Shown here in pieces: positions 1 to 64,000 of a stretch of 64,000 nucleotides of DNA. Each line of letters opens with the position of its first letter. Position 1 is the first letter of the stretch. This stretch comes from Solibacteraceae bacterium. Its GTDB lineage: Bacteria; Acidobacteriota; Terriglobia; Bryobacterales; Bryobacteraceae. The stretch lies in contig JAJPJX010000213.1 of the NCBI GenBank assembly GCA_021324015.1, positions 1-64,000 on the forward strand, written 5' to 3'. The notes beneath the pieces are model-generated. The model saw only the letters and a program-made list of their open reading frames with translations. It had not been told where the DNA came from and did not search any database. The position numbers and the translations under genes were made by a program.

Positions 1-24
1 GACCTCTCCGAATACGCACGATTT

Positions 25-978
25 GTGGTGGAGACCTTTCAGACCCCTTCACTGATTCAGAATGAGTTAGCTTGCCGCCGACCCCATCAACTGCGAAAGA
101 CGGGCTACGGCAACGGCAAGAGCGAGGCCGGCTACTCCCACGTGCTCCGGGCGCGCCCGCGCGACCGGTTTTTCCTGAACACCAAGGTGAGCCTCTGGGA
201 TATCAACCGGGACAAGCTCTACCAGGAGATCTTCCAGAGCCTGGCGGCGAGCGAGCAGGCCAAGCTGCGCGGCGCCGCCCGGGAAGAGATCGAGCGGCGG
301 CAGGCGGACGCCCCGGATTACTTCTGCGGCTACTTCGAGGGCCAGCACGCGGAACTCGAGCAGGCCGCCCTGGCCAACGTGATGGAAGCGCGCTACGGCC
401 GCCAGATCGACCGCGGCAAAAACTATAAGCAACTGATTCTGGATTCCATCGACCGCAGTCTCCAGCACCTGGGGACGGACCACCTGGACCTGATGATGTG
501 CCCGCACGGGGCGAACACGCCCTACGAGGTGCTGCGCTACCCGGAGATCTTCGAGGCGTTCGAGATCCTCAAGAAGGCCGGCAAGGTGCGGCACCTGGGT
601 GTTTCCGCGCACACGGATCCGGCAGGCATCCTGGAGGCGGCCGTGAAAGCCAAGGTCTACTCGGCGGCCATGGTGGCGTACAACATCGTGAACCATGCCT
701 ATGTGGACCGGGCGCTGGAGGCGGCGCGGAAAGCAGACCTGGGAGTGATCGCCATGAAGGTGGCGCGCCCAGTATACGGCGGGCGCCGCAACGGGGCGCC
801 GGACGATCCGCGCCGCGTGAAGCTCATCGAGGACGCCGTACCCGGACCACTCCGGCGGCCGCAGAAAGCGTACGTCTGGGCGCTGCGCAGCCCGCACCTC
901 AGCGCCGTGATCTCCGAGTTGATCACCCAGCGTATGGTGGATGACAACCTGCCCCTGGCCGCGCCCAAGGCTGAATGA
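25..978 (+). CDS. Aldo/keto reductase family protein with aberrant N-terminus
   Basis: NAD(P)H-dependent aldo/keto reductase fold. The motif GYGNGKSEAG carries the catalytic Tyr, LNTKVS the Lys and LMMCPHG the His; GKVRHLGVSAH and the AMVAYNIVN strand follow in the order expected for the TIM barrel. The first 35 or so residues (from a GTG at 25; the frame is open from base 1) do not look like the start of this family, and the usual catalytic Asp just before the YGNG motif is not recognisable. The +1 frame around 75-90 reads LAADPINC, more like a family strand, but has a TAG a few codons upstream. So the 5' end is probably frameshifted or joined to other DNA. The stop overlaps the next start by ATGA. 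Substrate cannot be read from the sequence. Confidence 0.72.
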   Translation: MVETFQTPSLIQNELACRRPHQLRKTGYGNGKSEAGYSHVLRARPRDRFFLNTKVSLWDINRDKLYQEIFQSLAASEQAKLRGAAREEIERRQADAPDYFCGYFEGQHAELEQAALANVMEARYGRQIDRGKNYKQLILDSIDRSLQHLGTDHLDLMMCPHGANTPYEVLRYPEIFEAFEILKKAGKVRHLGVSAHTDPAGILEAAVKAKVYSAAMVAYNIVNHAYVDRALEAARKADLGVIAMKVARPVYGGRRNGAPDDPRRVKLIEDAVPGPLRRPQKAYVWALRSPHLSAVISELITQRMVDDNLPLAAPKAE

Positions 979-1733
979 TCGGCGCGCTCATCGTCGACGA
1001 TGAAGAACTGGCCCGAAGGGTGATCCGGGAGATGCTGGCTTCGCACCCGGAAGTGCGGGTGCTCGCCGAGTGCGCCAACGGGTTTGAGGCGGTGAAGGCC
1101 GCCGCGGAGCTACAGCCGGACCTGCTGTTCCTGGATATCCAGATGCCCAAGCTGGATGGCTTCGAGGTGCTGGAGCTGCTCGGTCGGCCGATCGCGGTCA
1201 TCTTCGTCACGGCCTACGACCAGTACGCCATTCGGGCCTTCGAAGCACACGCCGTGGATTACCTGCTGAAGCCCTTCAGCGCGGAGCGCTTCGAGACGGC
1301 GCTGGCGCGCGCTCAGGAGCGCGTGGGAGCGCGCCTGCCGTCGCCGGCGGAACTGGCCGCGGCGGCGCGGCCTCCGGCGCGTTTCCTGGAGCGGATGGTG
1401 GTGAAAGACGGGGCGCGAGTACACGTCATTCCGCTAGACAAGCTGGATTACGCCGAGGCGCAGGACGATTACATCGCCCTGCACAGCGAGCGGCGCAGCT
1501 ATCTGAAGCAGCAGACCATCACTAGTTTGGAAGCCTGCCTGGATCCGGCGCGTTTTGTGCGCATCCACCGCTCGGTGATCGTGAACCTGGAGCGCGTGGC
1601 GAAGATCGAGGCCTACACGAAAGACACGCGCGTGGCGGTGCTGCACGACGGCACGCAATTGCCGGTCAGCCGGACGGGCTACGCCCGGCTCAAGGCCTTG
1701 CTTTCGCAAGGCAGCGAGAGCTCCACGCGGTAG
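975..1733 (+). CDS. LytTR-family response regulator
   Basis: Two-domain transcription regulator (252 aa). The N-terminal receiver has the acidic pair D8/D9, phospho-acceptor D54 in LLFLDIQMPKLDG, T79 and K99. The C-terminal half is a LytTR DNA-binding domain (about residues 140-245) with the typical FVRIHRSVIVNLERV strand-helix. Such regulators are phosphorylated by a LytS/His_kinase-type sensor, and exactly such a kinase lies on the opposite strand (1679-2752). The two genes converge and share 55 bp at their 3' ends. The start overlaps the stop of the upstream reductase (ATGA), which suggests translational coupling to that gene. Target genes are unknown; the nearby LiaF-like gene is a candidate. 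Confidence 0.93.
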   Translation: MIGALIVDDEELARRVIREMLASHPEVRVLAECANGFEAVKAAAELQPDLLFLDIQMPKLDGFEVLELLGRPIAVIFVTAYDQYAIRAFEAHAVDYLLKPFSAERFETALARAQERVGARLPSPAELAAAARPPARFLERMVVKDGARVHVIPLDKLDYAEAQDDYIALHSERRSYLKQQTITSLEACLDPARFVRIHRSVIVNLERVAKIEAYTKDTRVAVLHDGTQLPVSRTGYARLKALLSQGSESSTR

Positions 1734-2752
1734 CGGTGGTCCAGGATGCGGACGTCCAGGCGGGCGGAGGCGCCATGCCGCGCGGAGAGACGTCTTTGCA
1801 CCAGGGCCAAGCCCAGGCCGCTGCGCGGAGGAGCGGCGGAGCCGGGGTCGAACGGATTCTCCACGGCCAGTTGCAGGAACCCCTCGCGGCGGCGCGCCTC
1901 GATGCGCACCCATCCGCCTTCGAGCAGCCCGGCGATGCCGTGCTTGATGGCGTTTTCCACCAGCGGCTGTAACAGCAGCGGCGGCAGCCGGCAGGACCCG
2001 CACTCCGCATCGATTTCCTCTTCCAGGCGGAGGCGCTCCCCAAAGCGGATCTGCTCGATGGCGAGGTAGCCGCGGGCGAGCTCCAGTTCCTCGGCGAGGG
2101 CCACGGCGTCGCGCTCGCCCAGTCGCAGGGTAGCTCGCAGAAAGTCGGAAAGCCGGACGCACATTTCCCGGGCACGCGGGCCGTCGCTGGTGGCAAGCGC
2201 GCTGATGGAGTGCAGACAGTTGAACAAAAAGTGGGGATTGACCTGCGCCTTGAGGGCGCGCAGTTCGGCCTCGCGGGCCAGAATGTGCGCCTCCTGTTCC
2301 CGGCGCTCGGCCTCGCGGGACTGCTGCTCCGCCAGGATGACGTAGTAGACCCCCACCATCATCAGGTACAGCAGCACGCCCATAGCGAAAACCACCGGCA
2401 GATGCGGGCTGAAGCGCTGGTTCAGGCCGGCGAAGGCCGGGATTTGGGAGAGCACCAGGGCCAGGCCTTGGGCCGCGCTGACCAGAAACAGGCTGCTGAC
2501 CACGGCCGCGGCGGAGTGGGCCGGCAACAAGCGCCGGAAAACCCCCGGCGCCGGCGGCAGCACCCGGCAGGAGTACCACGGCGCCAGGCAGAGGCCCGCA
2601 AAGAACAGGCAGGCCGGAAGGATTACGGCGGCGGCTTCGGGCAAGGCCAGGCCGCCGGAGGCATTCAGCACCGCCGCCAGCAGACCGGCAATCGGCAGCC
2701 AGGCCAGCAGATAGAGGCCCAGGCGCGCGCGGGTGGTGAGGATGGGGTGCAT
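1679..2752 (-). CDS. LytS-type sensor histidine kinase (His_kinase family)
   Basis: Membrane sensor kinase (357 aa). About five or six hydrophobic segments fill residues 1-160, followed by a short linker and the His_kinase domain with phospho-acceptor His in QVNPHFLFNCLHSISALA. A HATPase_c domain follows, with the N-box in LLLQPLVENAIKHG and a glycine-rich SGLGLALVQ loop. This architecture pairs with LytTR regulators such as the gene at 975-1733, whose 3' end it overlaps antisense by 55 bp. No extracellular ligand domain is visible, so the membrane region itself probably senses. It lies 114 bp from the LiaF-like gene on the same strand, so one transcript could carry both. Confidence 0.92.
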   Translation of the reverse strand: MHPILTTRARLGLYLLAWLPIAGLLAAVLNASGGLALPEAAAVILPACLFFAGLCLAPWYSCRVLPPAPGVFRRLLPAHSAAAVVSSLFLVSAAQGLALVLSQIPAFAGLNQRFSPHLPVVFAMGVLLYLMMVGVYYVILAEQQSREAERREQEAHILAREAELRALKAQVNPHFLFNCLHSISALATSDGPRAREMCVRLSDFLRATLRLGERDAVALAEELELARGYLAIEQIRFGERLRLEEEIDAECGSCRLPPLLLQPLVENAIKHGIAGLLEGGWVRIEARRREGFLQLAVENPFDPGSAAPPRSGLGLALVQRRLSARHGASARLDVRILDHRYRVELSLPCESKALSRA

Positions 2753-2813
2753 GGGGTTGGAGGACCGCTGGTTAACCAGGACGAGCCGGAACCAGAAGGG
2801 CAGCAGCTCGAGG

Positions 2814-2841
2814 AGTCAGAAGCCAGAAGCCAGGAGTCAAA
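2814..2841. repeat. Heptad tandem repeat, 4 units
   Basis: Four consecutive 7-bp units, AGTCAGA, AGCCAGA, AGCCAGG and AGTCAAA, in the short gap between the LiaF-like gene and the kinase gene. The units differ by one to three bases. It is a small low-complexity heptad repeat of the kind scattered in intergenic regions of some bacterial genomes. No function can be assigned. Confidence 0.6.
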
Positions 2842-2866
2842 ATCGGCCCCGCAGTCATATTGGGTG

Positions 2867-3586
2867 CTAGTTGCGGATGCTGACTCCGCCGAAGACCGCC
2901 GAGCCGGCCACGATGAGGCGCTTCATGCCGGGGGTGCCGGGATCCGGCTGGCGGGTCTTGTCCTCGTAGCCGCCGAAGACCGCCTGGCCCTGCACCGACA
3001 CGCTCCAGGTTTCCGGGACGATGATTTCCACGCCGCCAAACATAGCTTTGGCGATCAGCACCGCCTCGTCGCCGGCCATGACGGCCTTGCGCAGATCAAT
3101 CTCATAGCCGCCGAAGAGCGCTTCCACCTCGCCACCGGTGAACTGTTCGGTGTTGAGCTGGCGGCGGCTTCCGCCGAACGCCACGTGCCCCCGGAAGCTG
3201 CCATCGCCGGGACTGGGCGAAGGGCCTCCGCCGGCGGACCGTTCGACGCTTCGCCAGAGCAGCAGCACGCCGAAAGCGATCAGCAGCAGGGGCCACAACT
3301 CGTGGAAGCGGAAGAAGGGCAGGTGCAGGCGGTCGGCCAGCAGCCAGGCACCGAGGAGCACGATGATGCCGCCAGCGATCTGGCCGCCGGTGTCGCGGGC
3401 GTCCAGGGCCGCCGCCAGGCCGGCGGCGATGATGGCCACGGGCCAGAAGCGGAAGATGTCGTGGATGTGGAAGATCCCCAGGTTGCTCAGGAGCAGGAGG
3501 GCGCCAACGACGATGACGATCAAGCCAAACGTCATGCCGCCGCTGGGATGGCGGCGGGCTGCATAGTCGCGATATCTGGTTGTCAT
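2867..3586 (-). CDS. LiaF-like membrane protein (LiaI/LiaF transmembrane region plus cell-wall-active antibiotics response domain)
   Basis: 239 aa. Residues about 17-110 hold several hydrophobic segments of the LiaI/LiaF type (FGLIVIVVGALLLLSNLG and FHELWPLLLIAFGVLLLW). A hydrophilic linker rich in Gly, Ser and Pro leads to a C-terminal beta-rich domain with repeating FGG motifs (HVAFGGSRR, ALFGGYEI, AMFGGVEI, AVFGGYED, AVFGGVSI), which is the mark of DUF2154-type LiaF domains. In Firmicutes LiaF restrains the envelope-stress kinase LiaS; here it sits next to a LytS/LytTR pair instead, so a role in envelope-stress signalling is inferred from family and position only. Confidence 0.85.
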   Translation of the reverse strand: MTTRYRDYAARRHPSGGMTFGLIVIVVGALLLLSNLGIFHIHDIFRFWPVAIIAAGLAAALDARDTGGQIAGGIIVLLGAWLLADRLHLPFFRFHELWPLLLIAFGVLLLWRSVERSAGGGPSPSPGDGSFRGHVAFGGSRRQLNTEQFTGGEVEALFGGYEIDLRKAVMAGDEAVLIAKAMFGGVEIIVPETWSVSVQGQAVFGGYEDKTRQPDPGTPGMKRLIVAGSAVFGGVSIRN

Positions 3587-3664
3587 GGCTCCAGACTACG
3601 GCGGAGCACGCCGGTTCTCACCCGGTTTTCGGCCAGCGCCGCCGGATTACCGGCGAACGCCGGG

Positions 3665-4672
3665 CTAGCGCAGCCATTCGTCGCGGTGCTCGCGGACGAA
3701 AGCGTCGTCGGTGAGGTGCGGGTAGGCGCGGTACACGCGGTCGATCTCTTCGGCCTGCCCGGGGGACAACTCTTCGGCGGGGTTCAGGCACCAGCGGCCG
3801 CACAGCAATCCCTGGCGCCGGAGCACCTCGTGAATGCCCGGGATGCAGCCATGGAAGCTGTTGGCCGGATCGAAGATGGCGGCATTGCTATCGGTCACCT
3901 CCACGGACAGCGTGAGCAGGCCGGGGAACAGCGGCTGGCGGTGGATGCCGTCCAGCAGTTCAACGGCACAGCGGGTCCACACGGCCCAGTGGCCCAGCAG
4001 CCCGCCCACGATGCGCAGGCTGCGGCCGTCGAACTCGAAGGGCGTGGCCAGATCGAGGACGATGTTATCGTCGTTGCCGGTGTATAGCGCGATCTCGCCG
4101 GCGCGGCCCGATTCCGCCACCGCGCGGATCACGTCCAGGGTCTGGTAGCGGTTGAAGGGCGCGATTTTGATGGCGACCACGTTGGGAATTTCCGTGAAGC
4201 GGCGCCAGAACTCGTAGGGCAGAATGCGGCCGCCCACCGAGGGCTGCAAATAGAAGCCGAAGACCGGAATGATTTCGGCCACGGCGCGCACGTGCTCCAG
4301 CAGCTCTTTGACCGAGGCGTTCCGGAGGGCGCCGAGACTCACCAGAGCGGCATCGTAGCCGCATCCGGCGGCGAATTCCGCTTCGCGCACGGCTTGCGCG
4401 GCAGGCCCCACCACGCCAGCCACTTTGATGACGTTCTTCCCACGGAGCTCCTCCATGGCGAGTTGCAGCACGGGTTCGAAAAGGCCGAAGCGCGGATCGC
4501 GGATTTCAAACTGCGTGGTGTGCACTCCGACGGCTACGCCGCCTGCTCCGGCGGCCAAATAATAGCGCGTCAGCGCGCGCTGGCGGCGCTCATCCAGCTT
4601 CCGAGCCGCCGTGAGCGCCAGAGGATGCGCGGGAATCACCGCGCCCTTGCGGAGTTGCTCGCGCCAGGACAT
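3665..4672 (-). CDS. Dihydrodipicolinate synthase family protein
   Basis: Class I aldolase of the DHDPS/NAL superfamily (335 aa, against about 295 for DapA). The TIM-barrel strands are recognisable: GGVAVGVHTTQFE, VIKVAGVVG, YDAALVSLGAL and VFGFYLQPSVGG, and NVVAIKIAPFN carries the Schiff-base Lys. The extra length and a Tyr-poor active-site neighbourhood argue against a true lysine-pathway DapA; an aldolase or dehydratase acting on a sugar-acid-like compound is more likely. Its ATG overlaps the stop of the epimerase gene (ATGA), so it is the last cistron of a three-gene operon with the epimerase and an adenosine-specific kinase. Substrate unknown. Confidence 0.85.
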   Translation of the reverse strand: MSWREQLRKGAVIPAHPLALTAARKLDERRQRALTRYYLAAGAGGVAVGVHTTQFEIRDPRFGLFEPVLQLAMEELRGKNVIKVAGVVGPAAQAVREAEFAAGCGYDAALVSLGALRNASVKELLEHVRAVAEIIPVFGFYLQPSVGGRILPYEFWRRFTEIPNVVAIKIAPFNRYQTLDVIRAVAESGRAGEIALYTGNDDNIVLDLATPFEFDGRSLRIVGGLLGHWAVWTRCAVELLDGIHRQPLFPGLLTLSVEVTDSNAAIFDPANSFHGCIPGIHEVLRRQGLLCGRWCLNPAEELSPGQAEEIDRVYRAYPHLTDDAFVREHRDEWLR

Positions 4673-5691
4673 CAGAATTTCCCATCCCGCACTTCAAAGT
4701 GAGTCGGCTTGTTCAGCATCGCGCCGCCCATGCCGATCCACGCGGCGATCCATTCGATTATCTGCTCGACGCTGACCGTGGGATAGCCGAAGAGTTGATG
4801 GCAGCGCCCGGCATTGCTGAGCAGGGCGGTTTCCGACTCCGTGCCTTCGAGGATGGGAACGATGCCGAAGTGGCTGCCGAAGCGCTCCGCCGCCCAGCGC
4901 ACGGAAACGGTTTCCGGCCCGGTGAGGTTCAGCACCGCCGGCGGCGACTGGCAGATGGCGAACGAGCGCAGGCAGACCGAGTTGGCGTCGCCCTGCCAGA
5001 TCACGTTGGCATGGCCCATGCGCAGGTCCACCGGGCGCCGTTCAAAGACCTTGAGGCCAATATCGACGAGCACGCCATAGCGCAGTTCGACGGCGTAGTT
5101 CAGGCGCAGCAGAGCTACGGGCGTGCCGTACTCGCGGGAAAAGTAACCGAACATGCGCTCGCGGCCCAGGGCGGACATGGCATACTCGCCCACGGGCGCC
5201 ACCGGGCAGGACTCCGTGGGCGCACCGTGGAGCACCGGAACGAGCGGATACACGTTGCCCGAGGAGAAGGCCACGATGCGGGAGCGGCGGTAGCGCTGCG
5301 CCACCAGGCCCGGCAGGAAGCTGTTCATGGCCCAGGTGAGCGACTCGTTGCCGGTGGAGCCAAACTTGCGCGCGGCCATGAAGATGACGTTTTCCGCATC
5401 GGGCAGCTTTTCCAGCGCGCCGGGCTCCAGCAGGTCGCAGGCCAGGGTTTCGATGCCCCACTGTTCGAGTTGCTCGCGGGCGGCGGGACTGGAGAAGCGG
5501 GCCACGCCCAGGATGCGTTTGCGCACGCCGGCCGCTTCACAGGCGCGCTTGGCCAGGTGCGCCAGGCTGGGGCCCATCTTGCCCGCCACGCCCAGGATCA
5601 GCACGTCCCCATCCAGCGCGGCCATGGCCGCGGCGTCGGCCTCGCGCGGCGTCGAGAGGACATCTTCGAGCTGGTGTTCGGTCGCGATCAT
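4672..5691 (-). CDS. NAD-dependent epimerase/dehydratase family protein
   Basis: Short-chain dehydrogenase of the extended type (339 aa from the ATG at 5691). The Rossmann nucleotide-binding loop is VLILGVAGKMGPSL near residue 30, followed by ENVIFMAARKFGS and IVAFSSGNVYP. A Tyr in the family position is present (VGEYAMSALGRERM, a YxxxK-like site in which Lys is replaced by Arg). That replacement could lower dehydrogenase activity or indicate a different mechanism. The frame extends further upstream, but the ATG at 5691 overlaps the preceding stop (ATGA), matching the tight spacing of this operon, so the shorter start is chosen. Together with the DHDPS-like enzyme it looks like a sugar or sugar-acid pathway. 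Confidence 0.85.
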   Translation of the reverse strand: MIATEHQLEDVLSTPREADAAAMAALDGDVLILGVAGKMGPSLAHLAKRACEAAGVRKRILGVARFSSPAAREQLEQWGIETLACDLLEPGALEKLPDAENVIFMAARKFGSTGNESLTWAMNSFLPGLVAQRYRRSRIVAFSSGNVYPLVPVLHGAPTESCPVAPVGEYAMSALGRERMFGYFSREYGTPVALLRLNYAVELRYGVLVDIGLKVFERRPVDLRMGHANVIWQGDANSVCLRSFAICQSPPAVLNLTGPETVSVRWAAERFGSHFGIVPILEGTESETALLSNAGRCHQLFGYPTVSVEQIIEWIAAWIGMGGAMLNKPTHFEVRDGKF

Positions 5692-6173
5692 CAGCGCTTG
5701 TACCCGATCTTGCGCAGGAAATCGTGGCGCCACTGGACGTCGGCTTCCCCCTCCACGCCCTTGGGGGAAAATCCGTCGATGACCCCCAGGATGCCACGGC
5801 CCTGCTCGGTTTGGGCCACCACGACTTCCACCGGGTTGGCGGTGGCGCAGAAGATGGAACAAACCTCGGGCACGGCCTGGATGCGCGTGAGGATGTTTAC
5901 GGGGAAGCCATCGCGCAGGGCGATGACGAAAATGTGTCCGGCCGCGAGCGCCGTGGCATTGCGCACGGCCATCTCCCGGAGAGCCGCGTCGTTTCCCTCC
6001 GAACGCGTAAGGCACTTGCCGGAGGCCTCGTTGAAAGCGATCCCGAACTTCATCTGCGGGACCGAGTTGACGATGGCTTCATAGAGATCTTCGACGGTCT
6101 TGATGAAGTGGGTCTGCCCCAGGATGACATTGCCTTCCTCGGGGATTTCCAGGCGCACAGTCAGGAGTTCCAT
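5691..6173 (-). CDS. Adenosine-specific kinase family protein
   Basis: Small protein (160 aa) of the adenosine-specific kinase family (PF04008), best known from archaea and scattered bacteria. Diagnostic strings are [34 protein letters not shown] and RSEGND, followed by a glycine-rich [15 protein letters not shown] near the C-terminus. The length fits the family. Members have been linked to adenosine binding and phosphorylation, but the cellular role is poorly known. It is the first gene of an ATGA-linked operon with the epimerase and the DHDPS-like enzyme, so its physiological job may lie in that pathway rather than in nucleoside salvage. Confidence 0.88.
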
Positions 6174-6220
6174 GAAATAGACAGGATACTACGCCATAGC
6201 CCGGAATACGCCCGTCCCTG

Positions 6221-7540
6221 TCACGGCGACCGATCACAGTCCTTCGCAGCGATCGGCAGAAAAACTCCAAAAATGCCGCCGCCATGAATCTTAACCCCCA
6301 GCCAATCTTCTCGTAGTCGCGACGCCTCAGCGAAGGACATGCCGGTTTCGTGCGTGCCGCGGTTTCGATCCCGGATCAGATCATCGATCAGTTTCTTCAA
6401 CCGTGCCAGGTCAAGTCCCGTGCTGGTTCCATATTCCTTCAGTTCAGGTCTCGATGAAGTTAGCGCGATGCTAATCATCCCCAACATTATTTTCGGCACT
6501 GCTTCGCCCCTCCTTATGATCGGCTGCATCTTTTCGGGCGGCCGATCGGAACGGTGCTCTGGGCGGGATTCACCATTTGGGAAAACCAACACCTTCCGGC
6601 TCTTCAGATATTTGGCTAAGGAGGGGACGAATAGCTGCTTCACCTGAAGTTCGAAGGCCTTGGCCAACTGAGAGATTACACAATTCCAGTCCAGCGTTTC
6701 TGGATCCCTAAAGCGGCGTTCGGCGTCGAGCAGCACGGTCCGCGCATCGACACAGAGAGACGAATCGACGTTGATGCCGAGCACGTCCTTGAGGTACGTT
6801 TCAGCCTTGAACCTATCGGGAGCACCCAGTGCGTCAATCTTTGCACCAATGGTTTCCAGCCGCTCGATCGTGGGCATCTGGAAAGCTGATACCTGATCTG
6901 CAAGTTCGGCGATTCTGACGGCCGTCTCATCGTTGGGGCGACTCCGTCCCTCCGTGAGATCGCGATGCGCGGCGGCGATGGCAGGATGCAGGCCGGCATC
7001 GTCTTTGGGTGGGCCCAGGATATCGAGCCAATCACGCCATGTCCCGCCGTGATCCGTTTCCAGGTGTCCCGGGATGTTTTCGAGATCTCCGTCAGTCGGG
7101 ATGCTTGACGGGCGCTCGACCCTTAGACCCGAATGGACATGGTAGGCAACCCGCGCACAATAGAACTCTTCCTCCGTTAGAGCACGCACAAACGCCGCAC
7201 CTGATTCTTCTGACGACTCTGTTCTCCAAGCCAACCATGGATCATCAAGGCAGCTGTGGGCTGCGGCATAGTCGGACAGAGCTTCCCCCACGAGATGAGC
7301 CACGACTGTGGCTCGCCACGTTAAGATTTCTTCGGCGTTGTCGACGTCCTCGTCGAAGGCGGTGAGTGCAAAGTGTTCATCTTCCTCAGGATCCTCGTAG
7401 TAACCCCGGTAGTCGTCCAGGTCTAAGCATGCAATCTGTTCCGCGCGTTCTCGAGACCAAGTCAAACAGATTCTTAAAGCGCGTAGCAGCTCTCGCAACG
7501 CCTTCTCTTCATCCGACCAGTTGACCGGCGCGTCTGTCAC
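6221..7540 (-). CDS. Unknown protein with C-terminal HEPN-like RX4H motif
   Basis: Not a family I recognise over its full length (439 aa). It starts at a GTG preceded by AAGAGGGA. The N-terminal half is very acidic (DLDDYRGYYEDPEEDE and similar) with many Trp and no signal peptide. The C-terminal 170 residues are helical: a segment AKAFELQVKQLFVPSLAKYL, a polar loop, then a helix ending in DLIRDRNRGTHETG. R392 and H397 form an RX4H motif in the position used by HEPN RNases, and the following SFAEASRLREDWLG resembles the last helix of HEPN domains in abortive-infection proteins. Base composition is lower in GC than the neighbours, and a HicBA pair lies just upstream. A defence or toxin role is possible but only inferred. 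Confidence 0.7.
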   Translation of the reverse strand: MTDAPVNWSDEEKALRELLRALRICLTWSRERAEQIACLDLDDYRGYYEDPEEDEHFALTAFDEDVDNAEEILTWRATVVAHLVGEALSDYAAAHSCLDDPWLAWRTESSEESGAAFVRALTEEEFYCARVAYHVHSGLRVERPSSIPTDGDLENIPGHLETDHGGTWRDWLDILGPPKDDAGLHPAIAAAHRDLTEGRSRPNDETAVRIAELADQVSAFQMPTIERLETIGAKIDALGAPDRFKAETYLKDVLGINVDSSLCVDARTVLLDAERRFRDPETLDWNCVISQLAKAFELQVKQLFVPSLAKYLKSRKVLVFPNGESRPEHRSDRPPEKMQPIIRRGEAVPKIMLGMISIALTSSRPELKEYGTSTGLDLARLKKLIDDLIRDRNRGTHETGMSFAEASRLREDWLGVKIHGGGIFGVFLPIAAKDCDRSP

Positions 7541-7887
7541 GTGGGTCCCTCTTAGAAATAGCGGCTAGGAGCCGCCACAGACTCATGTTATCTACATTAC
7601 CTCTGCCGCCAACTTCAATAACGCCGGAGCGAACGAACAGGTGTTGTCGGCGGAACTTCGGATATCGCATGCGCTCCGCATTCGCGGTGGAAGTAGTCGG
7701 CTTCCGGGCGGTCATCGCATCCCGTCTCAGAGAGTCCAGCATGTTCTGGACCGTCCGCGAGTCTGGCACCCCGCTGCTGCCATCTCAACGGCCGGTTTGA
7801 GGACTACTGGGAGGCGTGCCTGGCGGCGTGATCTCCACTGCTATGTCGCGCTTAACCCCCGGCTTGTCGTATGCTCAATAAGTAGGC
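7541..7887. other. Intergenic stretch without a convincing gene
   Basis: About 350 bp between the HEPN-like gene and hicB. Short open frames exist on both strands (for example 7509-7769 minus and 7641-7901 plus), but none has a ribosome site, recognisable motif or family-like composition. A perfect 6-bp inverted repeat with a 3-base loop (GCGGCTAGGAGCCGC, 7561-7575) sits 20 bp upstream of the GTG of the HEPN-like gene and could be an operator or a 5'-leader hairpin. The stretch may hold decayed sequence and the divergent promoters of the two flanking genes. Confidence 0.4.
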
Positions 7888-8163
7888 ATGAAGACGTATA
7901 GCTTCAAAGTCATCGTGGAGCCAGACGAGGATTTCGATGGGAATCCTTCGGGCTGGCATGCCTACTGTCCTGCGCTAGAGGGTCTGGGCGGTTCCACCTG
8001 GGGCTACACCCGTGAGGAAGCGCTCAAGAATATCCGGGAAGTCGTGCACTTGATTGTCGAGGAACAGGTCCAAGAAGGGAGGCCGCTGCCGGAAGGCCCG
8101 GAGAATTCCGTCGAGGTCGAGGAAGTCTCACCGGAAACGCCCCGCATTGCGGTCACCGTCTAG
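7888..8163 (+). CDS. hicB: HicB-family antitoxin
   Basis: 91-residue antitoxin of the HicB/UPF0150 type with a partial RNase H-like fold: a first strand FKVIVEPDEDF, then GWHAYCPALEGLGGSTWG, then the helix TREEALKNIREVVHLIVEEQ. The C-terminal tail is acidic and lacks an obvious DNA-binding domain, so autoregulation may rely on another element. It lies 3 bp upstream of the HicA toxin gene. The order antitoxin-toxin is the common one for this short HicB form. Function: binds and blocks the HicA mRNA interferase. Confidence 0.9.
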   Translation: MKTYSFKVIVEPDEDFDGNPSGWHAYCPALEGLGGSTWGYTREEALKNIREVVHLIVEEQVQEGRPLPEGPENSVEVEEVSPETPRIAVTV

Positions 8164-8166
8164 ACC

Positions 8167-8421
8167 ATGGCCATCGACTACCGCGGCTTGCGGTCGGTCA
8201 CCGCCCGGGAAATAATCGCCGCCCTCGTCGAGGACGGCTTTTCTTTTGTCCGCCAGAAGGGATCCCACCAGCGTTACCGGCATCCAGACGGCCGCTCAGT
8301 TACCATCGCCCCACACGGCGGAGGCGATACGTTCGCGGTTAAGACGCTGAAGTCGATGATTGAGCGCCAGGCCCGCTGGACCGAAGAAGACCTCGTGCGC
8401 TTGGAGCTCCTGAAGAAATAG
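8167..8421 (+). CDS. hicA: HicA-family toxin (mRNA interferase, YcfA type)
   Basis: 84-residue dsRNA-binding-like toxin. The core VTAREIIAALVEDGFSFVRQ followed by KGSHQRYRHPDGR contains the catalytic His in the GSH motif, and TIAPHGGGDTFAVKTLKSMI matches the last strand and helix of YcfA/HicA proteins. HicA cleaves mRNA in a translation-independent way and is neutralised by HicB, encoded 3 bp upstream. Length and motifs are complete, so it looks intact. The pair sits in an accessory patch with an unknown HEPN-like protein. Confidence 0.91.
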   Translation: MAIDYRGLRSVTAREIIAALVEDGFSFVRQKGSHQRYRHPDGRSVTIAPHGGGDTFAVKTLKSMIERQARWTEEDLVRLELLKK

Positions 8422-8516
8422 GCAGGCAGAAGGCCGGCTCGCGCTCTTTGCACGGGCACACCGTATTTCGCCGGCGTGCTGCGGCGGACCTTGACTTCCA
8501 TTCGCGATCACCCCCC

Positions 8517-10139
8517 TCACTGGTTGCGATGCGAAGCGTTGGAGGAATCCGCGCGGCTTACGGAGCTCGCATCGCGGTGCACCGGGCTCGCGGGCTTGGG
8601 CGAGGGCGCGGGATCGCGGTGCGGAGCTTGCTCGCCTCGCGGGATGGGCGGGGCGGACACAGGCTTGGGCGGCGGCTGCGGCGGCTTTGCGGACGGAGGT
8701 GGCGACGGGGGATTGCGGTGCGGCCGGTCGTGGTGGTGCTCGGGCGGATCCACGATCACGATTCCCGTGTAAATCGGGGCGGCGTAGAAGGTCTGGGCGG
8801 GCGACGGAAGGTTCGGCTCCGGCGGCTGGCTGACGATCACGATGGGCTGCGGCGGGGGCTGGTTGACGACGGCTTCCGTGGGAGCCGGGGCTTCGGGAGG
8901 CGGAGGCGGGGCTTGGACGGCAGAAGCCGGCTCGAAGGTCACGCCATCGAGCACCGGCACGATGCGCGTGCTCCCGGCGCGCAGCACCGGGCGGGCGGCC
9001 TCCAGCCGCGCCGCGGGAAACGAGGGCGAAGGCAGCACCGCCGCAAAGTACGCCGTGGCCAGCGGCTCCTTGATCTGGGGCGGCGCCGCGGCAGGATCGA
9101 TCTCGCGGTTTTCCGGAACGAACCGGGCGAATGTGGAGTGTACATGCAGATACAGGCGCGGCACCGCGGGAGGCTTCCAATCCTCCCCGGACGCCAGGGG
9201 CCCCCACCCGGCCAGGCCGTTTCCTCGCATCCAATACACTTCGCCGGGCTCAAAGACGCTGCCCTTACCCGGCACCCAGATCCAGCCGGCGGTGTCGTTG
9301 CGCGTCCAGCGCCCGTAGTGGTAGGGCAGCCAGCCCCACGGGTCGGCGCTCACCCAGGTATAGCCCAAGGCGTCGTACCAGAGCCATTTGCCGTTGCGGA
9401 AAGGCGCCCAGCCTTCGGTCACCGTGGGCCTCCAGACGAGGCCCAGCTCGGGTATCTGGATCCAGGAGCCGCCCGTGTCCAGGTCGCTCAGCCCGTACTG
9501 GAGCCCGGGAACCTGGGCCCCGGAACTGGCGGCGGCCAGGATCTTGTCGCGCTCCTCGTTCCAGCGGTTGGTGTCCAGGGGAGCGATCTCGTTATAGAGG
9601 TAGAAGCGGTTGGCATGCTGGGGCTCGATGCGGGCGGTCTGCCCCTCCTTGAGATCCAGTTCGGCGCTGGGGGAGGAGAAACGCACGGTGCCTTCCAAGA
9701 TGGCGATCTGGCTCCAGGTCTCGCGCGCCTCCAGGCGGACCCGCGCGCCGCGGCGGATGGTCACCTGGGCGCCGGGCACAGCGAACATCAAGGCGTCGCG
9801 ACCGGCGGCGGCGCCGGTAAGGTACGCCACGCCGCGATCGAGCGAAACCAGCGTGATACGCTGCCCCGTCGAGAGCCGCGCATAGTCGGAAAGCTCGCAC
9901 AGCGAATCGGCCCCCAGGCGCACCGCGCTGCCTTCATCCAGTTCGACTTCCACGCGGGCTTGCGGCCCCGTGCGCAGCCAGGCAGATTCGGGCAGGGGCA
10001 GGTTGCGCAGTGCGGGACGCCAGGGATCCGCTGCGTTCAGTTGCACTTCCACGTTGCCGTCAAAGTCGCCCAGGCGGGCGTAACGGCCCTGACCGCAAAA
10101 CAGGACGGCGGGCATCAGCCACAGCGCCAGGTGTCTCAT
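8517..10139 (-). CDS. FecR-domain / DUF6600 secreted protein with proline-rich tail
   Basis: 540 aa with an N-terminal signal sequence (MRHLALWLMPAVLFCGQG). Residues about 40-180 form a FecR-like beta domain (AWLRTGPQARVEVELDEGS, FAVPGAQVTIRRGARVRLE, AILEGTVRFSSP). Residues about 230-330 hold the Trp-rich DUF6600 segment (DPWGWLPYHYGRW, AGWIWVPGKG, YWMRGNGLAGWGPL). The last 150 residues are dominated by Pro with His/Arg patches, probably disordered and perhaps wall or matrix associated. No TonB-dependent receptor or sigma factor adjoins it, so a FecR-type anti-sigma role is unlikely. It is divergent from the RNase R gene with about 117 bp between the starts. Confidence 0.85.
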   Translation of the reverse strand: MRHLALWLMPAVLFCGQGRYARLGDFDGNVEVQLNAADPWRPALRNLPLPESAWLRTGPQARVEVELDEGSAVRLGADSLCELSDYARLSTGQRITLVSLDRGVAYLTGAAAGRDALMFAVPGAQVTIRRGARVRLEARETWSQIAILEGTVRFSSPSAELDLKEGQTARIEPQHANRFYLYNEIAPLDTNRWNEERDKILAAASSGAQVPGLQYGLSDLDTGGSWIQIPELGLVWRPTVTEGWAPFRNGKWLWYDALGYTWVSADPWGWLPYHYGRWTRNDTAGWIWVPGKGSVFEPGEVYWMRGNGLAGWGPLASGEDWKPPAVPRLYLHVHSTFARFVPENREIDPAAAPPQIKEPLATAYFAAVLPSPSFPAARLEAARPVLRAGSTRIVPVLDGVTFEPASAVQAPPPPPEAPAPTEAVVNQPPPQPIVIVSQPPEPNLPSPAQTFYAAPIYTGIVIVDPPEHHHDRPHRNPPSPPPSAKPPQPPPKPVSAPPIPRGEQAPHRDPAPSPKPASPVHRDASSVSRADSSNASHRNQ

Positions 10140-10256
10140 AGAGCCTCACGAGGGACCGGCACGTGCGCCAATCCCGGGCACCGCATGAGAATGACGCCGT
10201 GCGGGCGCGAAGTGTTGCACGGGAAATACCCGATATGATTGGACGATGGGGAGAGC

Positions 10257-12557
10257 ATGACGGACGCGGCGCTGCTCGAACATATCTCGCGCCTGCCGCA
10301 CGCCAAGGCCAACTTCAAGCAACTGGTACGCGAATTCCATGCCCGCGGCTCCGGACGAGAGGATCTGGAACTGGCGCTCGCCCGCCTCACGGCCCGCGGG
10401 GAGCTTGTGGAGACGCGCGCCGGCCATTACGTGGCCACCTCGCGCAGCCGGGAGTATGCCGCCGGCCGGCTCAGCGTCCACCGGGATGGTTACGCTTTCT
10501 TAATCTCCGACCGGCCGGTCGCCGGGGTCAGCGGCGACATCTATATTCCGGCGGATTCCGCGCAGCATGCCATGCACGGGGACCGGGTGCTGGTGCGGTT
10601 GGCGCGCATCGCGCCCGACGGCAAGGCGGACGGACAAATCCTCAAGGTCCTGAAGCGCGCCCACCCCACCGTGGTGGGCGAGTTTCGCGCCAGCCGCCGG
10701 GGTTACTTCGTGGCGCCGCACGACGAGCGGCTACGGCACTGGATCGAGATTCCCGAAGGCCTGGAGATTCCCCCGCCCGCGCCCGCGGTGGACCGCATCG
10801 GCGCCCGGCCCATCGAAGTGACCGGCCCCGAGCAGTTGGCCGGAATGATCGTGAACGTGGAACTGCTGGACTACCCGGAAAAGGGCGAGCGCGCCGTGGG
10901 CCGCGTGATCGAGGTGTTGGGGAAGCCGGACGACTTCGGCGTGGACGTCGAGATCGTCATCCGCAAACATCACCTGCCGCACGAATTCCCGCCGGAAGTG
11001 CTGGAGCAGGCCGAGCGCATCCCGCCGGAGATCCCGGAAGCGGCGCTGGCGGGGCGCCGCGACTTCCGCTCGAAGGACATCGTGACCATCGACGGGGAAA
11101 CGGCCCGGGATTTCGACGACGCCGTGTGGGTGGAGCGGCTGCCCAACGGCCACTACGCGCTCGAGGTGCATATCGCCGACGTGAGCCATTATGTTCGGCC
11201 GGGCACGCCCATCGACGCCGAGGCGCGCCTGCGGGGCACCAGCGTCTATTTTCCGGACCGCGCCGTGCCCATGCTGCCCTTCCAGCTTTCCACGAACCTG
11301 TGCTCGCTGAACCCGGGCGTGGACCGGCTGGCGCTCTCCGTGCTGATGGAGTTTGACCACCAGGGAGACCGGGTGCGGCAGGAATTCACCCCGGGGGTGA
11401 TCCGCAGCGCCGCGCGCATGACCTACACCGATGTGCACCTGCTGCTCGAAGGAGACGCCGGGCTGCGGGAGCGCTATGCCGCGCTGGCGCCCCGGTTCGA
11501 ATGCATGCGGGAGCTGGCGCTGCTGCTGAACCGCCGGCGGGAGCGGCGCGGCTCGATCGACTTCGACCTGCCGGAGCCGCTCATCGAGTTCGATGAATGG
11601 GGCGCCATGACGGGTGTGGCGCGGGCCCCCCGGAATATCGCGCACCGTATTATCGAAGAATTCATGCTGGCGGCCAACGAAGCGGTGGCCTCGCACCTGG
11701 AGGCCCACCTGGAGGTCTCGCTCTACCGGATTCACGAAACGCCCGATCCGCGCCGGGTGATGGAGTTCGAGGAAGTGGCGGCGCACTTCGGCTACTCGCT
11801 GGGGGTGGGCGCGATTCCGGTCAAGAAGTTCGGCATCACGGACCGCCGGCGCGACGGCAGCAAGGTGCACAAAGAGATCGTGGTGGCGGATGCGGGCGCC
11901 TCTGTTTCCTCGCGCCATTACCAGCGGCTGGTGAAGAAGATCGAGGGCAAAGCGGAAGAGCGCATTCTGAGCTACCTCATGCTGCGCTCCCTCAAGCAGG
12001 CGCGTTACAGCGTGGATAACACCGGGCATTTCGCGCTGGCGGCGGATACTTACACGCACTTCACTTCCCCCATCCGGCGGTATCCGGACCTGATCGTGCA
12101 CCGCCTGCTGCGGACCTGCCTGGCCAGCCGGACGGCCCCCGGTGAAAGTGAATTGCGAGCCATCGCCGAGGAGTGCTCGCAATCCGAGCGCCGGGCGGCC
12201 GAGGCCGAGCGCGAACTGGTGGAGTGGAAGAAGGTCAAGTTCATGATCGAGCGCGTAGGCGAAGAATTCCCCGCCCTGGTGATCAGCACCGCCCGGTATG
12301 GACTGTTCGTGGAACTGGAGAACCTCTTCGTGGAGGGACTGGTGCCCATCGACCTCCTGCCGGGCGACCGGTACACCTATCACGAAAATACGCGCAAGAT
12401 CATCGGGCAGCACACGCGGCGGGAGTTTTCTATCGGCGACCAGGTGCGCGTGTGCCTCGACCGCGTGGACGAGTCTGATAAGAAGCTTCAGTTCTCCCTG
12501 GCCGAGCCGGAACGGCCAAGCCGCCGGCCAAAGGCTAAAAGCGGCCGGCCCAGGTAA
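10257..12557 (+). CDS. rnr: Ribonuclease R (RNB/RNR family 3'-5' exoribonuclease)
   Basis: Processive 3'-5' exoribonuclease that degrades structured RNA. Domain order is typical: an N-terminal winged helix (residues 1-60, LLEHISRLPHAKANFKQL), cold-shock domains (about 65-230, GYAFLISDRP), the RNB catalytic domain (about 255-590) with Asp-rich TIDGETARDFDDAVWV and THFTSPIRRYPDLIVHR, and a C-terminal S1 domain (TARYGLFVELENLFVEGLVP) with a short basic tail. 766 aa is a usual length. I prefer the ATG at 10257 with GGGGAG just upstream over an in-frame TTG at 10239. A degenerate response regulator follows after 27 bp and may be cotranscribed. Confidence 0.95.
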   Translation: MTDAALLEHISRLPHAKANFKQLVREFHARGSGREDLELALARLTARGELVETRAGHYVATSRSREYAAGRLSVHRDGYAFLISDRPVAGVSGDIYIPADSAQHAMHGDRVLVRLARIAPDGKADGQILKVLKRAHPTVVGEFRASRRGYFVAPHDERLRHWIEIPEGLEIPPPAPAVDRIGARPIEVTGPEQLAGMIVNVELLDYPEKGERAVGRVIEVLGKPDDFGVDVEIVIRKHHLPHEFPPEVLEQAERIPPEIPEAALAGRRDFRSKDIVTIDGETARDFDDAVWVERLPNGHYALEVHIADVSHYVRPGTPIDAEARLRGTSVYFPDRAVPMLPFQLSTNLCSLNPGVDRLALSVLMEFDHQGDRVRQEFTPGVIRSAARMTYTDVHLLLEGDAGLRERYAALAPRFECMRELALLLNRRRERRGSIDFDLPEPLIEFDEWGAMTGVARAPRNIAHRIIEEFMLAANEAVASHLEAHLEVSLYRIHETPDPRRVMEFEEVAAHFGYSLGVGAIPVKKFGITDRRRDGSKVHKEIVVADAGASVSSRHYQRLVKKIEGKAEERILSYLMLRSLKQARYSVDNTGHFALAADTYTHFTSPIRRYPDLIVHRLLRTCLASRTAPGESELRAIAEECSQSERRAAEAERELVEWKKVKFMIERVGEEFPALVISTARYGLFVELENLFVEGLVPIDLLPGDRYTYHENTRKIIGQHTRREFSIGDQVRVCLDRVDESDKKLQFSLAEPERPSRRPKAKSGRPR

Positions 12558-12584
12558 GGCGGCGGATGTATAATCACGGCCATC

Positions 12585-12986
12585 ATGTGGAACATCCTAC
12601 TTGCCGAAGATGATGAAGCTTTCCGGTGCCTGATGGCCCGGGTGTTGGCGGGGCAGGGATACAACGTGATTGAGGCGGGGGACGGCATGGAGGCCCTCGA
12701 TGCGGCCAAAGCGCATCGGGGGCCGATTCACTTACTCTGTGCCGGCGCCGCAGTCACGCGAATGGATGCCTTGGCGTTAGCCGAAAAGTTGAAGCCCGCG
12801 CATCCGCAACTCAAGGTGCTGATCACAGTGCCGGCCAAACACCTCATGAAGGTGGGCAAACGGCCGGTCTCAGAGGTACATCCAGAATATGCCGTTTTAC
12901 AGCGGCCGTTTTCGCTGGAGCAACTGACGGCCAAAGTACGAACCATGCTGGCCGCCCCGCAGGGGCAAGCCGTCGCTCCGGCATAA
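12585..12986 (+). CDS. Degenerate receiver-domain protein (no phospho-acceptor Asp)
   Basis: A single receiver domain (133 aa) with the acidic pair D9/D10 (LLAEDDEAFR) intact. In the segment IHLLCAGAAVTRMDA the residue aligned with the phospho-acceptor Asp is G54, and the conserved Lys before Pro is R107 (VLQRPF). T81 survives. The fold is probably kept (GYNVIEAGDGMEAL, HPQLKVLITV), but phosphorylation at the usual site is impossible, so it is a pseudo-receiver, likely acting by protein interaction or constitutively. No output domain is present; the last residues are an Ala/Pro-rich tail. It lies 27 bp after rnr on the same strand. Confidence 0.88.
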   Translation: MWNILLAEDDEAFRCLMARVLAGQGYNVIEAGDGMEALDAAKAHRGPIHLLCAGAAVTRMDALALAEKLKPAHPQLKVLITVPAKHLMKVGKRPVSEVHPEYAVLQRPFSLEQLTAKVRTMLAAPQGQAVAPA

Positions 12987-12992
12987 GTTGCC

Positions 12993-13006
12993 GCCGGCTA
13001 TCCGGC
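12993..13006. terminator. Short GC hairpin between convergent genes
   Basis: Perfect 5-bp stem GCCGG/CCGGC with a CTAT loop, 7 bp after the receiver gene and facing the convergent ferredoxin gene. There is no T tract, so termination is only a suggestion. Confidence 0.3.
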
Positions 13007-13079
13007 TGACCGGAGGGGATCACACAACCTAACGGGACCCCGTCGTCCTGACTCGCAGGCGGGAGGGAAGTTCTGTTCC

Positions 13080-14153
13080 TCAGCGCACTCCCGAAATCCG
13101 AACCAGTACGAATTCCTGGGGCGCTTTGGTCGCCGTGTTTTCCAAACGCAGAACTCCACGCGGGCAGACCTCCGCGCACAGCCCGCATCCCACGCAGGAA
13201 GCCCGCGTGAAGCTGGTGTTAGCCTGGGCGTAGGCGCGCACATCGATCCCCATCTCGCAGTATTTGCTGCACAGCCCGCAGGAGATGCACATGTTCTGCT
13301 TGACCGTAATCCGATAGCGGCCGATTTTCTGAACCAGGCCCAGCAGCGCGGCCATGGGGCAGAAATTGCGGCACCACACTCGCGTGCCGCCGATGGGGTA
13401 CAGCCCCACGCCGATCACGCCCGAGAGCATGGCCACCACCACCAAGCCGTAGAGCGACTGGAAATGGTAAGTGAAGGCGGACAGGCGTGGATGGCGGCTA
13501 CCCAACCCCCAGGTGACGAACAGCAGGGCGGTCAAGGTCACACAAACCGCCAGCACCGTGTGGATGGCCACTTTCTCGAATTTCCACGCCGCACTGGACT
13601 TGCTCGTCAAGTGGCGCAGCGGATCGCCGGCCGTGTTGGCCAGGCCGCCGCAGCCGCACACCCAGGAGCAGTACCAGCGCTTGCCGAATAGCGCCGCCAG
13701 CGCCGGCGCCAGCAGCAGCGCCGCCAGGAAGCTATATAGGATGTACGGCAAGGGCAGTTGGAACACGATGCCGGGCGTCAGATCTTCCAGCTTCAGCGGC
13801 CACAGATAGCTGAAGTAGTATTCCGGCTGGTGGAAGAACTTGAGGATCTGCGGAACGGCAAAGGCCAGGGTGACTTGCACGAACATCACCACCGCCGTGC
13901 GCACCACCTGATAGCGGTTGTGCCGGTACTTACGGAGCACGTGGACCCCGCCGGCCAGGATGGCCAGCGTGTACAACAGGCCGTAGAGGGTCCACTTGTC
14001 CGGCAGGCCCAGGGCCCGCGCCACGCCCGTAAACCCCTCGGTGAAGTAGAGCGCCAGATAAAAGGCGAACAGCGCGGCGCTCAACAGCCAGGCCGTCACC
14101 CCGCGGTGCGTCAGATCATGCGCCAGCCGGTTGGCTTTGCCTTGTTTGAGCAT
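13080..14153 (-). CDS. NapH/CcoG-like membrane polyferredoxin (4Fe-4S)
   Basis: 357 aa. Several transmembrane segments (for example VTAWLLSAALFAFYLALYF, LYGLLYTLAILAGGVHVL, LPYILYSFLAALLLAPALAA) surround two motifs with paired Cys: RWYCSWVCGCGG and VWCRNFCPMAALLG, as in NapH, NosR and RdxA/CcoG. The C-terminal soluble part has two 4Fe-4S ferredoxin sites, CISCGLCSKYC and CVGCGLCAEVCP. It probably passes electrons across or along the membrane. Its start overlaps the upstream flavoprotein gene by 38 bp, so the two are coupled and the flavoprotein is the likely partner. It is the last gene of the extended kdp operon; a role in nitrogen oxide reduction has no support nearby. Confidence 0.87.
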   Translation of the reverse strand: MLKQGKANRLAHDLTHRGVTAWLLSAALFAFYLALYFTEGFTGVARALGLPDKWTLYGLLYTLAILAGGVHVLRKYRHNRYQVVRTAVVMFVQVTLAFAVPQILKFFHQPEYYFSYLWPLKLEDLTPGIVFQLPLPYILYSFLAALLLAPALAALFGKRWYCSWVCGCGGLANTAGDPLRHLTSKSSAAWKFEKVAIHTVLAVCVTLTALLFVTWGLGSRHPRLSAFTYHFQSLYGLVVVAMLSGVIGVGLYPIGGTRVWCRNFCPMAALLGLVQKIGRYRITVKQNMCISCGLCSKYCEMGIDVRAYAQANTSFTRASCVGCGLCAEVCPRGVLRLENTATKAPQEFVLVRISGVR

Positions 14154-15423
14154 GTTGGCGGAAGGCCTCCCGGATGCAGGACAGATCCAGGCGGCCGAAT
14201 TCGACGTCGAACTGCGCTTCGCCGAGATGCCCTACCACGTAATCGAGCGGGCGACGCTCGGCAATCCAGCGCTCGAACAGCGCGTGATTCCAGCGCGCCC
14301 CCAGGAGGTTGCAGCCGATGAGCGCCCCCCGATAGGCCACCAGCCGGATGCTGGCCTCGCGCCCCGGGACAGGACAGTAAAACTCTTCAGCGTCCGCGGG
14401 AGCCTGCATCACCATGCCGACCGTGGTGTACTCGATCTCAAAGAACTTGGCGCTGTTGCAAAAGATCGGCGGGCGGTACTCGATGGGGTCGCCCAGCATG
14501 GCGCGGGCCGCGAGTTCACCCTGCCGCCGCGCACTATACCAGATCTGCTCCACCAGGGGAACTTCGCCCGGAAGTTGGATCTCGGCGCAGTCTCCGGCAG
14601 CCCACACGCCCGGGAGCGAAGTGGCGAAATCCGGGCGTACCAGAATCCCCCTGCCACAGGCAGGCGGCGTCGTGACTCCGACCAGCCACTCGACGGCCGG
14701 GTGCACACCGATGGTCACACCCAGCATCTGGCAGGGGTACTCACGGCCGGCGTTCGAGCGAATGCCGCCCACCCGACCGCCGGGCTCCGTGAGCACCTCC
14801 GCGACCTCCTCCTCCAGGCGCACATCCACGCCGCGCCGGCGCAGGTGCTGCGAGATCATGGCCGATTCGGGGCCTCCCAGGGCCACGGGCCAATACCAGG
14901 GCTCGCGCACCAGGAAGGTCACGCGCTTGCCGTGAAAGACCAGGCATTCGGCCAGTTCCACGCCGATCAGCCCGCCGCCGACCACGACGGCCTCGCGCGT
15001 CGAGGGCGTAAGCCGCTCGCACTCCGCGAGGTCTTGCAGGGTGACGAAGTGCGCCACGCCTTCGCGGGCCGCCTCCAGACCCGGCCACGGAATGCGATTC
15101 GGCAGCGATCCGGTGGCCAGCAGCAAGCGGTCGTAGGAGAGCGTGTCCCCGGAAGCCAGGCGCACGGTGCGGTTGGCGGCATCCAGATCCACGACCCGGC
15201 CCCGCACGCGCCGGATCGCCTGGCGGTCCCACGCCTGCCGCTCGTAAGGTTCCAGGTCGCGGCGCGACAGACGGTCCATGTACACGTACATCAGCGCCGT
15301 GCGGGAAAAGAAAAAGTCGCTCTCTCCGCCCACCAGCGTGATGGCCGCATCCGGCTCCCTGCGCCGCAGCGTGAGCGCAGCCGTGGCCCCCGCGACGCCG
15401 TTGCCGATGATTAAGAAGCGCAC
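14116..15423 (-). CDS. FAD-dependent NAD(P)-disulfide oxidoreductase family protein
   Basis: Flavoprotein of the pyridine-nucleotide oxidoreductase group (about 435 aa). The FAD-binding loop is FLIIGNGVAGATAAL at the very N-terminus, the NAD(P) loop is AVVVGGGLIGVELAE near residue 150, and the second FAD contact is GVWAAGDCAEI near 290. No redox-active CxxxxC pair is present, so it resembles nitrite-reductase-like or rubredoxin-reductase-like members rather than disulfide reductases. I take the GTG at 15423, which puts the FAD loop at residue 3; a TTG at 15441 is an alternative. Only about 30 bp separate it from the KdpD-like gene upstream, and it overlaps the downstream polyferredoxin gene. 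Probable function: feeding electrons from NAD(P)H to that ferredoxin. Confidence 0.86.
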   Translation of the reverse strand: MRFLIIGNGVAGATAALTLRRREPDAAITLVGGESDFFFSRTALMYVYMDRLSRRDLEPYERQAWDRQAIRRVRGRVVDLDAANRTVRLASGDTLSYDRLLLATGSLPNRIPWPGLEAAREGVAHFVTLQDLAECERLTPSTREAVVVGGGLIGVELAECLVFHGKRVTFLVREPWYWPVALGGPESAMISQHLRRRGVDVRLEEEVAEVLTEPGGRVGGIRSNAGREYPCQMLGVTIGVHPAVEWLVGVTTPPACGRGILVRPDFATSLPGVWAAGDCAEIQLPGEVPLVEQIWYSARRQGELAARAMLGDPIEYRPPIFCNSAKFFEIEYTTVGMVMQAPADAEEFYCPVPGREASIRLVAYRGALIGCNLLGARWNHALFERWIAERRPLDYVVGHLGEAQFDVEFGRLDLSCIREAFRQHAQTRQSQPAGA

Positions 15424-15453
15424 TTCCCCACACTGTAGCAAAGCCGCCCGCCG

Positions 15454-16518
15454 CTATTTCCGGCGGCGGTCGGCGACGATGGTGATTTCCATGTCCCGCG
15501 CCAGGCGCACTACGCGATGCAGGATCTTGCCACCCTGGCCCATCAGGATCTGGCTGACTTTGCGGGAACGCGCGAAATTCACCAGCGTCTCCGCCGGGTC
15601 ACCGCCCTCCAGGATGTGAGTCTCGATGCGCAGGTTGCGGGCGAAGTTCAGGTGCTTCTCCAGGGCCTCGCGATCCGGCGAGGAAAGACCCTGGAGACCC
15701 CGGTCCGCCGTCACGTAGGCGGCCAGGCAATCGGTGCGCAAGTAGTCCGCCAGCCTTCGGCCGCGCCGGATGAGGGTGGCCGCCGAGGGGCTGGCCGTGA
15801 GGCAAATCAGGATGCGCCCGGAAGGCGCCGGCGCTTCCTGCCGAGGCTCCTCCGCCAGCCGGTCTTCGATCTCGTGCGCGGTGTGGCGCATGGCCAGTTC
15901 GCGCAGCGCGTTCAGGTTCGGCTCCGTGAAGAAGCGCTCCAGGGCCTGCCGGGCCTTATCCGGAGCGTAGACCACGCCGCGCTCCAGCCGGTGGCGCAGC
16001 GCCCGCGGGGTCACGTCCACCAGGATGATCTCGCCGGCTTCGTCCACCACCCAGTCCGGCAGGGTCTCGCGCACCCGCACGCCGGTGAGCTGCCAGACTT
16101 CATCGTTCAGGCTTTCCAGGTGTTGCACGTTGAGCGTGGTCAGCACCTCAATGCCCGCCTCCAGCAAAGCGCGCACGTCCTGCCAGCGCTTCAGGCGCTC
16201 CGAGCCGGGCACGTTGGTGTGGGCGAGCTCATCCACCAGGCAAACGCGCGGATTGCGCCGCAGAATGGCTTCCGTGTCCATCTCCTCGAAGCTCGTGCCG
16301 CGGTAGCTGATGGTGCGGCGGGGCACCACTTCGAGGCCCTGCGCCTTGGAGATAGTGTCCTGCCGGCCGTGCGGCTCGAAGTAGCCCACTACCACATCCA
16401 CGCCCTGGCCGCGGAGTTCCTGGCCCCGGTCCAACATCTGGTACGTTTTGCCCACGCCGGCGGCATAACCCAGGTAGATCGTGAGTTTGCCCGGCGGCTG
16501 GGAGGCAGGTTCAGTCAT
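15454..16518 (-). CDS. Stand-alone KdpD sensor module (KdpD N-terminal plus USP domain), copy 2
   Basis: 354 aa, corresponding to the cytoplasmic N-terminal part of KdpD only. It has the P-loop in LGYAAGVGKTYQML, the second conserved site VCLVDELAHTNVPGS, and LTTLNVQHLESLNDEVWQLTG, followed by a universal-stress-protein domain (ILICLTASPSAATLIRRGRR to QILMGQGGK). The transmembrane, HisKA and ATPase domains are absent. Short KdpD proteins of this kind are known from cyanobacteria. Its ATG at 16518 overlaps the stop of a paralogue (ATGA). It presumably senses ATP or K+ status, or binds c-di-AMP through the USP part, and acts on the separate kinase at 25760-27205. Confidence 0.9.
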   Translation of the reverse strand: MTEPASQPPGKLTIYLGYAAGVGKTYQMLDRGQELRGQGVDVVVGYFEPHGRQDTISKAQGLEVVPRRTISYRGTSFEEMDTEAILRRNPRVCLVDELAHTNVPGSERLKRWQDVRALLEAGIEVLTTLNVQHLESLNDEVWQLTGVRVRETLPDWVVDEAGEIILVDVTPRALRHRLERGVVYAPDKARQALERFFTEPNLNALRELAMRHTAHEIEDRLAEEPRQEAPAPSGRILICLTASPSAATLIRRGRRLADYLRTDCLAAYVTADRGLQGLSSPDREALEKHLNFARNLRIETHILEGGDPAETLVNFARSRKVSQILMGQGGKILHRVVRLARDMEITIVADRRRK

Positions 16519-17624
16519 GTCGCGGGAGCGTGCGGAAAAATATGGATGTCCAGGCACTGGGCATCGCGCATGATCCGGTCGAGCGGGCTGCGGCGCAGCC
16601 ATTCCTGCCAGCGGCCGGGCATGCTGTGTCCCAGGTAGAGCTGCGTGACGCCCGCCCCGCGAGCAAACTCTAGAATAGCGGGCACCGAGTCCTTGGCGTC
16701 GATGGTGTGGACCTGGGCGCCCAGCGCACGGGCCTGCTCCAGGTGGCGCTCGACCACGCTTTCGTCCTCCCGGCTGAGGTGCGGCTGGCGGACATACAGC
16801 GCCAGCAGGTCGCAGTGGAAGCGGTCCGCCACCCGCCGCGCGGTCCGGAGCATGGCGGGCGCGTTACTGCGCGGCGTCACGCACACGAGAATGCGCTCCT
16901 GGCTGCCCGGCAGCATCTCGATCCCATGCGTGGCCAGGTAGCGGTGGAGCTGCGACTCGACCACATCGGCGGCCAGCAGCATGGCCAGTTCGCGCAGGGC
17001 CGACAGGCGGCGCGGATCGGTCGCGGCGGATTGGGTTTCGCGCTGCCGCAGGTTCTCGGGCGCGGCATCCACGAGCACGATCTCCTCGGCCCTGCGAATG
17101 AATTGCTCGGGAACGGTTTGCGCGGCGCGTTTGCCCGTGATGCCCTCGATGGCCTGCTGCTGCTCGGCAATGTGTTGCAGATTAATGGCGGTCACGACGG
17201 TGATGCCCTGTTCGAGCAGCTCCTCGACATCCTGCCAGCGGTATGCGTGGCGGCTGCCCGGCGGATTGTCGTAGGCCAGCTCATCCACCAGGCACACTTG
17301 CGGGCGCCGGCGCAGCAGGGCCGCAACATCGATGACATCGTAAATCCGCTGTGCGGTCAGCACGCGCCCGGCGGGCACGATTTCCAGGGACCGCAGGATG
17401 GGCTCGAGCTCCGGATCCATCTTGGCCTGGATGGCACCCACCACCACATCCTGGCCGCGCTCCCCACGGCGCCTGCCTTCATCCAGCATGCGGAAGGTCT
17501 TGCCGACGCGAGGGGCGTAACCGAGGAAGATCTTCAGGCGCCCGTGCCGGGCCTCGCGCTCCTCCACCTGAATGCGGCGCAGCAGCGCTTCCGGGTCAGG
17601 GCGCGGGTGGTCGCCGTAAGCCAT
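16515..17624 (-). CDS. Stand-alone KdpD sensor module (KdpD N-terminal plus USP domain), copy 1
   Basis: 369-aa paralogue of the following gene: P-loop LGYAPRVGKTFRML, VCLVDELAYDNPPGS (His replaced by Tyr and Thr by Asp relative to copy 2), VVTAINLQHIAEQQQAIEGITG, then a USP domain (ILVCVTPRSNAPAMLRTARR to LYLGHSMPG). It too lacks the membrane and kinase parts. Differences around both nucleotide-binding sites suggest the two copies have split roles instead of being a recent duplication. It lies 25 bp downstream of the porin gene on the same strand, inside the kdp operon. Confidence 0.89.
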   Translation of the reverse strand: MAYGDHPRPDPEALLRRIQVEEREARHGRLKIFLGYAPRVGKTFRMLDEGRRRGERGQDVVVGAIQAKMDPELEPILRSLEIVPAGRVLTAQRIYDVIDVAALLRRRPQVCLVDELAYDNPPGSRHAYRWQDVEELLEQGITVVTAINLQHIAEQQQAIEGITGKRAAQTVPEQFIRRAEEIVLVDAAPENLRQRETQSAATDPRRLSALRELAMLLAADVVESQLHRYLATHGIEMLPGSQERILVCVTPRSNAPAMLRTARRVADRFHCDLLALYVRQPHLSREDESVVERHLEQARALGAQVHTIDAKDSVPAILEFARGAGVTQLYLGHSMPGRWQEWLRRSPLDRIMRDAQCLDIHIFPHAPAT

Positions 17625-17649
17625 AGCGCGGGGCCAGCTTCAGCTTAGC

Positions 17650-19014
17650 CTACCAGGCGCCCTCCTTGCCCCCGAACCACCAGATCAGCCCCAGCGTGGC
17701 GGTGTTCTGCTCCTTCTTGAGCAGGCCGGGGCTGGAGGTCAGGAAGAAGGGCCGGTTGGAGAAGTCCCGGCGCCATTCACCGCGCACCAAAAAGCCCTCC
17801 ACGGGCTGGTAGTCCATGGTGAAGGTGGTTTCCTTCAGGGCTTGCGTGACCCCGCTGAACAACCCGCCGCGGTCGGAGAGATACTCCGCGCGCTGCGCCA
17901 TGGCGAAGCGCCGCGAGAATTGATAGCGCAGGTACGCGGCGCCGGCGCTGACGCGCGCCGCGGGCGCCCCAGCAAAATCGTGCACCACATAGTCCGCTTC
18001 CCCCGCCAGCGTCAGACGCGTGGAGACGCTCCACGTAGCGTAGGTATCCAGGATGTGCAGGCGCCGCCCCGGCGTCTGCAGCGGGAGACTCGAAAGCCCA
18101 GGCTGAGTGGGTAACTCCGGCACGCCGGGGTACACCACCTGCTGCGTGTCCCGGTTCTCGACGCCTGTAAAGTAATTGACGTTCCACGAGACGCTCTTGG
18201 CCGGCTTGATGTTCAGCAGCACGGCCTGGGACTTGTTGCCGTTGAAGTCTTCGCTTTGCTGCACGCCGTTGACCAGCCAATAGCTCACGTTCAGCTTCGA
18301 GGAGAGGTTGTAGCTGGCCCGCGCGCCGAAGTGGTAGAACGGCAGAAAGTTGAACAGGTAGGAGCGGGAGTAGTTCATCTGGTCCTTGGCGTAGTTGTTC
18401 TCGATGCCCAGGGAACTGGCCCACTTGCCGAAATCCACGGTCAGCCCGCTGCCCAGAGGAACGATGTAGGTGCCATAGGCCTGGAAAATCGGCCGGTACA
18501 CCTGGGGGCGCGGCTCGTTGGCGGGGTTGCCCTGCAAGGTCTCGGTGGCCTGGCCGTACTGCAGGTCCACGCGCACGCCGAAACGGCGGCCGGCCTGGAG
18601 GTCGGGCGCGCGTTCGATCACCATGGTGGCCTGGTTCAGGCTGAAGCTGTTGCTCAGCACGTCATAGGCGCGCAGCAGGTTAATGCGCCCGGCCGGATCA
18701 TTGAAGTTATATCCGTAGTAGCCGTCCAGCATCAGGTTGATGGTGGTGCCCCGGAGAACGCGCAGCGGATCGCTATCCGCGGCCGGGGGTGCGGGCGCCG
18801 GCGGTTGGGCTGCCGGAGCGACGGCGGCTTTTTGCGGGACGTCCGGCGAAGGCTCCGCGGGGCCGGCATTCGCCCGCGCTTCGAGCGCGGCTACGCGCGC
18901 TTCCAGTTTGTGGATTTCCTCCAGAAGCATCTGCTCGCGGGGCGTGAGAGGCTGATCCTGCGCCGGCAGCGGCCAGGCGGCCGCCGCAATCAAGAAGGCG
19001 GAAATTGTGCGCAT
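17650..19014 (-). CDS. Beta-barrel outer membrane porin (bbp2-like)
   Basis: 454 aa with a signal peptide (MRTISAFLIAAAAWPLPAQ), a short coiled coil (QMLLEEIHKLEARVAALEA), an Ala/Pro linker and a long beta-rich barrel. The barrel begins with INLMLDGYYGYNFNDP and ends in an aromatic strand (TATLGLIWWFGG) as expected for outer membrane insertion. It resembles the putative beta-barrel porin-2 family. It lies 3 bp after kdpC and 25 bp before the first KdpD-like module, so it is embedded in the kdp operon and may admit K+ or other cations through the outer membrane for KdpFABC. The transport role is inferred from position. Confidence 0.84.
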   Translation of the reverse strand: MRTISAFLIAAAAWPLPAQDQPLTPREQMLLEEIHKLEARVAALEARANAGPAEPSPDVPQKAAVAPAAQPPAPAPPAADSDPLRVLRGTTINLMLDGYYGYNFNDPAGRINLLRAYDVLSNSFSLNQATMVIERAPDLQAGRRFGVRVDLQYGQATETLQGNPANEPRPQVYRPIFQAYGTYIVPLGSGLTVDFGKWASSLGIENNYAKDQMNYSRSYLFNFLPFYHFGARASYNLSSKLNVSYWLVNGVQQSEDFNGNKSQAVLLNIKPAKSVSWNVNYFTGVENRDTQQVVYPGVPELPTQPGLSSLPLQTPGRRLHILDTYATWSVSTRLTLAGEADYVVHDFAGAPAARVSAGAAYLRYQFSRRFAMAQRAEYLSDRGGLFSGVTQALKETTFTMDYQPVEGFLVRGEWRRDFSNRPFFLTSSPGLLKKEQNTATLGLIWWFGGKEGAW

Positions 19015-19017
19015 GCG

Positions 19018-19605
19018 TCACCTTGGGCGGTTCGCGGGCCAGGCGCGATCCAGGTCCATGTTCAGCAATAGCACGTTCACTCGCGGCTCGCCCAGAAAGC
19101 CGAGTTGGCGGCCCTCGGTGCGGGCGGCGATGAGGCGCCGCACCTGCTCCTCCGGCGCCCTCCTGGCGCGGGCGACGCGCGCCGCCTGCGCCTCGGCGGA
19201 AGCCGGGCTGATGTGCGGGTCCAGGCCGCTCGCCGAGGCAGTCAGCAGGTCGGCCGGGATGGGACCGTGGAAATCCGGGTTCTCCCGGCGAAACGCCGCG
19301 GCATCCGCCTGCACGCGTTCGATTAGTTTGCGGCTGGTGGGCCCCAGATTCGAACCGCCCGAATTGGCGGCGTCATAGCCGTCGCCCGCGGCCGAGGGAC
19401 GGCCGCGAAAATATTCCTGCCGCGTGAACTTCTGGCCAATCAGTTCCGAGCCGGCGACCTTGCCGTTCACGGTGATCAAGCTGCCGCCGGCCTGCCGCGG
19501 AAAGAGAACCCGCGCCAGCCCCGTGACCAGCGCCGGGTACAGCAGGCCGGTCAGCAGGCTCAGAACCACCGTTGCGCGAATCGCGGTTATCCATTGTTTC
19601 CACAT
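19018..19605 (-). CDS. kdpC: Potassium-transporting ATPase subunit C
   Basis: Single-span membrane subunit of the KdpFABC K+ pump that stabilises the complex and helps couple ATP binding. One N-terminal transmembrane helix ([19 protein letters not shown]) is followed by the periplasmic domain with [37 protein letters not shown] and a C-terminal [12 protein letters not shown] choose the ATG at 19605: the alternative ATG at 19620 is part of an ATGAGGAG sequence that overlaps the kdpB stop and provides the Shine-Dalgarno site. Product 195 aa, normal for KdpC. Confidence 0.95.
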
Positions 19606-19616
19606 GAAATTTCTCC

Positions 19617-21716
<2,100 letters not shown>

Positions 21717-21719
21717 GAT

Positions 21720-23534
21720 TTAGCTCCACCACCCGAACATCACCATCGAAAACAACTTGTGCTGCTGCATGAGGAGGTGCTCGACCAACGGTCCGAGCGC
21801 CAGAGCGGGGAAGAAGGTGAGCGCTCCGACGATCACCACCACCGCCACCAGCAGACCCACGAACAGGCTACCGTGCGTGGGCAGCGTGCCAGCCGAAGCG
21901 GGCACCACCTTCTTGCGCGCCAGGCTGCCGGCCACCGCCAGCAGCGGGATGATCATCAGGAAGCGCCCCACCCACATGGCCACCGCGATGGTGGTGTTGA
22001 ACCACGGAGTGTTGGCATTCAGCCCGGCAAACGCGCTGCCGTTGTTGCCCGTCCCGCTGCTGTAGGCATACAGGATTTCCGAGAGGCCGTGCGGGCCGCC
22101 GTTGTTGAGATTCGCCACCGCCGGTCCGGGCGGATTCACCCAACTGTTCTTGGCGAACTGAATGATCGCGCCCGCACCGGAGAATAACAGGATGCTGGCC
22201 GCCAGGGTGAGCACCGCGAGCATGACCATTTTGACTTCCTTCTGCTCGATCTTCTTGCCCAGGTACTCCGGCGTGCGGCCCACCATCAGGCCCGCGATAA
22301 ACACCGCCAGGATGGCGAACATCAACATGCCGTACAGGCCGGCGCCCACGCCGCCGAAAATGACCTCGCCGAGTTCGATGTTGATCAGCGGCACCAGGCC
22401 GCCCAGCGGCGTGAAGCTATCGTGCATGGAGTTCACCGCACCGCAACTGGCGTCCGTCGTGACCACGGCGAACAGCGCCGAGGCCGGGATGCCGAAGCGC
22501 GCTTCCTTCCCCTCCATGTTGCCGCCGGGCTGGGAGGCGCTGGCCTGGCTTTGCACCCCCAGGCCTGCGAGCATCGGGTTGCCCGCCTGTTCCGAAGCGT
22601 AGGTCACCAGCACGCCGGCGAAGAACAGTACGCTCATAGCGGCGAACAGCGCCCATCCCTGGCGGGTATCCTTCACCATGCGCCCAAACGTGTAGGTCAG
22701 GCCCGCGGGGATCAGGAAGATGAACAGTGTCTCGAGCAGGTTGGAGAGCGGCGTGGGATTTTCGAAGGGATGCGCCGAATTGGCGTTGAAGAAGCCGCCG
22801 CCGTTGGTGCCTAGCATCTTGACGGCCTCCTGCGAGGCCACCGGCCCTTGCGCGATGGTCTGTGCGCCGCCTTCCAACGTCGTGGCCGCCGTGTACCCGT
22901 GGAAATTCTGGATCACCCCTTGCGAAACCAGCAGCAGCGCGCCTGCCACGGAGAGCGGCAGCAGCACGTACACGGTGGCCCGCACCAGGTCCACCCAGAA
23001 GTTGCCGATCGCTTCCGCGCTGTGGCGCGCAAAACCACGCACCAGGGCGATGGCCACGGCGATCCCGGCTGCCGCCGAGAAGAAATTGTGCGTGGCGAGC
23101 GCGAGCATCTGGGTGAGGTAGCTCATGGTGGTCTCGGGGACGTAGGATTGCCAGTTCGTGTTGGTCGTGAAGCTGACGGCTGTGTTGAAGGCCAGGTCCG
23201 GCGTCATGGCTGCGGCGCCCTGCGCCGCGTGAGCCGTGCCGAGGCCCTGCGGGTTCAGCGGAAGCCAGCCCTGCAAGCGCTGGATCAGGTATGTGACCAG
23301 AAGCGTCACGGCACTGAACACCAGCAGCGAGATGGCGTACTCCGTCCAGCGCTGCTCCCGGTCCTCGCGAATGCCGCAGAACCGGTAGATGCCTCTTTCG
23401 ATCGGGCGTAGCAGCGGGTCGAGCCGCGTGCCCCGGCCCTCGAAGAGCTTCTCCATGAAGATCCCCAGGGGCTTGGTCAGGGCCAGTATGACCAGGAAGA
23501 AAACGGCAATTTGCAGCCATCCGTTGGCGGTCAT
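21720..23534 (-). CDS. kdpA: Potassium-transporting ATPase subunit A (K+ channel-like)
   Basis: Membrane subunit (604 aa) of the SKT superfamily that binds and translocates K+. Selectivity-filter-like loops are visible: [56 protein letters not shown] and [19 protein letters not shown]. Ten or so hydrophobic helices surround them. The ATG at 23534 has a strong GAGGAGG upstream, inside the gap after kdpF. This is a complete high-affinity Kdp system; expression is normally induced by K+ limitation through KdpDE. Confidence 0.97.
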
Positions 23535-23546
23535 CGTGCGCCTCCT

Positions 23547-23630
23547 CTAGAAACGTTCGGGGCGCAGCAGGGCGTACACCAGGTACACCGCCAGCCCCAG
23601 CGAAAGCAGACCTGCGATGAGATATTCCAT
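23547..23630 (-). CDS. kdpF: KdpF small membrane subunit
   Basis: 27-residue hydrophobic peptide, one transmembrane helix: starts MEYLIAGLLSLGLAVYLVY and ends ALLRPERF, the typical KdpF ending (LxxPERF). It stabilises the KdpABC complex. It is preceded by GAGG at suitable spacing and lies 12 bp upstream of kdpA. It is short enough to be missed by ordinary gene prediction. Confidence 0.93.
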   Translation of the reverse strand: MEYLIAGLLSLGLAVYLVYALLRPERF

Positions 23631-23639
23631 GGAAGACCT

Positions 23640-23723
23640 CTACAAACGGTCGCAGCCGTACACATACGCGCAGCTCACGGCCAGCAACACCAGCGTTACG
23701 ACGATAAACACCAGATCCAGCAT
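23640..23723 (-). CDS. Unnamed 27-residue membrane peptide upstream of kdpF
   Basis: An 84-bp frame reading MLDLVFIVVTLVLLAVSC, then AYVYGCDRL and TAG. It is one hydrophobic helix with a short polar C-terminal CDRL end. GAGAGG stands 9 bp before the ATG, and the frame fits exactly between the USP-like gene (13 bp away) and kdpF (9 bp away). Position, ribosome site and helix composition argue that it is translated. I have the impression that similar peptides ending in C-[DE]-R-L precede kdpF in other high-GC genomes, but could not check. It may be an extra small Kdp subunit or a regulator of Kdp assembly. Confidence 0.72.
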   Translation of the reverse strand: MLDLVFIVVTLVLLAVSCAYVYGCDRL

Positions 23724-23736
23724 TTCAGGCAACCTC

Positions 23737-24189
23737 TCAAACCTTTACGAGCGCAACGCCATGGCCGGCGCGCGAAAGCCCGCGGGCCATTCTCTCCTCT
23801 CGCGTTCGCCACCAGCGCTTCCGCGTGGCCACCACCACCAGGGCCCGGCCGCGCAACATCTGCCGGAGGGCCTGCTCGCGGTCGCGGGCCAGAACCAGGC
23901 GGACTCCGCAGGACATTCCGCTAGCCGACACGAAGGCTTCCAGTTGTTCGCGCAGGCGGGCCAGCGGAACATCGGGATAGTGCAGGGGTAGCGGGTATGG
24001 CACGATGTGCACGGCCAGCAGGATCGTTTCGATGTGGAGTCCGCGAGCCATCCCGGCGGCGGCCGCCAAAGCCGCGCGAGTCAATTTCGGCGTGGTGTAG
24101 GGGATGATGACCTGAAGCCGGCCGGCGTGTTCCGAATGGTTGCCGGTCCGGAGACGGGATCCGGCTGTGGCGCTAAGCATGGTAGCCAT
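23737..24189 (-). CDS. Universal-stress-like protein, first gene of the kdp operon
   Basis: 150 aa. The segment LQVIIPYTTPKLTRAALAAA opens a USP-like alpha/beta fold, followed by the amphipathic ARGLHIETILLAVHIVPYPL, a helix ARLREQLEAFVSASG, then VRLVLARDREQALRQML and ALVVVATRKRWWR, which replaces the usual ATP-binding GxxGxxG loop. Nucleotide binding is therefore doubtful. Start either at 24189 or at the ATG at 24180. It precedes the 27-residue peptide and kdpFABC on the same strand with 13 bp spacing; a link to K+ or turgor sensing is inferred from context. Confidence 0.72.
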   Translation of the reverse strand: MATMLSATAGSRLRTGNHSEHAGRLQVIIPYTTPKLTRAALAAAAGMARGLHIETILLAVHIVPYPLPLHYPDVPLARLREQLEAFVSASGMSCGVRLVLARDREQALRQMLRGRALVVVATRKRWWRTREERMARGLSRAGHGVALVKV

Positions 24190-24213
24190 CCATGTTCAGC
24201 CTAGATCGCCGGA

Positions 24214-24235
24214 CCTTAAGAAGTCGTTAAGGAAG
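24214..24235. promoter_or_regulatory. Candidate KdpE-type operator upstream of the kdp operon
   Basis: On the plus strand, TTAAGAAG (24216-24223) and TTAAGGAAG (24227-24235) form a direct repeat with an 11-bp period, the spacing used by OmpR/PhoB/KdpE-type winged-helix regulators. The same bases form the inverted repeat CCTTAA-N7-TTAAGG (24214-24232). It lies 25 bp upstream of the first kdp operon start. KdpE is encoded about 1 kb away. No binding data exist; the assignment is by pattern and position. Confidence 0.45.
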
Positions 24236-24308
24236 GCTTGGGATTTTGTTATGGCGTATTCGACCGCTTCCTTTGGTCGCGGCTCGGTTCCATTGCGCAA
24301 CATTTCGA

Positions 24309-24321
24309 GGCCATTTTGGCC
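24309..24321. promoter_or_regulatory. Perfect palindrome before the methyltransferase gene
   Basis: GGCCATTTTGGCC, a 5-bp inverted repeat with a TTT centre, ends 11 bp upstream of the ATG at 24333. It could be an operator or a leader hairpin over the ribosome site. The gene has no clear Shine-Dalgarno sequence of its own (ATAGGTGC is the closest match). Confidence 0.3.
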
Positions 24322-24332
24322 ACAATAGGTGC

Positions 24333-25064
24333 ATGGACGCGAGCCGGGTCCGCGAACTGGTGCGCGAGGCGTACTCCGCAGCGGCGGAGGCGCCCGAGGC
24401 CGGGCACGCCTTCCCGGTCGGGCGCGCTTTTGCCGAAAGCCTGGGGTATTGCGGCGAGTGGCTGCAGGAGATCCCGGATGAATCCGTGGAGGCTTTCTCC
24501 GGAGTGGCAGGTGTTTCGCTAAATGCGGCGATCCCGCCCGGCGCCGCCGTTCTCGATCTAGGCTGCGGGGCCGGCCTGGACAGTTTCATCTCGGCGCGGC
24601 GCGCCGGGCCGGGAGGTCGGATCCTGGGAATCGACTTCAGCGCCGCCATGCTGAAACGCGCCGTTTCCGCGGCGAAGACCGCGCGCGCCGCGAGCCTTCT
24701 CTTCTGCCAGGCGGACGGGGAGCGGCTTCCGGTGAAGACCGGCTCCATCGACGTGGCCCTGGTGAACGGCATCTTCAACCTGAATCCGGCGCGCGGCGCG
24801 ATTTTCGCCGAACTGGCCCGGGTGGTGCGGAGGGGCGGCGCCGTGTATGCAGCCGAGCTCATCCTTCGCCAGCCACCGCCCCCTGCCGCTACCGCGAATC
24901 TGACCGATTGGTTTGCCTGAATCGCCGGCGCGAAGGAGGGCGGCGCTTTCCTCGAAGAGTTTCAGGTCGCCGGCTTCCGCGAAGCTTCGATCGTGCGCGC
25001 GACGCGCAATGCGCGCACGAAGAATCCGCTGGTGCTGGCCGCCGAAGTGGTGGCCCGCCGATAG
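24333..25064 (+). CDS. Probable selenoprotein: ArsM-like SAM-dependent methyltransferase with in-frame TGA (Sec196)
   Basis: Class I methyltransferase of the arsenite-methyltransferase-like group. SAM motif I is VLDLGCGAGLDSF (from residue 73), followed by GRILGIDFSAAMLKRA, the acidic QADGERLPV and VALVNGIFNLNP. Read to the TGA at 24918-24920 the protein would be 195 aa and lack the last strands. The same frame continues for 47 codons to TAG at 25062 with IAGAKEGGAFLEEFQVAGF and ARTKNPLVLAAEVVARR, which match the family C-terminus. The TGA aligns with the Cys of the W-x(2-3)-C-[IVL]-[AG]-GA motif that binds As(III) in ArsM. The other binding Cys (VNC in ArsM) is Gly here. selB is encoded nearby, so UGA decoding as selenocysteine is likely (243 aa). 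Substrate (As, Se or other soft atom) is inferred. Alternative: a nonsense-mutated gene. Confidence 0.8.
24932..24950 (+). promoter_or_regulatory. Candidate bacterial SECIS hairpin after the TGA
   Basis: GAAGG (24932-24936) can pair with CTTTC (24946-24950, one G-U pair), leaving the apical loop AGGGCGGCG that begins 17 nt after the TGA and has G at its second position, as bacterial SECIS models require. Competing folds are CGCCG (24923-24927) with CGGCG (24941-24945), and GCGC (24928-24931) with GCGC (24943-24946). Which one forms cannot be decided by eye. Confidence 0.45.
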
Positions 25065-25067
25065 CCC

Positions 25068-25763
25068 TCACCCCTCTTCCGCCGCGGCGAAGCGGTAGCC
25101 CACCCAGGGCTCCGTCAGGATGTACTTCGGTTTGCCGGGATCGGGCTCGATCTTCTTGCGCAGGTGGTTGATGAATACCCGCAGGTAATCGGATTCGTCG
25201 CCGTAGTCCGGACCCCACACGGCTTGCAGCAGCTCGCGGTGCGGCACGGGCTTGCCGCCTTGCAGGAACAGGTAACGCAGCAGGTCGAACTCCTTGGGCG
25301 TGAGCCGTACGGGTTTGCCTTTCACGCGGATGCGGCGCGTTTCGAAATCCATCTCCAGATCCCGCGTGGCGAAGCTGCGCGGCCCGCTTTCCGGCGCCGT
25401 GGGCGCGCGGCGCAGGGCCGCCCGGATGCGCGCCAGCAATTCCTGCATGCCGAAGGGCTTGCTCACGTAATCGTCCGCCCCGGCGTCCAGGGCCTCCACC
25501 TTGTCCTTCTCGGAATTTCGCACCGTGAGGATGATGATGGGCACGTCGGAGGAAGCGCGCAGGGTGCGGCAGGCTTCCAGGCCGCCTATGCCAGGCATGT
25601 TCAGATCCAGCAGCACCAGGTCCGGCAGGTAGGCGCGGAACTTCTCCAGGGCCTCCTCGCCGGTTCTGGCCTCATCCACCTGGTAGCCGCTGCCGGTGAG
25701 CGTGGCACGCATCATGCGCCGGATCTGCGGCTCGTCATCCACCACCAGGATCTTGGCGCTCAT
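25068..25763 (-). CDS. kdpE: KdpE-type OmpR-family response regulator
   Basis: 231 aa. Receiver domain with D9/D10, phospho-acceptor D53 in LVLLDLNMPGIGG, the Thr in ILTVRNSEKDK and Lys in YVSKPF. The C-terminal winged helix (about 135-225) contains VRLTPKEFDLLRYLF and LRVFINHLRKKIEPDP, very close to KdpE. Its start overlaps the stop of the kinase gene by ATGA, so it is coupled to it. Its 3' end stops 3 bp from the convergent methyltransferase TAG. It should activate the kdp operon whose promoter lies about 1 kb away. Confidence 0.94.
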   Translation of the reverse strand: MSAKILVVDDEPQIRRMMRATLTGSGYQVDEARTGEEALEKFRAYLPDLVLLDLNMPGIGGLEACRTLRASSDVPIIILTVRNSEKDKVEALDAGADDYVSKPFGMQELLARIRAALRRAPTAPESGPRSFATRDLEMDFETRRIRVKGKPVRLTPKEFDLLRYLFLQGGKPVPHRELLQAVWGPDYGDESDYLRVFINHLRKKIEPDPGKPKYILTEPWVGYRFAAAEEG

Positions 25764-27205
25764 GCGCGGACCTCCCCTTTGTAGACCGGCAGCGTGAAGC
25801 CGAACACCGAGCCTTTTCCCGGCTCGCTGGCCACCCAGATGCGCCCGCCGTGCGCCTCCACGATGCCCTTGGCGATGGAAAGCCCCAGGCCCGTGCCGGG
25901 CACTCCACGCGCTTCGCGCCCGCGGAAGAACTTGTCGAAGATGCGCGCCTGCTCCTGCTCGTCGATCCCCCGCCCCCGGTCGGCCACGCGGATTTCCAGC
26001 CGGCCCCCCGCAAACCGCGCCGCAATCGTGATGGGTGAGCCACCGGGCGAGTACCTTACGGCGTTATCCAGCAGTTGCTTGATCACCTGCTGGATGAAGT
26101 CGCCGTCTACCTCAGCGGGCGGCAGGCCTTCGGGCAGGTCCAGGCTCACCGGGTGACCCTGGAGGGTCCCTTCCAGCTCTCGCAAAGCGCCCGCCACCAG
26201 GGAGGAAACCCTGTGCGGCTGCCGGTCGGGATGCAGCTTGGAGGCCTCGATCCGCGCCATCTCGAGCACTTCCACCACCAGCCGGTTTAGACGATCGGTT
26301 TCTTCGTTGGCGATGCTCAGCAACTCGCGCTCCTCGGGCCCGGGGCCGCGGGCCAGCAGATGCGTCACCGAACCTTTGATGGAGGTGAGCGGAGTTTTCA
26401 GGTCGTGCGCCAGCGCGTCCAGCAGCGCGGATTTGAAGGCTTCGCTGCGGTGCGCCAGTTCGGCCCGGCTGGCCTCTTCGAGCACGCGTGCCCGCTCCAG
26501 GCCGATGGCCACCAGGTTGGCCAGGGCCTTCAGCACTGTTTTCGAGAGCCGCACACCGGCCAGTCCCAGGCTCCCGAAGACTGTGCCGCCCAGCCGCACG
26601 GCCACCAGGGCGGTGCCCCTCTGCTCGTCCACCAGAGGCTCGTCCCGCTCCGCTGCGGCGCGCAACTCTTCCTCGCCGAACGCCGCCGGCCCGGAGCGGT
26701 GAAATTCCCCGTCCGCCTTGTTGAAGAAGGCGATCGCAGGAGCTTCGAACGTTCGCATCACCAGGTTCAGGAAGTCGCGCGGCGTGGGGCGCAGCCCGCC
26801 GGTCATCAGCATGGCTTGGCCCAATGCGTAGAGCCGCTCGAGTTCCCGCCGCCGCCCGATGGCCTCAGCGGCCTGCCGTCTGGCCCGCACGGAAAGCTGG
26901 CTGGCGGTGATGGCCGTCACCAGGAAGGCCACCAGCGCCACCCAGTTTTGCGGGTCTGCGATCGTAAACGTGCCTACCGGCGGCAGGAAAAAGAAGTTGA
27001 AGCCCGCCACTGCGACGAAGGAAGCCAGGATGGCCTCCGGGAGCCCCCAGCGCGTGGCCAACCCGAGGATGGCCAGCAGCAGGCTCAGCGCCACGGTCGT
27101 GTGGTTGACCGGCAGCCACAGGTAGTAGAGCGCGAGGATCGCGGCGGCGATCGCGGCGGACGCAGCCAGACGTATGCCTCGCCGCGCGCCGGTCTCCCAG
27201 TTCAT
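25760..27205 (-). CDS. kdpD: KdpD-type sensor histidine kinase lacking the N-terminal KdpD/USP part
   Basis: 481 aa equal to the C-terminal half of KdpD. A DUF4118 four-helix membrane region (residues about 10-110) has AILALYYLWLPVNHTTVALS and VAGFNFFFLPPVGTFTI. A GAF-like domain (about 125-245), HisKA with phospho-His in LLDALAHDLKTPLTSIKG, and HATPase_c with KQLLDNAVRYSPGGSP, VADRGRGI and GTGLGLSIAKGIVEAHGG follow. The N-terminal ATP-binding and USP modules are encoded separately, in two copies, in the kdp operon. Start and stop both overlap neighbours by ATGA (selB upstream, kdpE downstream). Confidence 0.93.
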   Translation of the reverse strand: MNWETGARRGIRLAASAAIAAAILALYYLWLPVNHTTVALSLLLAILGLATRWGLPEAILASFVAVAGFNFFFLPPVGTFTIADPQNWVALVAFLVTAITASQLSVRARRQAAEAIGRRRELERLYALGQAMLMTGGLRPTPRDFLNLVMRTFEAPAIAFFNKADGEFHRSGPAAFGEEELRAAAERDEPLVDEQRGTALVAVRLGGTVFGSLGLAGVRLSKTVLKALANLVAIGLERARVLEEASRAELAHRSEAFKSALLDALAHDLKTPLTSIKGSVTHLLARGPGPEERELLSIANEETDRLNRLVVEVLEMARIEASKLHPDRQPHRVSSLVAGALRELEGTLQGHPVSLDLPEGLPPAEVDGDFIQQVIKQLLDNAVRYSPGGSPITIAARFAGGRLEIRVADRGRGIDEQEQARIFDKFFRGREARGVPGTGLGLSIAKGIVEAHGGRIWVASEPGKGSVFGFTLPVYKGEVRA

Positions 27206-29070
27206 AAGACCAGTCTTTCGTCACCCTCGCGGCGGGTGACATGCTCGCGGTCCAGAAACTCCAGCAACGGGATGGCATACTTGCGCGAGATCCCTGTCCA
27301 CTCCTTGAAGGTGCCTACGTTGAACCGCTCGGACTTGTGCGCGGCCAGCAACTGGCGCAGTCCTCCGATGGCCGCGTGGTGGAAGACCAGGTCTTCGCTG
27401 ACGCGAACAAGCACTTTCTCGCGGACCAGGATTTGCAGCAGCGTGCGGGCGCGGGCGGGCTCGACGCCGGACTTGGCCAACACCTCGGCGACCTGCGGCA
27501 CGGCCAGGCCGGCCTGTGCGAAGGCGCGCTCGATGGCGGCGCGGGCCTGCTCTTCATCCTGCTTCAGCACCACGCGGTGCGCGGCCAGGCGCACCGTCTC
27601 ACCCTCCACGGCAAGCTCTTTCGCCTCCGCCAGCAGCGCGTCGATCAGAAAAGGCGGCGAGCCGGCCAGCTCCCGGCTGCGCAGGTCCTGCTTGCCGATG
27701 CCCGGGAGCAGGGGGTTTTGCTGGTGAAAGGCGCGCACGGCGTGCGCCAGGCGGCCGCGCGCGGCGGCGAACCAGGCGCGGTCCAGCAGCCAGGGCTGCG
27801 GCTGGCGCAGCAGGACCAGCGGCGCGGCGGCCGCGGCCGCTTCGATCTCCCGCGCCAGCCGGCCGGTGCGGGCCACCAGTTCCGCCACGCTCCGGCCGTA
27901 CGGCGCCTCGCGCACCAGCAGCGCCAGCCGCTCGGCCAGCACCGGCGAGGCCAGCGCGCGCAGCCGCGCGGCTACGTCGTCGGTGCGGCGGTACCGCACC
28001 CCGCCGGTATCCACCACCGCGCCGCCGGCGATAGTGACCACCGGCGAGAACATGCGCAAAATGAAGCGGTCGCCCGGCAGCAGCAGGGCGGGTTCGCGCA
28101 GCACGAGGCGCGCGTAGGCGCGCCCTCCCGGCGCCAGCGCCGCGGCGCCGAACAGCCGCACCTCCGCTTCGATCTCCTCCGTGCCGGCGTGGAAGTGTAC
28201 CGGCGCGCGATGTTTCAAAGGCTTGGCCGACGGCAGCAGTTCCAGCACGCAGTCCGCTTGCCGCACCGCGGCGAAGGTTCCGGGCTCGGAGAGCGTCATG
28301 CCGCGGGCCAGTTCGGAAGGTTCGACATCGGCCAAGTTCAAGGCCGTGCGCTGGCCGGCGCGGGCCTCAGCCGCGGGCTCGCCATACACCTGCAGGCCGC
28401 GCACCCGCAGGCGCCGCCCCAGCGGATATACCTCGACTTCCTGCTCTTTGCGGACCCTGCCGGAGACCAGCGTGCCGGTGACCACCGTGCCGAATCCCTT
28501 CACCGTGAACACCCGGTCGACCGGCAGGCGGAAGTGGCCCGCGGAGTCTTTTTCCGGCACTTCCGAGGCCACCCGCTCCAGTTCCCGCCGCAATTCCTCC
28601 AGGCCGCGGCCGGTCACCGCGCTCACCGCCACTACCGGCGCGCTTTCCAGGAACGACGCGGCCACGAATTCCTCCACTTCCAGACGCACCAACTCCAGCA
28701 GATCGGCGTCCACCAGGTCCGCCTTGGTGATCACCACGATGCCGCGCGGGATGCCCAGCAGCCGGCAGATCTCGAAGTGCTCCCGGGTTTGCGGTTTAAT
28801 GGATTCGTCGGCGGCCACCACGAATAGCACCAGGTCGATGCCGCCCACACCGGCCAGCATGTTCTTCACGAAGCGCTCGTGCCCCGGCACATCCACGAAA
28901 CCCAGGCGCAGGGCGGGCGTCAGGGAGAGATGAGCGAAGCCGATGTCGATGGTAATGCCCCGCCGTTTCTCCTCCTCCAACCGGTCCGCGTCGATGCCCG
29001 TGAGAGCCTTCACCAGCGCCGTTTTCCCGTGGTCGATGTGCCCGGCCGTGCCCACGATGATGTTTTTCAT
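27202..29070 (-). CDS. selB: Selenocysteine-specific elongation factor SelB
   Basis: Dedicated GTPase that brings Sec-tRNA(Sec) to UGA codons by binding the SECIS hairpin. The G domain has [19 protein letters not shown] (P-loop), the [12 protein letters not shown] switch, [15 protein letters not shown] and VITKADLVD. Beta-barrel domains 2 and 3 follow ([20 protein letters not shown]). The C-terminal 250 residues contain the winged-helix repeats that bind SECIS, ending [24 protein letters not shown]. 622 aa against about 614 in E. coli. The frame opens further upstream, but [15 protein letters not shown] at 29070 is the family start. It is coupled by ATGA to the KdpD-type kinase. selA, selC and selD are not in this window. 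Confidence 0.96.
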
Positions 29071-29995
29071 GCCGCTCGTTCTCATCCTACTTGGCTTTCC
29101 GCTGGCCGCGCAGCAGACTCCCACGGAAACGCCGGTCTTTCGCGGCGGCATTTCGCTGGTGCGCCTGGACGTGCAGGTGGCCGGCGCCGGCGGGCGCCTG
29201 ATTCCAGACCTGGGCGCCGGCGATTTCCTGGTCTTTGACGACGGCCGGCCGCAGAAGCTCGCGCACTTCGGGCGCGAAGCCGAACACGTGGACCTGCTGC
29301 TTCTGCTGGATGTGAGCGGCAGCATGCACCGCTTCCTGGAGGAAATGGCCGCCAGCGCGCGGGCGGCGCTAGCGCCGCTGGGTGCGGGCGACCGGGTGGC
29401 CGTGATGCTGTTCTCCCGCGAGGCCGCCGTGCGCCAGCCCTTCACCCAGGACTTCGCCGCGGTGCAGGCACAGATCCGCCAGGCCGTCGAGGACCGCAGC
29501 CTGGGCAGCGGGACGGCCATCAACGCGGCCATCATCGCCGCCGCTCAATACCTCGAGCAGCAGCCGGTGCGAGGACGCCGCGCGATCCTCATTGTGACCG
29601 ACAACCAGATGCTCAACTACCAGGTGCCGGACGAGGCCGTGACCCAGGAACTGTACCGCGCCGACGCGGTGCTCAACGCCATCCTGATCGGCAAGCAACT
29701 GCATCCCGATCCGGGGAAGCCCGGGCGCTACCGGAACCCGGATTTCACGCCCCCGGACGTCTTCAAGCTGGCTGGAGAGACCGGCGGCGAACTCATCGAG
29801 GAGCGCAAATCGCGCAATTCTTTCGCGGAGATGATCGAGCGGCTGCGCGCCCGCTACGCCCTGGCCTACGATGCTCCGCCCGGCGGCAAGCCCGGCGAGT
29901 TCCATGCGATCCGGGTGGAACTCAGTCCGGAGGCACAGAGGCGCTATCCGAGGGCGATCGTGCGGGCGCGCGCGGGATATTTCGCGGAGAAGTGA
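29069..29995 (+). CDS. VWFA-related secreted protein (Acidobacteria-type)
   Basis: About 308 aa. A hydrophobic signal-like start ([16 protein letters not shown]) is followed by a beta-sandwich N-domain ([36 protein letters not shown]) and a von Willebrand factor A domain with the complete MIDAS motif DVSGSM and later [11 protein letters not shown] and [10 protein letters not shown]. This resembles the VWFA-related domain common in Acidobacteria. The start codon lies within the same CATG as the selB start on the other strand; ATGs at 29057 and 29060 are alternatives and would give a slightly longer signal peptide. Function: likely protein-protein or metal-dependent adhesion outside the cytoplasm; partner unknown. 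Confidence 0.82.
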
Positions 29996-30010
29996 GCATT
30001 CGCCATCCAC

Positions 30011-32667
30011 TCAAAGCAAAGAGACATCCAGCGGTCTCGCCTCCGCCTCGAAATGGACGGCACACTGCCGCAGCACCCGCGTTAATTCTTCCCCATGTTC
30101 TTCCGACAGACAGTCACCATGCGACCCCGGAATCTGGCGCACTTCGACGCCGGCCGCCACGTTCTGCCAGCCCATCTGGAGATCGGTCGTGCGCCACAGA
30201 GTCGGGATGCGCGTCCGCAACACAATCACCTCACCCTCGTATCTTGCCGGAACATAAGCGAGCATCGCGCGGTACATCACGTTCAGAAACGCCTGGTAAG
30301 CATCCGGAAGCTTTTCCTGGCCGAAGTAGATCCTGGGATCCAACTCCGCAGGCGCCGCAAGGCCGCGAAAGGACCGACGGAGCCGATCGAGGTTGCCGCG
30401 CGCGCGTGCGAGGAATTTTCGGCCCTGAAAGTGCAACGCTTCGTGAGCTGCCCACGCCGGCAGGTTGCACACCATGTCCAGTACGAGCCTGGCAGTGGAG
30501 CGGCGATACGTTCCGGGAGCGTTCAGCGCCGGCATGTCGATGACAACCGGCAAGGGATCCCAATGGCCGTTTTTCCGAAGCTGCCGCGAGACTTCAAATG
30601 CCACCACGCCCGCAAAGGAGTGGCCCACCACGATCGCGCGCCCGCCGCGGGGAACGATCGTCCGAATCTCGGCGGCATACCGCGCCGCGATCGACTCCAC
30701 GGAAACTGCCGCGCCCGCCAGATCCGTGGAAGGTAGGGCTAATCCATAAGCTGGATGCCGCGCAGCGAGGCCTGAGGCGACACGCCGGTATCCCAGGACC
30801 GAGCCGCCGATGCCAGCCACAAAAAAGAAAGGGCAGCCCTCGCCCTCCCTCTGGAAGACCACCGAAGTCTCCGGCCGAATCCCCCCGCCGGCGATACGGT
30901 CCACCCAATGCGCAAGATCGCGAAGCACGGGGTGGCGCTGAATATAGTCGGGGGGAAGGTCGCAGCCGAGGCGCTCGTTTACAGCGACCAGCACGCGCAC
31001 CGCACTGAGCGAATCGCCGCCCAAATCCTCGAAGCGGTCGTCCGGGGTGACGCCGGGCCGCTGCAAAACCTCCTCCCAGATGGCGCGCAGGACCTCCAGA
31101 GTCCCGCCGGAGTGCGGCCCGGCTTCTTTCTCGCGCGGAGCGGGCGGCGGCGGAAGACGGTGGAGATCGAGCTTGAAGTTCGCATTCAGGGCAACTCCGG
31201 CAAAAACACGAAAGCCGCGGGAACCGCGTATGCCGGCAACCGCTCCCTGAGGAAGCCGCGCAGGTGGCCCTCCGTCAAATCGGTATCTTCCCGCGGCGCG
31301 ACGTAAGCCACCAGCCGGCCGTGGCCGCCGGCGTCTTCGCGTCTCACGACCACCGCGTTCCGGACCGCGGGATGCGACTCGATCGCTTGCGCGATGGCTC
31401 CCAGTTCGACCCGGTGGCCGCGGACCTTCACCTGCGAATCCGTGCGGCCCAGAAACACAAGGCTTCCATCAGCGCGAAGCCGGCCGCGGTCGCCCGTGCG
31501 ATAGCGGATCGTGCCATCGGGCTGAATTTGGAATTTCTCGGCGGTGCGCCGCGGGTCGTTCGCATAGCTGGTGGCGATGTAGCGGCTCCGCACCACAATT
31601 TCGCCTTCGCCGCCTTCCGGAACCGGAGCGCCGGTCTCGTCCATCACGGTCACGGCCTTTCCGGCCACCGGCCACCCGATTGGCACGGGGTTCTCCACCG
31701 GGCCCCGACCGGGGACGAAATATTGCGCGTAGGTGCGGGTTTCGGTGGAGGCCATCGCGTTCTGTAACACGCACGAAGCGCCAAACACCGACCGGAACAT
31801 CTCGACATCGCCGGCCTTGAGAGCCTCTCCGCTCACCGACAACAGCCTCAGGCTGGGGCAGCCCGGCCGGCTGCGCCGGGCCATACAGATGTGCCGGAGC
31901 ATCGAAACCGTCATGGTGCTGATGGTGATGCGGCGTTCGGCGAGCCAGTCGAAAAGCCCGGTCAACTGGTGGCGCGGATCGTGATGATGCAGTTCCGCGC
32001 CGTTCAGCAAGGCACCGAAAACGGTCGCCAGGGACGCGCTGAATGCCGACGAAAACAGCGAATCGAAGCGGTCATCGGGACCGAGGCAAAGATCGTTGGT
32101 TTGGCGTCCGATATCGAAGAGCACCGCCCGATGGGGCAGTGCTACGATCTTTGGCTCGCCGGTGGATCCGGAGGTGGCATACATCGCGGCGGTCCCGCCG
32201 GGACCGCGCGTATCGGCCGCGCGGACACCGCGAGCTTTGCCGTCCGCCGGCGCGTCGCCGAGCACGGTCAAAGGAGCAGCAGCCTCCAGCAGCCCGGCGA
32301 TCTGCGCCGTTGGCAGCGAGGGGTCTGCGCAGAAATAACCGAAGCCCCCGGCCAGCGCTCCTAACATGGCCTCGATGGTGGGCAGGCCGGAAGGCAAACA
32401 GATACCCACGATGCCGCCCGCGCCACCCCACCGCGAGCGCAGCGTCGCGGCAATCGTCTCCGCTCGCAGCAACAGGTCCGCATAACTGATGCGGGCGCCG
32501 CCGTCCACAAGAGCAATCGCGTTGCCTCGCCGCAGCGCCGTTTCCCGAAAGCGTGCGCCCAGCGTGGACTCCGCATCCGCGGGATTGAAGGGCCGGAAGC
32601 CGGCGCGCGGCGTGAAGCCGTTGGTGTGGGCCAGCGGCGAGCGACACGGCGCGATTGCGGGAGTCAT
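30011..32667 (-). pseudogene. NRPS-like A-PCP-TE protein, split by a frameshift
   Basis: One tridomain enzyme in two frames. Residues 1-493 (32667 down to 31186) are an adenylation domain: MYATSGSTGEPKIV, NAMASTETR, YRTGDRGRLRADGSLVFLGR and VKVRGHRVELG. It ends abruptly at AAFVFLPELP. In the -1 frame the expected A10 motif appears at once (ALNANFKLDL), followed by a carrier domain with LGGDSLSAVRV and an alpha/beta-hydrolase thioesterase with GHSFAG and the His in GSHGDC. Adding one base to the five-A run at 31202-31206 restores a frame with exact family spacing. The ATG overlaps the GNAT gene stop (ATGA). Either a recent inactivating mutation or a homopolymer error. It would activate an amino or aryl acid and release it by hydrolysis or transfer. 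Confidence 0.83.
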
Positions 32668-33497
32668 CGCCGGCTTTCCGGCACGAATCGCCAGCAGGTT
32701 GTGGTTCCCACCGTCTTCAGTCCGGCTTTCTCCAGGTTGGAGTGGCTTCGGCCGCCCAGGACCGCCCAGGAGTAAATCTCCTCACAGCGCCGCTTTCGCG
32801 CCAGGAGGATTCGTGCGCGCAGCAGCGCCGTGTGACAGCCTCTTCCGCGAAATTCCGGACGCGCCGCTCCGGCGCAAAGCAGCGCCGCCCGGCCCGCGTA
32901 CATGGTGATGCCGACACCGGCCGGTCTTCCGCCGATCCAGGCCAGGAGAAAATCCAGTTCGGGCCGGTCAAAAAGGTGCCGCATGTTTCGCAGAGCGGCG
33001 GGAATGCGATGTTGCGCGGCCTCGAAGGCTTGCAGATACGCGAGCAGGAACTGTTCCCGCTGCCAAGGCTCGGGCGCGCGGATGTCGAAGGTTCCCGCCG
33101 GCACGGGAGCCAGCCATTCCGGATCGCCATGCATCCAGGCGAACCGGGTGGCGGGCTGCCAACCGGCGCGCCGGATCGGCCTGCCGCCGGCCTGGCCATC
33201 CTCGCCGGGCGGGCCGACCAACTCGCAGCCGAAGGGGCTTCCGCCCCAAAACTCCTCCAGTTCGGAGAGCCTATCGTAGATGGCCTCGTCCGGACTGTAC
33301 ACTCGGTTGAAGTAGCCGACGTCTTCGAATCGCAAGGCCAGCGCGGAACCAAAGCGGGCCACGGCGATCCGGTCCGCAATCTGCTCTCTTTCCCGGTACA
33401 GTTCCAGGCGCATGCAATCGTACCGGCAGACTTGCTGCTGAGCCTGCACGGCCCTAGCGAGGTCTTGTGTCTCGGAAACGCTCGAGATCCGGTTCAT
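32664..33497 (-). CDS. GNAT-family acetyltransferase
   Basis: 277 aa. The C-terminal part carries the acetyl-CoA-binding motif RPEFRGRGCHTALLRARI, preceded by the beta-4 strand RAALLCAGA and followed by the beta-5 region EEIYSWAVLGGRSHSNLEKAGL. The N-terminal 150 residues look like a second, degenerate GNAT half (FGSALALRFEDVGYFNRVY), as in two-lobed acetyltransferases. ATG at 33497 with GAGG upstream; a GTG at 33515 is an alternative. Coupled by ATGA to the A-PCP-TE gene and divergent from the truncated ligase gene, so it probably belonged to the same biosynthetic locus. Substrate unknown. Confidence 0.82.
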   Translation of the reverse strand: MNRISSVSETQDLARAVQAQQQVCRYDCMRLELYREREQIADRIAVARFGSALALRFEDVGYFNRVYSPDEAIYDRLSELEEFWGGSPFGCELVGPPGEDGQAGGRPIRRAGWQPATRFAWMHGDPEWLAPVPAGTFDIRAPEPWQREQFLLAYLQAFEAAQHRIPAALRNMRHLFDRPELDFLLAWIGGRPAGVGITMYAGRAALLCAGAARPEFRGRGCHTALLRARILLARKRRCEEIYSWAVLGGRSHSNLEKAGLKTVGTTTCWRFVPESRR

Positions 33498-33517
33498 CCT
33501 CAAATGACCTCGCACCG

Positions 33518-34036
33518 ATGACGCTGGATTTGGGTGAAGCAGTCACCCTACGTGTGGACCTGGTGGACGCCCTGCTCCGCCACGCCTACGCTAAAGTTCC
33601 GTACTACCGCCGCCGGTTCGACAACGCCGGCATCCATCCCGACCAGGTCCGCACCCTGGAAGACCTGAGACGCGTTCCAATCACCCTCAAATCCGACTTG
33701 CGCGCCTTGCCGGAAGAGGATCTTCTCGCTCGGGATTGCGTCCCGAACCGGCTGCTTCGCTATGGCACGGGCGGGAGCACTGGCGTGCCAACCGAAGTCT
33801 GTTTCACCCGTTTTGAAGATCGCCTCCTGCGGCTCATGCGCATCCAGGTTCTTGCAATCGGGCAGTCTGATAGCGCCGGACCGCCCCGGCCGATCCAAAC
33901 CGTTCCACAAACAGACCAGCAGCCCCAGCCAGGCGGACGCCTAAACGCACACTCAAAACGTCCCTTCACCTTCCTTTCTCCACACCAGTCTCTGCTCCGG
34001 GCGATTCGGAAACGCGGATGCCGGAGATGTCTCTGA
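33518..34036 (+). pseudogene. Truncated phenylacetate-CoA ligase/CapK-like adenylate-forming enzyme
   Basis: The first 110 or so residues are PaaK-like: LVDALLRHAYAKVPYYRRRF, the NAGIHPDQVRTLEDLRRVP segment, and the nucleotide loop YGTGGSTGVPTEVCFT. After about 33865 the similarity stops and the frame runs through Pro/Gln-rich sequence to a stop. PaaK-type enzymes have about 430 residues, so roughly three quarters are missing, including the catalytic Lys region. Downstream sequence to 34145 is lower in GC and holds no continuation that I can find in any frame. It is a remnant left beside the GNAT and A-PCP-TE genes. Confidence 0.75.
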
Positions 34037-34145
34037 GATGTTATCCCTCCCCCTGAGACGGGACACAACCCGGACCCGGGCCTTCGCTGCGTGTAAACAT
34101 ACAATTCCTGAATGTGCAGCTACCAGGCGGAAATAAGAATTCGCT

Positions 34146-34577
34146 TCACGCAAGCGCGCCCAGCCACTTCACGGACAGCCGGGCGCCCGCATTTATCAGC
34201 CGTTCGTCAGCGGTGATCAGCGGCCGGCCAGACGCCATGGCCAGCGCCAGGTAAACAGCGTCGTAGAGCGATCGTTCAAAGCCCACGGCGATGGTCACCG
34301 CGTCTCGGAGAAGGGGCCTGGCTTGGGTGGTCCTAATCCCCAGCGTTTGAAACCCGTCAATCGCCGCGTAGGCCGACTGCTCGGTAATTCGCCCCAGCCG
34401 CACCGATCTCCAGAGGACATTGCCGATCTCGGGCCAGAACAGATCGGGAACGGATAAGTGGACCTCGCCCGCGGCGAAACGTTGCAACAGACGCACCGAC
34501 TCCGCGGCCAGGGGCTCGTCTTTGGGAGGCAGCACCCACTTCGCCGCTACGCCGGCGTCGAGAACGTAAGCCGTCAA
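34146..34577 (-). CDS. vapC: PIN-domain toxin (VapC family)
   Basis: 143-residue PIN RNase. Acidic residues expected for the metal site are present: D7 in YVLDAGVAAKW, E in LFWPEIGNVLW, D in RSLYDAVYLALA and D in ITADERLINA. Length is normal. Its ATG overlaps the stop of the antitoxin gene (ATGA). Such toxins cleave specific RNAs until bound by the antitoxin. Confidence 0.92.
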   Translation of the reverse strand: MTAYVLDAGVAAKWVLPPKDEPLAAESVRLLQRFAAGEVHLSVPDLFWPEIGNVLWRSVRLGRITEQSAYAAIDGFQTLGIRTTQARPLLRDAVTIAVGFERSLYDAVYLALAMASGRPLITADERLINAGARLSVKWLGALA

Positions 34578-34825
34578 CGGGACCGGTCCTCGCGCAGCAT
34601 TTCCTCAGTTGAGGGGAACGGACCGGGCGCCGCCGGGCGCCGCGAACGCAGCCTGCGCGCCTGTTCTACCAGGGCCTTCCGCCGAGCTACTTCTCCCGGG
34701 GTCGGCACATTCTCCGCAAGCAGCGCCAGCACTTCGGCGGAGATCGAAGTCCGTTTCGCCTGTGCGCGCGCGCGAATCGCTTCGTACAGTTCCTCGGGAA
34801 CGTTTTCTACGTAGAGGGTTGGCAT
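34574..34825 (-). CDS. vapB: VapB/FitA-type antitoxin (ribbon-helix-helix)
   Basis: 83 aa. The N-terminal strand and helices PTLYVENVPEELYEAIRARA and KRTSISAEVLALLAENVP form a ribbon-helix-helix DNA-binding fold of the FitA kind; the C-terminal arm (ARRKALVEQARRLRSRR, then FPSTEEMLREDRSR) would wrap the toxin groove. It precedes vapC with an ATGA overlap. Autoregulation through a site just upstream (34834-34848) is probable. Confidence 0.9.
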   Translation of the reverse strand: MPTLYVENVPEELYEAIRARAQAKRTSISAEVLALLAENVPTPGEVARRKALVEQARRLRSRRPAAPGPFPSTEEMLREDRSR

Positions 34826-34833
34826 AGACCTAC

Positions 34834-34848
34834 CTGGTATAAGTCCAG
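34834..34848. promoter_or_regulatory. Candidate vapBC operator and -10 region
   Basis: CTGG-TATAAGT-CCAG, a perfect 4-bp inverted repeat whose centre contains TATA-like sequence (TTATAC on the minus strand), 9 bp upstream of the vapB ATG. A repressor bound here would cover the promoter, as expected for an autoregulated toxin-antitoxin operon. Confidence 0.4.
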
Positions 34849-34910
34849 CATTGGGCTAGGAAAGCCTAAGACTCCGCTGCGCCCAGGAGCCGCACTGCTA
34901 CAGTGAAAAC

Positions 34911-36050
34911 GTGCTGCTGCTCGTTCCGCTCCTGGCCCTGGTCGCCGGCTCGCTGGTCTACTGCCTGCTCAGCGTGGCCGCGGCGCGGCGGTACCTGGCC
35001 GCGCGGCCCCCGGAGCTGCGCTCCCCTCCGCCCATCAGCGTGCTCAAGCCGCTCTCCGGGGTGGATGAGGGCCTCGAGCAGAACCTGCGGAGTTTTTTCG
35101 AGCAGGACTACCCCGAGTTCGAAATTTTGCTGGCCGTACGCAGTCCAAAGGACCCCGCCGTGGCGCTCGTGAACGAGCTGGCCGGCGAATATCCGCGCGT
35201 GCCGGCGCGCCTGCTCGTCACCGGCGAACCTCCGTATCCCAACGCCAAGGTCTTCAGCCTGACCCACATGCTGGAGGCTGCAAGGCACGACCTGCTGGTG
35301 ATGAGCGACAGCGACATCCGCGTGACGCCGGACATGCTGCGCACCCTGGCCGCGGAGTTCCAGGACCCGCATACGGGCCTGGTGACCTGCCCCTACCGCG
35401 CCGTGCCGGGCCGCAGCTTCTGGTCGCTGCTGGAGGCTCTTGGCTTGAACACGGAATTTCTGGCCGGCGTGCTGGTGGCGCGCATGCTGGATGGCATGCG
35501 ATTTGCCCTCAGCCCCACCATCGCCGCGCGCCGCGGGACCCTGGCGCGCATTGGCGGCTTCGAGCACCTTAAGGATTACCTGGCCGAGGATTTCGTCATG
35601 GGCAAACTGGCCGCCGAGGCGGGCTGCGGCGTGATCCTCTCCTCGTACGTGATCGAGCATCACATCGGCAGCCAGCGGCTGGGGGCCAACCTGCTGCACC
35701 GCCTGCGCTGGAACCGCAGCACGCGCCGCTCGCGGCCCTGGGGCTATATCGGCCAGGTTTTCACCAACCCGCTACCGCTGGCGCTGCTCCTGTGGGTCTT
35801 CTGGCCGGAGTGGTGGCCGCTGGCGCTGGCCACTGCGGTGCTCCGCGCGGCGGCCGCCTGGGCCACCGCAGGCTGGGTGTTGCGCGATCCCCTCACCCGC
35901 CGCTTCTGGTGGCTTGTGCCGGTTCAGGATCTGGCCAGCTCCCTGACCTGGATCGCCGGCTTTTTCGGAAACACCATCCTGTGGCGCGGACGGCGCTACA
36001 CCCTGCTGCGCGACGGACGCTTTGAACTACTGGATTCACGGCTACAATAA
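34911..36050 (+). CDS. hpnI: HpnI-like / ceramide-glucosyltransferase-type glycosyltransferase
   Basis: 379 aa family-2 (GT21-like) membrane glycosyltransferase. An N-terminal helix ([20 protein letters not shown]) precedes the catalytic domain with [18 protein letters not shown], the DxD in [31 protein letters not shown] and [17 protein letters not shown]-terminal helices ([18 protein letters not shown]) follow. HpnI adds a GlcNAc-type sugar to bacteriohopanetetrol; ceramide glucosyltransferases share the fold. No other hopanoid genes are seen in this window, so the lipid acceptor is uncertain. Start at a GTG; no strong ribosome site. Confidence 0.85.
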
Positions 36051-36057
36051 AACGGAA

Positions 36058-37599
36058 ATGAACAGGCTCGACGAACTGCGCCGCCGCCATGCCGCGGCCG
36101 ATGAAGGCGGAGGGCCCGAGCGGCGCGAGCGCCAGCACCGGGAGGGCAAGCTCTCCGCCCGCGAACGCATCGAGCTGCTGCTGGACGAAGGCACCTTCGA
36201 AGAGCTGGACAAGATGGTTACACACCGCTGCCGCGATTTCGGCATGGAAGACCAGGTGATTCCCGGCGATGGCTTCGTCACCGGCTACGGCTATATCCAC
36301 GGGCGCCTGGCCTACGTCTTCGCCCAGGATTTCACTGTCTTCGGCGGTTCGCTCTCCGAATCCAACGCGCAGAAAATTTGCAAGATCATGGCCCTGGCGC
36401 TCAAGAACGGCGCCCCCGTCATCGGCCTGAACGATTCCGGCGGCGCGCGCATCCAGGAGGGCGTGCTCTCGCTAGGCGGCTACGCGGATATCTTCCTGCG
36501 GAACACCCTGGCCAGCGGCGTGGTGCCGCAAATCTCCGCCATCATGGGGCCCTGCGCCGGAGGCGCGGTCTATTCCCCCGCCATCACAGACTTCATCTTC
36601 ATGGTGGAGAAGACCAGCTACATGTTCGTCACCGGTCCGGACGTGATCAAAACCGTCACCCATGAAGACGTCACCAAGGAGCGCCTGGGGGGCTCCCTGA
36701 CGCATAACTCGGTGAGCGGCGTGGGGCACTTCATGGCCTCCGGCGATGCCGAATGCCTGCGCATGATCCGCGAGTTATTGAGCTATCTGCCCCAGAACAA
36801 CCGCGAAGACCCGCCCCGCCGGCCCTCCACCGACCCTGTGGAGCGCATGGATGCGCAGCTCGATACCCTGGTGCCCCAGGACTCCACGCTACCCTACGAC
36901 ATCAAGGACGCCATCCATCGCGTGGTGGATGACGGCGAATTTTTCGAAGTGCACGAACACTTCGCCCGCAACCTGGTGGTGGGCTTCGCCCGCCTGGACG
37001 GCCGCGCCGTGGGCATCGTGGCCAATCAGCCGGCCTACCTGGCCGGCTGCCTGGATATTGATTCTTCCGTCAAAGGCGCCCGCTTCGTGCGCTTCTGCGA
37101 CGCCTTCAATATCCCTATCCTCACCTTCGAGGACGTGCCCGGGTTCCTGCCCGGCACCGCGCAGGAGTTCGGCGGCATTATCCGCAACGGCGCCAAGCTG
37201 CTGTTCGCCTACGCGGAGGCCACCGTGCCGAAGGTCACCGTCATCACCCGCAAGGCCTACGGCGGCGCATACTGCGTGATGGGCTCCAAGCACATCCGCA
37301 CGGACATCAACCTGGCGTGGCCCTCCGCCGAAATCGCGGTCATGGGCCCGGAAGGCGCCGTCAACATCGTCTACCGGCGGGAACTGGCCGCCGCCGCGGA
37401 CCAGGACGGCGTGCGCCGCCAGAAAGTCGAGGAATTCCGCGAGCGTTTCGCCAACCCCTTCGTGGCGGCCGAACGCGGCTTCATCGACGATGTGATCGAG
37501 CCTCGGGAAACCCGCCCCCGGGTGATCCGCTCCCTGCGCATGCTGGCCAACAAAGTCGATACCTCACCCCGGAAAAAACATGGCAACATCCCCCTGTAA
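36058..37599 (+). CDS. pccB: Acyl-CoA carboxylase carboxyltransferase (beta) subunit
   Basis: 513 aa biotin-dependent carboxyltransferase, propionyl/methylmalonyl-CoA type. N-terminal crotonase half: [71 protein letters not shown]-terminal half: [56 protein letters not shown] and the end KKHGNIPL, as in PccB. The ATG at 36058 gives the family start [17 protein letters not shown]; it lies 8 bp after the glycosyltransferase stop. The alpha (biotin) subunit is not in this window. Substrate specificity is inferred from similarity. Confidence 0.93.
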
Positions 37600-38992
37600 G
37601 CTCGCCGCGACGATGTTCTCACTCTGTGTGATCGCCTCCGCCGCGCCCTCCGAACGGTATCCGGTGGACTGGGCTCAGGCGGCCGAGGAGGCCTTGCGGC
37701 ATTATTCCGCACTGCTGCGCACCGATACCAGCAACCCCCCGGGCAACGAGACTCGCGCGGCGAAGTATCTGCAATCGGTCCTGGAGCGGGAGGGCGTCCC
37801 GGTGAAACTTCTGGCCCTGGAACCCTCCCGCGCCAACCTGGTGGCGCGCCTGAGCGGCAACGGCTCGAAAAAGCCCATCCTGATCATGGGCCACACCGAT
37901 GTGGTGGGCGTGCAGCGGGCCAAGTGGTCCGTGGATCCCTTCGCGGCCATCCACAAGAACGGCTTCATCTACGGGCGCGGCGCGCAGGACGACAAGGACA
38001 ACGCCACAGCCGGGCTCATGCTCCTGCTGCTGCTGAAACGCGCGGGCGTGAAACTGGACCGCGATGTGATCTATCTGGCAGAGGCCGGCGAGGAAGGCAC
38101 CACCCAGGTGGGCATCGATTTCCTGGTGCGGGAGCACTGGCCGGAGATTGCCGCCGAGTACGCCCTGGCCGAGGGCGGCGCGGCGGTGGCGCACGAGGGC
38201 AGGGTGCGCTATGTACAGGTGAGCACCACCGAAAAAGTGCCCCGCCAGGTGCGGCTGGTGGCCCACGGCACCGCCGGGCACGGCTCGCGGCCGGTGCCGG
38301 ATAACGTCGTGGTGCATCTCTCGGCGGCGGTCGCGAAATTCGGCGGCTGGCAGCCACCCATGCGCCTGAACGAAACCACGCGCACGTTTTTCGAGCGGCT
38401 GGCCGCCATCAGCCCGCCCGAGGAAGCCGTGCGCTTTCGGGGCATCCTGGACCCCAATCAGGCGCCGGCCATCGAGCGGTACTTTTTCGAACACGAGCCC
38501 GGGTACTACACCGTGCTGCGTACTTCGGTGACGCCCACCATGATCCATGCGGGATTCCGCAACAACGTGATTCCATCGGAAGGCACCGCCTGGCTGGATG
38601 TCCGCGCGCTGCCGGATGAAGATATCGACGGCTTGTATAGCCAACTGGGCCGCGTCATCAACGACCCCGCCGTGCAACTGGTTCCGTTCCACCAGACCGA
38701 CCGGCCGGCCACGCCCCCCTCGCGACTGGACACGGAAATGTTCCGCGCCCTCGAAACCGCCCAGCGGCGCATGTTTCCAACGGCCGTCACCCTGCCCGCG
38801 ATGCTTGCCGGGGCTACCGACATGGCCCAGATCCGGGCCAAAGGGGTGCAGGCCTACGGCGTCGGCCCGGTGGTCGACGATAGCGGAGCCGGCGGCGCTC
38901 ACGCCGACGACGAACGCCTGGCCGAAGGCTCGCTCGAGAAGTTCATCCAGTACCTGTGGTACGCCGTCCTGGAAGTCGCCGCCAGCCGGTAA
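37580..38992 (+). CDS. M20-family zinc metallopeptidase, secreted
   Basis: 470 aa with a signal peptide ([17 protein letters not shown]). Zinc ligands and catalytic residues of the M20 fold are visible: H and D in [13 protein letters not shown] in [14 protein letters not shown] in [13 protein letters not shown], and a His in [15 protein letters not shown]. The dimerisation domain insert lies between about 210 and 340. Such enzymes are carboxypeptidase-like or dipeptidase-like; the substrate is unknown. It overlaps the carboxyltransferase 3' end by 20 bp. Confidence 0.9.
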
Positions 38993-39064
38993 CCGCACTG
39001 CCCCGGCGGCACACTTCGCCGTACTTGCTCTCCGCCGCTCCCGCGTCCAACAAAGTGGCTGGGG

Positions 39065-39070
39065 TATACT
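39065..39070 (+). promoter_or_regulatory. Candidate -10 element before the CtpA gene
   Basis: TATACT stands 26 bp upstream of the ATG at 39096 in a 103-bp gap after the M20 gene. No clear -35 box is found at 16-18 bp, so an activator or a different sigma factor may be involved. Confidence 0.35.
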
Positions 39071-39095
39071 TGACTGAAGGACGGTTTTTAGTCGC

Positions 39096-40706
39096 ATGGC
39101 CGTGAAGAGGCGCTCCTTTTTTCTCATTCCCATGATTGTGGCGGTTTGTTCAATCGTGGGAGGGGTTTACGGACCCCGTGTGGAGGTCGCCTCGGCGGCA
39201 TCCGATACCGACGATATTCGCGCCAGTTTAAAATCCTTCACCCGCTCGTATGACCTGGTGGAGGAGAACTTCGCCGATCCGGTGAGCCCCGACAAGGCGA
39301 TCTACAAAGGGGCCATTCCGGGTATGCTGCGCACCCTGGATCCGCACTCCAACTTCTTCGATCCCAAGGACTACCAGTTGCTGCGCGAAGATCAGAAGGG
39401 GCACTACTTCGGCGTGGGGATGCAGGTGGCGCCGCGGGGCGGCAAGACCATCGTGATCGCGCCGTTCAAAGGTTCGCCAGCCTACCGCGCGGGATTGCGC
39501 CCGGGCGACGTCATCCTGCGGGTCAACGACAAGCCCACCGATAACCTCAGCACCACCGAGGTGGCTGACCTGCTGAAAGGCCCGCGCGGCACGCAGGTGA
39601 ACATCCTGGTTTCGCGGGAAGGCAGTTCGGACCCCATCAGCTTCACCGTCACCCGGGATGAGATCTCCCGCAAGAGCATTCCCGTGGCCTTCTGGCTGCG
39701 CCCGGGAATCGCTTATATCAAGATCGACAGCTTCAACGAAACCACCAGCCGTGAGCTTGAAGACGACTTGAAGCGCATGGGCGAGAACAACATCAAGGGC
39801 CTGGTGCTGGACCTGCGGGGCAATCCGGGCGGCCTGCTCAACGAAGGCGTGGCCGTGGCCGACAAGTTCCTGGAAAAGGGCCAGACGATCGTTTCCCACC
39901 GGGGGCGGGCCTCGGCCGAAAAGCCCTACATCGCCAAGAACGGCAACCACGGGCACAACTATCCGATTGTGGTGCTGGTGAACCGCTACTCCGCCTCGGC
40001 CGCGGAAATCGTCTCCGGCGCGCTCCAGGATCACGACCGCGCCTGGGTGCTGGGCGAGACCACCTTCGGCAAGGGATTGGTGCAGACCGTCTACCCGCTT
40101 TCGGAGAACACCGGCCTGGCGCTCACCACCGCCCACTTCTATACCCCTAGCGGGCGCCTCATCCAGCGGGACTACAGCAATCGATCTTTCTTCGATTACT
40201 ACTATCACAAAGACGATAACGCCCGGAACCCCATGGACGTGAAGATGACCGACAGCGGCCGCACGGTCTACGGCGGCGGCGGCATCACGCCGGATGAGAA
40301 GTACGTGGCGCCCAAAATGGACCGCTTTCAGGTGGAACTGCTCCGCAAGTACGCTTTCTTCAACTTCACCAAGCACTACTTCGGTTCGCACGACACCAAG
40401 CTGTCCAAGGACTGGTCCCCGGACAACACCATCCTGAACGATTTTCACGACTTCCTGCTGAAGCAGAACGTGCAGTTCACCGAGGCGGAGTTCGCCCAGG
40501 ACACCGACTGGGTCAAGCGCAACCTTAAGCGCGAAATGTACATCACGGCTTTCGACCTGGACGAAGCGCAGAAGGTGGATGTGGAAACCGACCCGGAGGT
40601 GGAGCGGGCCATCGACGCCATGCCCAAGGCCAAGGCCTTGCTGGATTCCGCCAAGAAGATCATCGTCCAGCGCATGGGCGGCCAGATGGCCGCCGCGCGG
40701 GAGTAG
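39096..40706 (+). CDS. ctpA: CtpA-type S41 carboxyl-terminal processing protease
   Basis: 536 aa. N-terminal membrane anchor or signal (FFLIPMIVAVCSIVGGVYG), a PDZ domain (about 105-190, FGVGMQVAPRGGKTIVIAPF and AGLRPGDVILRVND), then the peptidase core (GLVLDLRGNPGGLLNEGV) with catalytic Ser in NRYSASAAEIVSGAL and Lys in GETTFGKGLVQTV. The extra C-terminal 150 residues are helical and not part of the minimal family. It acts in the periplasm on tails of envelope proteins. guaA follows after 19 bp. Confidence 0.94.
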   Translation: MAVKRRSFFLIPMIVAVCSIVGGVYGPRVEVASAASDTDDIRASLKSFTRSYDLVEENFADPVSPDKAIYKGAIPGMLRTLDPHSNFFDPKDYQLLREDQKGHYFGVGMQVAPRGGKTIVIAPFKGSPAYRAGLRPGDVILRVNDKPTDNLSTTEVADLLKGPRGTQVNILVSREGSSDPISFTVTRDEISRKSIPVAFWLRPGIAYIKIDSFNETTSRELEDDLKRMGENNIKGLVLDLRGNPGGLLNEGVAVADKFLEKGQTIVSHRGRASAEKPYIAKNGNHGHNYPIVVLVNRYSASAAEIVSGALQDHDRAWVLGETTFGKGLVQTVYPLSENTGLALTTAHFYTPSGRLIQRDYSNRSFFDYYYHKDDNARNPMDVKMTDSGRTVYGGGGITPDEKYVAPKMDRFQVELLRKYAFFNFTKHYFGSHDTKLSKDWSPDNTILNDFHDFLLKQNVQFTEAEFAQDTDWVKRNLKREMYITAFDLDEAQKVDVETDPEVERAIDAMPKAKALLDSAKKIIVQRMGGQMAAARE

Positions 40707-40725
40707 CGCCGGCGCGCGAATCAAC

Positions 40726-42480
40726 TTGCATCCCCAGCCACAGGTAACCGTTCTGGACGCGGGCGGGCAGTACTGCCATCTCATCGCCCGCAAAGTGCGG
40801 GAGCTTGGTGTGTACGCCGAAGTGCGCCCCAGTGAGACGCCCGCCGCGCAACTGGCGGGCCGCAAAGCGCTCATCATCTCCGGCGGGCCTTCAAGCGTCT
40901 ACGATCCCGAAAGCCCCACTGTGGACCCGGCCATCTTCGCCGCCGGCCCGGCGGTGCTGGGGATTTGCTACGGCCAGCAACTGATGGCGCACCTGCTGGG
41001 CGGCGAAGTCCGCAAGGGCGAGAAGGGCGAATATGGCCTGGCCACTTTCGAGCTATGCGTGCCCGGCGAACCACTCTTTGCCGGCGCCGATGGGCGGCAA
41101 CAGATCTGGATGAGCCATCGCGATGCCGTGGCCGCCGTGCCCGAGGGCTTTTCCGTGCTGGGCCGCACGGACACCTGCGCCATAGCCGCCATCGCCGAGC
41201 CCGCGCGGCGGCTCTACGGCCTGCAATTCCACCCTGAAGTGGTGCATACCACCCACGGGCGAGAAATCCTCGCCAATTTCCTGTTCGGCATCGCCGGCTG
41301 CCGGCGCGATTGGGACACGCGGCGCCGCGCGCTTCCCCTGGAAGAGGAGATTCGCCGCACGGTGGGCGAACGCAACGTGTTCTTCTTCGTCAGCGGCGGC
41401 GTGGACTCCACAGTGGCTTATACGCTTTGCCTGCGCGCGCTCGGGCCGGAGCGCGTGCGCGGCGTGTACGTGGATACGGGCCTGATGCGCGAAGGAGAAA
41501 CCGACTTCGTGCGCCGCCATTTCGAGGCCCTGGGGTCCGGCACGGTCTCCATCGAGCATGCCGAAGCGCAGTTCCTCACCCCCCTGGCCGCCGCCTGCGA
41601 CCCCGAGCAGAAGCGCCGCATCATCGGCGAAGAGTTTGTGCGCGTGCAGGAACGCATCATCGAATCCCGCCACCTGCTGGACGGCCACTGGATCCTGGGG
41701 CAGGGCACCATTTACCCGGACACCATCGAATCCGGCGGCACCCAGAAGGCGGCCGTCATCAAGACGCATCACAACCGCGTGCCCGGCATCCAGAAGCTGA
41801 TTGAGGCGGGCCGCATCGTCGAGCCTCTGCACGACTATTACAAGGACGAGGTGCGGGATATCGGCCGGGAACTGGACCTGCCGGCGGACCTGCTCAACCG
41901 CCATCCCTTCCCCGGTCCGGGACTGGCCATCCGCTGCCTGTGCGCGCAGGCGGAGGAAGCCGTGCGCCGCTTCCCCGAAGGCTGGCTGGTGCCGGTGCAC
42001 TCGGTGGGCGTGCAGGGCGATTCGCGCACGTACGCCCCCGTGCTGGCCATCGAAGCGCCCGACACGGACCGCGCCGCCGATCTGATCAACCGCATGGCGG
42101 GCATCAATCGCGTGATCGCCCGTCTGGAGACCCGCGAGCCCCTGGAGCGGCTACGCGTGCGCCCCGCCGCACTTTCGCCGGAGCGCCTGGCCCGCCTGCG
42201 CGCCGCCGACGCCATCGTCCGCCGACTCTCCCACGAGAGCGGCTTCGACCGGCGTGTCTGGCAGTTCCCGGTGATCCTCATCCCCATGGGAAGCGAGGAA
42301 GCGCCGGATTCGGTGGTGCTGCGGCCGGTGGATTCGGTGGACGGCATGACGGCCCGCGCCGTGCCCCTGGACGTCCCGCTGAGTGCGGCACTCGCCCGCG
42401 CCCTGCTCGAGATCCCCGGCGTCGCCGGCGTCTTCTGCGACCTCACTCACAAGCCCCCCGGAACCATCGAGTGGGAGTAG
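40726..42480 (+). CDS. guaA: GMP synthase (glutamine-hydrolysing), long form
   Basis: Converts XMP to GMP. The class I glutamine amidotransferase domain (residues 1-195) has VLDAGGQYCHLIARKVREL, the nucleophile Cys in LGICYGQQLMAHLLGG and the HxE pair in LQFHPEVVHT. The ATP pyrophosphatase has FVSGGVDSTVAYTL, and the C-terminal dimerisation domain has RHPFPGPGLAIRC and ends PGTIEWE. 584 aa against 525 in E. coli: the added residues lie in the C-terminal domain, as in the longer GMPS type. The best start is a TTG at 40726; no ATG or GTG fits before the first family strand. Confidence 0.94.
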   Translation: MHPQPQVTVLDAGGQYCHLIARKVRELGVYAEVRPSETPAAQLAGRKALIISGGPSSVYDPESPTVDPAIFAAGPAVLGICYGQQLMAHLLGGEVRKGEKGEYGLATFELCVPGEPLFAGADGRQQIWMSHRDAVAAVPEGFSVLGRTDTCAIAAIAEPARRLYGLQFHPEVVHTTHGREILANFLFGIAGCRRDWDTRRRALPLEEEIRRTVGERNVFFFVSGGVDSTVAYTLCLRALGPERVRGVYVDTGLMREGETDFVRRHFEALGSGTVSIEHAEAQFLTPLAAACDPEQKRRIIGEEFVRVQERIIESRHLLDGHWILGQGTIYPDTIESGGTQKAAVIKTHHNRVPGIQKLIEAGRIVEPLHDYYKDEVRDIGRELDLPADLLNRHPFPGPGLAIRCLCAQAEEAVRRFPEGWLVPVHSVGVQGDSRTYAPVLAIEAPDTDRAADLINRMAGINRVIARLETREPLERLRVRPAALSPERLARLRAADAIVRRLSHESGFDRRVWQFPVILIPMGSEEAPDSVVLRPVDSVDGMTARAVPLDVPLSAALARALLEIPGVAGVFCDLTHKPPGTIEWE

Positions 42481-42520
42481 TTCGGGCCACCGCCCCCGCC
42501 TCCGTCCTACACTGTTGGAT

Positions 42521-44488
42521 ATGGCGCGGGCGCTGGTGATTCTCGGTTTCGCTTGCGTGCTGGCGGCGGCCGAGGCGCCGGACTGGCACAACGCCGGTAT
42601 CGTGGATACGCGGCACTCTCCTTACGCGAAGTTGCATCCCGTTCCCGTCCGGGCGGTGCACATGCGCGAGGGCTTCTGGACCTCGCGCATGCGCGTGAAC
42701 GTGGAGCGCAGCATCCCCACCATGCTGGATTTGCTCGAACAGCACGGCGTGGTGGATAACTTCAGGCGGCTGGCGGGGACCAAGAATGTCCCGCGGCGCG
42801 GCCCGCTGTTCACCGATTCCGACCTCTACAAATGGATCGAAGCGGCGGCCTTCGTGCTCCAGAGCGAGGACCGGCCGCGGTTGCGCGCCGCCATCGGCCG
42901 GCTCACGGACGAGATCCTGGCGGCGCAGGAGCCCAGCGGGTATCTGAACACCTACTGGTCCGGCGAGCGGGCCTCCCAGCGGTTCACCGAGCAGACCCGT
43001 GGCCATGAGCTCTACTGCCTGGGGCACCTGCTGCAAGGCGCCATCGCTTATTACCGGGCCACCGGCGACCGTAAGCTGCTCGATGGCGGCATGCGCTTTG
43101 CCGATTACCTGGCCGCGAACTTCGGCCCGCAGAAGCGCCCGGCTCTCACCGGGCATCCGGAACTGGAGATGGCCCTGGTGGAACTCTACCGCACCACCGG
43201 CCAGCGGCGCTACCTGGATTTCGCCGGCTACCTGCTCAGCGGCGTGGAGCGCCAGCGGCTGCACCTCACCGACCGCGACGTGCAGTACATGTTCTCCGGC
43301 ATCCCCTTCACCTCGCGCACGCGCCTGGAAGGCCACGCCGTGCGCGCCATGTACGCCTCCTGCGGCGCCACCGACTACTACCTCGAAACTGGCGATCCCG
43401 CCTACCGCCACACCCTCGAAACCCTGTGGCAGGACCTGGTGCGGCACAAGATGTACATCACCGGCGGGGTGGGATCGCGAGCCGCCGGCGAGGCCATCGG
43501 CGAGGATTACGAGCTACCCAACGCGCAGGCCTACGGCGAAAGCTGCGCGGCCATTGGAAACATGATGTGGAACTGGCGCCTGCTGCTGGCCTCCGGCGAA
43601 GCGCGCTTTGCCGACGTCATGGAGCGCGCCCTGTACAACGGCATCAACTCGGGCATGTCGCTCGACGGCACGCTATACTGCTACCGCAATCCGCTGGAAT
43701 CCAACCGGGAGCAAATCCGCAATCCCTGGTACGACACCACCTGCTGCCCTCCTAACCTGGAGCGCACCCTGGCGCAGTTGCCGGGCTACCTGTACAGCAC
43801 CGGCGCGCGGGGAGTGTACGTAAACTTCTATCACGGCTCGGAGCTGGACTGGCGCCTGGAGAACGGCACGCCCGTCAAGCTGAGCCAGCAAACAGAGTAT
43901 CCGTGGAAGGGCAGCGTACGGCTCTCGGTCTCACCGGCGAAAGCGGAGGAGTTCAGCCTGTTCGTGCGGATTCCGCGCTGGTCGGCCGCCACCCGGGTCT
44001 CGGTAAACGGCTCCGCGGCGGGTGGGCAGCCCGTGCCCGGCGAGTACCTGGAACTGCGCCGCGTCTGGCGGCCCGGTGATATTGTGACGCTCGCGTTCGA
44101 CGTGCGGCCGCGCCTGATCCAATCCAATCCGCTGGTGCGCGAAAACACCGGGCGGGTGGCCGTCCAGCGGGGGCCGCTGATCTATTGCCTGGAGCAGGCG
44201 GACCTGGCGAGCGCGCCCCCGCTCTTCGATGTGGCCTTGACCACCGGGCCGGGGGCAGGCTTCCGCGAGGAGGACCGGCCGGACTTTTTGGGCGGCGTGG
44301 TCCTGCTGCGGCACCCCGGCATGGCGTCGGCCAAGCCACTCTCCGACGATCCGCTCTATGATCTGCTCGGAAACCTCGGCGACAATCCATGGAAACCGCT
44401 GGAGTTGACCTTCATTCCCTATTACGCCTGGGCCAATCGCGGCCCCGACCGCATGGAAGTGTGGGTCCCCTATGCGCCAAAGCCGTGA
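42521..44488 (+). CDS. GH127 beta-L-arabinofuranosidase-like glycoside hydrolase (DUF1680)
   Basis: 655 aa with a signal peptide (ALVILGFACVLAAAEAPDW). The (alpha/alpha)6-barrel catalytic domain starts VRAVHMREGFWTSRMRVN; the catalytic zinc site residues are in AYGESCAAIGNMMWNWRL (Glu and Cys) and DTTCCPPNLERTLAQ (the two adjacent Cys). C-terminal beta-sandwich domains follow (YPWKGSVRLSVSPAKAEEFS, GRVAVQRGPLIYCLEQADL). GH127 enzymes use a Cys nucleophile to remove beta-L-arabinofuranose from plant glycans. Secretion is consistent with plant polymer use in soil. ATG at 42521; a 40-bp gap follows guaA. Confidence 0.92.
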   Translation: MARALVILGFACVLAAAEAPDWHNAGIVDTRHSPYAKLHPVPVRAVHMREGFWTSRMRVNVERSIPTMLDLLEQHGVVDNFRRLAGTKNVPRRGPLFTDSDLYKWIEAAAFVLQSEDRPRLRAAIGRLTDEILAAQEPSGYLNTYWSGERASQRFTEQTRGHELYCLGHLLQGAIAYYRATGDRKLLDGGMRFADYLAANFGPQKRPALTGHPELEMALVELYRTTGQRRYLDFAGYLLSGVERQRLHLTDRDVQYMFSGIPFTSRTRLEGHAVRAMYASCGATDYYLETGDPAYRHTLETLWQDLVRHKMYITGGVGSRAAGEAIGEDYELPNAQAYGESCAAIGNMMWNWRLLLASGEARFADVMERALYNGINSGMSLDGTLYCYRNPLESNREQIRNPWYDTTCCPPNLERTLAQLPGYLYSTGARGVYVNFYHGSELDWRLENGTPVKLSQQTEYPWKGSVRLSVSPAKAEEFSLFVRIPRWSAATRVSVNGSAAGGQPVPGEYLELRRVWRPGDIVTLAFDVRPRLIQSNPLVRENTGRVAVQRGPLIYCLEQADLASAPPLFDVALTTGPGAGFREEDRPDFLGGVVLLRHPGMASAKPLSDDPLYDLLGNLGDNPWKPLELTFIPYYAWANRGPDRMEVWVPYAPKP

Positions 44489-44509
44489 AAATGGCCCCTG
44501 CCGGCCGGC

Positions 44510-44530
44510 ACGCCCGTGGGCATCGGGCGT
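44510..44530. terminator. Hairpin between convergent genes
   Basis: Perfect 7-bp stem ACGCCCG/CGGGCGT with a 7-base loop, centred in the 53-bp gap between the GH127 gene and the convergent response regulator gene. There is no T tract on either side, so it may act as a bidirectional hairpin terminator of low efficiency. Confidence 0.45.
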
Positions 44531-44541
44531 CCTGCGTCGCT

Positions 44542-45192
44542 CTATGAAAATACAACGATTTTCTTGCGGACCGCGTACAGGACCAGATCCACCGAGCTGT
44601 GGAGGTCCAGCTTCTGCATGATGTGCGTGCGGTGCGTCTCCACGGTGTAGGGGCTCAGATCCAGAATGCCGGCGATTTCTTTGGCTGACTTGCCCTCCGC
44701 CAGGAGTTGGAACACCTCCTTTTCCCGATCGGTAAGCAGATCGTAGGAGTCCTTCAACCCGCGTTGCTTGAGTTGGAGCACGAAGTCATCCAGGAGCATC
44801 TTCGCCACCGTAGGGCTGAAGAAGGACTTCCTTTGGGCAACAGCCTGCACGGCGCGAAGGAGGTCAACGTCGGCGCTCTCCTTGAGCAGGTAGCCCCTGG
44901 CTCCGGCCGTCAGAGCGCGCATCAGATACTCCTCGTCGGAGTACACGCTCAAGATGATCACTCCGACGTTGGGATGATGCTTGACAATCTGCGCCGTGGC
45001 ATCCACCCCGTTCAAGTTCGGCATTCCGATGTCCATGATCACGACATCCGGCCGCAGCGTTTCAGCCAGTCTGACCGCCTCCCGGCCGTCAGAGGCTTCG
45101 CCCACCACCTCGAGGCCCGCATGTTGCTCGAGTTGCAGACGAAGGCCCTTCCGCATCACGCCGTGGTCATCTGCGATAAGTACGCGAATCAT
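44542..45192 (-). CDS. NarL/LuxR-family response regulator
   Basis: 216 aa. The receiver has D8/D9, phospho-acceptor D54 in VVIMDIGMPNLNG, the Ser in IILSVYSDE and Lys in YLLKESAD. The C-terminal LuxR helix-turn-helix contains LTDREKEVFQLLAEGKSAKE and LSPYTVETHRTHIMQKL. The start overlaps the sensor kinase gene by ATGA, so the pair is coupled. It probably controls neighbouring stress genes; the glucosylglycerate genes start 1.4 kb away. Confidence 0.94.
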   Translation of the reverse strand: MIRVLIADDHGVMRKGLRLQLEQHAGLEVVGEASDGREAVRLAETLRPDVVIMDIGMPNLNGVDATAQIVKHHPNVGVIILSVYSDEEYLMRALTAGARGYLLKESADVDLLRAVQAVAQRKSFFSPTVAKMLLDDFVLQLKQRGLKDSYDLLTDREKEVFQLLAEGKSAKEIAGILDLSPYTVETHRTHIMQKLDLHSSVDLVLYAVRKKIVVFS

Positions 45193-46532
45193 CCTGCGGC
45201 CGCTCCACGGCCAATGGGGACCTCCACTTCCAAGATAGTCCCTTTCTGGGGTTGGGAGAGGATGCTCATCTTGCCCCCGAGTTCGCGCGCCCTCTCCTGA
45301 ATGCCGATCAGCCCCAAGCCACGAGACGATGCGTGCACCGGGTCAAACCCCACGCCATCGTCCTGAACCGACAACTGAACCCAGTCAGGCCGGCCATAGA
45401 TCGAGACGCGGATGTTTTTCGCTTGTGCATGTTTCGCGCAGTTGGTCAGGGCTTCCTGAACGATCCGGTAGATGCAGGTTCGATGGCTCTCCGGCAGCCC
45501 CTCCAAATCTCCGTCAATCTGTACCGTCACCGGCACGGCGCTCCTGCGGGAGAACTCGCGGCCCTGCCACCGGAGTGCCGGTCCGAGACCAAGTTCGTCG
45601 AGCATGGCCGGCCGCAGTCCCATCGCCAGGTCGCGGACTTCCCGTATCGTATCGGCGTTCAAACGGCGGGCTTCCTCCAGGCGCATGCGGAGCCTGTCGG
45701 GAGACTGGATCGAGGATTCCAGATTCCCGAGTTCCATGGTCATGGCGGAGAGCATCTGGCCCACAGCATCATGCAGTTCCCGGGACAGGGATCTGCGCTC
45801 TTCCTCCTGAGTCCGCACCAGGTTCCGGGAGAGCCGGCGCAATTCCTCCTCCGCGTGCTCCGCCCGTCCACGCTGCTGTTCGCTCCGGCGCTCGAGCGAG
45901 GCCACCCGGGCAATACTGACCAGGGCCACGAACAGGCCGAGGGACAGGGCGAGAAACACGGTTCTTCGCAGGAAGATCTGAAACAACTGCTGGCTTCCCC
46001 TCAAACGTTGTTGTTCTTTCCGCAGGTTCGCGGCGTTGATCTCGCTGATTTCTCGTGCCAGCGCCACCACCGCCTCCCGGCGGCGGAGCACCTGCCGCCG
46101 AAGAAACACGCTGCTGAGCGCCGCCTTTTCCTGTGGAGACCACGCGAGTATTGGCTCCATCGACTCCCAATACGCTTCCAGCTCGGTACGCAATTGCCGC
46201 AGCCGCGCCCTCTCGCCCTCCCCAATCCGCTGGGCAAGAAGGTCGAGCCGCTGCTGGATCGAAGACCGCATGGTCAAAAGCTCTTCCCGGTACGCAGGGG
46301 CCATCAGGTGAGACGGGTCCAACAGATAATCCCGGATCAGAATGCCGCTCAGATATAGGTCTGCTGGAATTTCCCGCAAGGCAGCATCGGTTTGCAGGTA
46401 TGCGTCATGGGCGGCCGCCGTCTCGTTGTGCAGCGCTTGCGCCCGCCGCATCGCACCGAAGCCGAGCAAGCCGATCAGCAGTATGAGCGTGCCGAATCCG
46501 ACGGAAAGTACCAGCCAACTGCGGGATCTCAT
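45189..46532 (-). CDS. NarX-type sensor histidine kinase (HisKA_3)
   Basis: 447 aa. A first membrane helix (LVLSVGFGTLILLIGLLGFG) is followed by a helical periplasmic sensor of CHASE3-like character (about 30-180), a second helix (VFLALSLGLFVALVSIARV) and a linker coil. Then come HisKA_3 with phospho-His in SLSRELHDAVGQMLSAM and HATPase_c with IVQEALTNCAKHAQAKNI, DDGVGFDP and GLGLIGIQERA. Pairs with the NarL-type regulator downstream. The signal is unknown; CHASE3-like sensors usually read small molecules or membrane state. Confidence 0.91.
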   Translation of the reverse strand: MRSRSWLVLSVGFGTLILLIGLLGFGAMRRAQALHNETAAAHDAYLQTDAALREIPADLYLSGILIRDYLLDPSHLMAPAYREELLTMRSSIQQRLDLLAQRIGEGERARLRQLRTELEAYWESMEPILAWSPQEKAALSSVFLRRQVLRRREAVVALAREISEINAANLRKEQQRLRGSQQLFQIFLRRTVFLALSLGLFVALVSIARVASLERRSEQQRGRAEHAEEELRRLSRNLVRTQEEERRSLSRELHDAVGQMLSAMTMELGNLESSIQSPDRLRMRLEEARRLNADTIREVRDLAMGLRPAMLDELGLGPALRWQGREFSRRSAVPVTVQIDGDLEGLPESHRTCIYRIVQEALTNCAKHAQAKNIRVSIYGRPDWVQLSVQDDGVGFDPVHASSRGLGLIGIQERARELGGKMSILSQPQKGTILEVEVPIGRGAAAG

Positions 46533-46629
46533 TTTGCACCTGCTTCCCTACAGCCATTCTGGCCGGAAAATGACCCTCTGGAGTGATCTCAGGCCTCCGC
46601 CGCCCGCGGTAACCTGGAAGCGGCCCAAG

Positions 46630-47427
46630 ATGGATCTGCTTTTCACGGACCTCGATGGAACGTTACTGGATCGGGACACCTACTGTTGGCAAGCGGCGCG
46701 GCCGGCGTTGGATTGCCTGAGGCGGAAAGGGATTCCCTGGGTTATCGTCAGCAGCAAGACGCGCGCGGAAATCGAGTTCTGGCGCGGGCAGCTCGACAAC
46801 CGGCACCCCTTCGTCGTCGAAAACGGCGGCGCCGCCTTCGTTCCTCTCCGGTATTTTCCATCCGCCGTCAGCGGCGCCCGGCGAAGGGACTCATATGACG
46901 TGATGGAATGGGGAACGCCTTACGAGAGGCTCGTCACCGATCTGCACAGCGCCTCGCGGATCAGCCAATGTCGTGTTCGCGGCTTTCATGAAATGACGCC
47001 GGAAGAGGTTGCCTCGGTCTGCGGCATGTCGCTGGAGCAGGCGGTTCTGGCGAAGCAGAGAGAATACGATGAGCCTTTCCTGGTCCTAGACTCGGCCCGC
47101 GCGGAGGCACTCGCCGCCGCAATCGTGGACCTAGGCCGCCAATGGACCAGAGGCGGCCGTTTCTGGCACATTCTGGGCGCCAATGACAAGGCCGTGGCCG
47201 TCGAGGCGCTTGCCGAACTCTTCCCACGGGGGGCTGATCCGCTACGCACGATCGGCTTGGGTGACGGGTTGAATGACGCGGCGTTCCTGCGGCGCATGGC
47301 CGTTCCGGTGCTCATTCGTTCCCCGCAGGCCGCGGCCCTGCAGACCAGAGTGCCGCGCGGCTTGGTGACGGACCAACCCGGCCCGGCAGGCTGGAATGAT
47401 GCGGTCCTGGCTCTGATCGGCGACTGA
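46630..47427 (+). CDS. HAD-family mannosyl/glucosyl-3-phosphoglycerate phosphatase
   Basis: 265 aa HAD phosphatase of the MpgP/GpgP (Cof-like) subgroup. Motif I is FTDLDGTLLDRDTY at the N-terminus, motif II PWVIVSSKTRAE, and motif IV GLGDGLNDAAFLRRM. The substrate-cap part has VENGGAAFVP and KQREYDEPFLV, typical of MPGP. It removes phosphate from glycosyl-3-phosphoglycerate to give the solute. Its partner synthase (GT81 GpgS-like) is encoded at 49527-50756, so glucosylglycerate is the likely product. The ATG at 46630 has GGAAG upstream; the frame is open further upstream but that part does not look coding. Confidence 0.88.
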   Translation: MDLLFTDLDGTLLDRDTYCWQAARPALDCLRRKGIPWVIVSSKTRAEIEFWRGQLDNRHPFVVENGGAAFVPLRYFPSAVSGARRRDSYDVMEWGTPYERLVTDLHSASRISQCRVRGFHEMTPEEVASVCGMSLEQAVLAKQREYDEPFLVLDSARAEALAAAIVDLGRQWTRGGRFWHILGANDKAVAVEALAELFPRGADPLRTIGLGDGLNDAAFLRRMAVPVLIRSPQAAALQTRVPRGLVTDQPGPAGWNDAVLALIGD

Positions 47428-47463
47428 CCGGAAGATCAGTCCCAATCAACCGCGGGGTTCGGA

Positions 47464-48165
47464 TCACAAGTGGCTCCACAAAGACCTCTCGGCGGAATCG
47501 CCAGCCGGTTCTTTCTTCTCTTCGAAGAACCGCCGCACCTCACGCCCGCCAAGACCGATCGCCAGGCTGGCGGCCAGGACCGCGCCACCCACGAATATGA
47601 TGAAGGCGGCCAGAAACACGTTCCGGGCAAAGTCGAGCTGATCTGCGGCAACCACGACCGCGGCGAACATGATCAGGATGCGGACGACGCCCGCCAGGCG
47701 CCGCGGTGAAACGAAGTTCTCGTTCACGGCCCAAACCAGCATGCTGCGGCCCAGATAATGGCCAAGCCAGGCGCCCCCCAGCAGGATCAGTCCCGCCACA
47801 AAGAGCTTGGGAAGCAGAAACACAAAGCTCTGCACCATCCGGGTGGTGAGATCGGTGCCGAAGACGTTCAACCCCAGCAAGACACCGATCAACACCACAC
47901 ACCAATAGACCGTCTCGGCGACGAGCCGGGTGGCCCGCAGGCGGCCCGACGGGTCCACCAGAAACGCCACCCCGCTCTGACGAAGAAACCTGTCAATGGC
48001 CAGACCTTTGAAGATCCTGTAGATCAGCCAACGTACAAGCACGGCGCTCAGGTAGGCTCCCAAAACCAGCGTCAGAGCAGCCAGCAACGAAGGCAGATAT
48101 GTTGTGATTTGGTGATGGAGGCGCTCCACGGCTTCCTCCAGGACCTTTTTCAATACTTCAATCAT
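47464..48165 (-). CDS. MscS-like conserved transmembrane-helix protein
   Basis: 233 aa with four or five transmembrane helices and two repeats of the conserved TM helix family seen at the front of CmpX and some MscS relatives (YLPSLLAALTLVLGAYLSAVL, FVFLLPKLFVAGLILLGGAWLG and FLAAFIIFVGGAVLAASLAI, GLGGREVRRFFEE). The MscS beta and C-terminal vestibule domains are missing. It overlaps the glycosyltransferase 3' end by 8 bp and has a strong GGAGGTGA before its ATG. Its place beside solute synthesis genes suggests osmotic adjustment or solute release. Confidence 0.83.
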   Translation of the reverse strand: MIEVLKKVLEEAVERLHHQITTYLPSLLAALTLVLGAYLSAVLVRWLIYRIFKGLAIDRFLRQSGVAFLVDPSGRLRATRLVAETVYWCVVLIGVLLGLNVFGTDLTTRMVQSFVFLLPKLFVAGLILLGGAWLGHYLGRSMLVWAVNENFVSPRRLAGVVRILIMFAAVVVAADQLDFARNVFLAAFIIFVGGAVLAASLAIGLGGREVRRFFEEKKEPAGDSAERSLWSHL

Positions 48166-49516
48166 GGGTCACCTCCAACTTGGCGTTGTTTGTCGCGCGC
48201 GGCGCGGCGTCACCCTGCGGCGAGCCACTCCCACCGGGAATGAAATCCCGGTTCCACCGTGCGATCAGGCGAGGCTTGAGGTTTTCAAAAGTGACACAAA
48301 GCTGCTCGATCTTCTCTTCCACTTCGGCCGCGACAAGATTCTCGGTGTCGCGAACAAAGGAGGCCACGCGGGCCAGGTAGAGCGGCGTCAGGGAGCGCAG
48401 AATCATGCTTCGCGCGATGGGATGTTTCTGATACGCGCAGGCGAACTCCAGGATCACATCCGTCCACAGGCCGTCGGAGAGGTGGAACCCTTTGCCGTTC
48501 TCCACCGGACTTGCGGCGAGTGCCCGCACTGCGCCAAGGGTGGAGTGGTCAAGCGCCGTTTCCCAGACCTCCCCCAGTTCATCACAGCCGCGCCGAAATG
48601 CGTTCACCATCCGATCAACGTTAACGAAAATCGGGTCGAGCCCCACATCAAACCGGAATCCGAACAGCTCCGCCGGGCTGCTGCCGGCCCGCTGCTGCCA
48701 AACGGGCGCGTACTCCCGCATCAGGGTAAAGACGCTGCCAACAACCTGCTGGAGCATGGCGGACAAATCGGTGCCCGGGTCCTTGGCATCATGCAGCTTC
48801 GCCCCCAGAAAGCTCTGGCAGACACGAAATCCCTCGGCGAGCGCGATGGTCGTCATCCAGATGTCGATCCCGAAACGCGCGACGTCGGTCTCCCAGTCCT
48901 GGCGGTCGAGGTATCGCCTGATCAGCCGCGCCGAAACACCGAATTCGCCCCCGATCGGCTGGCGGACCGACACTCCATAGAGCATTCTCGTGAACGGATA
49001 GACGATGCTGTTCGTGATCGTTCCGTCGTACTTGTGCCGCTGGTAGTAGGGTGCGACAAAATCAAAGCCGGCGAAGAGGATGGGGCGAATCAGCAAGTCG
49101 ATCCACTCCGGGGTGATCGACCGCAGATCCGAATCGACAACCGCGCAGACTTTGGCGTCGAGCTGTTTGGCCATTTGGAAAACCAGGCGGAACGCGCTGC
49201 CCTTGCCGGGCACCCCGTGATACGGAAAGGAGAGCCGGTGCGCGGCCAGGAGCGGAGTCGAAAGCAGCATCAGGTGACTGTCCTCGACGCGCGCCGAGAG
49301 GACGGCCTCGCGCGTGTTGTCCGTCGATCCCCCGTCCGAGTTGATCACCACGGCGGTAAGCTGCGGAAAGTACTTCGCGAGCCCGGCGTACGCTGCGCGC
49401 ACCACGTGGCCGATGGTTCGCGCGTTGTTGTAGCTGGGGATACCGATCACGATGTCAGCCCGCTGAATCACCTCTGCGGCGCGGCGGGCCTCCTCGGGCA
49501 GCGGCGGTTGTCCCAT
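48158..49516 (-). CDS. GT2/GT78-like glycosyltransferase, candidate glucosylglycerate synthase
   Basis: 452 aa soluble GT-A enzyme. Nucleotide-sugar strand IVIGIPSYNNARTIGHVVRA, acidic site AVVDSDLRSITPEWIDLLI, VPGKGSAFRLVFQMA, QPIGGEFGVSARLIRRYL and FGIDIWMTTIALAEGF. The order and the QPIGGEF and GIDIWMTT segments recall mannosylglycerate synthase (GT78) and glucosylglycerate synthases. It sits between GpgS and the MscS-like gene, so a one-step route to glucosylglycerate, or elongation to a disaccharide form, is plausible. Preceded by AAGGAGAG. Donor and acceptor are inferred. Confidence 0.82.
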   Translation of the reverse strand: MGQPPLPEEARRAAEVIQRADIVIGIPSYNNARTIGHVVRAAYAGLAKYFPQLTAVVINSDGGSTDNTREAVLSARVEDSHLMLLSTPLLAAHRLSFPYHGVPGKGSAFRLVFQMAKQLDAKVCAVVDSDLRSITPEWIDLLIRPILFAGFDFVAPYYQRHKYDGTITNSIVYPFTRMLYGVSVRQPIGGEFGVSARLIRRYLDRQDWETDVARFGIDIWMTTIALAEGFRVCQSFLGAKLHDAKDPGTDLSAMLQQVVGSVFTLMREYAPVWQQRAGSSPAELFGFRFDVGLDPIFVNVDRMVNAFRRGCDELGEVWETALDHSTLGAVRALAASPVENGKGFHLSDGLWTDVILEFACAYQKHPIARSMILRSLTPLYLARVASFVRDTENLVAAEVEEKIEQLCVTFENLKPRLIARWNRDFIPGGSGSPQGDAAPRATNNAKLEVTHD

Positions 49517-49526
49517 GCGCTCTCCT

Positions 49527-50756
49527 TCAGGCCGCCCGCACAGCAGTCTGGCGGGACTCCCTCTCTACGGCGTCCTGGAGCAGGTCGAAAAATTCCGGGA
49601 GAGCCGCCAGCACCCGGTTCCAGTTCGGGATGAGCGGCAGGCCCCGGGGGTCCCGGATGAATTCCGTGGCGGCCGCGCTGAGGCTCTTGGCGAATACCGA
49701 GACTGCCAGTTCCTCGGCGTGGCGGTCGAACCTGAGGCCGTTGAGCATGGCATCGGCGTAGTACCGTGCGATCGTATCTTGGGCCATGCGGACGTAGCGC
49801 ACTTCCAGACTGCGGAAGTGATCGGCGGTGAAAACCAGGCCTTCGGCCGCCAGGGTGGAGAACAGTGACTTGGCGATGTCCGTAGCCATCCGCGCCAGAC
49901 CCCGCGAGGGATCCTCGGTGGAAAGAGTCTGGTGTTTGTGCTCGTAGTTGTCCATCAGATCCACTTGGCACGTTCGCGCCACCGTGCAGTTGCGAAAGAC
50001 CTCGGCCAGCACGCCGACCTCGAGCCCCCAATCGGCTGGAATGCGGTTCACTCGCGCGAGGTCGATGTCCATGGCGAACTCGCCAGCCAGGGGATATCGA
50101 AAGCTGTCCAGAAAGCGCAGATATGGATTCCCCGGCGCCATCCCTTCCAGCGCCCGAATCAACGGCGTCATGAACAAACGGGTCACGCGTCCGTGCATGC
50201 GGTCTGTCACCCGCGCGTAATAGCCTTTGCAGAAGTCGAATGGCAGATGCGGATGGGCCACCGCGTAACACAACCGGGCCAACAACTGCCTGTCGTAGTT
50301 GACGATATCGCAGTCATGCAGCGCGATCATGCTGCAGTCACGCTTGGCCAGCAAGTACCCGTACGCCAACCAGCAGGAGCGGCCCTTGCCGTCCGCCCCG
50401 GCCGGCAACCCGCGCTCCTCCAGCATCCCCAGCAGCGCCTGCAATTTCTCGCCGTCCACCCACATAACCGTAACCGGAGTGTAAAAATCCTGAAAGAAGC
50501 TCCGCGCCTTTTCGAACTGCTCACGCGTAGCCCTGCCTAACGCGACCACGATTCGTTGCAGGTAACGCACCTTCCGCAGTTCCGGTACGATCCGTTGCAT
50601 GGCCAGCGTCTCGAACTCCGAGTAGAGCGCTGGCAGGACCAGGCCGATCGGCTTGTTCCGCGCGAACTTCTCCAGGTCTGCCTCCAGCCGGTCGACGCTG
50701 TTCGCGGTCAGACGGTGCAGGGTGGTGACCACCCCGGTTTGGTAGAAATCCGCCAT
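49527..50756 (-). CDS. gpgS: Glucosyl-3-phosphoglycerate synthase-like glycosyltransferase (GT81)
   Basis: 409 aa. The start of the catalytic domain reads PIGLVLPALYSEFETLAM and YLQRIVVALGRATREQF; the metal-binding region is MIALHDCDIVNYDRQLLARL; later SFRYPLAGEFAMDIDLA and DWGLEVGVLAEVFRNC match GpgS. The N-terminal MADFYQTGVVTTLHRL is also typical. Forms glucosyl-3-phosphoglycerate from an NDP-glucose and 3-phosphoglycerate; the phosphatase encoded at 46630 would finish glucosylglycerate. Start chosen at 50756 because of a strong GGAGGTGA eight bases earlier. Confidence 0.88.
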   Translation of the reverse strand: MADFYQTGVVTTLHRLTANSVDRLEADLEKFARNKPIGLVLPALYSEFETLAMQRIVPELRKVRYLQRIVVALGRATREQFEKARSFFQDFYTPVTVMWVDGEKLQALLGMLEERGLPAGADGKGRSCWLAYGYLLAKRDCSMIALHDCDIVNYDRQLLARLCYAVAHPHLPFDFCKGYYARVTDRMHGRVTRLFMTPLIRALEGMAPGNPYLRFLDSFRYPLAGEFAMDIDLARVNRIPADWGLEVGVLAEVFRNCTVARTCQVDLMDNYEHKHQTLSTEDPSRGLARMATDIAKSLFSTLAAEGLVFTADHFRSLEVRYVRMAQDTIARYYADAMLNGLRFDRHAEELAVSVFAKSLSAAATEFIRDPRGLPLIPNWNRVLAALPEFFDLLQDAVERESRQTAVRAA

Positions 50757-50943
50757 CGAAATCACCTCCAAATCCAGCGTAGGGCGCGGCACGGCGTTGA
50801 GCGTACACGGCGGGCTGTATTGGGGCGCGGAAAGGGCAGTAGATTCCACCGATCTGGGAGTCGCTCCGGCACACCGCCAAGGATTTCGTGATCTTAGCCG
50901 ATGCGGAACTGCTCTTCGGCAGGCGGCAATCGGCAGCTATCTC

Positions 50944-52389
50944 TTACCGCTTCCTCGCCTTTCGAGGTGCCCGAGAAGCTTTCACGGGTGGCGGGGGTGC
51001 TTCCGGCTGCACCCAGGCCATTTCGAGGCGCAGTCGATCGACGTGAAGACTGCCCTGGAGAATATTGCGGAGCATGGAGCTCGCGGCCTCGTCAAAGGCA
51101 TCGGGCGCCTGGTAGCGCACCCGCACCACAACGTCGGCCGGGCTGAAACCCAGTTCGTAGCCCAGTAACGCCGCAGAGCCGCCGGGCCACGCTTCGCGAA
51201 GAGGCTGCTCCAGCCGGGCAACCAACTCACGCCTCACGCCTTCCAAGTCTTCCAAAGGGGTCGGCGGCGCGGGCTTCAACCGCTCCCGCAAGAGCGCCAG
51301 TTCATCCTCGCCGGCCACCTTCCGCACGAACAGGTCCACGTCCTTGCCGGTCCTCTTCAGGATGAGTCTTCGCGCCGCTTCGATCTTCTCCGCCGGCACA
51401 GCATCGGTCAGGATCAGGCGGATCCGGATCCGCTCGGGCGTGAGATCAATCATCTCCGAAACCACTGACTCCTGGGAAGCGATTTGGCGGACGGCTTCGC
51501 GAATGGCGCCGCGGGCAACCGTCTCGTTTCGAACCTGCATAAGCGCGCGGCTCAACGGAACGAATAGCACCGCGAGAATGACCGTGAGCATCAGCACGCG
51601 CCAGCGCAGCTTCCCGATATCCGCCAGGGAGCGGGCAAGAATCGTTCGATCGAGCAGCAGGAACAGCCTGTCGTGCGCCGAACGCTCGCGGATTGAGCGA
51701 TCGATCTCTTCGCGGACGTCCGGGGCGTCCATCCGCACCAGCAGGAAGACCAGGAACGCGCTGGCTACAATCGCCGCCAGGTTGGTTAGAAAGAGTAGAC
51801 CCGATCCCGATATGATTGGCCAGACAAAGCCGCTGCCCACTCCAAAACCCACGGTGCAGAGCGGGGGCATCAGAGCCACAGCGATCGCGACACCCGGCAG
51901 CGCCGTGACGCCGCCACCTCCGCCGCCACGGCACAAAACCACCGACCCGGCGAGCCCGGAGAAAATAGCTACGCCGAGATCCAGCAGGTTGGGCTGTGTC
52001 CGGCTCAGGATTTCCGTTGTCGGCGCGTGGAAGGGGAGGAGCCACACAATGACCGCCGAGAATCCAATCGCTCCGGCCATGCTCGCGGTCACACTCGCAA
52101 CCGACCTGATGCCGAGGTAGAGGTCGCCGGCCGCCAAGGCGAGCCCGGTTGCCAGTATCGGCCCCATTAAAGGGGAGATCAGCATAGCGCCGATCACCAC
52201 CGCCGGACTGTCGAGTACGAGACCCAGGGTCGCGATCCCGGCGGAGAAAACCAGCTCCAGCCAGTAATTCACGCTGGCGATCTCCGCCGCCTCCAGGATT
52301 TGGGCGTAGACTCTCGGCTTCGATTCGGGATCGATCCGGAGCGCATCCTCGATGCGCGTACGAAGGTTGTGCCCGAAGTACTCGGTCAT
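50944..52389 (-). CDS. DUF389 family membrane protein
   Basis: About 481 aa. A central block of six or more transmembrane helices carries the DUF389 signature AVVIGAMLISPLMGPILATG, LLDLGVAIFSGLAGSVVLC, GVAIAVALMPPLCTVGFG and GSGLLFLTNLAAIVASAFLV. A further helix (LMLTVILAVLFVPLSRAL) is followed by a soluble C-terminal domain. The tail is basic (KASRAPRKARKR). The family is poorly characterised. I take the ATG at 52389 (MTEYFGHNLRTR); the frame is open to 52491. It is divergent from the MacA-like gene. Confidence 0.88.
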   Translation of the reverse strand: MTEYFGHNLRTRIEDALRIDPESKPRVYAQILEAAEIASVNYWLELVFSAGIATLGLVLDSPAVVIGAMLISPLMGPILATGLALAAGDLYLGIRSVASVTASMAGAIGFSAVIVWLLPFHAPTTEILSRTQPNLLDLGVAIFSGLAGSVVLCRGGGGGGVTALPGVAIAVALMPPLCTVGFGVGSGFVWPIISGSGLLFLTNLAAIVASAFLVFLLVRMDAPDVREEIDRSIRERSAHDRLFLLLDRTILARSLADIGKLRWRVLMLTVILAVLFVPLSRALMQVRNETVARGAIREAVRQIASQESVVSEMIDLTPERIRIRLILTDAVPAEKIEAARRLILKRTGKDVDLFVRKVAGEDELALLRERLKPAPPTPLEDLEGVRRELVARLEQPLREAWPGGSAALLGYELGFSPADVVVRVRYQAPDAFDEAASSMLRNILQGSLHVDRLRLEMAWVQPEAPPPPVKASRAPRKARKR

Positions 52390-52543
52390 CCACGCAGTGT
52401 AGGCGGTTTCCCGGCCGTCCGCATCGAGCCGCAGTACTACCCCGGGGACCGATTGGCAGTATGGCTGCCCGGCGGCGCCAGGACCCGGCACGCCGCCACC
52501 CGGCCCAGTCCCACCCCCGGCACATCCCGTCCCAAAACCGGAC

Positions 52544-52582
52544 AGGCGCGGATTTCTCCCCGGACTGCGCCTAACCTTTTTT
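52544..52582 (+). terminator. Terminator-like hairpin in the leader of the export operon
   Basis: An 8-bp stem (52544-52551 with 52565-52572, one G-U pair) enclosing a 13-base loop, followed 4 bases later by six T (52577-52582). No plus-strand gene ends upstream, so it would be an attenuator in the leader or stop stray transcription. The 267-bp gap also holds a CATAAT box (52595-52600) and GGGAGA before the next ATG. Confidence 0.45.
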
Positions 52583-52656
52583 CTCCTGAGTGGTCATAAT
52601 GTTAACCGGGGGGCAGGAATGGCACCCCTCGTGCCCTTGCACCCGGGAGAACGCAC

Positions 52657-53916
52657 ATGGACGTACCCCGCAAGTCGGCTCGGAAGCAGAAAATCATCAA
52701 GCGGATCATCGGCGGCGTAGTGACCGTGGCTGCGGCGCTGGCCCTGACGATCTGGCTGCGCGGGCTGAAACCGGCGGCCCCCACCGTGGAGGCTTCCACG
52801 GTCTGGCGTGACACGGTGCGGCGCGGGCCGATGGTCCGGGACGTCCGGGGCCTGGGCACGTTGGTTCCGGAGGACACGCTGCTGCTGCCCGCCATGACGG
52901 ATGGGCGCGTGGCCCGGATTTACATCCGGCCCGGAACTCCGGTGAAGGCCAACGACGTCATCATGGTTCTGGAAAACCCGGACCTGCAAACGGAACTCCT
53001 GGATAAGGAATATGCGCTCAAGGCCGCCGAGGCCGCTTATACGGATCTGCGGGTGACGCTTGAAAAGCAGGTGCTGGACCTGCGTTCCACGGCGGCGCAG
53101 GTCTCGGCCGACTATCACTCCGCCCGGCTCAAGGCGGATCGGGATTCCGCCCTGGCCAAGGAAGGCCTGGTGGCCGATGTGGACGCCAAGATTTCCGTGG
53201 TGAACGCGCAGGAACTGGCCACCCGCAACGACATCGAGGAGCGCCGGCTGAAGATCAACACCGAATCGGTGGACGCGCAGTTGGCCAAGGCCAAAGTGGC
53301 CGTGGAACAGGCGCGCGCGGCCTATGAGCTAAAACAGAAGCAGGTGGAGGCGCTCAAGGTGCGGCCCGGCGTGGACGGAATGTTGCAAGCTTTGCCCACG
53401 CCCGTGGAAGAGGGCCAGAAAGTGCTGGCCGGAACGCCGCTGGGCAAGGTATCGCAGCCTTCCAAGTTGAAGGCCGTGCTGAAGATCGCCGAGACGCAGG
53501 TCAAAGACGTGGCCATCGGCCAGCCGGCGGTGGTGGATACCCGCAACGGTCTGGTGAACGGGCACGTCTCGCGGATCGATCCGTCCATCATTAACGGAAC
53601 CGTAGACGTAGACGTCAAGCTGGATGGTCCCCTGCCTCAGGGCGCCCGCCCGGACCTCAGCGTGGATGGCACTATCCAACTGGAGAAACTGAGCGACGTG
53701 GTGTACGTCGGGCGGCCCGTGTTCGGCCAGGCGGAAAGCACCGTCACGCTGTTCAAACTGGAGCCGGACGGTAGGTACGCCAACCGCGTGCAGGTGAAGC
53801 TGGGCCGCGCCTCGGTGAATACCATCGAAATCCGCGAGGGGTTGCGCGTGGGCGACGTGGTGATCCTTTCGGATATGTCGGCCTGGGACGGATACGACCG
53901 GATTCGATTGAACTAA
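52657..53916 (+). CDS. MacA/HlyD-type periplasmic adaptor (membrane fusion protein)
   Basis: 419 aa. An N-terminal cytoplasmic basic stretch and one membrane helix (GGVVTVAAALALTIWLRGL) precede the barrel-sandwich start GRVARIYIRPGTPVKANDVI. A long coiled-coil hairpin (about 110-225: LLDKEYALKAAEAAYTDLRV, VDAQLAKAKVAVEQARAAYE) follows, then the second biotinyl-like half VRPGVDGMLQALPTPVEEGQ and a beta-barrel (AVLKIAETQVKDVAIGQPAV). It would link an inner-membrane ABC permease to an outer-membrane channel. It is the first gene of an operon with an ATPase, a DUF4097 protein and an ADOP permease. No TolC-like gene is present here. Confidence 0.9.
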   Translation: MDVPRKSARKQKIIKRIIGGVVTVAAALALTIWLRGLKPAAPTVEASTVWRDTVRRGPMVRDVRGLGTLVPEDTLLLPAMTDGRVARIYIRPGTPVKANDVIMVLENPDLQTELLDKEYALKAAEAAYTDLRVTLEKQVLDLRSTAAQVSADYHSARLKADRDSALAKEGLVADVDAKISVVNAQELATRNDIEERRLKINTESVDAQLAKAKVAVEQARAAYELKQKQVEALKVRPGVDGMLQALPTPVEEGQKVLAGTPLGKVSQPSKLKAVLKIAETQVKDVAIGQPAVVDTRNGLVNGHVSRIDPSIINGTVDVDVKLDGPLPQGARPDLSVDGTIQLEKLSDVVYVGRPVFGQAESTVTLFKLEPDGRYANRVQVKLGRASVNTIEIREGLRVGDVVILSDMSAWDGYDRIRLN

Positions 53917-53945
53917 TACCGGAAGAAGTTCGTAGAGGAGATCAA

Positions 53946-54656
53946 ATGGACAACGGTGATCAGGCTCTGATTCGCTTGCAAGGCGTGACCAAGGTATTTG
54001 TCACCGACGAGGTGGAAACGCACGCTCTGTCGGGCATCCAACTGCAGATCCAGAAAGGCGAGTACCTCTCCATTGCGGGTCCTTCCGGTTGTGGGAAGTC
54101 CACGCTGCTGGCCATTCTGGGCCTGCTGGACACGCCCACCGACGGCACCTACACGCTCAACGGGCGGCCCGTGAGCGGATTGAAGCTCTCCGAGCGGGCG
54201 CGCATCCGGAATCGCGAGATCGGCTTTATTTTTCAGGCGTTTAACCTGATCGGCGATTTGACGGTATACGAGAACGTCGAATTGCCGCTGACCTACCGGG
54301 GCATGCCTTCGGCGGAGCGCAAGAGGCGGGTGCAGGAATCGCTGGAGCGCGTGGGGATGTCCCACCGCATGAAGCACTACCCCTCGCAGCTTTCCGGAGG
54401 CCAACAGCAGCGCGTGGCCGTGGCCCGGGCGCTGGCCGGCGATCCGCTCATCCTGCTGGCCGACGAGCCCACGGGCAACCTGGATTCGGCCAACGGCGAA
54501 GCCGTCATGAACCTGCTGAAAGATCTGCATCGCAACGGGGCCACCATTTGCATGGTGACCCACGATCCGCGGTACGCGCGGTTTGCCGACCGCACCATCA
54601 AGCTCTTCGACGGACGGATCGTGGAGGAGAGCGTGGAATCGGCGGTGACCAACTAG
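53946..54656 (+). CDS. MacB/LolD-type ABC transporter ATP-binding protein
   Basis: 236 aa ATPase. Walker A GPSGCGKSTLLAILG, Q-loop FIFQAFNLIGDLTVYENVELP, signature LSGGQQQRVAVARALAG, Walker B ILLADEPTGNLDS and H-loop CMVTHDPRYARFADR. Closest in pattern to the MacB and LolD families that power export or lipoprotein release. GTAGAGGAG precedes the ATG. It follows the adaptor gene after 29 bp and probably drives the ADOP permease encoded 0.9 kb downstream. Confidence 0.94.
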   Translation: MDNGDQALIRLQGVTKVFVTDEVETHALSGIQLQIQKGEYLSIAGPSGCGKSTLLAILGLLDTPTDGTYTLNGRPVSGLKLSERARIRNREIGFIFQAFNLIGDLTVYENVELPLTYRGMPSAERKRRVQESLERVGMSHRMKHYPSQLSGGQQQRVAVARALAGDPLILLADEPTGNLDSANGEAVMNLLKDLHRNGATICMVTHDPRYARFADRTIKLFDGRIVEESVESAVTN

Positions 54657-54732
54657 CCCGCCACGCCATCCGACGGATTCCGCCAAGCCGGCGCGCTCTA
54701 GCCGGCGTGTGAAGACGTGGAGGGGGGACCAC

Positions 54733-55521
54733 ATGATACGCAGAAGCTGGGTGATTCTAGGTGCGCTGCTGTTCTGGGCCGGCGGCGCCGCCCTGCCGGC
54801 TTGGGACGGCGGGGCCACACGGGAGTTTCATCAAACCTACGCGCTTTCGGCGCACGGCCGGGTGTCCGTGGACAACGTCAACGGCAGCGTGCGGATTCTG
54901 GGCTGGGACCGCGACGAGGTGCGCGTGGATGCGGTGGGGTCCGCGGTCTCTCAGGAACGCCTGGAGCGCGCCCGCATCCTGGTGGAGGCACAGCCGCAAG
55001 CCGTGCGCATCCGGACGCAGTACGACGAATCTTCCCTGGAAGACAACCCCGCCAGCGTGGAGTACACGGTCACCGTGCCGCGCACCGCCAGCCTGGACGC
55101 CATCACGCTGATCAACGGCGCCGTGGAGATCAGCGGCGTGCGCGGCGACGTGCGGGCGTCTTCCGTGAACGGGGCGGTGCGGGCGCGGGAACTGGCCGGC
55201 GAAGCGCGGCTCTCCACCGTGAACGGCAGCCTGGTGGTGGTGTTCGAGAGCCTGGACCCGGCCAAGACCGTAGCGCTCCACTCCGTGAACGGCAACATCG
55301 TGCTCTCGATTCCGTTTGACGCGCACGCCGAATTGAGCGCCAGCAACGTGACCGGGGGCATCCTCAACGAGTTCGGCCTGCAAGTGAACCGCGGGGGCTT
55401 CGTGGGGAACCGCATGTGCGGCGCGCTCAAGGGCGGCGGCACGCGCATCCGGCTCAACAACGTGAACGGCAGCATTTCCATTCTGCCGGTGGCGGCCGGC
55501 CGCCGCGTGCGCTTCACATAA
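54733..55521 (+). CDS. DUF4097 repeat protein, exported
   Basis: 262 aa with a signal peptide (SWVILGALLFWAGGAALPAW). The mature part is a beta-solenoid-like array of degenerate repeats with V-N-G cores: NVNGSVRI, LINGAVEI, SVNGAVRA, TVNGSLVV, SVNGNIVL, NVTGGILN and NVNGSISI. This is the DUF4097 adhesin-like fold. GGGGGGA stands before the ATG. Encoded between the ATPase and permease genes of the export operon, so it may be an accessory or sensor of the exporter. Function not known. Confidence 0.85.
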   Translation: MIRRSWVILGALLFWAGGAALPAWDGGATREFHQTYALSAHGRVSVDNVNGSVRILGWDRDEVRVDAVGSAVSQERLERARILVEAQPQAVRIRTQYDESSLEDNPASVEYTVTVPRTASLDAITLINGAVEISGVRGDVRASSVNGAVRARELAGEARLSTVNGSLVVVFESLDPAKTVALHSVNGNIVLSIPFDAHAELSASNVTGGILNEFGLQVNRGGFVGNRMCGALKGGGTRIRLNNVNGSISILPVAAGRRVRFT

Positions 55522-55545
55522 ACTCGGAAGCAACCAGGGGAAAAG

Positions 55546-57954
55546 ATGCGCTCGCTACTGGGAGACATGCGCTACGGGTTTCGCTTATTGCGCAAGCGGC
55601 CGGCGTTCAGCCTGATCGCTGTACTGGCGCTGGCTCTGGGAATCGGCGCCAATACGGCCATCTTCAGCGTGGTGGACGCGGTGCTTTTGCGGCCACTGCC
55701 CTACGCGGACTCCGGCCGGCTGGTGGCGTTGTGGGAGCGCTCGCCACAGCTCGAAGACGGCTCGGTGGCGTATCTCAATTTCCTGGACTGGAAGGCGCAA
55801 TCGCGCGTGTTCGAGAGCCTGGCCGCGCGTCAGGGCGCTAATTTCAACCTCACAGGGCAAGAAGAGCCGGAACGGTTGAACGGCGCTAACGTTTCAGCGG
55901 AGTTCTTTCCACTCCTGGGAGTGCAGCCGCTGCTCGGCCGGGTATTCCGCGCGGACGAAGACCGCGCCGGGGCGAAGAAAGTGGCGGTGATCAGCTACGG
56001 TTTGTGGCAGCGGCGCTTTCACGGAGACGAAGGCATCCTGGGGCGCGCGATCGATCTGGACGGCGCCCCCTTCACGGTGATCGGGGTGCTGCCGGCGAAA
56101 TTCCGGGATCCGGCTTATGCCGAGCGGGTAGACGTCTACGCGGCCATCGGCCGCGATGCCGACCGCTTGCAGAACCGCGGCAACCATCCGGGCATCTACG
56201 TGGTGGGGCGGCTGAAACCCGGGGAAACCCTCGCGCAGGCGCGCGCCGAGATGGACCTCATCGCGCAGCGGCTGGAGCGGCAGTATCCGGCCACCAACAG
56301 CGGCCGGCGCGTGGCCGTGCAGTTGTTGCAGGACCGACTGGTGCGGGACCTGCGCACGGCGCTGCTGGTGGTGCTGGCGGCGGTGGGTTTCGTGCTGCTG
56401 ATCGGCTGCGCCAACGTGGCCAACCTGCTGCTGGCGCGCGCCGCCGAACGGCAGCCGGAGATCGCTCTGCGGGCCGCGCTGGGCGCCGGGCGGTGGCAGT
56501 TGTTCCGGCAGTTGCTGGCCGAGAGCCTGGTGCTGGCACTCGCCGGCGGCGCCTGCGGGCTGCTGCTGGGCTGGTGGGGCATGCGCGGCCTGCTGGCGGT
56601 AGCCCCGGAAGACCTGCCGCGCTTTTCCGAAGCTGCCATGAACCTACGCGTGCTGGGCTTCACGCTCGGGCTTTCGCTGGCCACCGGCCTGGTGTTCGGA
56701 TCCGTGCCGGCCTGGCAGTCGGCCTGGGGCAGCCTGCACGACGTGCTGAAAGAGAGCGGCCGCCGCGTCTCGGGCGACCTGCGCCGCAACCGGATTCGCG
56801 GGCTGCTCGTAGTAGGCGAGGTGGCGCTTTCGCTCGTGCTGCTTATCGGCGCGGGCCTCATGCTGCGGTCCTTTGCGCGCGTGCTGGCGGCCAGTCCGGG
56901 ATTCCGCGCGGAACGCGTCCTCACCCTGCAAATCGATCTGCCGGGTACCAAGTATCAAAAGCCCGATCAGTGGATCCAGTTCTTCCAGCAGGTGCTGGGC
57001 CGCACGCGCAACCTGCCCGGCGTGCTTTCGGCCGCCACGATTCTGCCCGTGCCGGTCGGCGGCTTCGGCTGGCAGACGGGCATGCGCATCGAAGGCCGCG
57101 AGTATCCCACGCCGCACGATTCCGATCTCACTGACATCGCCTACGTGACGCCGGACTATTTCCAGACCATGGGCATTCCCTTGCGCCGCGGGCGTGTCTT
57201 CACCGAGCAGGATCGCGAGGGCGCGCTGCCGGTGGCGGTGATCGATGAAAAGCTGGCGCGCACGTACTTCCCGGACGCCGATCCGATGGGCAAGCGCCTG
57301 GCAATCGGCGGCAAGAACTGGCAGATCGTGGGCGTGGTGGGCCACGTGAAGAACTACGGAGTGGACCAGGAATCCCGCGTGGAGACCTATCTGCCCTTCT
57401 ACCAGTCGCCGCGGCCGGCCATGTCGCTGGTGGTTCGCACCACCATGGACCCCGCGCAACTCGCCGGGCCGATTCGCGGCGAAGTGCGGCAGGTGGATCC
57501 CAACCAGGCGGTTTCCGACGTGCGCACCATGGAGCGGCTGGTGGCGGATTCGGTGGCGCCCAAGCGCATTTCGGCGCTGCTGCTGGGCATTTTCGCGGCG
57601 ATTGCGGTGCTGCTGGCCGCGGTGGGCCTGTACGGAGTCATTTCCTACACGGTGGCGCAGCGCACGCGCGAGATTGGCATCCGCATGGCGCTGGGCGCCG
57701 GCGGCGGCGACGTGCTGGCCATGGTGGTGAAGCAGGCGCTGGCGCTGGGCGGCCTGGGGATGGCAATCGGCCTGGGCGGCGCGGCCCTGCTGACGCGCGC
57801 CATGAAAGGCCTGCTGTTCGGCATCTCCGCCGTGGACCCGCTGACCTTCGCGGCGGTGCCGGCCGCACTGGCGCTGGTGGTGCTGGCGGCCTGCTACCTC
57901 CCCGCCCGCCGCGCCACGCGCATCGATCCGGTCACGGCGCTGAGATACGAGTAA
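55546..57954 (+). CDS. ADOP-family ABC transporter permease (MacB/FtsX duplicated)
   Basis: 802 aa. N-terminal signature MRSLLGDMRYGFRLLRKRPA and ALALGIGANTAIFSVVDAVL, followed by a MacB periplasmic core domain (YAERVDVYAAIGRDADRLQN), FtsX helices (VLLIGCANVANLLLARAAE) and then a second copy of both (LLVVGEVALSLVLLIGAGLM, QRTREIGIRMALGAGGGDV). The end LPARRATRIDPVTALRYE is typical. This double structure defines the acidobacterial duplicated orphan permeases, normally found without ATPase. Here it follows an adaptor, an ATPase and a DUF4097 gene in one operon, so it is probably part of a complete exporter. Confidence 0.93.
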   Translation: MRSLLGDMRYGFRLLRKRPAFSLIAVLALALGIGANTAIFSVVDAVLLRPLPYADSGRLVALWERSPQLEDGSVAYLNFLDWKAQSRVFESLAARQGANFNLTGQEEPERLNGANVSAEFFPLLGVQPLLGRVFRADEDRAGAKKVAVISYGLWQRRFHGDEGILGRAIDLDGAPFTVIGVLPAKFRDPAYAERVDVYAAIGRDADRLQNRGNHPGIYVVGRLKPGETLAQARAEMDLIAQRLERQYPATNSGRRVAVQLLQDRLVRDLRTALLVVLAAVGFVLLIGCANVANLLLARAAERQPEIALRAALGAGRWQLFRQLLAESLVLALAGGACGLLLGWWGMRGLLAVAPEDLPRFSEAAMNLRVLGFTLGLSLATGLVFGSVPAWQSAWGSLHDVLKESGRRVSGDLRRNRIRGLLVVGEVALSLVLLIGAGLMLRSFARVLAASPGFRAERVLTLQIDLPGTKYQKPDQWIQFFQQVLGRTRNLPGVLSAATILPVPVGGFGWQTGMRIEGREYPTPHDSDLTDIAYVTPDYFQTMGIPLRRGRVFTEQDREGALPVAVIDEKLARTYFPDADPMGKRLAIGGKNWQIVGVVGHVKNYGVDQESRVETYLPFYQSPRPAMSLVVRTTMDPAQLAGPIRGEVRQVDPNQAVSDVRTMERLVADSVAPKRISALLLGIFAAIAVLLAAVGLYGVISYTVAQRTREIGIRMALGAGGGDVLAMVVKQALALGGLGMAIGLGGAALLTRAMKGLLFGISAVDPLTFAAVPAALALVVLAACYLPARRATRIDPVTALRYE

Positions 57955-57956
57955 GC

Positions 57957-59549
57957 CTACTCACCCAGTTCGAAGGTGAAGATGGCGTTGCCGGCGGCGA
58001 TGGCGATAGCCTGGCGGCCGTGGTTCAGGTAAGTGATGGGGTTGGCGCGGATGATGCCGCCCAGATTCTGCCGCCAGACCTCGCGGCCGGTTTCGGCATC
58101 CAGGGCGAACAGGTAGCCCTCGTCGCTGCCTCCGAAGACCAGTTTTCCGCCGGTGGAAAGCACGCCCGCCCAGGGTTTCGTTTGGAGCCGGTATTCCCAC
58201 ACGCGCTCGCCGGTCTTGGGATTGAGGGCGCGGATAGCACCGTGACCGGGGTCTTCCGGCAGGTCGATGAGCGGCACGCTGCCGATGTAGCGATTGCCGG
58301 GCGAATACTCCTGCTCGCCCTTGCGGTAGACGCTGCGGTTCTCCCAAACGGCCAGGTAGAAAAGCTTGGTCAGCGGATTGTAGCTCGGGGAATACCAGTT
58401 CGTGGCGCCCTGCACGCCGGGCCAAAGATAGGTGCCCTCCGGGGTGGGATCGATGTTGGGCAGGCGGATGGGGCGACCGTCGGCCTCCAGTCCCCGCGCC
58501 CAGGTCTGGGTGGCGAAGGGCTTGCCGAACAGAAACTTTCCGGTCTCGCGGTCCAGCACGTAATAGAAGGCGTTGCGGTGGGCCCAGTAAACCAGCTTGC
58601 GGGGCCGGCCCTGCCATTCGTCGTCCACCAGGACGGGGACCTGCACAGCGTCCCAATCGTGCACGTCGTGCGGGACGAACTGGTAATACCAGTTCAGCTT
58701 CCCGGTGTCGGCGTCGAGCGCGATGGCGCTGTCGGTATACAGGTTGTCGCCGGGCCGCGAGTCGCCGTTCCAGTCGGGCGAGGGATTCCCGGTACCCCAG
58801 ATGATGAGGTTCTGCGCGGCGTCATAGGAACCGGTGACCCAGGTGGGACCGCCGCCAGTTTTCCAGGCGTTGCCGGACCACGTCTGGCTGCCCGGCTGCC
58901 CGGGTTCAGGGATGGTCCAGAAGCGCCAGCGGCGTTTGCCCGTGGCGGCCTCGTAGGCATCCAGGAAGCCGCGGATGCCGTACTCGCCGCCGCTGATGCC
59001 GCACACGATCATGTCCTTGACGGCCAGGGGCGCGACGGTGATAGCGTGCCCGGTACGATAGTCGGCCACCGCGCGGTCCCAGAGGACCGCGCCGGTCCTG
59101 GCGTCTAGGGCCACCAGGTGGGCATCCACGGTGCCGACGAAGACGCGGTCGCCGAGGACGGCCACGCCGCGATTCACCTGGCCGCAGCACACGTTGATGC
59201 GGTCCGGCAGGGACCGCTGGTAGCGCCAGTAGCGGCGCCCGGTGGCGGCGTCCAGGGCCACCACGTTGCTCGGGGGCTCGCTGACATACATTACGCCGTC
59301 GATGACCAGCGGCGTGGTCTCCACCATCTGGGTGGTGGCCATCTGGTAGACCCACTTGATCCGCAGCCGGCCGGCATTCTCGCGGCGCACCTGTTCCAGC
59401 GAGCTATAGCGCCAGCCGCGATAGCCGCCGGAATAGGTGAGCCAGTTGGCGTTGTCCTCGGCAGCGTGCAGCAGGCGCTCGAAGGTAACCTGGGCGGAGA
59501 GCGTGGACAAGCCCAGCACTCCGGCCAGCAGAGCGCAGCGGATGATCAT
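57957..59549 (-). CDS. PQQ-dependent dehydrogenase (quinoprotein), secreted
   Basis: 530 aa with a signal peptide (CALLAGVLGLSTLSAQ). Eight-bladed propeller of the PQQ methanol/ethanol dehydrogenase type: NWLTYSGGYRGWRYSSLEQV, VVALDAATGRRYWRYQ, the vicinal disulfide Cys pair in NVCCGQVNRGVAV, VALDARTGAVLWDRAV and PWAGVLSTGGKLVFGGSDEG. Somewhat shorter than MxaF or XoxF (about 600). The ATG has GGGAGGA upstream and overlaps the cytochrome c stop by ATGA. Likely oxidises an alcohol or aldehyde in the periplasm and passes electrons to that cytochrome. Confidence 0.91.
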   Translation of the reverse strand: MIIRCALLAGVLGLSTLSAQVTFERLLHAAEDNANWLTYSGGYRGWRYSSLEQVRRENAGRLRIKWVYQMATTQMVETTPLVIDGVMYVSEPPSNVVALDAATGRRYWRYQRSLPDRINVCCGQVNRGVAVLGDRVFVGTVDAHLVALDARTGAVLWDRAVADYRTGHAITVAPLAVKDMIVCGISGGEYGIRGFLDAYEAATGKRRWRFWTIPEPGQPGSQTWSGNAWKTGGGPTWVTGSYDAAQNLIIWGTGNPSPDWNGDSRPGDNLYTDSAIALDADTGKLNWYYQFVPHDVHDWDAVQVPVLVDDEWQGRPRKLVYWAHRNAFYYVLDRETGKFLFGKPFATQTWARGLEADGRPIRLPNIDPTPEGTYLWPGVQGATNWYSPSYNPLTKLFYLAVWENRSVYRKGEQEYSPGNRYIGSVPLIDLPEDPGHGAIRALNPKTGERVWEYRLQTKPWAGVLSTGGKLVFGGSDEGYLFALDAETGREVWRQNLGGIIRANPITYLNHGRQAIAIAAGNAIFTFELGE

Positions 59550-60319
59550 CGGGATCCTCCCGGAGAGCGCAAAGATGAGAGATAAGCGACCAGGTCCTGC
59601 AATGCCGCGTCGGAGAGCGCGCCGCGGAAAGAGGGCATGCGGGATTTCTTTTCGACGCGGTAGTCCTGGAGTCCGGACTTTTCCATGGAATGGAGCCGGC
59701 TCTGGAAGTCCAGGAACTGCACGGTGTAGGTATCCTCGTTCAGCAGGAAGCCTTCGTGCGCACGGCCGGAGTCGTCGCGGAAGCGGACGACCCAATAGGG
59801 TGGAAGCACCACCGCATCCGGGTCGAGCAGGGACTGGCGCAGATAGGCCGGCGCTCGGCTCTCGCCGATCGTCGTGAGGTCCGGGCCCAGGCGGCCGCCT
59901 TCCCCACGGACCCGGTGGCACTGCGGGCAGCCCTTGGCGGAGAACAGAGCCTTGCCGCGCGCGGGATCGCCCACCGGCGCGGCGGGTGCCGCGCTCAGAG
60001 AACGAATGTAGGCCACGATCTGCCAGATCCGGTCCGCGTTGTAGAACAGTGCAGGCATTTCGGTTCCGGGGATGCCGGTGGAGATATTGCGCAGCAGATC
60101 GGCATCAGAACTGCCGTGGTAGAAGCGCCCGGCCGCCAGGTTGGGGCCGCGTCCACCCTCGCCGTTTAGGCCGTGACAGGGCGAGCAATGCGAGCGGAAG
60201 GTTTTGGCGCCCGCCGCCACGTCGGCCAATGAAGTGCGCGGGTTGCGCACCTCCGCCTCCTGACCCGGCAGCGCGGCCGCGGCGATCAGGAGGATCAGCA
60301 TGCGCATAAGGATTGGCAT
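59546..60319 (-). CDS. Dihaem cytochrome c
   Basis: About 257 aa with a signal-like start (MLILLIAAAALPGQ). Two c-type haem motifs: CSPCH in SHCSPCHGLNGEGGRGP and CPQCH in AKGCPQCHRVRGEGG. Axial Met candidates are in TGIPGTEMPALF and SRMPSFRGALSD. It is the upstream partner of the PQQ dehydrogenase (ATGA overlap) and its probable electron acceptor. The start is either ATG at 60319 or 60307; a TATAAT on the minus strand overlaps the first. Confidence 0.88.
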   Translation of the reverse strand: MPILMRMLILLIAAAALPGQEAEVRNPRTSLADVAAGAKTFRSHCSPCHGLNGEGGRGPNLAAGRFYHGSSDADLLRNISTGIPGTEMPALFYNADRIWQIVAYIRSLSAAPAAPVGDPARGKALFSAKGCPQCHRVRGEGGRLGPDLTTIGESRAPAYLRQSLLDPDAVVLPPYWVVRFRDDSGRAHEGFLLNEDTYTVQFLDFQSRLHSMEKSGLQDYRVEKKSRMPSFRGALSDAALQDLVAYLSSLRSPGGSR

Positions 60320-60364
60320 TATACACCGTGCGCGGGCGGGGGTGACCCGCACCCGGTTTCTTCC

Positions 60365-60394
60365 TTTACATTGCGGCCTGCAAGATGATAGGCT
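60365..60394 (+). promoter_or_regulatory. Candidate sigma-70-type promoter of the nucleoside operon
   Basis: TTTACA (60365-60370) and TAGGCT (60389-60394) are separated by 18 bp, 13 bp upstream of the phosphorylase start, in the gap divergent from the cytochrome gene. The -10 box is weak. Confidence 0.35.
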
Positions 60395-60406
60395 AAGTGT
60401 CTCATA

Positions 60407-61711
60407 ATGCGTACAGTTGACTTGATCCAGAGGAAGCGCGACGGAGAAGAGCTGGCTCCGGAAGAGATCGAATACCTGGTGGATGGATACACCAAGGGGG
60501 AGATTCCCGACTATCAGTTGTCGGCCTTCCTCATGGCCGTGTACTTCACCGGCATGTCGGACCGCGAGGTCAGCCGGCTCACGGAGTGCATGCTCCGTTC
60601 CGGCGAGAGCTTGGATCTCTCGGGGATTCCCGGCGTTAAAGTGGACAAGCACTCCACCGGCGGAGTGGGCGACAAGACCAGCCTGATTGTGGCGCCGCTG
60701 GCGGCCGCCGCGGGCGTGGTTGTGCCCATGATGTCGGGCCGCGCGCTGGGCCACACGGGAGGCACGCTGGACAAGCTCGAGTCGATTCCCGGCTTGCGCA
60801 CGGATCTGACGCCGGAGCAGTTCACCACCCAATTGAAGGAAATCGGCCTTTGCTTCATTGGCCAGTCCGAGCGGCTGGCTCCCGCCGACCGCAAGCTGTA
60901 CGCGCTACGGGACGTGACGGCCACGATCGAATCCGTACCCCTGATCGCTTCCTCCATCATGTCCAAGAAGATCGCCGAGGGCGTGGATGCGCTGGTGCTG
61001 GACGTCAAAGTGGGCAACGGCGCCTTTATGAAGAAGCAGGTAGACGCCCGCCGCCTGGCGCAGATGATGGTGGGTATCGGGCGCCGCGTGGACAAGCGGG
61101 TGCAGGCGCTGATTACGGACATGAGCCAGCCGCTAGGCTTCGCCATCGGCAACGCCCTGGAAGTGATGGAAGCCTCCCAGACGCTGCAGGGCGCCGGTCC
61201 GGAAGACCTGACGCGCCTTTCCGTGGAACTGGCCGCCCGGATGATCTTCCTGGGCAAGCAGAGCGCCACGCTGGAGGAGGCCCGCCGCACCGCCGAGAAA
61301 AAGCTGGTGGACGGCTCCGGCTACCGCAAACTCAAAGAGGCCGTGGCCGCGCAGGGCGGCAACCCGGCCGCGCTGGACAAGTTCGAACTGCTGCCCAACG
61401 CCACCGGCATGCGGGAGATCCCTTCGCCGCGCGCCGGTTACGTCAGCCAGATCGCCGCCGAGGACATCGGCACGGCATCCAACATGATCGGCGCCGGGCG
61501 GCAGCGGAAAGAGGATCAGATCGATCCGGCCGTGGGCGTCATCCTGGAAGTGAAGGTAGGCGAGAAGGTGGACGCCGGATCAGTCCTCTGCCGCCTGTAC
61601 TACACCAAGGAAGACCGCGTAGACGAAGCCGCCGACATGGTGGAGGACGCCTTCCGCATTTCCTCGCAGAAGCCGGATGAGCGGGAACTCATTCTGGAAG
61701 TCGTCGGCTGA
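60407..61711 (+). CDS. pdp: Pyrimidine-nucleoside (thymidine) phosphorylase
   Basis: 434 aa of the DeoA/Pdp family. N-terminal RTVDLIQRKRDGEELAPEEI, the phosphate and substrate site KVDKHSTGGVGDKTSLIVAP, GRALGHTGGTLDKLESIPG, and the Lys-rich ASSIMSKKIAEGVDALVLDV are all intact. The C-terminal domain ends in AFRISSQKPDERELILEVVG. Splits thymidine, uridine or deoxyuridine with phosphate. First gene of a salvage operon; its stop shares a base with the transporter start. Confidence 0.94.
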   Translation: MRTVDLIQRKRDGEELAPEEIEYLVDGYTKGEIPDYQLSAFLMAVYFTGMSDREVSRLTECMLRSGESLDLSGIPGVKVDKHSTGGVGDKTSLIVAPLAAAAGVVVPMMSGRALGHTGGTLDKLESIPGLRTDLTPEQFTTQLKEIGLCFIGQSERLAPADRKLYALRDVTATIESVPLIASSIMSKKIAEGVDALVLDVKVGNGAFMKKQVDARRLAQMMVGIGRRVDKRVQALITDMSQPLGFAIGNALEVMEASQTLQGAGPEDLTRLSVELAARMIFLGKQSATLEEARRTAEKKLVDGSGYRKLKEAVAAQGGNPAALDKFELLPNATGMREIPSPRAGYVSQIAAEDIGTASNMIGAGRQRKEDQIDPAVGVILEVKVGEKVDAGSVLCRLYYTKEDRVDEAADMVEDAFRISSQKPDERELILEVVG

Positions 61712-62934
61712 TGGGCCGGTTCACCGGGCTGCTCGGCCTGGCCCTGATGGTGGGCGCCGCGTGGCTCGTCTCCGCGCATAAGCGCGCGGTGAAGCTGCGC
61801 ATTCTGGCGTGGGGCATGGGATTGCAGTTCGCCTTCGCCGTGCTGGTGCTGAAAACCAGCTTTGGAAAACTGTTTCAGGCCATCGGCGCGGGGGTCAACG
61901 CCATGCTCGGCTTTGCCGAGGCCGGCAGCAATTTCGTCTTCGGCCCGCTGGGGATCAAAAGCGGCCCGTTCGGAGTGGTTTTCGCCTTCCAGGTGCTGCC
62001 CATCGTCATCTTCATCGCCTCGTTTTTTTCCATCCTGTACTATCTCGGCATCATGCAATGGGTCGTGCGAGGCATGGCCATCGCCATGCAGAAGGTCATG
62101 GGCGTCAGCGGCGCGGAGTCCCTGAACGTGGCCGCCAGCATTTTCATGGGCCAGACGGAAGCCCCGTTGACCATCCGGCCTTTCCTGGCGGGCATGACGG
62201 AATCCGAACTGTTCACTGTGATGACCAGCGGTATGGCGCACGTCTCGGGAGCGGTGATGGCGGCCTACGTGAAGATCGCGGGAGTGGACATCGTGCACCT
62301 GCTCACCGCCGTGATTATGACCGCGCCGGCCACCATCATGCTGGCCAAGATTTTCTACCCGGAAGTGGATCAGCCCGCCACGGCCGGCAAGGTGGAAATC
62401 CGCGTGGAGAAGACCGCCGTCAACGTCATCGATGCAGCGGCCCAGGGCGCGGGTGACGGCCTGCACCTGGCGCTGAACATCGCCGGCATGCTGATCGCGT
62501 TCCTGGCTCTGATCGCCATGATGAACGGGATTCTGGGGTGGCTGCACACGCTGCCCGGCATGGGCTGGATGCCCGCCTCCATGGAGAAAATATTCGGCGT
62601 GCTGTTCGCGCCCGTCGCCTGGATCATGGGTGTTCCGTGGAAGGATTCGAGCGCCATCGGAAACCTGCTGGGCACGCGGCTGGTGCTGAATGAATTTGTG
62701 GCTTTTTTGCAGCTTGGGCCGTTGAAGTCGCAGCTTGATCCGCGCTCATTCATCATTGCCACTTACGCGCTGTGCGGCTTTGCCAATTTCAGCTCGATCG
62801 CCATACAGATCGGCGGCATCGGCGCGCTGGCGCCCAACCGCAAATCCGATCTGGCCCGTCTGGGCCTCAAAGCCGTCGCGGCCGGGAGCATGGCCAACTT
62901 CATGTCGGCCTGCATCGCGGGGATGCTGTTGTGA
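61711..62934 (+). CDS. Concentrative nucleoside transporter (NupC/CNT family)
   Basis: 407 aa membrane protein. CNT signature segments: VSGAESLNVAASIFMGQTEA, PFLAGMTESELFTVMTSGMA, VSGAVMAAYVKIAG and LCGFANFSSIAIQIGGIGAL. Ten or so hydrophobic segments. Imports nucleosides with H+ or Na+ for the phosphorylases encoded on either side. Start at 61711 is the last base of the preceding stop codon; its own stop overlaps the next start (GTGA). Confidence 0.94.
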   Translation: MGRFTGLLGLALMVGAAWLVSAHKRAVKLRILAWGMGLQFAFAVLVLKTSFGKLFQAIGAGVNAMLGFAEAGSNFVFGPLGIKSGPFGVVFAFQVLPIVIFIASFFSILYYLGIMQWVVRGMAIAMQKVMGVSGAESLNVAASIFMGQTEAPLTIRPFLAGMTESELFTVMTSGMAHVSGAVMAAYVKIAGVDIVHLLTAVIMTAPATIMLAKIFYPEVDQPATAGKVEIRVEKTAVNVIDAAAQGAGDGLHLALNIAGMLIAFLALIAMMNGILGWLHTLPGMGWMPASMEKIFGVLFAPVAWIMGVPWKDSSAIGNLLGTRLVLNEFVAFLQLGPLKSQLDPRSFIIATYALCGFANFSSIAIQIGGIGALAPNRKSDLARLGLKAVAAGSMANFMSACIAGMLL

Positions 62935-63740
62935 TTCATCAGGCCAAACAGCACCTGGAATCTCAAACCGGCTGCCGGCCGCGCATCGCGGTAGTGTTGG
63001 GCAGCGGCCTGGGGGCGTTCGCGGAAGAGCTCACGGATTGCACGGTGATCCCCTACGCCGGGATCCCCAACTGGCCCGTCTCGACGGCTGTGGGGCACGC
63101 CGGCCATCTGGTATTCGGCAAACTGGAGGGCCTGGAGGTAGCCGTCATGGCGGGCCGCGTGCACCTTTACGAGGGCTACACCCCAGCGCAGGTGACTTTC
63201 GGTGTGCGGGTGCTGGCCCTGCTGGGGGTCAAAGCCATGGTCTTCACCAACGCCGCCGGGGGCATCAACCTTTCGCTCTCGCGGGGAGGCCTGGTGCTGA
63301 TATCCGATCACGTCAACTTGCAGGGCGTGAACCCGCTGGTGGGGCCGAATGACGAGCGGCTGGGGCCGCGCTTTCCGGATATGTCGGAAGCTTACTCGCG
63401 GCGTTACCGGGAAATCGCCTTGCAGGTGGGCGGCGAGCTCGGCATCCCGCTCTGCGAAGGTGTGTACGCGGCCATGTTGGGGCCGAGCTACGAGACTCCG
63501 GCCGAGATCCGGTACTTGCGCACGATCGGCGCGGACGTGGTAGGCATGTCCACGGTGCCGGAAGTCATTGCGGCCAACCACATGGGAGTGCGCGTGCTGG
63601 GAATCTCCTGCGTCACCAACATGGCCGCCGGCATCCTGCCGCAAAAGATCCAGCATGCCGAGGTGCTGGAGACCGGCGCCCTGGTGCGCGACACCCTGGT
63701 GCGCTTTCTCAAAGCACTGCTTCCGCGCCTGGAGGTCTAA
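62931..63740 (+). CDS. punA: Purine nucleoside phosphorylase (PNP-I family)
   Basis: 269 aa trimeric-type PNP. IAVVLGSGLGAFAEELTD at the N-terminus, GHAGHLVFGKLEG, MAGRVHLYEGYTPAQVTF, TNAAGGINLSLSRGGLVLI, the Glu in GPSYETPAEIRYLRTIGADV and Asn in GISCVTNMAAG agree with the family. Phosphorolysis of guanosine or inosine. I take the GTG at 62931 that overlaps the transporter stop by GTGA. Confidence 0.93.
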   Translation: MIHQAKQHLESQTGCRPRIAVVLGSGLGAFAEELTDCTVIPYAGIPNWPVSTAVGHAGHLVFGKLEGLEVAVMAGRVHLYEGYTPAQVTFGVRVLALLGVKAMVFTNAAGGINLSLSRGGLVLISDHVNLQGVNPLVGPNDERLGPRFPDMSEAYSRRYREIALQVGGELGIPLCEGVYAAMLGPSYETPAEIRYLRTIGADVVGMSTVPEVIAANHMGVRVLGISCVTNMAAGILPQKIQHAEVLETGALVRDTLVRFLKALLPRLEV

Positions 63741-64000
63741 ATGGATGCGCTCTGCGAAGCGGCCTTGCGCGCGCGCGAAAACGCTCACGCCCCCTTTTCC
63801 ATGTTCAAGGTGGGAGCAGCTTTGGAAGACCACTCCGGCCGCATCCACAGCGGTTGCAACGTGGAGAACGCCACTTTCGGACTCACCATCTGCGCCGAGC
63901 GGGTGGCCGTGCTCAAAGCCGTCTCCGAGGGCGCGCGGCAGTTCCGCCGCATGGCGGTGGCCGCGGATACCGACCGGCTCACGCCGCCCTGCGGCGCGTG
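63741..64000 (+). CDS. cdd: Cytidine deaminase, partial (cut by window end)
   Basis: 86 complete codons are visible. APFSMFKVGAALEDHSGRIH, then the first Zn/catalytic motif GLTICAERVAVLKAVSEG (Cys-Ala-Glu) and the start of the second Zn motif PCGA at the very end. GGAGG lies 5 bp upstream of the ATG. Deaminates cytidine or deoxycytidine, feeding the pyrimidine phosphorylase at the head of this operon. Confidence 0.92.
   Translation, partial: MDALCEAALRARENAHAPFSMFKVGAALEDHSGRIHSGCNVENATFGLTICAERVAVLKAVSEGARQFRRMAVAADTDRLTPPCGA

Follow-up and report, generated by a model that had tools for sequence, protein, structure and literature searches.

The methyltransferase gene and its surroundings

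The window analysed in our study is a stretch of 64,000 nucleotides of Solibacteraceae DNA (contig JAJPJX010000213.1), and it carries on its forward strand, at 24333..25064, a gene for a SAM-dependent methyltransferase that is predicted to contain selenocysteine (Sec). The frame opens with the ATG at 24333, meets a TGA at 24918-24920 (codon 196) and then runs for 47 sense codons to a TAG at 25062-25064, as a preliminary description of the locus had reported. The protein would have 243 residues and a single Sec, and the frame closes at residue 243 without a second domain. Pfam and NCBIfam assign it to the SAM methyltransferases, in agreement with its relatives and its modelled structure, and its best NCBIfam matches are Sec-containing ArsM fusion families, each of which scored below its cut-off.

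The gene lies alone on the forward strand, flanked on one side by a KdpD/KdpE-like pair and on the other by kdpABC, and these neighbours are all on the reverse strand (19018-27205). Its stop codon and that of the KdpE-like gene (kdpE) are 3 nt apart, and since kdpE ends in TGA, TGA serves as an ordinary stop in this genome. The KdpD-like sensor kinase is short (481 residues, with DUF4118, HisKA and HATPase domains). An ORF of 150 residues at 23737-24189 on the reverse strand had no Pfam match at 0.001; judged by eye, it may be akin to a universal stress protein. A scan of promoters and terminators found none. The gene for the Sec-specific elongation factor, selB, lies at 27202..29070 on the reverse strand (TIGR00475, 380.9 bits against a cut-off of 242.25). 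Its listed ORF spans 27202-29535, and as SelB homology begins at residue 159 of this ORF, the gene probably starts near 29070. At 30011-32667, also on the reverse strand, an AMP-binding enzyme and then a carrier-plus-thioesterase protein form a small NRPS-like pair.

Conservation of the TGA codon and of the tail that follows it

A search of 396 genomes of the phylum with the whole protein returned four relatives besides the window, at 58-62% identity and with one TGA per match, all reading (D/N)WFA-U-IAGA. A family scan of genome contigs, designed to avoid bias, used a query alignment of residues 1-195 only and was blind to residue 196. Each hit had to contain either A[LI]VNGIFN or H[PA]FPVG[RVQ][AH]F, two peptide patterns that do not include Sec196; such a scan may miss divergent or Cys-containing relatives, and the invariance of Gly146 and His25 is partly built into it. 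The scan yielded 46 loci from 11 phyla, with L030-L033 taken as the same records as L054, L061, L059 and L070 and counted once. By record titles and tree labels these were Acidobacteriota (20), Chloroflexota (7), Myxococcota/Deltaproteobacteria (6), Planctomycetota (3), Methylomirabilota, Nitrospirota and Rokubacteria (2 each), and Verrucomicrobiota, Actinomycetota, Pseudomonadota and Gemmatimonadota (1 each).

The codon for residue 196 was TGA in all 45 loci that reach the site, with a conserved tail after it, and Cys was found in none of them; L080, which is cut before the site, was left out of the codon counts. L067 has TGA at this codon although its alignment match ended at query residue 194. 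The preliminary description had proposed Sec at residue 196, and had named as grounds for doubt relatives that end at the TGA and a tail unlike that of Cys-containing family members. None of the 45 readable relatives ends there, and the tail aligns with that of Cys-type ArsM. On this comparison, together with the selection on the tail, the hairpin and the decoding machinery described below, TGA 196 is almost certainly read as selenocysteine, a reading strongly supported by comparison rather than by experiment.

That the coding signal persists after the TGA, as had also been claimed, was borne out by the substitution patterns. Across the 47 tail codons, the window compared with 44 relatives gave a mean pN of 0.21 and pS of 0.67, with pN below pS in 44/44 comparisons, while the 47 codons before the TGA gave 0.34 and 0.70, with pN below pS in 39/44. 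Nucleotide identity was 0.66 over the tail and fell to 0.27 over the 90 nt beyond the second stop, and no stop occurred within the first 46 tail codons (0/45 tails); L039 and L080 were left out of these selection comparisons. Tails end at most 50 residues past the Sec codon in 43 of 45 genes, the others ending after 56 (L074) and 28 residues (L039). Judged from these patterns, the tail is under purifying selection. The final stops of the 45 clade genes are TAA (19), TAG (15) and TGA (11), and this use of TGA, which also ends kdpE in the window, gives some footing to the view that TGA 196 is a true stop, leaving a truncated methyltransferase of 195 residues or a decaying gene with a leftover open frame. 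A TGA at the same residue in every readable relative across 11 phyla, the constrained tail and the loss of similarity only past the second stop make that view very improbable.

The clade is rare, with 5 of the 396 genomes of the phylum carrying it, yet it is spread over 11 phyla, and this combination suggests horizontal transfer of the gene between phyla. Viral contigs gave 11 distant matches (23-41% identity), and 93 plasmid records matched, all below 60% identity, the best 10 of the 93 at 30-35%.

A SECIS-like hairpin after the TGA

Computationally, a SECIS-like hairpin was found soon after the TGA, resting on a conserved fold and on synonymous-codon controls. In the window it would pair 24934-24941 with 24945-24952 on the forward strand, around an apical loop at 24942-24944. 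Counted from the T of the TGA, columns 17-24 of the consensus pair with columns 28-35, and the loop lies 22-24 nt past the TGA, within the range of about 16-37 nt for bacterial SECIS loops. The paired share of the 360 cells was 90.6%, compared to 87.9% after shuffling and 50.6-64.2% when the hairpin was slid. Five of the eight pairs show some change on both sides. The version slid by -1 had 24 double-change cells against 8 and 13 further pair types against 12, though only 64.2% of its cells were paired. Covariation is weak, the RNAalifold term being near zero (+0.25).

Redrawing synonymous codons with the protein fixed gave a clearer signal. The 48 nt from the TGA were more stable than their redraws (mean z -0.83, s.e. 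0.16, n=46), as were three other starts that contain the hairpin (mean z -0.80 to -0.83), compared to -0.27 to +0.19 for seven starts without it. The hairpin interval alone reached a mean z of -1.83 (s.e. 0.11) with 46/46 below the median, an optimistic value since the interval was picked on the same, related sequences. Twelve other offsets gave mean z values of -0.37 to +0.07 in the same test; at one control, offset +75, 38/46 were below the median with a mean z of only -0.12. Family II, another clade of single-domain Sec methyltransferases (LW..UIAGA; L096-L108, L110 and L116), has a different hairpin in the same place (mean z -1.46, 15/15 below the median). Single sequences were also folded against shuffles (n=7: five of the clade, two of family II), and a clear advantage showed in L036 alone (z -2.45). 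The window's own post-TGA stretch, folded alone, was worse than average (z +1.39), a result that speaks for a true stop at codon 196.

Selenocysteine decoding machinery

The genome from which the window derives (8.2 Mb, 214 contigs) contains a tRNA-Sec with anticodon TCA, selA and selD over their cut-offs and the selB of the window. The preliminary description had held that a genome lacking selA, selC and selD would speak against its reading; selA, the tRNA-Sec and selD are all present. The selD gene (L025:1501-2424) has a TGA in its own frame near the start, in AAGUASKLSP, and looks like a selenoprotein gene of the Sec type. Two further tRNA candidates, L010 and L011, passed the tRNA-Sec cut-off, but ARAGORN called both tRNA-Ser.

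The near end of selB was confirmed to lie 2.1 kb from the methyltransferase gene, on the other strand, but the proposal that this proximity reflects linkage found no counterpart elsewhere: tblastn of SelA, SelB and SelD against the 46 loci (flanks of up to 6 kb, many shorter) gave a match in none. The nearness of selB in the window is incidental. Across the phylum, selA was detected in 252/396 genomes and in three of the five that carry the clade (G000, G164 and G211), and was not found in the other two, G104 and G266; its co-occurrence with the clade is weak evidence because so many genomes of the phylum have it. For selB, G104 was over the cut-off, and G266 gave two partial matches below it, a threshold that 11 of 14 control genomes also reach.

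Decoding of the TGA as some other amino acid (Cys, Trp or a near-cognate residue), by ordinary readthrough or a changed code, would suit the Cys found at the aligned position in 16/16 ArsM rows. We regard it as having next to no chance of being correct, as TGA ends kdpE and 11 of the 45 clade genes, a SECIS-like hairpin follows the codon, and the tRNA-Sec and sel genes are present.

Predicted structure

An AlphaFold2 model, built from an alignment of 42 rows (L039, L079, L080, L081 and L082 were left out), had a mean pLDDT of 92.2 and a pTM of 0.91, and takes the SAM-binding methyltransferase fold of ArsM type. After residue 196 the tail is modelled as a helix (203-213) and two strands (217-224 and 234-242). 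Termination at residue 195 would therefore take away the end of the fold, which again argues against a true stop. The model is weakest at residues 181-200, with a mean pLDDT of 63 for 181-190 and 71 for 191-200, and the local active-site geometry just before and around Sec is uncertain for this reason.

The best solved matches to the model were CrArsM 5evj (Z 25.2, rmsd 2.0, 202 residues aligned), CmArsM 4fr0 (Z 24.7, rmsd 2.1, 204 aligned) and 6cx6 (Z 23.9, rmsd 2.4, 212 aligned), and Foldseek likewise ranked ArsM first. The first solved match outside ArsM was AtmM 6uv6 (Z 21.1), and the human structure 8xt7 scored Z 19.0. Solved O-, N- and C-methyltransferases match the model too, at Z of about 19-21, and a fold in common with ArsM does not show the substrate.

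Ligand sites and phylogeny

Kinship to ArsM, and the alignment of Sec196 with the conserved Cys before the [IVL]-x-GA motif, had both been put forward in the preliminary description, and both were upheld, the residue being Cys224 of CmArsM. In ArsM, Cys72, Cys174 and Cys224 are conserved and bind arsenite (PMC5552862). The analogy that had been drawn with As(III) binding holds for one ligand of the three, Cys224, which is replaced by Sec; the other two are missing throughout the clade. In the window protein the place of Cys72 is taken by Val58 (codon 24504..24506, forward strand) and that of Cys174 by Gly146 (codon 24768..24770, forward strand). All three places were Cys in 16/16 ArsM rows, compared to Val/Ile/Leu, Gly and Sec in 45/45 clade rows and Thr/Val/Ile, Gly and Sec in 13/13 rows of family II. 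Gly146 was also present in the five clade members found with the whole protein, outside the pattern-based scan.

The only near-invariant Cys of the clade is C78 of the SAM-binding motif (43/45), and there is no second conserved Cys near Sec. Trp193 is present in 45/45 rows and His25, which lies within one of the scan patterns, in 43/45; both residues may contribute to the pocket.

A branch with support of 100/99 in the 76-row tree separated the 45 clade rows from 13 Sec rows of family II, two Cys rows and 16 canonical ArsM rows. The tree was midpoint-rooted and its bootstrap had not fully settled. L080, L082, L101 (the same gene as L036) and L116 (a fragment) were left out of both the tree and the ligand-site counts.

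Proposed function and its alternatives

We somewhat favour a single-Sec methyltransferase that acts on a soft metal or metalloid. UGA 196 would be decoded as Sec by SelB and the tRNA-Sec, directed by the hairpin just downstream, and this one Sec would stand in for the three-cysteine arsenite site in a single-domain member of an ArsM-related branch. SAM would be bound in the Rossmann fold, and the selenolate of Sec196, on the loop that carries Cys224 in ArsM, would bind a soft acceptor so that the methyl group passes to it directly, probably with the help of an external thiol. Candidate acceptors are As(III), methyl-As(III) and other trivalent metalloids, along with further soft metals and metalloids, and the enzyme may have a role in detoxification.

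This reading is favoured by the first place of ArsM among solved folds and by the one locus (L032/L059) in which arsR and a Cys-type arsM adjoin the clade gene. Counting against a metalloid role, the clade lacks two of three As(III) ligands, gene neighbours vary widely among the 46 loci, only 1/46 has an arsM-type neighbour, and Cys-type ArsM is already encoded twice in the window's own genome (L002 and L003). A tentative possibility is a family that relies on Sec alone as soft ligand or nucleophile, has moved from phylum to phylum as a stand-alone gene, and acts on something different from arsenite, such as a species of selenium, tellurium, antimony or mercury, or a small selenol.

Two other neighbouring genes deserve mention. 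A member of the window's clade is directly followed by a family II Sec methyltransferase (3766 onward) in the Chloroflexi genome L075. In L077, an AhpC/TSA-domain frame beside the methyltransferase (6784-7650) has an in-frame TGA in RYUAFSREEM, at what we take to be the place of the CxxC of thioredoxin-like proteins, and is possibly another selenoprotein.

The absence of two ArsM ligands would also suit a Sec methyltransferase with a non-metal acceptor (a thiol, selenol, nucleoside or other small molecule), in which Sec is a catalytic nucleophile or a redox switch, and the match of the model to solved O-, N- and C-methyltransferases is consistent with this. So is the phosphorylase-superfamily gene that adjoins 7/46 loci (L042, L049, L053, L058, L069, L071 and L076; PF01048 was confirmed in both loci scanned with Pfam, L042 and L058), although this pairing is limited to Acidobacteriota (7 of the 20 loci of that phylum). 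As ArsM structures lead by Z and the only near-invariant Cys belongs to the SAM-binding motif, leaving Sec without a conserved Cys partner, we consider a non-metal acceptor unlikely.

Returning to the soft-acceptor enzyme, a clade with Sec in every readable member and without another metal-binding Cys offers a natural test of what selenium contributes to methyl transfer. Gene-prediction programs that treat every TGA as a stop would lose the last fifth of the enzyme, which could also be counted wrongly in inventories of arsenic-methylation genes.

Comparison with known families

Most selenoproteins with an assigned function are oxidoreductases (PMC2398784), although arsM is also listed among selenoproteins (PMC2398784, PMC9312934) and a methyltransferase selenoprotein has been reported in algae (PMC2375036). 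A 2026 review counts arsenite methyltransferase (NF008823, UxxG) among the selenoproteins with reference to Fomenko et al. 2007, and it adds the fusion families NF041536, NF041537 and NF047649, with two to three Sec, with reference to Haft and Tolstoy 2025 (PMC13188914). The suggestion that the window protein is a new selenoprotein in kind was therefore not sustained, as a Sec form of arsenite methyltransferase had already been listed. Our literature search turned up no single-domain family with these features; the most relevant work, Haft and Tolstoy 2025, lay outside the search and may cover it.

Canonical ArsM/AS3MT proteins (CmArsM 4fr0, CrArsM 5evj and human 8xt7) are the closest solved folds, but the matched ArsM chains have 377-387 residues, whereas the window protein ends at 243. 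TtArsM of Thermus thermophilus, described as a natural single-cysteine arsenite methyltransferase (PMC8649762), likewise does without a three-cysteine site, and since it works with a single cysteine, arsenite may still be a substrate of the clade. Compared by description only, it differs in that its single Cys77 lies elsewhere and it is not presented as a selenoprotein in the account that we compared (PMC8649762).

The Sec arsenite methyltransferase of NF008823/PRK11873 shares with the clade an ArsM-related fold and one Sec at the same position, in U-x-x-G (UIAG in the clade). Its listed example is WP_011987699.1, and the family is set apart by profile score: eight clade members, the window included, scored 137-170 bits against a cut-off of 263. 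The same eight scored 176.9-195.1 bits against 510 for NF041537 (AhpD), 155.9-186.7 against 460 for NF047649 (UXPK-star) and 140.6-182.7 against 575 for NF041536 (DUF2284), and none of the NCBIfam models claims them. These three families are the best NCBIfam matches, and the part that can be aligned is the methyltransferase, with the listed motif UxxG (PMC13188914), but they are fusions with two to three Sec each, whereas the clade is single-domain with one Sec. Family II (Acidobacteriota; L096-L108 and L110) resembles the window's clade in having the equivalents of Sec196 and Gly146 in 13/13 rows and a post-TGA hairpin of its own, but it forms a separate clade, marked by the motifs FHFH.G and LW..UIAGA and by a different tail. 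Taken together, Sec at this position of ArsM is already known as a kind, and what appears to be new is the separate single-domain clade to which the window protein belongs.
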